Origin: Litoreibacter sp.
Lineage (GTDB): Bacteria; Pseudomonadota; Alphaproteobacteria; Rhodobacterales; Rhodobacteraceae
Direction: 5' to 3'
NCBI GenBank assembly: GCA_026710325.1
Contig: JAPORH010000163.1
Span: 1-33,634, forward strand
DNA: 33,634 bases
Position numbers and translations under genes: made by a program. The first letter of the stretch is position 1, and every line of letters begins with the position of its first letter. This document shows, in pieces, positions 1 to 33,634 of the stretch. The notes below the pieces were generated by a model. It was not told where the DNA came from and did no database searches. It saw only the letters and a program-made list of their open reading frames with translations.

Positions 1-36
1 GAGGGAAACGAGGGCGGTTGCGATGATGGTTTTCAT
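1..36 (-). CDS. Start of a leftward secreted protein (partial, 12 codons)
   Basis: Only the first 12 codons lie in the window, reading MKTIIATALVSL: a basic residue followed by a hydrophobic run, as in the start of a Sec signal peptide. A good ribosome binding site (GGAG, seven bases upstream of the ATG at 36) supports this start. The rest of the gene runs off the left edge, so the product cannot be named. The body is most likely exported or membrane-anchored. Confidence 0.6.
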   Translation of the reverse strand, partial: MKTIIATALVSL

Positions 37-421
37 TGTCTTTCTCCAGTTTGTGATGCCCCGGATATGTGATGCTTGGGGCGTTGTGTGTGCGGCGTCG
101 TTGCCGTTTGATGAGATGAATATGCGCCTTGCTGTCGCGCATCTCAACACACCAAATCACGAAATATACCGAATTTCTGCGCATTCACGCACATACAGAT
201 CCGCAGCTCAGCCCACACCCTCACGCCTGCGTGAAAACCCCATCACAACGCGTGAGATCAATGAAACACGGACCTGAATCGCACCGCCCACATCTTCATT
301 GCTTCACAAATATCCCGGGGGAGGGCGCAGCCCGGGGGCAGAGCCCCAAAAACAAAAAGGCACAGACTTGGGCCTAGGAAAGAAACCCCTAGCTGATGCG
401 GAACGCTTCGCTAAGCGCAAA
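37..421. other. Intergenic region, 385 bp, no convincing gene
   Basis: This gap separates the divergent secreted-protein start (left) from the 3' end of the leftward sbtA/PII pair (right). Short open frames exist on the + strand, but they lack ribosome binding sites and run through the GC-rich repeat. The left half presumably holds the promoter of the leftward gene. It contains an inverted repeat ATGCGC-N9-GCGCAT at 122-142. The right half holds the repeat annotated separately and downstream sequence of the PII gene. Confidence 0.6.
309..347. repeat. GC-rich intergenic repeat, terminator-like
   Basis: The stretch begins AATATCCCGGGGGAGGGC and ends GGGGGCAGAGCCCC. It can fold into short G/C stems (GGGC-GCA-GCCC and GGGGGCAGAGCCCC) and is followed by an A-rich stretch. 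I recall near-identical elements downstream of many genes in Rhodobacter, Roseobacter and Paracoccus genomes. Read on the minus strand, the A-rich flank becomes a T-rich run before the stems, so it is not a classic terminator for the PII gene. Only one copy is seen in this window. Confidence 0.5.
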
Positions 422-733
422 CTAAAACCGCTCGGCCCTCAATATCTTCGCATCTGTGATGTTCACCACCCCGATATGGCGTTCCAGAACAGGCAGGATC
501 ACATCAAGCAGGACATCGAGACGCTCTGGTTTGATCAAACAAACCACCGCAGACATACCTTCAGCCCGGCTAATTTGCCCTTGGCGGCTCCATTGTCCTG
601 ACCGACCCGAGCCGCCCCGAACAGGCAGAACCGAAAAGCCGCTCACGCCATTTTCAATCAATAGATCAGTCAGGCGCTTCTCCATGATTTGTTCGATCAT
701 GATCTCGATGCGCTTTGCGTCATGCATCTCCAT
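422..733 (-). CDS. SbtB-like P-II family signalling protein
   Basis: A 103-residue PII-like protein, probably a trimeric cytoplasmic regulator of the adjacent SbtA transporter. The T-loop region carries VRGGSGRSGQW followed by GQISRAEGM, resembling the GxGxSGxW segment of SbtB/PII-like proteins. The C-terminal half (DVLLDVILPVLERHIGVVNITDAKIL) fits the last strands of the ferredoxin-like fold. The start at 733 is chosen over an in-frame ATG at 769 because GGAGG lies five bases upstream of it. The sbtA stop codon (737-735) falls between that binding site and the ATG, so translation is almost certainly coupled. The C-terminal cysteine loop of cyanobacterial SbtB is absent. Family placement is by motif; ligand binding is inferred. 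Confidence 0.8.
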   Translation of the reverse strand: MEMHDAKRIEIMIEQIMEKRLTDLLIENGVSGFSVLPVRGGSGRSGQWSRQGQISRAEGMSAVVCLIKPERLDVLLDVILPVLERHIGVVNITDAKILRAERF

Positions 734-734
734 A

Positions 735-1718
735 TCAGCCTCCGATAACTGCGCTGGCGAGCGCGACATAAAGTGGAATACCTAGGGTCAGGTTGAACGG
801 GAAGGTCACGCCCAAAGACAAGGTGAGGTAAATTGCAGGGTTGGCCTCTGGCAATGCGACGCGCATCGCCGCAGGCACCGCGATATAGGAAGCCGAGGCT
901 GACAGCACCATCATCAGGGCAGCGCCACCGACCGACAAACCTAAAAGCCATGCTGAAGCTAAGCCCAAAGACGCACCGATCAAAGGCATTACGACACCGA
1001 AAACGATGGCACGTCCCGAAACCGCTCCGCCGGCGCGCGCCAGCCCGCGTCCAGCAACCAATCCCATATCGAGAAGAAAAAGGCACAACACGCCTTTGAA
1101 CGGGTCGGTGATGAAGGGAGAGATCTCTGCCAGCCCCTCCTTGCCCGTGATCCAACCAATGGCAAAAGAGCCGATCAAAAGCACAATTGAGCCGTTGAGC
1201 ATGATCTCTCTCATAAGCCCAGCATCCATGCCCCGCGCCTCGCCGCCTCCTTTGACCGAAATGAGCCAAAGCGCAGATATGATCGCTGGCGCTTCCATCG
1301 CCGCGGCAACAGCAACCATATATCCCTCAAACCCGATCCCTTGGGCTTCAAGGATCGAACTGCCCGCAACGAAAGTTACGATCGAGATGGAGCCATAATG
1401 TGCAGCCACGGCTGCAGCGTCCAAAACACTCAGCCTTGTGATCGTACGCAAAAGCCCGAAGGCAATGATCGGCAACAAGAAAGACAGCATGACGCCGACG
1501 ACGAGTGAGGCGATCAACTGCCCGTCTACTCCGTGATCGGCGATGCTCGCACCGCCTTTGAAACCAATCGCAAAAAGCAGGTAAAGCGACATCCCCTTCG
1601 CGACCGCTTCAGGAAAGTTTAGATCGGACTTCGCCAAGGCAGCAGCAACCCCCAAGGCAAAGCTCAGAATAATTGGTGAAAGCAGGTTTTGCGCCGCCAA
1701 AGAAAGGATCGTGTCCAA
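735..1718 (-). CDS. sbtA: Sodium-dependent bicarbonate transport family permease (SbtA)
   Basis: A roughly 327-residue inner-membrane protein with about ten hydrophobic segments arranged as an inverted repeat. It matches the SbtA family (PF05982), which imports bicarbonate with sodium. Recognisable segments are DLNFPEAVAKGMSLYLLFAIGFKGG near the N-terminus, then AAHYGSISIVTFVAG and APAIISALWLI. The start is uncertain. No ATG lies near the N-terminus; the preferred TTG at 1718 gives LDTILSLAAQNLLSP, as I expect for alphaproteobacterial relatives, and has a G-rich stretch upstream. A second TTG at 1781 would add 21 residues. The PII-like gene follows immediately, the usual SbtA-SbtB pairing, suggesting carbon- or energy-status control of uptake. 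The substrate could differ in a non-autotroph. Confidence 0.85.
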   Translation of the reverse strand: MDTILSLAAQNLLSPIILSFALGVAAALAKSDLNFPEAVAKGMSLYLLFAIGFKGGASIADHGVDGQLIASLVVGVMLSFLLPIIAFGLLRTITRLSVLDAAAVAAHYGSISIVTFVAGSSILEAQGIGFEGYMVAVAAAMEAPAIISALWLISVKGGGEARGMDAGLMREIMLNGSIVLLIGSFAIGWITGKEGLAEISPFITDPFKGVLCLFLLDMGLVAGRGLARAGGAVSGRAIVFGVVMPLIGASLGLASAWLLGLSVGGAALMMVLSASASYIAVPAAMRVALPEANPAIYLTLSLGVTFPFNLTLGIPLYVALASAVIGG

Positions 1719-1875
1719 CGCAGGCCCCCCCAATAAGGTCTTGTTGTCGATCAGATATACCGCGCTCGGACTGTACCGCAAGCCAAAGCGGTTGCGTCCA
1801 GACTTGTTAAAATTTCAATGCTTGCGTCGCGCCAAGCTGCACGATTTTGAACCCTGTCCGCCGGGGAATGCCGGA

Positions 1876-1902
1876 TTGACAGTTTCATGGGGCCGGTAAA
1901 TT
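1876..1902 (+). promoter_or_regulatory. Possible sigma70-type promoter for the chemoreceptor gene
   Basis: A perfect TTGACA at 1876-1881 is followed, after a short 15-base spacer, by TAAATT at 1897-1902. It lies about 90 bases before the chemoreceptor start, in the divergent gap with sbtA. The spacing is sub-optimal, so this is only a candidate. Confidence 0.25.
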
Positions 1903-1989
1903 TTTAGCGAAACTCTTGGCTGCGTTGAACTCTTGTTAGGAAATCAACTCTATCCCGAGCCCAAATCTGTGTTTGGAAGGGTACACCAA

Positions 1990-4101
1990 GTGTCAAATCT
2001 GATGTCGTCTGTCTTTGGAAATACGTCATTGAGCAAGATCATCGCGCTCAGCTTTGCATTTTGCTGTTTGGTGTTTGTCGGCTTGGGTATCTATTCTGTT
2101 CGCAACGTCATCGTGCTTGACCGGCTCGCACATAGTTATGAGCAAAAAGCGAACACAAGAGTGGCTATGAACGCGGACATTGAAGACCTTTTCGAAGCGC
2201 GCATGGCCAACTGGCAATTCAGAGCCACCAACGACCCCGCCTATCACCAGGTTGTTCTAAGCAATATTGACGAGATCTTGAACGAAAGCCCAATGGATGC
2301 ATTCCTGGGACAAGACCCTACCCTGGATGAGGCGGTCACCTCGAAAAAAGAAAATTTGAGACAGTACCGTAGCGCATATGAAGACCTTGCTGCGGAGGCA
2401 GCGCGCTTAGAGGCTGTGGTCGCTGAAGCTGAAACCCTTGGCCCAGAGGCGCGTGTGCTGATCACACAGATACGCGAATCAGCCGTTTCCGACTTCGAAA
2501 TGAATATCGCAAACCAGGCTGGCATCGTTCAAGAAAGCCTACTGCTCGGGCGGTACTACCTTGCAAAATATGTCGACACATCAGACCCTGATCACTTGGA
2601 CAATGCCATTGGTTATTTTGATCAGTCGAGCCGGGATGTTGGTGGCTTAGAAACAGCCCGGACCACAGCCGACCGCCAACAACTGGCAACAGAAGCGCGC
2701 GCGAAACTCAACCGCATCGTCGAAATCTTACCTAGTTTGGCCGAGTCTCGGACAAAAATAGACTCGATCGCGACAAACATACTCGACCGCGTTGGTGGTA
2801 CTGTCACGAGCGATGCTGAGACATTACTCGACGACATCACAGTTGATCAACGCGCGGTTGAAGTTGAGATGAACGCTATTTTTGGCGAGGCTAAGATGTT
2901 GCTCTCTGTCGTTGTTGTGATTTCGACTATTGCCGTTGTTGCGATCGCGGTGGTCATTTCAAACTACGTGCGCACAAAATTTGGTGCGCTGGTCGAGACA
3001 ACCGAAAAACTGTCCGAAGGCAACCTGGACGTCGAGATTGTAGACGCAGAAAAAGCCAGTGAATTTGGTCGGTTGGCAAAGGCACTTCAAGTATTCCGTG
3101 CTGGCGAAACCGAGCGCAGAGAACAGGCGCAACGCGCAGCAGAGCAGCAAGAAGAGACATCAAATATCGTTGCAAAATTGAGCGCCGGACTTGAGCATTT
3201 GTCAGCTGGAGACCTTACAACGCGCATTCACGGAGAGTTCCATGGCGAGTTTAACGTGCTCAAAGACAACTTTAACAACTCTCTCGATCAGCTGCAGTCG
3301 ATCTTGAAAGAAGTCGTCACAACGTCGCAGGCAATTTCAGCGGGCTCTGACGGTCTTGCAAGCGCCGCAACTGACTTGGCAACGCGAACCGAACAACAAG
3401 CTGCGTCGCTGGCAGAAACGACGGTCACAGTCACACAAATTAAGGAGTCTGTCGATGGGACCGCTAATCGGGTTGAAAGCGCCAATGAAATGGTAGGTGC
3501 AACCCGGAAGCTCGCCGAAGACGGAGAGAACATCGTTCAAAAAACAGTCGAAGCCATGCAAGAAATTGAGAAAGGTTCAAACGAGATATCTCAGATTATC
3601 GGTACGATCGATGATATTGCGTTTCAAACAAACTTGCTGGCGCTGAATGCCGGAGTTGAAGCCGCACGCGCAGGCGATGCTGGCCGTGGTTTTGCTGTCG
3701 TCGCGTCTGAAGTGCGCGCACTCGCGCAGCGCGCGGGTGATGCAGCGAAAGAGATCAAGGATTTGATCGAAACAAGTCAGAAAAACGTCGCGGGTGGAGC
3801 GAAGCTTTCTTCAAGCGCAAGCGAGGCACTTCGCAAAATTAATGAACAAGTCCAGAGCGTAAGTGAAACTGTTTCTGAGATTGATCAGGCGACACGTGCA
3901 CAAGCGACGGGCGTGACAGAAATCAATGCCTCCATGACTGACCTTGACCGGCTAACCCAGCAAAATGCCGCTATGGTTGAAGAAACCACCGCCGCCTCCG
4001 TTGAATTGAAATCTGACGTTTCAGATTTGAGAAACAGGGCCTCCATCTTCAAGATCGAGAGTTCTGGAAACAACGGAAACTACTTCGAGATGGCTTCGTG
4101 A
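1990..4101 (+). CDS. Methyl-accepting chemotaxis protein
   Basis: A 703-residue transmembrane chemoreceptor that signals to CheW/CheA. Order of parts: cytoplasmic start, TM1 at about 17-38, a long helical periplasmic sensor region at about 40-300 (a single four-helix or HBM-type bundle is likely), TM2 at about 303-327, HAMP at about 328-380, a second HAMP-like segment at about 400-450, and the signalling domain to the end. The signalling tip is intact ([20 protein letters not shown] near residue 545, then [15 protein letters not shown]). No C-terminal CheR-binding NWxxF pentapeptide is present; it ends YFEMAS. GTG at 1990 is preferred because GGAAGGG lies eight bases upstream; an ATG at 2002 is the alternative. 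No che genes are adjacent, so the ligand is unknown. Confidence 0.92.
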
Positions 4102-4204
4102 CGAACCGAACAACTGGCTCGGAAAAAGCATAGAGGTTTAAACATCGGAGGATTGACGCGTCCGAATTGAGAGAACGGTTTTTCTAAGAAACATCCAACC
4201 AAAT

Positions 4205-4660
4205 CAATCAATGCGCGGAAAGCCTGTAAGCCGGATTCTGTCTGAGGAATGAACCTCAGGATGGCTATTCATCTCGAAGCGTCGTCGCCGATGCTCCTCT
4301 AGCCGCCAACCCGAACCATCTCGGGCTGAAAAGGCCCTGGCTTGCGCCGCGAGGTTCCTATTTGGCGTTGCTCCCGGTGGGGCTTGCCTCGCCACGACCG
4401 TTTCCGGCCGCGCGGTGCGCTCTTACCGCACCGTTTCACCATCACCTTCGTAGACGAAGGCAGTCTATTCTCTGTGGCGCTTTCCCTGGGGTTGCCCCCG
4501 CCGGGCGTTACCCGGCACCGTTTTTTCATGGAGTCCGGACTTTCCTAAGCGCTTTAATTTGGAAAGGCCTATACCCTTGCGAAGCAGTAGTTGGCACCGA
4601 GTCGCGAAGGATTATGGCCCGTCAAATAAAGCGCCTCAGCCATCCAGCCTTCCGCGCAAA
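4205..4660 (-). ncRNA. rnpB: RNase P RNA component (type A)
   Basis: Catalytic RNA that trims tRNA 5' leaders. On the minus strand the hallmarks appear in order: AGGAAAGTCCGGACTCC near the 5' end, then GGTAACGCCCGGCGGGGGC, the ACAGAGAATAGACTGCC segment, and AGACAGAATCCGGCTTA near the 3' end. The outer ends pair as helix P1 (TGCGCGGAAGGCTGG near 4658-4644 with CAGGCTTTCCGCGCA near 4226-4212), which sets the boundaries to within a few bases. The P3 arm is long, about 86 nt, closed by GCGCTTTA...TAAAGCGC. The 5' end lies only some 7 bases after the amidase stop codon, so the promoter is inside that gene or the RNA is cut from a longer transcript. Confidence 0.95.
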
Positions 4661-4666
4661 GCTCCT

Positions 4667-5347
4667 CTAGCTCGCAGTAGTTAACCGATCAATAGAAAAC
4701 CGCTCAGCCAGGTCGACAGCCAAACCAGCATCGACTTCGTCCAATGGCCCCGAAAAGCCATGGCGGAAGCGAAGCCTAAAACTCTGAAGTCGCGTTAGGT
4801 CATCCACCAAGGGGCTATAACCGAACGCGCATGCCGCTTCTTGAAAATCCTCAATTCGAGCATGACGCAAATTTGGCCAGATCGCTAAATTTTCCTGCGC
4901 CAAACGTTGCCAGTCAAAACGCGGTCCCGGATCGATCTTTCGTCCTGGTGCCAGGTCCGAATGCGCAATGACGCGATGTGGTGGTATATCCCAACGTTCC
5001 AAAATAGCGGCCAGAAGGTCCTCAAGGGCATTCATGAGCTTATTGGCGAAAGGCGAGAATCCGTCATTCGCAAGCTCAATTCCAATCGAATGCGAATTTA
5101 CATCTGTAACGTTCCCCCAAGACCCAACACCCGCATGCCAGGCGCGCATGTTTTCATCGACAAGTGAATGAACTTGCCCAGTTTCAGAAATAAGGTAATG
5201 CGCCGAGACTTCGGTTTCGGGATTGCACAGCGTTCGGCACGCGGCACCTGCGTCTACCATTGCGGTGTAGTGCAAAACAACGAAATCGGGTTTGCCGCCA
5301 TGCTTGCGTTCCCCAAAGTTTGGGGAGGGGTGGCTCAGTTTCTGCAC
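4667..5347 (-). CDS. ampD: N-acetylmuramoyl-L-alanine amidase, AmpD/AmiD type
   Basis: A 226-residue Amidase_2 zinc enzyme that cleaves the amide between MurNAc (or anhydro-MurNAc) and L-alanine in wall recycling. Zinc ligands are visible: H26 in VVLHYTAM, H129 in IAHSDLAPGRK, and D139 in the K-x-DPG motif. The glutamate of GIELANDG is also present. Residues from about 160 to the end resemble a peptidoglycan-binding domain, as in AmiD. No signal peptide or lipobox is seen, which favours cytoplasmic AmpD-like recycling. The GTG start at 5347 follows the upstream stop by one base and has AAGGA just ahead, giving coupled translation; upstream ATG codons would overlap the lipoprotein gene. It is last in the gatC-gatA-lipoprotein set and abuts rnpB. 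Confidence 0.88.
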   Translation of the reverse strand: MQKLSHPSPNFGERKHGGKPDFVVLHYTAMVDAGAACRTLCNPETEVSAHYLISETGQVHSLVDENMRAWHAGVGSWGNVTDVNSHSIGIELANDGFSPFANKLMNALEDLLAAILERWDIPPHRVIAHSDLAPGRKIDPGPRFDWQRLAQENLAIWPNLRHARIEDFQEAACAFGYSPLVDDLTRLQSFRLRFRHGFSGPLDEVDAGLAVDLAERFSIDRLTTAS

Positions 5348-5348
5348 G

Positions 5349-6008
5349 CTATCCTTGTACAAGCGAGCGGTATTTCGCGGGGTTCCATCCACACGCATAT
5401 CCGTCACCGTCTGGGTCTAGCCGCAACTTATCACGCTCCGGCCCCCCTGCTTTCAAAAAGGCATCCTGCGCAAGATCAGTCGACGGGTATCGCGCGCAGT
5501 TCTCAGCCGTTTTCCCGCGCCCAAAAGGCGATCTGCGATAGGTTTTCTGTCCGACCGGATGGCTGACTTGCAGCGCAAATTCTATAGGTGTCGGCGCTCC
5601 GCCGCCCGGCCGCGACGGAACGTTCGTTGGCGCGACGACTTTGTATTGTCCTTGTTGCTGCTGACGTCGCGCCGCATCTGAAGCGATCGTTTGGCGCTGC
5701 GACACTGCAGCAAAATCCTGCTCATCGGAAATACCCGGATTGCTTTGTGGCGACGACGGCGCAGCCAGGCCTCCCTGCCCTATTGCAGCGACAGCTGCTG
5801 CGGCCAACCGTTCGTTTTCTGTGGTAGCTGGGGCGGCTTGCCCCTGAGACGCCGGTGCATTTATCCCTGCGAGCTCCAAGTCGCGTGCTTGCCTTTGCTC
5901 GATATACTGGTCGTAGCTACCGAAACCAACGCCCGGCGCCGTATCATCCGGTATAGGCGCAGAGCATGCTGCCAAACCACAGCAAATTAGAAAAGAAATT
6001 GCGCGCAT
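5349..6008 (-). CDS. Lipoprotein with C-terminal excalibur calcium-binding domain
   Basis: A 219-residue predicted lipoprotein. The start at 6008 gives MRAISFLICCGLAACSA, a short signal peptide with lipobox LAAC (lipidated Cys15), and GAGGG seven bases upstream supports it. The middle is Ala/Gln-rich and low in complexity, probably disordered. The last 50 residues form an excalibur domain: an N-terminal Cys in AENCARYPS and the calcium-loop motif LDPDGDGYACGW. Excalibur domains resemble EF-hand loops and occur on extracellular or wall-associated proteins. It sits between gatA and the amidase gene with coupled translation into the latter, hinting at an envelope role. The exact function is unknown. 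Confidence 0.8.
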   Translation of the reverse strand: MRAISFLICCGLAACSAPIPDDTAPGVGFGSYDQYIEQRQARDLELAGINAPASQGQAAPATTENERLAAAAVAAIGQGGLAAPSSPQSNPGISDEQDFAAVSQRQTIASDAARRQQQQGQYKVVAPTNVPSRPGGGAPTPIEFALQVSHPVGQKTYRRSPFGRGKTAENCARYPSTDLAQDAFLKAGGPERDKLRLDPDGDGYACGWNPAKYRSLVQG

Positions 6009-6060
6009 AGCGCTGCCCTCGCTCATGATCAGCGCTCTTTCAGGCGCCCTTAGCCACTCC

Positions 6061-7542
6061 TTACCACCATTTGTTAGGTTTTTCCACAAAACCAGCGGCG
6101 CGCTCCAGGACAAAGGCGTGATTAAGCAAATCTGCTTCCTCCCATGGGCGGCCAATCAGTTGCAGACCGAGAGGAAGCCCTTGTTTGTCCAGCCCAGCCG
6201 GCACGGCGATCCCAGGAAGCCCCGCAAGGTTCACCGTGACGGTAAACACATCGTTAAGATACATCTGAACCGGATCGGCATCTGCCATTTCGCCCAATCC
6301 AAAAGCGGCAGACGGGGTGGCAGGTGTCAGGATCGCATCCACGCCTTGCGCGAACACATCCTCAAAGTCCTTTTTGATCAGCGTTCGCACTTTGCGAGCG
6401 CGGTTGTAGTAGGCGTCATAGAACCCCGCGCTCAAGACATAGGTCCCGATCATGACGCGCCGCTGCACCTCAGGGCCGAACCCTTCGGCCCGGGTCTTTT
6501 CGTACATCTCCGTAATGCCGTCGCCTTGGCTCAAGCCTGCGCGATGGCCAAAACGCATGCCATCATAGCGGGCGAGGTTGGAAGAGGCCTCGGCCGGTGC
6601 CACGACGTAGTAAGCCGGGAGCGCGTATTTTGTGTGCGGCAAAGAGATATCGACAATCTCGGCACCGGCATCCTTCATCATTTCGATCCCTTTGGTCCAA
6701 AGGTCCTCGATCTCTTGCGGCATGCCGTCGAGGCGGTATTCCTTGGGGATACCTATCTTTTTGCCGCGGATATCACCGGTCAAAGCGGCCTCGAAATTGG
6801 GGACTGCCAATTCGGCAGACGTGGAATCCTTGGGATCATGCCCAGACATGGCCTCGAGCATGATCGCCGCATCGCGCACTGACTTGGTCATCGGCCCCGC
6901 TTGATCAAGCGAGGAGGCAAAGGCGACGATCCCCCAGCGAGAGCAGCGCCCATAGGTGGGCTTCAACCCGGTGATACCAGTGAAGGCGGCAGGTTGGCGG
7001 ATCGACCCGCCTGTATCTGTTCCGGTCGCGGCCAAACATAGGTCAGCCGCCACGGCGGAAGAGGAGCCGCCAGAAGAGCCGCCCGGCGTTAAGTTTCGGT
7101 CATCAATTTTCCATGGGTTCACGACATCGCCGTAGCATGACGTCTCGTTTGAAGACCCCATAGCGAATTGATCCATGTTGAGCTTGCCCAACATGACCGC
7201 ACCCGCATCCCAAAGCTGCCCAGTGATGGTGCTTTCATATTCAGGTTTGAACCCTTTCAGAATGTCCGAGGCGGCTTGGCTCGCGACGCCTTTGGTGCAA
7301 AACAAATCCTTTATGCCCAAGGGTACGCCACACATATCAGGCGCATCGCCCGCTTTGATCCGCGCATCCGCGGCCTCGGCTTGCGACAAAGCGATCTCAG
7401 GCGTGTTGTGAACAAAGGCATTTAGCGCGGAGGCGCCTTCGATTTCTGCCAGACAGTCTTTGGTTATCTCGACGGCGGTAAAATCGCCCGAGCGCATCCC
7501 GTCCCGCGCCTCGGCAATCGTCAGTTTGGACAGCTCAGCCAT
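6061..7542 (-). CDS. gatA: Asp-tRNA(Asn)/Glu-tRNA(Gln) amidotransferase subunit A
   Basis: Glutaminase subunit of GatCAB, which converts mischarged Glu-tRNA(Gln) or Asp-tRNA(Asn) to the amide form by hydrolysing glutamine. The 493 residues match the usual length. The amidase-signature catalytic triad is visible: Lys78 in [10 protein letters not shown], Ser156 in GGSSGGSS, and Ser180 in [10 protein letters not shown]. The ATG at 7542 overlaps the gatC stop by one base (TAATG). gatB is not in this window, so the complex is encoded at split loci, as is common in alphaproteobacteria. Confidence 0.98.
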
Positions 7543-7829
7543 TATTCAACCACCTTTGGAACCGCAAAAAACCCTTCGCGCGCATCGGGCGCGTTCGCCA
7601 GAACCGCCCCCTGCTGGTTGCCGTCAGTGACAACGTCTTCGCGCCGCTTCAGTCGTTGTGGTGTAACCGATGTCATCGGCTCCACGCCGTCCACATCCAC
7701 CTCATTGAGTTGCTCCATAAAGTCCAAAATACCGTTCAATTCGTCAGCCAGCTTGGGCAGGTCTTCCTCGGGCACAGCGATGCGAGCAAGCTTTGCCACG
7801 CGGCCAGCGGTTTTAGTGTCAATGGACAT
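7542..7829 (-). CDS. gatC: Asp-tRNA(Asn)/Glu-tRNA(Gln) amidotransferase subunit C
   Basis: A 95-residue GatC that wraps around GatA and stabilises the GatCAB complex. Family features: N-terminal [19 protein letters not shown], the [22 protein letters not shown] core, and the tail REDVVTDG...[18 protein letters not shown]. The start at 7829 has GGAG seven bases upstream; a longer frame reaching 7889 lacks family similarity. It is the first gene of the leftward gatC-gatA-lipoprotein-amidase group and is divergent from the metallo-hydrolase at 7975. Confidence 0.97.
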
Positions 7830-7974
7830 GAAAACTCTCCGTAAATCTTGGCCCCGTTTAGCGCTCCCCCCGTCCCGCATCAAGCGCAACCGCGCCCAAA
7901 GATTGCGGAAGGCCTTGGCGGAGCGCGAAGGAGCTGATTATCTGGCTAAAGACGCGAAAATTGGAGCAATAGCT

Positions 7975-8664
7975 ATGCAGATCACCTGGCTTGGACATGC
8001 GAGTTTTCGATTGGAGTTGGGGGAGCAGGTTTTGCTGATCGACCCATGGCTGATTGGAAATCCCAGTTTTCCGGACGAACGGCGCGAAGAGGCGATCGCA
8101 GGGGCGACAGCTATTTTACTGACCCACGGGCATTTCGATCATGCCGCAGACATTCGCGACATCGCAGAGCAGACCAATGCACCAATTTACGCAATGGTCG
8201 AACTCGCTGGTATTTTTGAGGATAGCGGACTGGCGGCAACAGGATTTAACTATGGTGGCACGGTTGCTATCGGCGATGTTCAGGTCACGATGGTAAAGGC
8301 CAACCATTCCTCCTGCTACAACCTTGGCAGCAAATACATCTACGCGGGTGGGCCCGCCGGGTTCATGATCACGCATGCGGGGCGCACAATTTACCTGTCT
8401 GGCGACACCGACATCATGGCTGACATGGAATGGATGGGGGAGCTGCATAAGCCGGAAATTGGCATCCTATGTGCCGGCGGGCATTTCACAATGGATATGG
8501 CACGCGCCGCATATGCCGCGAAAAAGTACTTTAATTTCAAAACAGTGATCCCGTGCCACTACAAAACCTTTCCGCTGCTCGAACAATCGGCTGATGCCTT
8601 GAAAGCGGGGTTGCCGGGCGTCGATGTTCTGACGCCCGACGTGATGGAAATTCTGACCCTCTGA
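7975..8664 (+). CDS. UPF0173-type metal-dependent hydrolase
   Basis: A 229-residue metallo-beta-lactamase-fold protein of the UPF0173 group. The N-terminus MQITWLGHASFRLELG is typical. Metal-binding motifs are visible: HGHFDH at 51-56, a later His in KANHSS, Asp in YLSGDTDIMADM, and His in IPCHYKTFP. Substrates of this group are poorly known. The ATG at 7975 is chosen for the family N-terminus and a GGAG about nine bases upstream; the long in-frame extension upstream is antisense to gatC and is discarded. It ends directly against the stop of the leftward gene at 8665. Confidence 0.93.
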   Translation: MQITWLGHASFRLELGEQVLLIDPWLIGNPSFPDERREEAIAGATAILLTHGHFDHAADIRDIAEQTNAPIYAMVELAGIFEDSGLAATGFNYGGTVAIGDVQVTMVKANHSSCYNLGSKYIYAGGPAGFMITHAGRTIYLSGDTDIMADMEWMGELHKPEIGILCAGGHFTMDMARAAYAAKKYFNFKTVIPCHYKTFPLLEQSADALKAGLPGVDVLTPDVMEILTL

Positions 8665-8946
8665 TCAGAAATGGATCAGGTCCCTGTAGGTGACGTGCGC
8701 CAAATGGTAGTACGGATCACGTCTCAAAACAGGGTCAAGCCCGACATCTTTCCGTAAATTCTCGGGGACGTTATCGATATGCAGCTGGCCGCCAATATGG
8801 GGGCCAGCGGTGCTATCAGGGGGCCTGCTGCGCTTGAGGATCCTACCGCCTATCGCCAGGACGACTGGCAGAAGACCGTGGCTTTTGACAAGTGCATCGA
8901 TTGCCTCGGACGGGCTTGGCCCACGCTTCAATGGAAGTGCATTCAT
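8665..8946 (-). CDS. Small hypothetical protein
   Basis: A 93-residue protein I cannot assign. No signal peptide is seen; there is a short hydrophobic stretch (LLPVVLAIGGRI). The C-terminal part, ENLRKDVGLDPVLRRDPYYHLA, faintly recalls the LRxDIGL signature of DUF1127/YjiS-like proteins. An AGG about eight bases upstream of the ATG at 8946 is a modest binding site. It is convergent with the hydrolase gene, with no bases between the stops. Its leader region would be the hairpin-rich gap upstream. I judge it more likely real than not. Confidence 0.5.
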   Translation of the reverse strand: MNALPLKRGPSPSEAIDALVKSHGLLPVVLAIGGRILKRSRPPDSTAGPHIGGQLHIDNVPENLRKDVGLDPVLRRDPYYHLAHVTYRDLIHF

Positions 8947-9268
8947 TTTTGATACCTATCCAGCGGACTTCCCCACTGGTCCTTTTACTTTGATGTGAAA
9001 AAACCTTTGGCGGAACAACGGGCACAAAAATGCCGGGGTCGTTTTGGCTTAGGGTTTTGGTTGAAGGATCAGCCGTCTTTGGCTGAAGGGCGACGCGTTA
9101 GGCTTGAAAGCCCATATACGGGGAGGCGATTTGGCCTCCCGCGTGCACACGGGTTTGGCGCGATTGAACGAATAATGCGGTCATGTAACGCCTCCCTTGG
9201 TTTGTGCTGCGTCTGATTGGTTCATACAGCCAAAGCTGATTCTGTCAAAGGCCTTTGCCCTACGCGCG
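8947..9268. other. Intergenic region with a cluster of hairpins
   Basis: No convincing gene lies here. Several stem-loops follow one another: TCAGCC-GTCTTT-GGCTGA at 9069-9086, GGCT-TGAA-AGCC at 9101-9112, and GGGAGGC-GATTTG-GCCTCCC at 9121-9140; a weaker GGCA...TGCC stem lies near 9022-9035. None is followed by a T-run on either strand, so they are not simple terminators. On the minus strand they lie between tadA and the small hypothetical gene and could be a structured leader, a tadA 3' UTR or a small RNA. Confidence 0.35.
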
Positions 9269-9724
9269 CTAGTCTGCGCGTTTTGCCGCGAAAAAACTTT
9301 TCAACAAAGCCGCGCAGTCGTCTTCTGCAATACCGTCATACACCTCGGGCTTATGATGGGTTTGTGCCTGCTGAAAGACACGTGCCCCTTGAAGCACCCC
9401 CCCCGATTTTGGATCGCTCGCGCCAAAGTAAAGCCGCGCGATCCGCGCCTGCGAAATCAGGCTTGCACACATCGAACAAGGCTCAAGCGTCACGTATAAA
9501 GAGCAGCCGGTAAGACGTTCAGAATTCAGATTTCTACAAGCCTCACGAATGGCGAGCACTTCGGCATGGGCAGACGGATCACGATCCTCCATCACGCGAT
9601 TGCCGGCACGCGCCAGTACTGCGCCATCCGCGCCAATGATGACCGCGCCGACCGGCACCTCCCCGCGCTTGCCCGCCAAACGCGCTTCTTCCAGCGCGAG
9701 TTCCATATAGGAGGTAAATTCCAT
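9269..9724 (-). CDS. tadA: tRNA-specific adenosine deaminase
   Basis: A zinc deaminase that converts A34 to inosine in the anticodon of tRNA-Arg(ACG). The 151 residues are the usual length. The zinc site is intact: H53-A-E55 in SAHAEVLAIR and P-C83-x-x-C86 in TLEPCSMC. MEFTSYMELALEEARLAGKRGEVPVGAV matches the family N-terminus. The ATG at 9724 is preferred over one at 9706 because AGGGA lies just upstream. It is divergent from the RluB-type gene with about 73 bp between the starts. Confidence 0.96.
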   Translation of the reverse strand: MEFTSYMELALEEARLAGKRGEVPVGAVIIGADGAVLARAGNRVMEDRDPSAHAEVLAIREACRNLNSERLTGCSLYVTLEPCSMCASLISQARIARLYFGASDPKSGGVLQGARVFQQAQTHHKPEVYDGIAEDDCAALLKSFFAAKRAD

Positions 9725-9797
9725 ATACTTCCCTAAACATATCAATAGCTTGCAGACAAGCCTTTCCCTCTTCGTGCGCCCACGCTACACCCACCAC

Positions 9798-10607
9798 ATG
9801 ACAGAGAACACGCCCCAAGGTGACCGTATTGCTAAGGTCCTCGCCCGCGCTGGCATCGCGTCGCGCCGCGGCGCAGAGGCATTGATCGAGGCCGGCCGCA
9901 TCACAGTGAACGGGAAAACAATCACCAGCCCGGCGCTCAACGTCACCGCTAAAGACAAGATCACCTTTGATGGCAAACTTGTCGGCGCACCGGATGAGCC
10001 ACGCCTCTGGCTATACCACAAACCGACCGGTCTTGTGACAACGGAGCGGGACGAGAAAGGCCGCGCCACCGTTTTTGCCGCCCTGCCCGACACGATGCCG
10101 CGCGTGGTAAGTGTTGGCAGACTCGACATAAATTCCGAAGGTTTACTGCTGCTGACCAATGATGGCGGCATCAAGCGCCGCCTTGAGCTGCCCTCAACAG
10201 GGTGGCTCAGAAAATACCGTGTCCGCGTCAACGGTGCGCCTGAGGACGCCACGTTCGAGCCACTTCGCAAAGGGATCACGGCTGACGGCGAACGGTTCCA
10301 GCCCATGGATGTGACCCTAGACCGGCAACAAGGCGCAAACGCTTGGCTCACCGTCGGTTTGCGGGAGGGAAAAAACCGCGAAATCCGCCGCGCTATGGGG
10401 GAGATCGGCCTTAAGGTGAATCGGCTGATCCGGGTCAGCTACGGCCCGTTTCGCCTCAACGACCTCAAACCCGGCGAGGTTGAGGAAGTGAAAGTGCGCG
10501 TGCTACGCGACCAGCTTGGTATTGCGCCGGAAGGTTCAAAACCGCGCCCAAAGAAACGCCCCACCCAAAGACGACGAAACGCGCCACCCGCGAAGAGCAA
10601 ACGCTAA
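9798..10607 (+). CDS. rluB: 23S rRNA pseudouridine synthase, RluB/RsuA family
   Basis: A 269-residue enzyme that isomerises a uridine in rRNA. It has an S4 RNA-binding domain at about 10-60 (IAKVLARAGIASRRGAEALIEAGRITVNG), then the synthase domain with catalytic Asp110 in GRLDINSEGLLLLTNDG, and LREGKNREIRRAM further on. The C-terminal tail after about 245 is Lys/Arg/Pro-rich and probably disordered, binding RNA. RluB (U2605 in 23S) is the best fit; RsuA, RluE and RluF are paralogues, but the S4 domain and length favour RluB. The start at 9798 (MTENTPQGDR) is the first ATG of the frame. Confidence 0.88.
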   Translation: MTENTPQGDRIAKVLARAGIASRRGAEALIEAGRITVNGKTITSPALNVTAKDKITFDGKLVGAPDEPRLWLYHKPTGLVTTERDEKGRATVFAALPDTMPRVVSVGRLDINSEGLLLLTNDGGIKRRLELPSTGWLRKYRVRVNGAPEDATFEPLRKGITADGERFQPMDVTLDRQQGANAWLTVGLREGKNREIRRAMGEIGLKVNRLIRVSYGPFRLNDLKPGEVEEVKVRVLRDQLGIAPEGSKPRPKKRPTQRRRNAPPAKSKR

Positions 10608-10691
10608 GCTAAACCTCTGCTCGGTCGAACTTCTGGTAAGACGCGCCGCGACCCCTTATATATCAAAGACGGGTGTAGATCAGGGGCTTGG

Positions 10692-10772
10692 ATGTCTTTC
10701 GCAGCGATACAGAAAATTGCCTATGGCATGCTCATTCTGCTCGTCTTGATGGCTGGGCTGGGGTTGGTCTGA
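10692..10772 (+). CDS. 26-residue single-span membrane microprotein
   Basis: A short frame reading MSFAAIQKIAYGMLILL followed by VLMAGLGLV and stop. Almost the whole peptide after residue 7 is hydrophobic, so it should insert as one transmembrane helix. AGGGG lies five bases upstream of the ATG. The stop codon overlaps the xpaC start as TGATG at 10770-10774, so the two are translationally coupled. This arrangement argues for a real gene rather than chance. I know of no named family. It heads the XpaC-TelA gene set; a leader peptide role is the alternative. Confidence 0.65.
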   Translation: MSFAAIQKIAYGMLILLVLMAGLGLV

Positions 10773-11638
10773 TGGCGCAACGCTATGGGGGCGAATTCAG
10801 CCCTGATGCAAAACCTAAGTCGAATTCCACTTTGCGGCGTGCAAAACCTCAAAAGGGTCGCGCGCGGGCATCGATTTTGGGGGTTGCTGCTCTTCCAATT
10901 CTGGTAACGGCCTTCAGTGGTGGCCCAACCAAGCTGGCACTTCATATTGCGGCCTTCGCGCTCATTGCGCTTGAGGCGTGGATGACGAAAGAGGGCCTGG
11001 AGGCGGAAGAAGCTTATGAGGCGCGGCTCATCTCCCGCCGCCCGGCCATCCCGCGCAAACTATTTGGTGCCATTTTGACAGGGCTCGGCATCGGGGCCGT
11101 GACGTTCGACACCAGCTTGATTAACGGAGTGCTTTACGGGCTCATCGCATTTGGTCTGCACTTGGCGGCCTTTGGGCTCGACCCCACAAAGAACAAGGTC
11201 GCAGAGGGCGTAGACGACTTCCAAAACGCCCGCGTCGCAAAAGCCGTGGATGAGGGCGAAAAGCACCTCAAAAACATGCGCGAGTTGGTTCTTGAGACGC
11301 GCGATCGTGCCTTGATCGCCCGTGTAGATGTTTTCCAGTCGACCGCGCGTGAGATGTTTCGCACCGTTGAGAATGACCCGCGCGACCTCAGCTCCTCACG
11401 CCGCTATCTGGGCCTTTATCTTCAGGGCGCGCGCGATGCGACGAAGCAGTATGTCGACCTGACCAGGCGGGTGGAAAACAGCGAAGGCAAGGCGTCTTAT
11501 CTTGCATTGCTGGATGATCTGGAGGCAAATTTCACCGCGAAGACAGAGACGCTTTTGACCAATAACAAAGACGCATTGACGATTGAGATTGACGTGTTGC
11601 GGGAACGGCTGCAGCGCGAAGGGATTGAGCCCCGCTAG
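10772..11638 (+). CDS. xpaC: XpaC family protein (5-bromo-4-chloroindolyl phosphate hydrolysis family)
   Basis: A 288-residue membrane protein of the XpaC family (PF10112). A basic N-terminus is followed by hydrophobic segments at about 33-50 and 54-70, then at about 97-112 and 116-135, and a long charged helical cytoplasmic part. The C-terminal half (VDEGEKHLKNMRELVLETRD... LGLYLQGARDATKQYVDLTRR) matches the part of the family usually found beside TelA. The family name comes from an effect on X-phosphate hydrolysis; no catalytic motif is evident and the real function is unknown. The start overlaps the microprotein stop. telA follows after nine bases. In Bacillus subtilis xpaC is likewise next to a TelA gene (yaaN). 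Confidence 0.85.
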   Translation: MAQRYGGEFSPDAKPKSNSTLRRAKPQKGRARASILGVAALPILVTAFSGGPTKLALHIAAFALIALEAWMTKEGLEAEEAYEARLISRRPAIPRKLFGAILTGLGIGAVTFDTSLINGVLYGLIAFGLHLAAFGLDPTKNKVAEGVDDFQNARVAKAVDEGEKHLKNMRELVLETRDRALIARVDVFQSTAREMFRTVENDPRDLSSSRRYLGLYLQGARDATKQYVDLTRRVENSEGKASYLALLDDLEANFTAKTETLLTNNKDALTIEIDVLRERLQREGIEPR

Positions 11639-11647
11639 GAGGAAAAG

Positions 11648-12835
11648 ATGACCGAAACAGTTCGCGAGAAGGCGCAAGCCGCATTGGCCCAAGTGGAGGA
11701 GGTCAACGCCGTGATCCTGCCTGAGCCCAGCACCGAGCTTGTTCCGCTCGAAAAAGCTGAAGCACCCGTGGCCGCAGAAATCCGCAAGCGCATGGATGAG
11801 GTCGACATCACCGACACCAACTCGATCGTGTCTTTTGGCTCGAAGGCGCAAGCCGGCTTGCAGGAAATCAGCCAATCCATGTTGGCTGACGTCAAAAACA
11901 AAGACGTTGGCCCGGCTGGAAATTCGTTGCGCGACATCGTCTCCACCATCCGCGGGTTTTCGGTGTCCGAGTTGAACCCGAACCGCAAGCTGTCTTGGTG
12001 GGAGAAGCTGATTGGCAAAGCGAAACCCGCTGCGATGTTCATGGCGAAATATGAAGACGTACAAAGCCAGATCGACAAGATCACCGGCGATCTCGAAAGC
12101 CATGAGATGACCCTGCTAAAGGACATCAAATCGCTCGATATTCTTTATGCAAGGACCTTGGACTTCTATGAAGAACTCGCTCTCTATATCACCGCTGGTG
12201 AAGAAAAGGTCGTCGAGCTCGACATGAACGACATCCCCGAGCTTGAAGCCGAGCTTGAAGAAACCCCGGAAGAGAAAAAGGTCATGAAAGCGCAGGAACT
12301 CCGCGATCTACGCGCCGCGCGTGATGACCTGGAGCGTCGCGTGCACGACATGAAACTGACCCGTCAGGTCACAATGCAATCCCTGCCCTCGATCCGACTG
12401 GTGCAGGAGAATGACAAATCGCTCGTCACCAAGATCAACTCCACCCTCGTCAACACCGTACCGTTGTGGGAGACGCAGCTGGCGCAAGCCCTGACCATCC
12501 AGCGCTCCGCTGAGGCAGCAGAGGCCGTGCGCGATGCCAATGATCTGACCAATGAGTTGCTCAAGGCGAACGCAGAAAACCTACGCATGGCCAATAAATC
12601 GATCCGTGAAGAGATGGAACGCGGCGTGTTTGATATCGAGGCCGTGCAAAAGGCCAATGACGATCTGGTCGCGACCATCAATGAAAGCCTTGAGATCGCT
12701 GATGAAGGCAAGCGCAAACGTGCTGAAGCCGAAGAGAAGCTGGGTCAGATGGAAGCAGAGCTGCGTGACACGCTCGCATCCGCCTCCGCACGCGGGACCG
12801 CGCAAGGTCATGCAATCGGGGAAAGCGCTAGCTGA
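11648..12835 (+). CDS. telA: TelA/KlaA family toxic anion resistance protein
   Basis: A 395-residue, mostly helical soluble protein of the TelA family (PF05816), named from plasmid tellurite resistance. Characteristic segments include DITDTNSIVSFGSKAQAGLQEIS, LSWWEKLIGKA, KYEDVQSQIDKITGDLE and LPSIRLVQENDKSLVTKIN. The C-terminal region from about 285 is a long predicted coiled coil. No membrane span is seen; partnership with the membrane protein XpaC is the usual context. An excellent ribosome binding site (GGAGG) lies in the nine-base gap after xpaC. The role is inferred as membrane or metal-stress tolerance; resistance to tellurite itself cannot be claimed. Confidence 0.92.
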   Translation: MTETVREKAQAALAQVEEVNAVILPEPSTELVPLEKAEAPVAAEIRKRMDEVDITDTNSIVSFGSKAQAGLQEISQSMLADVKNKDVGPAGNSLRDIVSTIRGFSVSELNPNRKLSWWEKLIGKAKPAAMFMAKYEDVQSQIDKITGDLESHEMTLLKDIKSLDILYARTLDFYEELALYITAGEEKVVELDMNDIPELEAELEETPEEKKVMKAQELRDLRAARDDLERRVHDMKLTRQVTMQSLPSIRLVQENDKSLVTKINSTLVNTVPLWETQLAQALTIQRSAEAAEAVRDANDLTNELLKANAENLRMANKSIREEMERGVFDIEAVQKANDDLVATINESLEIADEGKRKRAEAEEKLGQMEAELRDTLASASARGTAQGHAIGESAS

Positions 12836-13778
12836 TTTGTACTGTCGTGGGCAATATCTCAGCCTCGCAATAGCTGGGCTTCTTGCGCTTGGGGGCTGCA
12901 TCGCCGCCCCTACCAGCCCGCGCCCTGAACAACGCGCGCCGGTTGTTCAGCCCAAACCAATCGAACCCTCCGCCGAGAACAAAGCCCTGGCGTCCTACTA
13001 TGCCTCTGTTCAGCAAAACCTGCTCACACAAGGGCTTTTGCGCATAGATGGTGGTGGGCCAGATACTCCTTTTTCAAAACGCGACATCGTCAATAATTTC
13101 ATCAAGATCGGCGTGTTTAGCGAATTTGATTTTGTCGATGGCACGTTTCAAGGGCGCGGCGGAGAAAGCGTTGTGCGTCGCTACAGCGAACCGGTGCGCC
13201 TTATGCTCGACTTTGCGCCAGCCATAACTGAGGCCAATCGCTCCGAGATCACTTCAACGACCCAGCAATATCTCGGTCGTCTTGCAAGCGTCACAAACCA
13301 TCCAATCCGCCTTGATCAAAAGGACCCGAACTTTTTAGTCGCGATCCTCGATATCGACAGCATGAAAACATACGTGCCAAAGCTACAGGCCTTCGCACCT
13401 GGCCTGGAGGCATCTTTTGCGAAACGGATGCTGGCTTTGGATCGCCCGGACCATTGCGTCGTCTACACATTCAACGACCCGGCGACGCCTGCTAAGATTT
13501 ACAAATCTGTAGCACTTATCAGAGCCGAGCACCCCAAGTTGTTGCGCGAGAAGTGCCTGCATGAGGAAATCGCGCAAGGGATGGGCCTGGTCAATGACAG
13601 CCCCCGCGCACGCCCGTCCATCTTTAACGACGATGACGAATTTGCCTATCTAACGAGCCATGACGAGCTTTTACTCAAGATACTCTATGACCCGCGCCTG
13701 CCCCTTGGCGCGACCCCGCAACAAGCCCGCCCAGTGGTGGAGGTCATCGCCTCCGAGCTGCTGGGCGGTGAGAGCTGA
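12810..13778 (+). CDS. DUF2927 domain lipoprotein
   Basis: A 322-residue predicted lipoprotein. The signal segment ends in LALGGC (lipidated Cys30), and a Pro-rich linker follows. The DUF2927 domain runs from about 85 to 300, from FSKRDIVNNFIKIGVFSEFDF to SHDELLLKILYDPRL. It contains HEEIAQGMGL at 251-260, which looks like a zincin HExxHxxGL helix with the second His replaced by Ala. Cys216 and Cys249 could form a disulfide in the periplasm. The ATG at 12810 lies inside the end of telA (26-bp overlap); a TTG at 12837 just after the telA stop is an alternative. Function unknown. Confidence 0.85.
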   Translation: MQSGKALADLYCRGQYLSLAIAGLLALGGCIAAPTSPRPEQRAPVVQPKPIEPSAENKALASYYASVQQNLLTQGLLRIDGGGPDTPFSKRDIVNNFIKIGVFSEFDFVDGTFQGRGGESVVRRYSEPVRLMLDFAPAITEANRSEITSTTQQYLGRLASVTNHPIRLDQKDPNFLVAILDIDSMKTYVPKLQAFAPGLEASFAKRMLALDRPDHCVVYTFNDPATPAKIYKSVALIRAEHPKLLREKCLHEEIAQGMGLVNDSPRARPSIFNDDDEFAYLTSHDELLLKILYDPRLPLGATPQQARPVVEVIASELLGGES

Positions 13779-13803
13779 CCCCAAAACCTGAGACGAGGAC
13801 CCT

Positions 13804-14934
13804 ATGGGCATTCTAGATTTTCTGACCGGCGAATTTATCGACGTCATCCATTGGACCGACGACACACGCGACACGATGGTGTGGCGTTTCGAGCGGGAGG
13901 GGCATGCGATCAAATACGGTGCCAAACTGACCGTGCGCGAGGGTCAGGCGGCCGTGTTCATCCATGAAGGCCAGCTGGCCGATGTGTTCACGCCCGGGCT
14001 CTATATGCTCGAAACAAACAACATGCCGATCCTGACCACGCTGAACCATTGGGACCACATGTTCCAAAGCCCGTTCAAATCGGAGATCTATTTCGTCAAC
14101 ACGACCCGGTTCAACGACCTGAAATGGGGCACCAAAAACCCGATCATGCTGCGTGACCCGGAGTTTGGACCATTGCGCTTGCGCGCTTTCGGGACTTATT
14201 CGACGCGCGTTTCGGACCCCGCCAAGTTCCTGACTGAGATCGTCGGCACGGATGGCGAGTTCACTATGGACGAGATCAGCTACCAGATCCGCAACATCAT
14301 CGTGCAGGAATTCTCCCGCGTGATCGCGCAATCCGGCATCCCCGCCTTGGACATGGCGGCAAACACGGGCGATCTAGGAAAGCTTATCGCCTCCTCCATT
14401 TCGCCGATCGTTGCCGAATACGGGTTAACGATCCCAGAATTCTACATTGAAAACATATCACTACCGCCCGCTGTTGAAGAAGCCTTGGACAAAAGATCCT
14501 CTATGGGAATGCTGGGCGATCTTGGGAAATACACCCAGTTCTCTGCCGCCGAAGCTATGACTGCCGCGGCGAACAATCCGTCTGGCGGTGGAAGCGGTAT
14601 GGGTGCGGGGCTTGGCGCGGGAATGGGCATGGCGATGGCCACTCAGATGGCCAACCAAATGCAAGGCGGCGGGCAAGGGCCATGGGGCGCGAGCCCAGCT
14701 GCCGCGCCACCGCCACCGCCGCCAGTCGAACATATCTGGCACATTGCCGAGAATGGCCAAACCAAGGGACCCTTCTCGAAAGCTGCTATGGGGCAAATGG
14801 CCAGCGATGGTTCGTTGACCCGTGAGACCCACGTCTGGACCGCAGGACAAGACGGATGGAAGAAAGCGGGAGAAGTGATCGAGCTGGCCCAGCTCTTTAC
14901 CATTTTGCCACCACCACCACCGCCGCCAAGTTGA
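13804..14934 (+). CDS. SPFH domain protein with C-terminal GYF_2 domain
   Basis: A 376-residue protein of the group often called virion core protein-like, related to Bacillus YdjI. The SPFH (band 7) part covers about 20-230 (EGQAAVFIHEGQLADVFTPGLYMLETNN near its start, then VQEFSRVIAQSGI, ending in ISLPPAVEEALDKR). A Gly/Met-rich linker (255-290) leads to poly-proline (302-307). A GYF_2 domain follows at about 311-365 (IWHIAENGQTKGPFSKAAM... GWKKAGEV), and a second poly-proline tail ends the protein. No clear transmembrane helix is visible, so it probably acts as a peripheral membrane scaffold. GAGG five bases before the ATG supports the start. GYF domains bind proline-rich peptides, so its own tails may mediate self-assembly (inference). 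Confidence 0.9.
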   Translation: MGILDFLTGEFIDVIHWTDDTRDTMVWRFEREGHAIKYGAKLTVREGQAAVFIHEGQLADVFTPGLYMLETNNMPILTTLNHWDHMFQSPFKSEIYFVNTTRFNDLKWGTKNPIMLRDPEFGPLRLRAFGTYSTRVSDPAKFLTEIVGTDGEFTMDEISYQIRNIIVQEFSRVIAQSGIPALDMAANTGDLGKLIASSISPIVAEYGLTIPEFYIENISLPPAVEEALDKRSSMGMLGDLGKYTQFSAAEAMTAAANNPSGGGSGMGAGLGAGMGMAMATQMANQMQGGGQGPWGASPAAAPPPPPPVEHIWHIAENGQTKGPFSKAAMGQMASDGSLTRETHVWTAGQDGWKKAGEVIELAQLFTILPPPPPPPS

Positions 14935-14992
14935 CCGGTTTGTGAGCGCCGAACCACTGGCCAGTGACTGCGAAAACCTTACTTCGAACGGT

Positions 14993-15568
14993 ATGAACCA
15001 ACCCGCAGCATCATTGGCAACACAGTTTTATCAGCGCCTGCCCGCCCGCCGGACGGCGCTGAAATGGCTGCATTGGGGGATCATTCCCTTCTTCATCTGG
15101 TTCATATTTGCCGATCCGGATGCTTTGCGCCGCGCCGGAAAATGGGTGTTCCGCTTCCATTCTGTCATGGGTCTGATTTTTGTTACTTTGGCCCTGATTT
15201 GGAGCGCGATGTATTTGCGCCAAGGCCTCGCCTCTCGCCCAGGGCCGAAGCTGCCAGGCTGGGGGCGGACCTTTCATAAGGTCTTGCATCACAGCCTGAT
15301 CTGGGGCCTGTTCCTCGTGGCCTTTGGCGGGTTTCTTCTTGGACTCACATCATCCGTGCTGCTTTGGGCGGGAGGCATCTTGCCGATCGCGCCGCCCATG
15401 GGCTGGCCGCGCGCCAATGATCTGGTGGGCATTTTCCATACCTATCAATTCTACGCGCTCGCCGCGCTTGTAGGTATTCACGCCTGCTTCCATATCTGGC
15501 GCCATATCCGCTTACGTGATAACGCTTTGCGCATCATGGCCCCTAAGGTTTTGCACAGGTTTCTTTAA
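14993..15568 (+). CDS. Cytochrome b561-like membrane protein
   Basis: A 191-residue protein with four hydrophobic helices, like cytochrome b561 (Ni-hydrogenase b-type cytochrome) proteins that carry two haems and shuttle electrons in the inner membrane. Candidate haem ligands are His27 (KWLHWG), His56 (RFHSVMG), His99/100 (KVLHHSLIW), His149 (IFHTYQF) and His163 (GIHACFH). The ATG at 14993 is preferred because the sequence after it matches the family start region, although no strong binding site is visible; a GTG at 14942 would add 17 residues. It sits between the SPFH and zinc-ribbon genes, with three bases to the latter. Its redox partner is unknown. Confidence 0.8.
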   Translation: MNQPAASLATQFYQRLPARRTALKWLHWGIIPFFIWFIFADPDALRRAGKWVFRFHSVMGLIFVTLALIWSAMYLRQGLASRPGPKLPGWGRTFHKVLHHSLIWGLFLVAFGGFLLGLTSSVLLWAGGILPIAPPMGWPRANDLVGIFHTYQFYALAALVGIHACFHIWRHIRLRDNALRIMAPKVLHRFL

Positions 15569-15571
15569 GAC

Positions 15572-16666
15572 ATGAACGCCTCCGCACCCGCGCAGGAATA
15601 CCGCTTTCCTTGCGACAATTGCGGCTCCGATTTGGAGTTCGACCCGGCCTCTGGCCTATTGAAATGCGGCCATTGCGGCAACACCGAAACTGTCGTGGAG
15701 GGGCGCGCGAGCTCTATCGAAGAGCTTGATTTCGACGCAGCGCTGCGCGGACGCCTGGCAGAAGCGGAGATGGAAGAAACTCGCGTCACGCAGTGCCCAA
15801 ACTGCGCGGCGCAGGTGCAGTTCGACGCAGATATCCACGCCACCGAATGCCCCTTCTGCGCCACCCCTGTTGTCGCCGATACCGGAACGCATCGCCATAT
15901 CAAGCCACGCGGCACACTGCCCTTTGCGCTGGATGAAAGACAGGCGCGCAAGGCTATGACCGAGTGGCTTGGAAGCCTTTGGTTCGCTCCGAACGGTTTG
16001 AAGGATTACGCTCGCAAGGGCCGCAAACTTGACGGCATTTATGTTCCTTACTGGACCTACGACGCGGCAACCCGCACCCGCTATACCGGGCAGCGCGGCA
16101 TTGACTATCAAGAGCGTCGTACGGTCATGCGCGACGGTAAGAAAAAGACAATCATGGTCACGAAGACGCGTTGGAACAGCGTGTCCGGCCGGGTGGCGCG
16201 TGATTTTGACGATGTGTTGGTGCTCGGATCGACCTCTCTGCCCAAGAAATATACCGATGCGCTGCAACCATGGGACCTGACCCATTTGCGCCCCTACAGC
16301 CCGGAATATCTGGCAGGATTCCGGGCTGAAGCCTACACGGTCGAGCTGGACCAAGGCTTTACTGAGGCGCGTCAGATCATGGATCGTCGCATCACCCGCG
16401 ACATCCGCTTCGATATTGGTGGCGACCGACAACGGATCCATAGCGCGGACACGCAGGTCTCAGATGTGACCTTCAAACATGTGCTCTTGCCCGTTTGGAT
16501 GGCCGCCTATAAATACCGGGGCCGAACGTTCCGGTTCGTGGTCAATGGCCAAACCGGCGCGGTCCGTGGGGAAAGGCCCTTCTCCGCCATCAAAATTGCA
16601 ATTGCGGTCGTGCTGGGGCTGATCCTGGCTGCGGCCATCGGATATGGAATGGCCTTACAACAATGA
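15572..16666 (+). CDS. Double zinc-ribbon protein with C-terminal membrane anchor (YdjG-like)
   Basis: A 364-residue protein often annotated as PriA-like or TFIIB-type zinc finger protein. Two zinc ribbons stand at the N-terminus: Cys14/17 with Cys32/35, and Cys75/78 with Cys93/96. The middle domain contains YVPYWTYDAATRTRYTGQRG, a Trp/Tyr-rich beta segment typical of this group. One transmembrane helix at about 340-360 anchors the C-terminus, so the ribbons face the cytoplasm if the anchor is a simple tail. A PriA helicase role is unlikely since no helicase motif exists. The layout resembles Bacillus YdjG, which works with the SPFH protein YdjI. It overlaps the next gene by ATGA. Confidence 0.85.
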   Translation: MNASAPAQEYRFPCDNCGSDLEFDPASGLLKCGHCGNTETVVEGRASSIEELDFDAALRGRLAEAEMEETRVTQCPNCAAQVQFDADIHATECPFCATPVVADTGTHRHIKPRGTLPFALDERQARKAMTEWLGSLWFAPNGLKDYARKGRKLDGIYVPYWTYDAATRTRYTGQRGIDYQERRTVMRDGKKKTIMVTKTRWNSVSGRVARDFDDVLVLGSTSLPKKYTDALQPWDLTHLRPYSPEYLAGFRAEAYTVELDQGFTEARQIMDRRITRDIRFDIGGDRQRIHSADTQVSDVTFKHVLLPVWMAAYKYRGRTFRFVVNGQTGAVRGERPFSAIKIAIAVVLGLILAAAIGYGMALQQ

Positions 16667-17583
16667 TCTTATGCTGCGGCGAAGCCCTCATCGACATGCT
16701 CCCACGCGAAACCGAAGCCGGGGAACAAGCCTTCGCGCCATATGCTGGCGGCGCGGTATTTAACACAGCGATTGCATTGGGCCGGCTCGAGGCGAAACCA
16801 GGTTTCTTTTGCGGGCTGTCTCAGGATCTTTTTGGGCAATTGCTTGTGGATACGCTTGCGGCCTCCGACGTGTCGACTGACCTGGCCCCGCGTCCCGACC
16901 TGCCGACAACCCTCGCCTTCGTTAAACTTGAAGATGGTCATGCAACCTATTCATTTTACGATGAAAATACGGCCTTGAAATCGCTAAGAAAAGAGGCGCT
17001 GCCACCGCTCACAGATGGGGTCAAAGCCGTGTTCTTCGGCGGCATCTCTCTGGCGGAAGGCCCAAGCGCAGATGCCTTTGCCGCCCTCATGGCACGGGAG
17101 GCCGAGGCCCGTGTCACCATGATTGACCCCAATATTCGCCCCGGCTTCATCAAAGACCGTGAGGCCTATGTGGCACGCATCCTCGCCATGATGGCGCAGT
17201 CCGACATCGTAAAACTGAGTGACGAGGACTTGGCATGGCTCGAGGGCGATGGTGAGATCGCAACACTGGCGCAAGCGATTATCGCGCGCGGCACCAAGCT
17301 GGTTCTGATCACAGAAGGCTCCAAGGGGGCAACCGGTTACACGGCGACGCAAAGGGTCTTTGTTTCGTCCCAAAAGGTCGACGTCGTCGACACTGTCGGC
17401 GCGGGCGATACGTTCAATGCTGGCGTTCTGAGTGCTTTGCAAAAGGCAGGGTTGCTGACCAAACAGGCCATTGCCGAGTTGGACGACGCAGCAATCCATG
17501 ATGCGCTAGAGATGGGCGCGCGTTGCGCCGCCGTTACCGTTTCGCGCGCCGGGGCAAACCCGCCCAAACTGTCAGAATTATGA
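16663..17583 (+). CDS. PfkB family carbohydrate kinase (probable fructokinase)
   Basis: A 306-residue ribokinase-fold sugar kinase. Signatures: N-terminal [16 protein letters not shown], the GG of [16 protein letters not shown], and the C-terminal PfkB motif [14 protein letters not shown] with catalytic Asp249. Closest in feel to bacterial fructokinases of the PfkB family; the sugar cannot be fixed from sequence. It overlaps the zinc-ribbon gene by four bases and dtd by four bases, so it is co-transcribed with unrelated neighbours. Confidence 0.9.
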
Positions 17584-18026
17584 GAGCACTGATCCAACGC
17601 GTCACGGAGGCATCGGTCACCGTCGAGGGCGAGGTAATCGGAGAGATCGGGGCTGGTCTTTTGATCCTCGTCTGCGCCATGAAAAGCGACATGCCTGAAC
17701 AGACAGGTAGGCTGGCCAGCAAGATCTCCAAGCTACGGATTTTCAACGACGATGCGGGGAAGATGAACCGTTCGTTGCTGGACGTATCCGGCGCAGCGCT
17801 GGTCGTCAGCCAATTCACGCTCGCGGCAGATACGCGTAGCGGAAACCGGCCCGGATTTTCTCACGCCGCTCCCCCTGATGTGGGCCGCGCCCTTTACGAG
17901 AAATTCGCGCAAGACCTTGGCGCGCTCGGGGTAAAAGTGGAGACCGGCCAATTCGGCGCAGACATGAAAGTGGCGCTGGTAAATGATGGACCGGTCACGA
18001 TCTGGCTGGACGACGCCGAAACCTAA
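17580..18026 (+). CDS. dtd: D-aminoacyl-tRNA deacylase
   Basis: A 148-residue DTD-fold proofreading enzyme that removes D-amino acids (and glycine from tRNA-Ala) from mischarged tRNA. The hallmark motifs are present: [17 protein letters not shown], and the C-terminal [10 protein letters not shown] with the Gly-cisPro pair used across the dimer interface. The ATG at 17580 overlaps the kinase stop (ATGA). The last 32 bases overlap the tail of the leftward glycosyltransferase gene. It ends the rightward run that begins at 10692. Confidence 0.97.
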
Positions 18027-18861
18027 ACAAGAATTGAATCATCCAGCGCATGCGTCTTAGCCGCAGCCTATAGAGGGCGATTAAACATCTTAACCGCTCG
18101 CCTGTTCCGCTAAGCCGCGACGATTTCATAACTTTCATTGTATCGCGCAGCGGGCTGAGACCCGTCAGAAAAGCCCGAATGAGCCATATGATCGGCCCCT
18201 CGTCGCGAAACGCGAAGCGTTCCTCCTCAACACGTCGGTATTTGCGGCACAGAGCACGCCAATCCTCCCGTGTCGGATGCTGCACCACGAGCTCGGGGTC
18301 ATATGAAATCCGAAAGCCTTCGATCCGGGCGCGCGTGCACCAGTCGACATCCTCCGGCAATCCGGTCCTGAATGGCCCGACCTTGTCGAACACCGCACGC
18401 GTAGTCACCAAATTGGCGGTGACACTGAAGCCTAGATCAGCAATGTAGCGGGCATTGTCGAAGGCGAAGACCCGTTCAAACAATTGGGCGGATGAAAAGC
18501 TCGAATGCCCCTCATCAAAGGTTCCAACGCATCCACCAACGACCTGATCGGTCCCACTCATCGACAAGATGCGTGCGACCCAGCCCGAGCTTGGCACGCA
18601 ATCACAATCCAGAAATGCCAATCGTTGGCCCTTGGCGGCCTCAACCCCCTTGTTGCGTGCAGGCCCTGCCCCACGCTCTGCCGTGCTCAAGAAAAACGCC
18701 CATGGAAAATCGCGGGCGACAGGACCCAAATCCATATCCGAGCCATTGTCTACGACAATCGTCTCCACAGCGGCGCTGACCTGCGCGGCAAGCGCGTCAA
18801 GACAACGGCGCAAACGCACAACGTCGTTGAGGTGGGGAATGATAATGGACAGCTCGATCAT
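17995..18861 (-). CDS. Glycosyltransferase family 2 protein
   Basis: A 288-residue GT-A fold transferase using a nucleotide sugar. Visible motifs: [21 protein letters not shown] at the start, VVDNGSDMD, the DXD-type metal site DCDC at 85-88 ([14 protein letters not shown]), and the later [17 protein letters not shown] acceptor/base region. The C-terminal 60 residues are basic and amphipathic ([18 protein letters not shown]) and probably membrane-associated. The ATG at 18861 is chosen over an upstream TTG. It stands alone between dtd and pxpA, with no other polysaccharide genes near, so the product glycan is unknown. Confidence 0.9.
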
Positions 18862-19011
18862 GTCTCGCCCAGCTAGCTTTGTCTTGGTTAACAAGCCGTG
18901 AACCTCACCAGAAATCGCTAGTCGAAAGACGCGAAACCGCTATTGGCTAAATGTCGGCTGGCCTTGGCCACCAAACCGAGTATCGTGGGGCCACTATTTG
19001 CCGGAGGGGCC

Positions 19012-19782
19012 ATGTCGCGCAGCATTGATCTGAATTCCGATTTGGGGGAGAGCTTTGGGCCTTGGAACATGGGCGAAGACGCCACCATGCTCTCAATTGT
19101 TACATCCGCCAATGTGGCTTGTGGCGGGCACGCAAGCGACCCCGAAACGATGGTTGAGACGATACGACTAGCCAAAGATAACGGGGTGATCGTCGGCGCC
19201 CATCCCGGCTACGCTGACAAGGAAGGCTTCGGGCGCCGCATCATCCCGATGAAACCTGCCGAGATTGGCAATATGGTCGCTGCCCAAATCGGCGCGTTGC
19301 AAGCCCTCGCGCAGATCGAAGGCTATGCGGTGCGTTACGTAAAACCGCACGGTGCCTTGGGCAACCTTTGTGCCGCCGACCGGGTGGTCGCCGATGCGGT
19401 CGTGGATGCGATTAATCGCTTGGATCCGTCTCTGGCTGTACTGGCAATCTCCGGAATGCAGCTGGAGCATGCGGCGCGCGACAAAGGGCTGGCTGTCTAC
19501 TCCGAGATTTTTGCGGATCGCGGCTATCTCAGCAGCGGCCAGCTCGTACCGCGTGGTCAGGATGGCGCAATGATACACGATGCAAGTCAGGCCGCGGCTC
19601 GGCTGCTCTCCTATCTCGAAAGCGGTTTAATGCCAGTGATTGACGGCAATCCGATCCCGCTCAATGCGGCCTCCATTTGCGTCCACGGAGACGGCCCTGC
19701 AGCTGTCGCTATGGCCCGCGAGATACGGGCTCGGTTGAGTGCTGAGGGTGTAGAGATTACACCGTTTCTTCGTTCCGAATGA
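19012..19782 (+). CDS. pxpA: 5-oxoprolinase subunit PxpA (LamB/YcsF family)
   Basis: A 256-residue subunit of the ATP-dependent PxpABC 5-oxoprolinase, which opens the ring of 5-oxoproline (pyroglutamate) to glutamate. The N-terminus SRSIDLNSDLGESFGPWNMG and the segments ANVACGGHASDP, GAHPGYADKEGFGRR and VKPHGALGN are family hallmarks. GGAGGGG directly precedes the ATG at 19012; the upstream in-frame extension is discarded. The ATGA overlap with pxpB shows coupled translation. The order here is A-B-C. Confidence 0.96.
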   Translation: MSRSIDLNSDLGESFGPWNMGEDATMLSIVTSANVACGGHASDPETMVETIRLAKDNGVIVGAHPGYADKEGFGRRIIPMKPAEIGNMVAAQIGALQALAQIEGYAVRYVKPHGALGNLCAADRVVADAVVDAINRLDPSLAVLAISGMQLEHAARDKGLAVYSEIFADRGYLSSGQLVPRGQDGAMIHDASQAAARLLSYLESGLMPVIDGNPIPLNAASICVHGDGPAAVAMAREIRARLSAEGVEITPFLRSE

Positions 19783-20456
19783 TCACCCCAAGTTTCAGAC
19801 CAATTGCCGGTCACGCTGTGCTTGTCGAGTTGGCGACCGAAATCAGTGAAGAGGTCGCCGATGCGATCGTCAGTCTCGACCGCGCCATTCAAGAGGCCGG
19901 GATCGAAGGCGTCCGAGAAACGACCCCCGCCCTTGTGAACCTTTTGGTGATTTTCGATCCTTTGGTGACGGATCATGCGCAGGTGGGCGCAGCCGTCAGC
20001 GCGCTTCTGCCACTGCCCGAAAAGGGCGGAGCGGCGGTCAATACCCGTGAGGTCGATGTCTGCTACGAAGACGGGCTATGCCCTGATCTTGATGCCGTCG
20101 CACAAGCCACCGGCGGGTCGCACGAAAGTGTCATTTCGGCCCACCTCGCGGGTGACTACCGCGTCGGCATGTACGGGTTCGCCCCTGGATTTGCGTATCT
20201 GGCGGGTGTCCCAGAGGGCGCGCAAGTGCCGCGCAAACCCGCGCCAGTGCGGGGCATTCCAGCGGGCAGCGTGATGGTCGCTGGTCCCCAATGTATTGTC
20301 ACCACAGTAAAAATGCCAACGGGCTGGTCCATCATCGGGCGCAGCCCGACCCAAATCATGCTGAGCGACCCGGACAAACCCTTTCTGTTTGACGTGGGCG
20401 ACCGTGTGCAGTTTCGCCGCATTAGCCGTGATGATTATGAACGAGCCGTGTCATGA
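19779..20456 (+). CDS. pxpB: 5-oxoprolinase subunit PxpB (KipI family)
   Basis: A 225-residue KipI-type (carboxyltransferase subdomain C and D) protein that pairs with PxpC to activate 5-oxoproline. Motifs: YGFAPGFAYLAGVPE and the PRKPAPVRGIPAGSVMVAG stretch, then TGWSIIGRSPTQIM. KipI in Bacillus also inhibits the KinA kinase, but operon context supports the metabolic role. It overlaps both pxpA and pxpC by four bases. Confidence 0.95.
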   Translation: MITPSFRPIAGHAVLVELATEISEEVADAIVSLDRAIQEAGIEGVRETTPALVNLLVIFDPLVTDHAQVGAAVSALLPLPEKGGAAVNTREVDVCYEDGLCPDLDAVAQATGGSHESVISAHLAGDYRVGMYGFAPGFAYLAGVPEGAQVPRKPAPVRGIPAGSVMVAGPQCIVTTVKMPTGWSIIGRSPTQIMLSDPDKPFLFDVGDRVQFRRISRDDYERAVS

Positions 20457-21466
20457 GCTCCGCGCGTCTGAAGGTCGTTCATGCAGGTCCTTTGGTCACC
20501 CTGCAAGACGAAGGGCGGTTTGGCGCTTTGCGCTACGGCGTGTCCGCCGCAGGACCGATGGACCGACTTGGTTTTGCATCGGCCAATGCGAGCTTGGCGC
20601 GGCCGGTCGGGCAGACTGCGATCGAGGTTTCGCTCGGCGGGCTAACCCTTGAGTGTCTGGACGGGCCGCTCACTCTTGCGATCACGGGCGGGGCCTTTGT
20701 ACTATCGCTCGCATCGCAAAACCTGTCGGGCTGGCAGGTACTCACGCTCGCACCGGGGGAGCAGCTCAGCATTCGTGGCGGTAACTGGGGCAGCTGGGCC
20801 TATGTCGCGGTCGCCGGGCAGATTGAAGCGCAGGAGTGGTTGGGCTCGGCCGCCACGGCTTCCATGACCAATTTTGGCGGCGGCGCGCTTTCAGCAGGAA
20901 AGGTTTTGACCGTGACGCAGGCGGAGGCCCTACCCGGGCGTGAGGGCCCGATCTCTCTGCCCGACCACTACGCGCCGCCCAAATCGATCCGGGTCACACT
21001 CGGCCCGCAAGACCGCCACTTCAGCGCGGAACAGATCGCTGCCTTTACCCAAGACAAATTCACCGTCAGCGGCGCCTATGACCGAATGGGAATGCGGCTC
21101 GAAGGACCGTCGCTGTCTCCTGAAGGCGCGCTTTCAATCCCATCTGAGCCGATCTTGCGCGGCTCAGTCCAAGTCGCCGGTGACGGGCGCGCAACCATCC
21201 TCTTGGCCGATCACGGCACGACGGGCGGCTATCCCAAAATCGCGACCGTTCTGGCTGAAGATCAGGACTTGCTGACGCACCTGCGCGCAGGCGACGTGTT
21301 CAGCTTCACTGTGGTCACCTCGCAAGAGGCATTGCAGATCGCACGCAAAGAGGCAGAGGTGCGAAGCGCCTACTTGGAACAGCTAGCGGCCCCCCGCGCA
21401 ACACTCGCAGAAAAGCTGATGCAAGAGAACTTGGTGGGCGGCGTAATCGCGGAAACGCCCGACTAA
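20453..21466 (+). CDS. pxpC: 5-oxoprolinase subunit PxpC (KipA, biotin-dependent carboxyltransferase family)
   Basis: A 337-residue KipA/urea-amidolyase-like subunit. Motifs: LQDEGRFGALRYGVSAAGPMDRLGFASAN at the start, then DRMGMRLEGPSLS and ILLADHGTTGGYPKIATV. It forms the carboxyltransferase-like pair with PxpB. Its last four bases overlap the 3' end of the leftward kdgK gene, leaving no room for a separate terminator between the two. Confidence 0.95.
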   Translation: MSSARLKVVHAGPLVTLQDEGRFGALRYGVSAAGPMDRLGFASANASLARPVGQTAIEVSLGGLTLECLDGPLTLAITGGAFVLSLASQNLSGWQVLTLAPGEQLSIRGGNWGSWAYVAVAGQIEAQEWLGSAATASMTNFGGGALSAGKVLTVTQAEALPGREGPISLPDHYAPPKSIRVTLGPQDRHFSAEQIAAFTQDKFTVSGAYDRMGMRLEGPSLSPEGALSIPSEPILRGSVQVAGDGRATILLADHGTTGGYPKIATVLAEDQDLLTHLRAGDVFSFTVVTSQEALQIARKEAEVRSAYLEQLAAPRATLAEKLMQENLVGGVIAETPD

Positions 21467-22380
21467 ACGACGTCTTTGCGATACGGGATCGGGTCGACTG
21501 CGCCAAACCCGCTCACCGTGCCCGCGGCAACTTTCATCGCGCGGCGCGTGGCCTCGGCGGCATCGCCGGACTCAAGGAAATAAGCCAGAAATCCGCCCGC
21601 GAAACTGTCCCCCGCTCCGGTGGAATCTACCGCTGTGACCGTAGGAACTTCAAAGCTTTGATCCTGCCCGTGTGCTCGCAGCAAAGGTCCCTTAGCCCCG
21701 CGTTTGAGCAACAACACCTTGGGATCATATGCGCCAAAATACTCAAGGATTGCAGCCTCATCTGTCGATCCCGTCAAGGTCTCCGCCTCGTCATCGCTTG
21801 GCAGAACAATGTCGGCCAATGGCAGGAAGGCTTCTATCGTGGCGCGCGCATCTTCCAAGCTCCATAGATTGAGCCGCAGATTGGTGTCGTAGCTAACCAA
21901 TGTGTCACTTGCGCGTGCAATCTCAGCCGCGCGCGTTACGGCGTCGCGCATGCTTGCGCTAATTGCCTGGCTCAACGCCGAGACATGCAAAACCTTTGCC
22001 GCAGCAATAGCCGCCTCATCCAGGTCATCAGGGCCGTACAAGGACGCGGCCGATCCGCGACGCGCATAGGAGAACTGTCGCCCTGCCGGGTCGGGCAACA
22101 CAAAATAAGAGCCCGTCGGGTCTTGTTCTTTGACCCGCACGCCCTCCGTTGAAACGTTTTCGTCTTTCCAAAGCCCAAGCAACGCCTGGCCAAACGGGTC
22201 ACCCCCAACGGCCGTCAAATACCCGGTGCGCGCGCCTTGCCGTGCCGCCGCGATGATCGCGTTCGACGTATCGCCACCAAAGCCTTGGCGGTACAACGGC
22301 CGGCCCCCTGCGTCGGTATCGATTTTAACAAATTCCATCAGCGCTTCGCCGAGCGCAAGAATGTCAGGCGTGGATGTCAT
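21463..22380 (-). CDS. kdgK: 2-dehydro-3-deoxygluconokinase-type PfkB sugar kinase
   Basis: A 305-residue PfkB kinase expected to phosphorylate 2-keto-3-deoxygluconate to KDPG for the Entner-Doudoroff route. Supporting motifs: DILALGEALMEFVKI, YRQGFGGDTSNAIIAAARQGA (the GGDxxN of KDG kinases), FSYARRGSAAS, and DSTGAGDSFAGGFLAYFL with the catalytic Asp. The ATG at 22380 gives the family N-terminus; no strong binding site is seen. The neighbour at 16663 is a second, distant PfkB kinase. Confidence 0.82.
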   Translation of the reverse strand: MTSTPDILALGEALMEFVKIDTDAGGRPLYRQGFGGDTSNAIIAAARQGARTGYLTAVGGDPFGQALLGLWKDENVSTEGVRVKEQDPTGSYFVLPDPAGRQFSYARRGSAASLYGPDDLDEAAIAAAKVLHVSALSQAISASMRDAVTRAAEIARASDTLVSYDTNLRLNLWSLEDARATIEAFLPLADIVLPSDDEAETLTGSTDEAAILEYFGAYDPKVLLLKRGAKGPLLRAHGQDQSFEVPTVTAVDSTGAGDSFAGGFLAYFLESGDAAEATRRAMKVAAGTVSGFGAVDPIPYRKDVV

Positions 22381-22563
22381 GAACCGGTACCGTTGATTTT
22401 GAGCTGCGTTTTCAAACGGCGGACCGGGCCAAATCCGCCGCTGCCTCTTTGCACACAAAACGCGACTGAGTTCAACTCGGGACAGACCGGTCAGAGTGGA
22501 TCAGAAAAGAATTTGGTCAAACGGAAACTCTGCGCTACGCTTTGTGTTCGGAGACGTTGACGT

Positions 22564-23535
22564 TTGGGAGGGCGCATCATCTCAACTCTTGAGACCCATG
22601 TGGATAAGGTCATTGCGACCGTACATTCTGGGCAGGCTGCGGCGCGGTCGCGTCTAGCCGCGTCTTGGCGCCGTTCCCTCGTCAGTCACGGGTTGGACCC
22701 GGCAACGCGACATATCCAAGACTATCACGACGCAAGCGAAGTGGCCGAACGGCAAGACCGCCTCGGCCGCGTCATGCGCGTCGCTGCGCCGACCTTGGAC
22801 CGTCTGTTTGAGCTCGTGGGAAATTCTGGTTGCGGTATCGTACTCACGGACGCGGATGGCATAGTACTCGATCATCGGTTCACCGATGCCGACCATGACG
22901 CGTTTTATGGCTGGGGCTTGGGACTCGGGTCTGACTGGTCGGAGGCCTCGGAAGGGACCAACGGGATTGGGACCTGCCTTGCCGAAAACAGACCCGTGAC
23001 AATCCACCGAAGTGAACATTTCATGGCCCGCAACACGGAGATGAGCTGCATCGACGCGCCCATCTACGGCGCAGACGGACAGATCGTAGCTGCGCTCGAC
23101 GTGTCGTCAGCACGCGCGGATCAAACACAAGCGATCAACGGCTTGATTGCCGAGATGGTCCAGCAAACAGCTCGCAAGATCGAGGCCGACAATTTCCGCG
23201 ACCGATTCAAATCTGAACGCATCATCGTAGCCGACCAGGATGACAGCACCGCGATGATGCTGCTTGCCGTAGATCGCGACGATATAGTCGTGGGCGCCAC
23301 GCGCGGCGCGCGCAAGGTCTACGGAATGTCCCTTGAAGGGGCCGTCACGCCGATCCCTGCCCGCGACCTTTTTGGCGCAGACACCGGCCCCACAGGGTTT
23401 GAAAATGCCGAACGCGCGGCCGTTGTCCGTGCGCTTGTGCGCGCTGATCACAACGTCTCGAAAGCCGCGCGAAACCTCGGGATTTCCCGCGCGACGCTCT
23501 ACCGACGGATGCGCAGCTTGGGTTTAGGGGATTAG
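22564..23535 (+). CDS. GAF-domain, Fis-type transcriptional regulator (AcoR-like without AAA+ domain)
   Basis: A regulator of up to 323 residues, likely controlling the adjacent cox operon. It has a helical start ([20 protein letters not shown]), a GAF-like sensor at about 70-200 ([48 protein letters not shown]), and a C-terminal Fis HTH at about 280-320 ([34 protein letters not shown]). The sigma54-contacting AAA+ domain of AcoR is absent, so it should not be a sigma54 activator. The start is uncertain: TTG at 22564 is the longest frame, GTG at 22600 is possible, and a GGGAGGG just before an ATC at 22579 hints at a rare start codon. Confidence 0.88.
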
Positions 23536-23546
23536 CGCCCAAGACC

Positions 23547-23564
23547 TGTCTCAGAACTGAGACA
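23547..23564. promoter_or_regulatory. Inverted-repeat operator candidate upstream of coxSLM
   Basis: TGTCTCAG-AA-CTGAGACA is an eight-base inverted repeat with a two-base centre. It starts 11 bases after the regulator's stop codon and ends 90 bases before the coxS ATG. Fis-type HTH regulators bind such dyads as dimers, so this is the natural site for the neighbouring regulator. It could instead be a short hairpin, but no T-run follows. Confidence 0.6.
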
Positions 23565-23654
23565 ACGACCAAGGCGAATACACGGTGCAGGCTTCACACG
23601 GGAGCCCGCGACCGGACCTATTTGAACGAGCCATTGATTTCTAGGGAGGATCAA

Positions 23655-24137
23655 ATGCCAAATATTACGATGACCATCAACGGGCGCGACATGTCCGCCG
23701 AGGTCGAAAACCGGACGCTCTTGTCGTCCGCGCTGCGCGAAACCTTGAATTTGACCGGCACCCATGTGGGCTGCGACACCAGCCAATGCGGCGCTTGCGT
23801 GGTGCATGTGAACGGAAAGCCCGTCAAATCCTGCACGATGTTTGCGGTTGAGGCAGCGGGTGCAACCGTCGACACGATTGAAGGCCAGGCCCATTCAGAC
23901 GGTTCGCTTACGGTCTTGCAACAGGCCTTTCAGGACCATCATGGCCTGCAATGCGGCTTCTGCACCCCCGGCATGATCATGTCGGCCGCAGCACTTTTAA
24001 AAGAGAACCCGACGCCGTCCGAGGCAGAAATCCGGGACTACCTGGAAGGCAATATCTGCCGCTGTACCGGCTATCAGGGCATCGTGAACGCAATCTTGGC
24101 AGCCAGCGGTCAAACCGCGGCTATTGCCGCAGAATAA
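23655..24137 (+). CDS. coxS: 2Fe-2S subunit of a form II CO dehydrogenase-like hydroxylase
   Basis: A 160-residue small subunit of a molybdenum hydroxylase (xanthine oxidase family). The N-terminal plant-type [2Fe-2S] cluster is held by Cys40, 45, 48 and 60 ([10 protein letters not shown]). The C-terminal helical cluster is held by Cys100, 103, 135 and 137 (CGFC and [10 protein letters not shown]). It passes electrons from the Mo site of CoxL to the FAD of CoxM. GGGAGGA before the ATG at 23655 sets the start. First gene of the S-L-M order. Confidence 0.93.
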
Positions 24138-24150
24138 GGAGGCTGGAGAT

Positions 24151-26517
24151 ATGGCTGACGGAGGAATAGGCGCGGCAACCAAACGCCGCGAGGACGTGCG
24201 CTTCTTGACGGGGCGCGGACAGTATACCGACGACTATACCCCAGCGGGGACCACTTATGCGGTCTTCGCCCGCTCCCAAGTGGCGCATGGTACGATCAAA
24301 AGCATCGACACCAGCGCGGCTGAGGCTATGCCCGGCGTGCTGGCCGTGCTGACTGGTGAAGACTTTGTCGAGGTCGGCGGCAACCCCGCAGGTTGGCTGA
24401 TCAACAACCGTAACGGCACGCCAATGAAGGAGCCAAAGCGCCCCGTGCTGGCGCATGGCAAGGTGCGCCATGTGGGCGACGCTTTTGCCGCCGTGATCGC
24501 GGAAACCGCAGAACAAGCGATGGATGCTGCTGAAGCCATTGACGCCGATATCGAAGAACATGACGCGGTGATCGACATGAAAGCCGCGGTCGCTGATGCA
24601 GGCACCCGCGTCCATGACGAGCTGACCGACAATGTCTGCTTCGACTGGGGCTGGATCGAAGACAACCGGCAAGCCACAGATGAGGCCATCAAGGCCGCAC
24701 CGCATGTCACCACGCTTGAGCTGGTCAACAACCGTCTCGTGCCAAACGCGCTGGAGCCGCGCTGCTCCATCGGGGAATACAACCCTGGCACGGGCGACTA
24801 CAAACTCACCACCACGTCGCAAAACCCGCACCTGACGCGGCTTTTGATCTCGGCCTTCGTGCTGGGCATTCCGGAGAACAAGCTCACCGTACACGCGCCA
24901 GATGTGGGCGGCGGATTTGGCTCCAAAATCTACCACTACGGCGAAGAAGCACTGGTGCTGGCCGCCGCCAAGAAGCTGGGCCGTCCCGTAAAATGGACAG
25001 CCAGCCGGTCGGAGGCGTTTTTGACCGACGCCCACGGTCGTGACCATGTCACCAAGATCGAACTGGCGACTGAAACAGACGGCACATTCATCGCCTTCCG
25101 CACGGAGACATACGCAAATGTCGGCGCCTATCTGTCGAACTTCTCGACCGCAACGCCGACCTTCCTGCATGGCACGTTGATGGCGGGCAACTACACGGTT
25201 CCGAATGTCTATGTGAATGTGAAAGCGGTTTTTACCAACACCGCGCCAGTCGACGCCTATCGCGGCGCAGGTCGGCCAGAAGCCACCTATTCGCTGGAAC
25301 GCGTCATCGACAAATGCGCACGAGAGCTGGGGATGGATCCGATCGCGATCCGGCGGAAGAACTTCGTCAAGCCTGACCAATACCCGTTCACCTCGGCTGC
25401 CGGGCTTGAATATGACAGCGGCAACTATGACGCGCTTGTCGACGGGCTGGAAGGCTTGGCCGACATTAAGGGCTTCGAGGCACGCCGTGCGGAAAGCGAG
25501 AGCCGCGGTATGCTGCGGGGCCTGGGCATCAACACCTATATCGAGGCCTGTGGCATCGCGCCGTCCAATCTTGTCGGCGTTCTGGGCTCCCGGGTGGGGC
25601 TTTATGATGCGGCCACAGTTCGCGTGAACGCCACTGGCAACATCTCCGTCATGGTTGGCGCGCATAGCCACGGTCAAGGCCATGAGACGGCCTTCCCGCA
25701 AGTGGTCGCCGACCTTCTGGGCGTTGACCCGGAATCGGTCGAAATCGTGCATGGCGACACATCCAAAATCCCCTTCGGGATGGGCACCTACGGCTCACGT
25801 TCCCTCGCCGTTTGCGGCTCCGCCGTTTACCGCGCGACCGAGAAGATCATCAAAAAAGCCACGCTCATCGCGGCGCACATGATGGAAAGCGACGCCGAGC
25901 AGGTCGATTTCGAGGACGGCGTCTTCTCCGTCCGCGGCACCAACAAGACTGTGGGTTTCGGGGATGTGGCGCTGAAGGCCTATATCCCGCATGACTTCCC
26001 GCTCGAAGAGATCGAGCCAGGCCTGGAGGAAACCGCGTTTTACGACCCCGCCAACTTCACTTACCCCTCGGGCGCCTATGCCTGCGAGGTAGAAGTCGAT
26101 CCAGACACCGGCAAGGTCACCATCTGCTCCATGGTTGCAGTCGATGATTTCGGCACGGTCGTGAACCCGATGATTGTGACAGGCCAGGTGCAGGGCGGGC
26201 TGGCCCAGGGCATCGGCCAAGCGCTTCTGGAAAACGCGGTCTATGACGAGAACGGCCAGCTCAATTCGGGCAGCCTGATGGACTACGCCATGCCGCGTGC
26301 CGATGACCTGCCCAACCTGGTCGTTGACCACTCGCACATGACCCGCTGCACCCATAACCCATTGGGCGTTAAGGGCTGCGGGGAGGCCGGCGCAATTGGC
26401 TCCCCCCCAACGGTCGTGAACGCAGTGATCGACGCGCTTTCCCGCGCGGGCCATGACGTGGCGCATATCGACATGCCCGTCTCACCCGCCCGCGTTTGGG
26501 AAGCGATGAACAAGTGA
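24151..26517 (+). CDS. coxL: Form II CO dehydrogenase-like molybdopterin large subunit
   Basis: A 788-residue Mo-MCD (molybdopterin cytosine dinucleotide) subunit of the xanthine oxidase family. Motifs: REDVRFLTGRGQYTDDY at the start, the cofactor-binding GGGFGSK, and GCGEAGAIGSPP near the end with the catalytic Glu. The active-site loop reads AYRGAGR at 369-375. Bona fide aerobic CO dehydrogenases (form I) carry AYRCSFR with the Cu-binding cysteine; AYRGAGR marks form II. CO as physiological substrate is therefore doubtful, and an aldehyde or heterocycle hydroxylase role is as likely. The ATG at 24151 has AAGGAGG upstream; coxS ends 13 bases earlier. Confidence 0.93.
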   Translation: MADGGIGAATKRREDVRFLTGRGQYTDDYTPAGTTYAVFARSQVAHGTIKSIDTSAAEAMPGVLAVLTGEDFVEVGGNPAGWLINNRNGTPMKEPKRPVLAHGKVRHVGDAFAAVIAETAEQAMDAAEAIDADIEEHDAVIDMKAAVADAGTRVHDELTDNVCFDWGWIEDNRQATDEAIKAAPHVTTLELVNNRLVPNALEPRCSIGEYNPGTGDYKLTTTSQNPHLTRLLISAFVLGIPENKLTVHAPDVGGGFGSKIYHYGEEALVLAAAKKLGRPVKWTASRSEAFLTDAHGRDHVTKIELATETDGTFIAFRTETYANVGAYLSNFSTATPTFLHGTLMAGNYTVPNVYVNVKAVFTNTAPVDAYRGAGRPEATYSLERVIDKCARELGMDPIAIRRKNFVKPDQYPFTSAAGLEYDSGNYDALVDGLEGLADIKGFEARRAESESRGMLRGLGINTYIEACGIAPSNLVGVLGSRVGLYDAATVRVNATGNISVMVGAHSHGQGHETAFPQVVADLLGVDPESVEIVHGDTSKIPFGMGTYGSRSLAVCGSAVYRATEKIIKKATLIAAHMMESDAEQVDFEDGVFSVRGTNKTVGFGDVALKAYIPHDFPLEEIEPGLEETAFYDPANFTYPSGAYACEVEVDPDTGKVTICSMVAVDDFGTVVNPMIVTGQVQGGLAQGIGQALLENAVYDENGQLNSGSLMDYAMPRADDLPNLVVDHSHMTRCTHNPLGVKGCGEAGAIGSPPTVVNAVIDALSRAGHDVAHIDMPVSPARVWEAMNK

Positions 26518-26571
26518 TCTGGGGCGGGCCGCCACCTACGCGGCCCACCCACCATCAATCAGGAGAAGATC

Positions 26572-27360
26572 ATGCATAATTTTGATTTTGTAAGACCCTC
26601 AACGCTCGCCGAAGCCACAGCTGCCATGCAGGCCGAAGGCGCTCAGGCTTTGGGCGGCGGGCAGACCCTCATGCCTGTCATGAAACAACGCCTTGCAGCA
26701 CCCGACACGCTGGTGAGCCTTGCAGGCATCGCCGAAATGATTGGCGTGTGCGAAAAAGATGGCGCGCTGGTCATTGGCGGCGCCACGACCCATGCACAAG
26801 TCGCAAGCGATGCCGCGAGCATGTACCCTGCCCTCGCCGCTCTTGCCGGGATGATCGGCGACCCGGCGGTGCGCAGCCGCGGCACTGTGGGCGGCAGCCT
26901 CGCAAATAACGACCCAGCGGCTTGCTATCCTGCAGGCGCGCTTGGCTCGGGTGCGACAATCACCACCAACACGCGCGAAATCTCGTCTGACAATTTTTCA
27001 ACCGGTATGTTCGATACGGCGCTTGAGGAAGGGGAGATCATCACATCGGTCGCATTCCCGATCCCTGAAAAAGCGAGCTACCAGAAGTTCGAACAACCAG
27101 CCTCCCGCTTCGCATTGGTAGGCGTCTACGTTGCCAAATTCGCAGACGGGGTCCGCGTCGCGGTGACGGGTGCCTCAGAAGGCGGTGTCTTCCGCTGGAG
27201 CGCCGCGGAGGCCGCTTTGTCGGGCAATTTCAGCGCGGAGGCTATCGAAGGCTTGAGTCCCGAAGCTAGTGGGATGATCACAGATCTGCATGGCAGCGGC
27301 GCTTATAGGGCGCATCTGATCGGCATCTTGACCAAACGCGCTGTCGCCGCAGCTCACTAA
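26572..27360 (+). CDS. coxM: FAD-binding medium subunit of a form II CO dehydrogenase-like hydroxylase
   Basis: A 262-residue FAD subunit. FAD-contact motifs are visible: the ALGGGQTLMP loop (family AGGQSL) at about 27-36 and TVGGSLANNDPAACYP at about 105-120. The C-terminal CODH flavoprotein domain includes EQPASRFALVGVYVAKF. GGAGAAG before the ATG supports the start. A strong terminator follows 23 bases after the stop, so no coxDEFG-type maturation gene is in this transcript. Confidence 0.93.
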   Translation: MHNFDFVRPSTLAEATAAMQAEGAQALGGGQTLMPVMKQRLAAPDTLVSLAGIAEMIGVCEKDGALVIGGATTHAQVASDAASMYPALAALAGMIGDPAVRSRGTVGGSLANNDPAACYPAGALGSGATITTNTREISSDNFSTGMFDTALEEGEIITSVAFPIPEKASYQKFEQPASRFALVGVYVAKFADGVRVAVTGASEGGVFRWSAAEAALSGNFSAEAIEGLSPEASGMITDLHGSGAYRAHLIGILTKRAVAAAH

Positions 27361-27383
27361 AGTCGAAAATCAAAAACCAAAAA

Positions 27384-27418
27384 AGCAGCCCCAACATGGC
27401 TCAGGGGCTGCTTTTTTT
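27384..27418 (+). terminator. Rho-independent terminator after coxM
   Basis: A nine-base perfect stem AGCAGCCCC / GGGGCTGCT with an 11-base loop is followed directly by seven T. It lies 23 bases after the coxM stop codon and should end the coxSLM transcript. Confidence 0.92.
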
Positions 27419-27596
27419 GTGCTGACCTCGGCAAACCCTCCTGCCCATCTATGCAAAGAAAAGGCGCAAGTGCTCCTGCAAGGAAATGACTTCTGCAAGG
27501 CTCAGCGCCGGAGGCGCTCAGTCTCATCGACGCGCCTATAGGGGCGCCGCTAGTCTCTCAACATGGACCGACTCGCACCTTTTCAACACGCGCCAA

Positions 27597-27626
27597 ATAA
27601 AAAATCGTGCACGGGCGCAAGCCCGT
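27597..27626 (-). terminator. Probable terminator after the YebC/TACO1 gene
   Basis: On the minus strand, ACGGGC-TTGC-GCCCGT is followed, after a few bases, by a run of six T. It begins ten bases after the stop codon of the leftward YebC gene. The gap between stem and T-run makes it weaker than a canonical terminator. The remaining sequence between it and the coxM terminator holds GC-rich dyads (such as AGCGCC-GGA-GGCGCT near 27503) but no gene. Confidence 0.5.
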
Positions 27627-27635
27627 TCCGCCTGG

Positions 27636-28376
27636 TTAAAGCTGCGCCATCACCTCGTCTGAGGCTTCGAAATTGGCTGTCACGGTCTGGATGTCGTCGT
27701 CATCCTCCAGCGCGTCGACCAGTTTCATCAGCTTTTGCATGCCTTCAAGGTCCAGTTCCGTCGTCGTCGTCGGCTGCCAGATCAGCTTGGTGCTTTCGCT
27801 CTCGCCAAGCTCTGCTTCCAGTGCCGTCGACACAGTGTTCAAATCCGTATCGGCACAGATGATGACGTGCCCCTCGTCGGAGCTTTCACAGTCCTCTGCT
27901 CCGGCCTCGATCGCGGCCATCATCACAATATCTGCGTCGCCCGCGTCGGCGGGGTAAAGCACCTGCCCCTTGCGCTCGAACATGAAACCGACAGAGCCTG
28001 TCTCACCCAGGTTTCCACCATTCTTCGAAAAGGTTGAGCGGACGGTCGATGCGGTGCGGTTCTTGTTGTCGGTCATCGCCTCGACAATCACGGCCACCCC
28101 GCCCGGCCCGTAGCCTTCGTAGCGGATTTCGTCATAGTTCTCCGCGTCGCCGCCTTGCGATTTCTTGATAGCGCGGTCGATCACATCTTTAGGCACGGAT
28201 TGGCCCTTGGCTTCTTTCACGGCGAGACGCAGGCGCGGGTTTTTATCCGGGTCGGGGTCGCCCATTTTGGCGGCAACGGTGATTTCTTTAGCGAGTTTGG
28301 AAAACAGCTTTGAGCGGGCTGCGTCTTGGCGCCCTTTGCGGTGCTGAATATTTGCCCATTTTGAGTGGCCGGCCAT
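27636..28376 (-). CDS. YebC/PmpR (TACO1) family protein
   Basis: A 246-residue protein of the YebC/TACO1 family, annotated as a DNA-binding regulator and, for some members, a translation factor that relieves ribosome stalling at proline stretches. Hallmarks: [32 protein letters not shown] at the start, [23 protein letters not shown] in the middle, and an acidic [12 protein letters not shown] tail. The start at 28376 has GGAG six bases upstream. Both roles are cytoplasmic; which applies here is not visible from sequence. Confidence 0.96.
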
Positions 28377-28632
28377 GGGGCGCTCCAATTTTGTCTCAGT
28401 ATCGGCGCTCTTAATATCCAAGCTCACCCGGATGGGCAATATCTGCCCCGCAGTTGCCCCGCATGCGGGGAATCCGACAAGTCCCTGAATAAAATAAACT
28501 ATCCCATTTCTGTTTACCGCACATTAACCAACAAAAATTTGGCCGAAGGCTGGTTATGCAGAAGCTTTCTCCTTTTTACGCGTGGCCAAGACGGGGCATG
28601 ATCCACCAAAACGATAAAGGTCAGCTCGCGCG

Positions 28633-29685
28633 CTACATACCAACGAGCCGTTGCCACCAACTGCGCCATGTGTCGCTTACCTCCACATCGAGACGGAGGC
28701 CTTGCATCCGCCCATTCTTACTACGCTTATCCAAACGTTCATCGACTTGCTTAATATACTGGAAAAGCGGGTGCTCTAGGACGGGGCAGGCCAATAATGC
28801 CTGCTGCTCCGCAACGCGGCGACTTGTGTCGACATGTCTGAGTTCGTGGCTGTGCAATGCAGTATACATACGCAAAAATTCTAACCTCTCGACACGAGAG
28901 AATTTGTTTTGAGCGGTCTCCGACAACTCCGGTAAAGTAATCTCTGCGAGCAATCGCATATGGCAACTGGCTTTCTTTTTGAACGTTCTCGCCCGCGTAT
29001 ACCCCCAATATCCATGCGGTCCATCTTGACGCATGCCAATCAACACATCCGTTAAATTACGGCAACCCACCTTGTAGGAATGATACACCACATCTTCGGT
29101 GATCAGATCGTCGTCGCGCGGCAAATCTCCGAGCGGGCCTGCCCAATTCGGGTCAAGGTTAACGCCATTGCGCCGCCCATGATCACTGCGCTCGTTGATC
29201 TGCGCTGCCTCCGTCTCGAACTGATCCAACAGCTTTCGAGGGATATCTTTGCACCCGAGCACTTTCATCACCTCCGTATGCTGGCGCGCCGCATCGACAT
29301 GGCGCATCTCATGGTTCAAGAGCGCAGTGTGCATACGCTCATAGACCAGCCTGTCTTCAAGGGAGAGTTTTCTTCGCCAGATCGAGTCGAGCCGCGGCAG
29401 GGTCACCTTGGCCTCAAAACGAACCCTTTCACATGAGTTGGCATTAACTGCGATTTCCGTATCACTCCATCGCCGCGTTCCATCCATATCGGTCGGGCCC
29501 AATGTGTTTAGGCTGACCTCAATCTCTGCCAGCGTCACGCCAGAGATGTCGTAGTGGACGTAACGGATATCTTCCTCGACGAGATCAGCTTCGTCTTTCA
29601 GATCATAAGCCCCTACCGGCAGAGCAATGATCATAAACACGGAAACAACGGTAGCCTTTGAAAAAGAATGAAATAATCGCGTCAT
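28633..29685 (-). CDS. Secreted protein with two DUF922 (HExxH) domains
   Basis: A 350-residue exported protein made of two homologous halves. A signal peptide ends near residue 26 (VFMIIALPVGAYD). Each half resembles DUF922, a predicted secreted zinc-dependent protease family. Repeat 1 (about 40-178) carries HEMRHVD at 125-131, and repeat 2 (about 198-332) carries HELRHVD at 280-286, so both HExxH motifs are intact. Each repeat ends in a conserved R-N-G / K-N-G segment (ERSDHGRRNGVNL; DKRSKNGRMQGL). The ATG at 29685 gives the signal peptide; an upstream extension to 29814 would overlap the divergent transporter start. Protease activity is a family prediction, not shown. Confidence 0.82.
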   Translation of the reverse strand: MTRLFHSFSKATVVSVFMIIALPVGAYDLKDEADLVEEDIRYVHYDISGVTLAEIEVSLNTLGPTDMDGTRRWSDTEIAVNANSCERVRFEAKVTLPRLDSIWRRKLSLEDRLVYERMHTALLNHEMRHVDAARQHTEVMKVLGCKDIPRKLLDQFETEAAQINERSDHGRRNGVNLDPNWAGPLGDLPRDDDLITEDVVYHSYKVGCRNLTDVLIGMRQDGPHGYWGYTRARTFKKKASCHMRLLAEITLPELSETAQNKFSRVERLEFLRMYTALHSHELRHVDTSRRVAEQQALLACPVLEHPLFQYIKQVDERLDKRSKNGRMQGLRLDVEVSDTWRSWWQRLVGM

Positions 29686-29805
29686 TTGGGTGCTCGTAAA
29701 TAGAAACGTGAGATCCTGAATACGTAAGTGGTTATCCAACATTTGTGGCGTGAGTATGGTTGTTTCCCCCTTTTCCCAGTTCGAGCAAACGGGCAATCTG
29801 AGCGC

Positions 29806-31587
29806 ATGACGCAAGACCAGATCATTCTCTTCTCGCTCTTTGGCGGCGTGTTCATCCTGCTACTTTGGGGCAAATGGCGCTATGACCTTGTGGCCTTTGC
29901 CGCGTTGATGCTTGGGGTGGTGCTTGGCGTGGTTGAAACCAAGGACGCTTTCGCGGGCTTTGGGCATTCGGCGACGCTTGTGGTGGCGCTTGTCTTGGTC
30001 GTCTCAGCCGGACTAGTGCGCTCTGGCGCGGTGTTTTTGATCACACGCACGCTTGTGGACGCGTCGCGCAAGCTTGGCGCGCATATTGCGCTCATGGGGG
30101 TCGTCGGCGGCGTGCTCAGCGCCTTCATGAACAATGTCGCAGCCCTTGCGCTTCTGATGCCGGTGGATATCCAGACCGCGCGTAAGGCCGGACGCGCGCC
30201 GGCGCTGTCGCTGATGCCGCTGTCATTCGCCACGATCCTCGGTGGCATGGTCACACTGATTGGTACGCCGCCCAATATCATCATCGCCTCAATCCGGCAG
30301 GACAGTCTGGGCGAGCCATTTAAGATGTTTGATTTCGCGCCTGTTGGCGGCGTCACCGCGATTGCTGGCTTGGCCTTTGTCGCGCTCATCGGGTGGCGGC
30401 TGATCCCGCAGCGCACGGGCGAGCATCAATCGGGCGACCCGATGGAGGACTATGCCGAATATATCGCCGAGCTGGTCGTGCCCGAAGAGTCCAAACTGAT
30501 CGGCGAACGCTTAAGCAGCCTCAATGAACAGGCCGAGAAAACCGATGTTGCGGTAATTGGCATCATCCAGGACGGAAAGCGCCGCTATGGCTCCGGCCAG
30601 AACCGAGTGATCGGGGCGGGTGATGCGATTGTTCTAGAGGCCACACCGGATGCGCTCGACGAGTTCCGCGCCGCCACATCGCTGCAATTTGCCGATGCCA
30701 AGCGGGAAGAGATCATCCGCGCAGAAAATGACGGGCTGACCGTGATCGAGGTCGTTGTGACGGACCAGTCCCGCATCAATGGCAAGACTGCGCAAGCTAT
30801 CGGACTCACCTGGCGGCGGCAAACAGTACTGATGGGCATTTCGCGGCAAGGCAAGACGATCAAGTCACAGATGCGCAAGACGGAAGTACAGACCGGAGAC
30901 ATTTTGCTGCTTCTCGTCGCACCGGAGAACGCAAATGCCGTGACCGAGTGGCTGGGCTGCCTGCCTTTGGCGGATCGCGGACTTGTCGTCACTGACGACG
31001 CAAAAGTCTGGCTCGCAATTGGGCTCTTTGGCGCGGCAGTGCTCGCGGCTTCGGTCGGGTTAATCTACCTTCCGGTGGCTTTGGGCATTGTTGTTTGCGC
31101 CTTTGTGCTGACTAAAATCATCCCGCTCGCAGAAGTCTATGACCATATTGAATGGCCTGTTGTGGTTCTGCTGGGCTCGATGATCCCGTTGGGCCAAGCC
31201 TTGGAAAATTCGGGGGGCACGCAACTGATCGCAGGCTCGCTGGTGTCGCTGACCGAAGGCATGCCCGCCTGGGTAATCCTGACGATCCTTATGGTCGTCA
31301 CGATGACGTTGTCGGATGTCTTGAACAACACCGCCACAGCGATTGTCGCAGCCCCCATAGGCATCCAGATGGCGCAATCCCTCGGCGTGAATCCGGACCC
31401 GTTTCTGATGGCTGTGGCGGTCGCCGCCAGCTGCGCGTTCCTGACGCCAATAGGTCACAAGAACAACACTCTGATCCTCGGCCCCGGCGGCTACGGCTTT
31501 GGCGACTACTGGCGGATGGGGTTGCCGTTGGAGATACTTGTGGTGGCCGTCTCGATCCCGGCGATCCTGGTGTTCTGGCCTTTGTGA
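29806..31587 (+). CDS. SLC13 family permease with RCK_C (TrkA-C) domains
   Basis: A 593-residue inner-membrane anion transporter of the SLC13/DASS type. The N-terminal membrane half includes AFMNNVAALALLMPV and TLIGTPPNIIIASIRQ. Two cytoplasmic TrkA-C regulatory domains occupy about 215-390 (VVPEESKLIGERLSSL... GDAIVLEATPDAL; IEVVVTDQSRINGKT... GDILLLLVAPEN). The C-terminal membrane half has the second hairpin DVLNNTATAIVAAP and LTPIGHKNNTLILGPGGYGFGDY. Substrates of this subgroup include sulfate and related anions; none can be fixed here. The ATG at 29806 is preferred over an upstream frame that overlaps the DUF922 gene. Confidence 0.92.
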   Translation: MTQDQIILFSLFGGVFILLLWGKWRYDLVAFAALMLGVVLGVVETKDAFAGFGHSATLVVALVLVVSAGLVRSGAVFLITRTLVDASRKLGAHIALMGVVGGVLSAFMNNVAALALLMPVDIQTARKAGRAPALSLMPLSFATILGGMVTLIGTPPNIIIASIRQDSLGEPFKMFDFAPVGGVTAIAGLAFVALIGWRLIPQRTGEHQSGDPMEDYAEYIAELVVPEESKLIGERLSSLNEQAEKTDVAVIGIIQDGKRRYGSGQNRVIGAGDAIVLEATPDALDEFRAATSLQFADAKREEIIRAENDGLTVIEVVVTDQSRINGKTAQAIGLTWRRQTVLMGISRQGKTIKSQMRKTEVQTGDILLLLVAPENANAVTEWLGCLPLADRGLVVTDDAKVWLAIGLFGAAVLAASVGLIYLPVALGIVVCAFVLTKIIPLAEVYDHIEWPVVVLLGSMIPLGQALENSGGTQLIAGSLVSLTEGMPAWVILTILMVVTMTLSDVLNNTATAIVAAPIGIQMAQSLGVNPDPFLMAVAVAASCAFLTPIGHKNNTLILGPGGYGFGDYWRMGLPLEILVVAVSIPAILVFWPL

Positions 31588-31674
31588 ATCGGCGGCAAAA
31601 GATTGAATGCTAAGCAGCTCGCAATTCCGCGCAGAAGCACTCTCACTGCTAAATTAACACTTTGTTAACCAGAA

Positions 31675-31688
31675 AATTGATATCAATT
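31675..31688. promoter_or_regulatory. Perfect 14-bp palindrome upstream of the outer membrane protein gene
   Basis: AATTGATATCAATT is its own reverse complement and ends 38 bases before the ATG at 31727, in an AT-rich stretch that should also hold the promoter. It is placed as an operator would be, but no regulator can be named. Confidence 0.4.
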
Positions 31689-31726
31689 CGATCATATCGA
31701 CACCACCCATTGGCAATCGGAACATT

Positions 31727-32251
31727 ATGAAAAAGCTACTTTTTTTGGCCTGTATCGCGCTGACAGGCCCAGCTTGGGCGCAAAACCAGAACGGTTTTTA
31801 CCTTGGCGCCGACCTTTCGACCTTTGACACTGATTTTGAAAATCTAACCGTGACAGGCGACGGAAGCGGGATCGGCTTACATGCGGGATACCGTTACGCC
31901 GTGGACGACACCTTCTTTCTGGAAGGCGAAGTGTTTGCAACGGCGCTCGATGGCGACACCAACACCGGCAATACGGAATTTAAGCGCTTTGTTGGGGCGA
32001 CTCTAGGCGCGGGCGCTTATGTGACAGACACGCTCAGCGGGCTGGTCTTTGTCGGCATAGCAAATGTTCGTTCGGAGAACGTGACGACCGGCCGTGCGAG
32101 TGATGCAGGAACCGTGTTTGGCTTGGGTATTGGATACGATCTGACACCAGCGCACTCAATCGGCTTACGATACTCCAAAATCAGCGTAGATGGCACCTTC
32201 GGCGATGTGGACAGCGACATTGTCGGTCTGAGGTATTCTTTCGGTTTTTAG
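31727..32251 (+). CDS. Outer membrane beta-barrel protein
   Basis: A 174-residue protein with a signal peptide (MKKLLFLACIALTGPAWAQ, cleavage after AWA) and alternating beta strands rich in Gly, Tyr and Thr: GFYLGADLS, GIGLHAGYRYAVDDTFFLEGEV, GIGYDLTPAHSIGLRYS. It ends DSDIVGLRYSFGF with the C-terminal Phe expected for BAM-mediated insertion. It fits the small eight-stranded OmpA/OmpW-like porin-fold group. No peptidoglycan-binding domain follows. It is preceded by an AT-rich promoter region with a palindrome. Function unknown. Confidence 0.85.
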   Translation: MKKLLFLACIALTGPAWAQNQNGFYLGADLSTFDTDFENLTVTGDGSGIGLHAGYRYAVDDTFFLEGEVFATALDGDTNTGNTEFKRFVGATLGAGAYVTDTLSGLVFVGIANVRSENVTTGRASDAGTVFGLGIGYDLTPAHSIGLRYSKISVDGTFGDVDSDIVGLRYSFGF

Positions 32252-32266
32252 CCCCGACCCTGCACC

Positions 32267-32704
32267 CTAAAACCCATCTTGCGATTCAAATCGAAACACT
32301 ACGCCGCTGCTATCGGTAATGCGCACCTCAGCTATCGGGCGGAAAGGGATGTCGCCTTCTTCGGCGGGCAAGATAGGGCCTGTGACAGGGTTGAGGGGGA
32401 TGGCGCCTGTGGGCGCGCCTGCGGCGAGCGAGACTTGATAGCGGTAGGGGTATGGGCATTCGGCGAGCGTACCGCTCCACCCTGCGCCGGGGATCACCTG
32501 CCCCGAAAGACCGACGCATTGGCTGCCATCCGCCATCTCAGCGATTAGCCGGTTGCCATCGACCACGGCGAAAACCGGGGGCGTCAGGCGCTCGGGCGGC
32601 GGGGGTGGTAGGGTGATGGTGGTGTCCGGGCGGTTGAGCGCGCGGTCGAGGAACCAATCGCAACCTGGCAGCACCAGCATGAGGCAAAGACAAAAGTTAC
32701 GCAT
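32267..32704 (-). CDS. Small hypothetical lipoprotein
   Basis: A 145-residue predicted lipoprotein: MRNFCLCLMLVLPGCDW with lipobox LPGC and lipidated Cys15; Asp at +2 suggests inner-membrane retention if the E. coli sorting rule applies. A Pro-rich stretch (TLPPPPPERLTPP) precedes a small domain with two Cys (GSQCVGLSG; LAECPYPY) that may form a disulfide. Its ATG overlaps the stop of the SLC13 gene as TGATG, so the two are coupled. No family recognised. Confidence 0.75.
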   Translation of the reverse strand: MRNFCLCLMLVLPGCDWFLDRALNRPDTTITLPPPPPERLTPPVFAVVDGNRLIAEMADGSQCVGLSGQVIPGAGWSGTLAECPYPYRYQVSLAAGAPTGAIPLNPVTGPILPAEEGDIPFRPIAEVRITDSSGVVFRFESQDGF

Positions 32705-33634
32705 CAGAGTGGCCAGATGAAGGGGATGACGGCGGAGGCGAGAATACCGATGCTAAGGTTAAGCGGTATGCCCACCTTCATGAAATCGGTGAATTTGTAG
32801 CCCCCCGGCCCGTAGACCAACATATTGGTCTGGTAGCCAATGGGCGTCGCAAAACTGGCAGAGGCCGCAACCATGACAGCCACCACCAGCGGGCGCGGAT
32901 CGATGCCCACGGCGCTGGCGAGCCCGATGGCAATGGGGGTGACCACGACGGCTACGGCGTTGTTGGAGACCAGTTCGGTTAGGACTGAGGTCAGCAAATA
33001 GACGCCCCAAATGATGAAGAAGGGCGGCAGGCCCATCATGAGGGGCGCCAACGCCTCGACGATGAGCGAGACCGCACCTGAAGCCTGTAAGGCAGCACCG
33101 ACGGCAAGCATGGCAAAAATCAGCGCCAGAAGGCGACCGTCGACGAAGGAAAACGCCTCCTCCGCGTCGATACAGCGGGTGAGCAGCACGATCGCCACAG
33201 CGAGGATGGAGAGCAGAAATATCGGGGCGAGCCCGATACCGGCGAGCCCCACCAAGGCCAGCAATGTGAGGATCGCAATCGGGGCATGGGTCCGCCTGTA
33301 AGCGCGCGCAGTGGGCTGGGCCACGTCCACGAGCCCCATATCGGAGGCAAGCCGCGCGATATCCTCCGGCGCGCCTTCGAGAAGCAGCGTGTCGCCGACG
33401 CGTACCACGATGCCGTCAAGCTGCTGGCCAATGTTCTGATTGCTGCGATGCACGGCGAGCGGATAGACGCCGTAACGCCTGCGCAGCCGGAGCGCGCCCA
33501 GCGTTCGGCCTACCATGCGCGCGCCGGGGGTGATCAGGACCTCGACCGTAGTGGTCTCCACCGCAGAAAGCTGGTCGACGCGTTTGAGCTGCTTGTCGGC
33601 TTGAAGGGACAGCAGTTCGGTCATCTCTGTACGC
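32704..33634 (-). CDS. SLC13 family permease, C-terminal part (cut by window edge)
   Basis: The visible 309 residues stay open to the right edge (codons for RTE precede an internal Met at 33624), so the gene starts outside. The visible part begins inside the linker, then shows one TrkA-C domain (VEVLITPGARMVGRTLGAL... VRVGDTLLLEGAPEDIARL) and the C-terminal membrane half with LVSNNAVAVVVTPIA and ATPIGYQTNMLVYGPGGYKFTDF. It is a paralogue of the transporter at 29806; the conserved PIGxxxNxL...GPGGYxFxD segment is shared. The coupled small lipoprotein downstream may assist it. Substrate unknown. Confidence 0.9.
   Translation of the reverse strand, partial: RTEMTELLSLQADKQLKRVDQLSAVETTTVEVLITPGARMVGRTLGALRLRRRYGVYPLAVHRSNQNIGQQLDGIVVRVGDTLLLEGAPEDIARLASDMGLVDVAQPTARAYRRTHAPIAILTLLALVGLAGIGLAPIFLLSILAVAIVLLTRCIDAEEAFSFVDGRLLALIFAMLAVGAALQASGAVSLIVEALAPLMMGLPPFFIIWGVYLLTSVLTELVSNNAVAVVVTPIAIGLASAVGIDPRPLVVAVMVAASASFATPIGYQTNMLVYGPGGYKFTDFMKVGIPLNLSIGILASAVIPFIWPL

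Follow-up and report, generated by a model that had tools for sequence, protein, structure and literature searches.

A conserved XpaC-TelA, SPFH and zinc-ribbon gene cluster with a possible role in envelope surveillance

To our knowledge, the family names of TelA ("toxic anion") and XpaC (dye-phosphate) come without a mechanism. Adjacent xpaC and telA genes belonging to envelope-stress regulons are described in Firmicutes: Bacillus subtilis xpaC-yaaN, L. lactis llmg_1115-1116 and Listeria lmo1966-1967. The L. lactis pair is upregulated 10.3-fold and 3.4-fold when a membrane protein is overproduced, and deleting it causes a partial growth defect (PMC3139573). In an E. faecium liaR mutant xpaC is upregulated 7-fold (PMC10269926), and a Listeria telA mutant, cited in PMC12791056, is 4-fold more sensitive to nisin and 2-fold to tellurite. 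Another B. subtilis operon, pspA-ydjGHI, encodes a PF13421-type SPFH protein, a double zinc-ribbon membrane protein and a membrane effector; the SPFH protein YdjI with YdjG/H recruits PspA to the membrane (PMC8581546). The sequence-only reading of the DNA described here had called the two B. subtilis modules separate; the operons are split, but both belong to the sigma-W regulon (PMC3498285).

The window, the whole 33,634-nucleotide stretch of Litoreibacter sp. DNA that was analysed, contains seven same-strand genes at 10692-16666, and all seven frames were confirmed (Table 1). As had been read from the sequence, the genes run rightward and are overlapping or closely spaced: besides the TGATG overlap, telA shares 26 nt with the lipoprotein gene, and the remaining intergenic gaps are 3-58 nt when ATG starts are taken. 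Family calls are based on a Pfam scan of the cluster proteins.

Table 1. Features of the cluster, in window coordinates
Feature	Position	Strand	Details
Microprotein, 26 aa, single TM	10692..10772	+	stop overlaps xpaC start (TGATG)
XpaC	10772..11638	+	Pfam PF10112 (XpaC/Halogen_Hydrol), E 4.3e-23
TelA	11648..12835	+	Pfam PF05816, E 5.9e-110; long coiled-coil protein
DUF2927 lipoprotein	12810..13778	+	Pfam PF11150, E 8.6e-49; lipobox LGGC30
Degenerate metzincin motif H251-EExxQxxGxxND263	13560..13598	+	inside DUF2927 gene
SPFH-GYF	13804..14934	+	Band_7_1 PF13421 (5e-99), GYF_2 PF14237 (2e-21); poly-proline linker and tail
Cytochrome b561-like membrane protein	14942..15568, ATG at 14993	+	PF01292, E 3.4e-9
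Double zinc ribbon, C-terminal TM segment (tail-anchored)	15572..16666	+	two CxxC...CxxC ribbons

As in pspA-ydjGHI, a PF13421 SPFH gene lies near a gene for a double zinc-ribbon TM protein, with the b561 gene between them in the window; the B. subtilis SPFH control matches PF13421 too. TelA and XpaC stand in the place of PspA, and a lipoprotein, a microprotein and b561 are added. The window SPFH protein carries a GYF domain, whereas the Bacillus band-7 protein has a C-terminal zinc ribbon (review PMC11237479). The zinc-ribbon protein, which reaches no cut-off in the Pfam scan, has a YdjG-like layout; its eight Cys are invariant in 10 aligned sequences from several families. Neither a YdjH-type TPM domain nor PspA/IM30 (PF04012) was matched among the scanned cluster proteins. 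The earlier description "without PspA" applies to the cluster but not to the genome, where a different contig encodes PspA_IM30 (G000:C34:2393-2989). The window TelA, the sole TelA match found in the genome, is 36% identical to YaaN; xpaC-yaaN, unlike the window pair, has no SPFH or zinc-ribbon gene beside it. Similar parts are also found in other Alphaproteobacteria (e.g. L126) in the order TelA - lipoprotein - XpaC, with an envelope lipoprotein gene in between. There telA is upstream of xpaC, the lipoprotein is a different one (SBP_bac_11 plus VWA, as identified in L126), and no SPFH or zinc-ribbon gene was found within the stretch.

The gene order is conserved far beyond chance, and the cluster forms a unit around a core of four genes. 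The order xpaC-telA-(DUF2927)-spfh-zr is present in 60 of 65 informative loci, selected by the zinc ribbon; G481:C38 and the sub-cut-off matches G687 and G702 were left out of the sample. The core xpaC-telA-spfh-zr extends to further families of Alphaproteobacteria and to Gammaproteobacteria. In telA-selected loci of the family, xpaC adjoins telA in 39 of 39, the PF10112 gene lying directly upstream of the PF05816 gene. The joining of the XpaC-TelA and SPFH-zinc-ribbon modules, proposed from the window alone, is thereby borne out, and since they are joined across these loci, families and classes, the genes are not scattered at most loci. Nor is the order a product of neighbourhood inertia, because the unit is intact in three loci (L038, L041, L049) where rsuA/tadA are 6-8 kb off and reversed, and because rsuA, tadA, dtd and pfkB, which neighbour the unit in the window, were not found in any of the 11 stretches that carry the four genes outside the window's group. 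Conservation in the 60 loci, in other families and in a second class, away from these neighbours, supports an envelope role. DUF2927 is absent from all 11 of the outside loci. No description of this gene unit was found in the papers searched.

The proteins encoded by the unit do not co-vary uniformly. Evolutionary rate correlations are 0.61 for xpaC-telA, 0.55 for xpaC-lipoprotein and 0.45 for telA-lipoprotein, and 0.57 for spfh-zr. Across the two groups they are 0.08-0.36 (0.29-0.36 among the four core genes), the adjacent lipoprotein-spfh pair being lowest at 0.08. Correlations with the neighbour gene rsuA are 0.39-0.54 given tadA; the cross-group values are no higher, so contact between the groups is unsupported by this test. 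Judged by rates, the proteins fall into two co-varying sub-assemblies, {XpaC, TelA, DUF2927} and {SPFH, zinc ribbon}, and do not behave as one tight complex. The two groups could instead be separate systems standing side by side under common regulation only, as the low lipoprotein-spfh value and the split B. subtilis operons would suggest. A few loci have either half alone: three intact ones (L043, L045, L046) carry xpaC-telA but neither SPFH nor zinc ribbon in the vicinity, while two (L154, L156) carry spfh-zr without xpaC-telA. We consider two such separate systems rather unlikely: co-regulation alone does not obviously explain the same four-gene order across families and in Gammaproteobacteria, and at the distant locus L137 xpaC-telA is likewise followed by a GYF protein that weakly resembles Band_7.

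The b561 gene is an optional insert outside the core. An HMM match is present in 21 of 110 spfh+zr loci (18 of these >60 bits), and the b561-resembling ORFs between spfh and zr form one similarity cluster (18 of 80 named loci). The redox protein proposed as a part is thus present in the window but not in the core. This bears on two further explanations. If the operon were dedicated to tellurite/oxyanion resistance, TelA and XpaC would protect the cell from toxic oxyanions, b561 would reduce them and the other genes would help. The TelA family name, the listing of R. sphaeroides telA among chromosomal tellurite loci in a review (PMC6955997), and the distant relationship (26.7% identity) to klaB, an IncP-type plasmid gene whose annotation is tellurium resistance protein, point this way. 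The optional redox gene does not, and the Firmicutes data considered deal mostly with membrane-active agents and membrane-protein load. TelA is near-universal (260 of 296 family genomes), so housekeeping fits better than niche resistance, and we regard such an operon as quite improbable. In a platform where respiratory or other membrane-protein complexes are assembled or quality-controlled, the SPFH protein would be the scaffold with chaperone function and the zinc ribbon the adaptor, while the lipoprotein would work as a chaperone in the periplasm and b561 would sense redox state on the quinone side. The L. lactis response to membrane-protein overproduction (PMC3139573) and the b561-like ORFs between spfh and zr are consistent with it, and a predicted pseudo-protease fold would suit substrate binding without cleavage. 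No substrate is known and b561 is optional, and such a platform seems distinctly unlikely.

The microprotein gene recurs beside xpaC. A TM-like mini-ORF is upstream of xpaC in 94 of 110 loci (91/99 within the window's group, 3/11 outside), and before the other genes in 0/110 (telA), 1/95 (DUF2927), 1/108 (spfh) and 2/119 (zr); shuffled upstream DNA gave 87/550. Codon-position differences are 1168/605/2060. The microprotein evolves like coding DNA, and by this pattern is a real gene next to xpaC within the window's group. It is unlisted in one annotated relative, whose gene table is incomplete.

Structure prediction gives the DUF2927 domain a metzincin protease fold. Its AF2 model (pLDDT 91.6, pTM 0.84) gave MMPs and snapalysin as best Foldseek matches in the PDB, seven of the best eight with probability 0.99-1.00 and TMt 0.55-0.69, although E was never better than 7e-3 and TMq was 0.28-0.36. 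The link rests on the model, because the profile against PDB sequences found no metzincin (best E 0.25). Unlike the MMP catalytic domains and snapalysin, DUF2927 is an anchored lipoprotein in which the zinc motif HExxHxxGxxH/D is missing: with the register set by eye, the three zinc His of HExxHxxGxxH read E, Q and N. In its place is EExxQxxGxxN(D), invariant in 54 sequences (E252, E253, Q256, G259, N262 and D263, with H251 in at least 90%); the short ORFs L198 and L200 were excluded from the alignment. The Met-turn Met is also absent, F272 in a SIFND stretch being invariant (register by eye). DUF2927 is thus predicted to be a pseudo-metzincin, protease-like but disarmed. No paper on DUF2927 was found among the papers searched.

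XpaC, by reading its sequence, has a hydrophobic N-terminal half and a soluble C-terminal half. TelA was modelled as helices 127-205, 208-324 and 330-380 with low confidence (mean pLDDT 72.5, pTM 0.55). Foldseek of this weak model against the PDB gave no match at E<=1e-3 and no PspA/ESCRT-III in the best 50; ESCRT-associated HD-PTP was matched at E 0.25, probability 0.11. The TelA profile against PDB sequences gave nothing better than E 0.065. The Foldseek matches are taken as coiled-coil noise, and an ESCRT-III/PspA fold is not claimed.

Some of the relatives carry a motif, TTCCCCCTAGCAAG, ahead of the unit, but the DNA before the window's xpaC does not. Across 14 genomes there are four exact matches, spread over four genomes and each lying ~1.2 kb upstream of telA, and two one-mismatch matches elsewhere; the reversed control has 13 matches at <=1 mismatch. 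A shared promoter was rejected, and no regulon was found. No sigma-70-like promoter was found in 10450-16900 (shuffles averaged 2.7). An anti-phage role was likewise dropped: PADLOC models, run on six proteins without the microprotein, gave one weak partial match (PDC-S64, 15.5 bits, zinc ribbon only).

From the Firmicutes data we infer that the cluster may act in membrane stress. By analogy it is, somewhat beyond an even chance, a Psp-like envelope-surveillance and membrane-maintenance system with XpaC-TelA where B. subtilis uses PspA. This Psp-like reading is weakened because the weak TelA model shows no PspA/ESCRT-III likeness and the genome has its own PspA, and because the unit is incomplete in several loci: the five with one half only, L065 (zinc ribbon missing), and L151 and L193 (zinc-ribbon gene alone). 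In the SPFH protein, 109 of 110 loci have PPP within the final 25 aa, and 99 of 110 have it in the stretch leading up to the GYF domain. The GYF domain and the conserved poly-proline tail may let SPFH-GYF polymerise, and together with the tail-anchored zinc ribbon it may form a membrane scaffold. XpaC, joined by the microprotein, would be an integral membrane protein to which TelA is anchored, and TelA would be a coiled-coil effector at the membrane periphery, steadying damaged or overcrowded membrane. The pseudo-metzincin lipoprotein could bind periplasmic peptides or misfolded chains and report to XpaC; tellurite resistance would then follow incidentally from better membrane upkeep. More tentatively, and with real doubt, the whole could be a PspA-independent membrane-surveillance machine of Proteobacteria reaching from the cytoplasm to the periplasm/outer membrane, in which the catalytically dead metzincin lipoprotein senses peptides or misfolded proteins in the periplasm, XpaC and the microprotein signal to TelA, and the SPFH-GYF/poly-proline polymer organises with the zinc ribbon.

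Two concrete new objects come from the cluster: a conserved, overlooked microprotein and a predicted pseudo-metzincin fold for DUF2927. Through gene order in two proteobacterial classes, the cluster links TelA and XpaC with SPFH and zinc-ribbon proteins like those of the Bacillus PspA system. With PspA above the Pfam cut-off in just 11 of 61 family genomes and TelA in 260 of 296, it raises the question of whether TelA does the job of PspA.

The sequence-only reading had reported a cluster of seven rightward genes, and this was borne out more strongly than first claimed. The stop of the microprotein gene overlaps the start of xpaC, and telA overlaps the DUF2927 lipoprotein gene (lipo). Upstream are genes that we take, from our own reading of the sequences, to be rsuA and tadA; downstream are a pfkB-type kinase gene and presumably dtd, the latter named likewise. 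No tRNA genes were found in the window.

Coordinates of the unit and of features in its genome and in homologous loci
Feature	Location	Coordinates	Strand
26-aa hydrophobic ORF, xpaC, telA, DUF2927 lipoprotein gene, SPFH-GYF gene (spfh), b561-like gene, double zinc-ribbon gene (zr), in that order	window	10692-16666	+
PspA_IM30 gene (L141); a 229-aa ORF adjoins	elsewhere in the window's genome	G000:C34:2393-2989	
DUF2927 lipoprotein genes in tandem 3' of telA	L039	8800-12503	
XpaC and TelA genes set apart, with an SBP/VWA lipoprotein gene in the interval (example)	L126	9026-12310	
ORFs that separate spfh and zr, among them an alpha/beta hydrolase (Abhydrolase_3)	L149 (Competibacteraceae)	5998-7803	

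TelA is present in 260/296 genomes of the window's family, with nearly all genera represented by a single genome. Thirty-nine telA loci were hand-picked from the 150 top-scoring places listed and thus form a non-random sample. In all 39, tblastn places xpaC next to telA; the cluster also includes DUF2927 in 36, SPFH in 34, the zinc ribbon in 32 and b561 in 6. Anywhere in the same stretches, rsuA and tadA were each found in 32, dtd in 22 and pfkB in 16. Among the loci without SPFH, L037 and L039 are cut short by contig ends and L043, L045 and L046 are intact exceptions; the zinc ribbon is missing in L035 (contig end) and L065, and the lipoprotein gene in L038. In L038, L041 and L049, xpaC-telA-spfh-zr is intact though rsuA/tadA are reversed and about 6-8 kb away. 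L039 carries at least three tandem DUF2927 copies and a partial fourth at the contig end; L037 and L185 carry two each. A divergent second XpaC-like gene lies directly 5' of the main xpaC in five loci (L065, L173, L176, L190, L199).

The cluster was also recovered from its other end. A zinc-ribbon alignment scanned against a genome-contig database described as spanning 84,980 species gave at least 579 encoding stretches, of which the best 80 were kept; 15 were uninformative because the gene lies <4.8 kb from the locus start. The remaining 65, which are related, mostly Rhodobacteraceae, and therefore not independent, comprise 54 with xpaC-telA-lipo-spfh-zr, six with the same order without lipo, one telA-spfh-zr (telA in two pieces), two spfh-zr and two zr alone. 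The six are from Competibacteraceae (L149, Gammaproteobacteria), Methylococcaceae (L162), Geminicoccaceae (L158), an uncultured alphaproteobacterium (L147) and two Rhodobacterales-type records (L178, L181). DUF2927 also occurs in L176, titled Enemella evansiae and taken as a misnamed record, and in L203 and L210, both titled just Alphaproteobacteria. A Pontiellaceae contig (Kiritimatiellota) carries spfh-zr but starts 195 bases before spfh.

Elsewhere in the class XpaC is rare: it occurs in 20/289 genomes, and 15 of the 20 belong to other families. Six of these 15, from four families, have the xpaC-telA-spfh-zr order (L097, L098, L099, L104, L105, L107). No match to SPFH or the zinc ribbon came from ten other loci, which belong to eight alphaproteobacterial genomes of other families. 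In five of the ten (L126-L130), XpaC and TelA are separated by 1.2-1.6 kb, with an SBP/VWA lipoprotein gene in the interval in L126, the only one scanned; this arrangement is possibly a parallel envelope system. A phylum sample has XpaC in 50/397 genomes, five outside the class. Three of these five were examined: L125 carries the four-gene core; in L137 a GYF protein whose Band_7 similarity falls below the cut-off comes after xpaC-telA; and L136 yields only an XpaC fragment. The 11 loci outside the window's group that carry the four-gene core (the six above, L125, L147, L149, L158 and L162) yielded no DUF2927, rsuA, tadA, dtd or pfkB.

In 94/110 xpaC loci, a mini-ORF encoding 15 consecutive residues with no charged or strongly polar one among them stops at the xpaC start, compared with 0/110 at telA, 1/95 at DUF2927, 1/108 at spfh, 2/119 at zr and 87/550 in shuffled upstream DNA. 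The microprotein is shown for the window's group only (91/99), since the 3/11 outside is near the shuffle rate. Its consensus is MS...LQK.AY.LL..L..GV..G..GG., and its differences at codon positions 1/2/3 (1168/605/2060; 151 pairs, >=60% protein identity) are a coding signature. In the one annotated relative consulted, Paracoccus ferrooxidans CP038202.1, DUF2927, SPFH and zinc-ribbon genes are annotated 3' of telA and a hypothetical protein 5'; the small ORF is unlisted there, in PLSDB gene tables that are incomplete. Relatives such as L056, L065 and L066, and not the window, have TTCCCCCTAGCAAG conserved 5' of xpaC, with a CCTAAGT-like element ~18 bases beyond; TCCCCCTA occurs in 19/90 stretches upstream of xpaC. 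All four exact motif matches across 14 genomes are upstream of the unit, and thus the motif looks cluster-specific.

Across 65 loci, partial pairwise-distance correlations that control for rsuA and tadA resolve two groups: xpaC-telA 0.61, xpaC-lipo 0.55 and telA-lipo 0.45; and spfh-zr 0.57. Correlations between {xpaC, telA} and {spfh, zr} are 0.29-0.36, and those of lipo with spfh or zr 0.08-0.16. For the four core genes the within-minus-cross difference is 0.25 (bootstrap 0.12-0.38). Gene closeness alone fails to explain the groups because lipo and spfh adjoin. Contact between the groups finds no support in these cross-group values, since the rsuA control itself reaches 0.30-0.54 with cluster genes; rsuA and tadA are weak controls because they correlate at only 0.18 with each other.

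The suggestion of a membrane-stress unit joining two modules is supported in part, with b561 dropped from the core and the DUF2927 protein recast as a putative pseudo-metzincin. A degenerate metzincin was predicted from the motif before the structure was modelled; C30, C216, C249, E252, E253, Q256, G259, N262 and D263 are invariant in 54 aligned sequences. Seven of the best eight Foldseek matches in the PDB to the AF2 model (pLDDT 91.6) are MMP catalytic domains or snapalysin (probability 0.99-1.00, TMt 0.55-0.69, rmsd 4.4-8.0), with E-values of 7e-3 or worse, none at 1e-3, and unrelated matches from rank 12 on. In the model, with register set by eye, the zinc helix (243-257), kink glycine and C-terminal helix occupy metzincin-like places. 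By the E. coli +2 sorting rule, the LGGC lipobox together with a residue other than Asp at +2 points to an outer-membrane lipoprotein.

The SPFH-GYF proteins have PPP in the last 25 residues (109/110) and also ahead of the GYF domain (99/110). GYF domains bind proline-rich peptides, and therefore self-assembly through tail and GYF is plausible.

The statement of the sequence-only reading that PspA is missing holds for the cluster but not for the genome; PspA exceeds the cut-off in just 11/61 family genomes. In the literature, xpaC-yaaN and pspA-ydjG-ydjH-ydjI of B. subtilis are both sigma-W units (PMC3498285), and YdjI, together with YdjG/H, recruits PspA to the membrane (PMC8581546). Other papers connect xpaC/telA with the load of membrane proteins and with peptides that act on membranes (PMC3139573, PMC12791056, PMC10269926), report a mutated XpaC-like gene whose role its authors left open (PMC7864038) and name R. 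sphaeroides telA among tellurite loci (PMC6955997). In the portions available of two Psp papers (PMC11237479, PMC9239133) the word TelA is absent; XpaC, Alphaproteobacteria and Rhodobacter are likewise absent from the latter. The literature searched, with most subscription journals out of reach, yielded no description of XpaC, TelA and SPFH together or of DUF2927. The likeliest mechanism, favoured with moderate confidence, is a Psp-like membrane-maintenance complex in which XpaC-TelA would act as the effector; we infer the steps that would link its parts.
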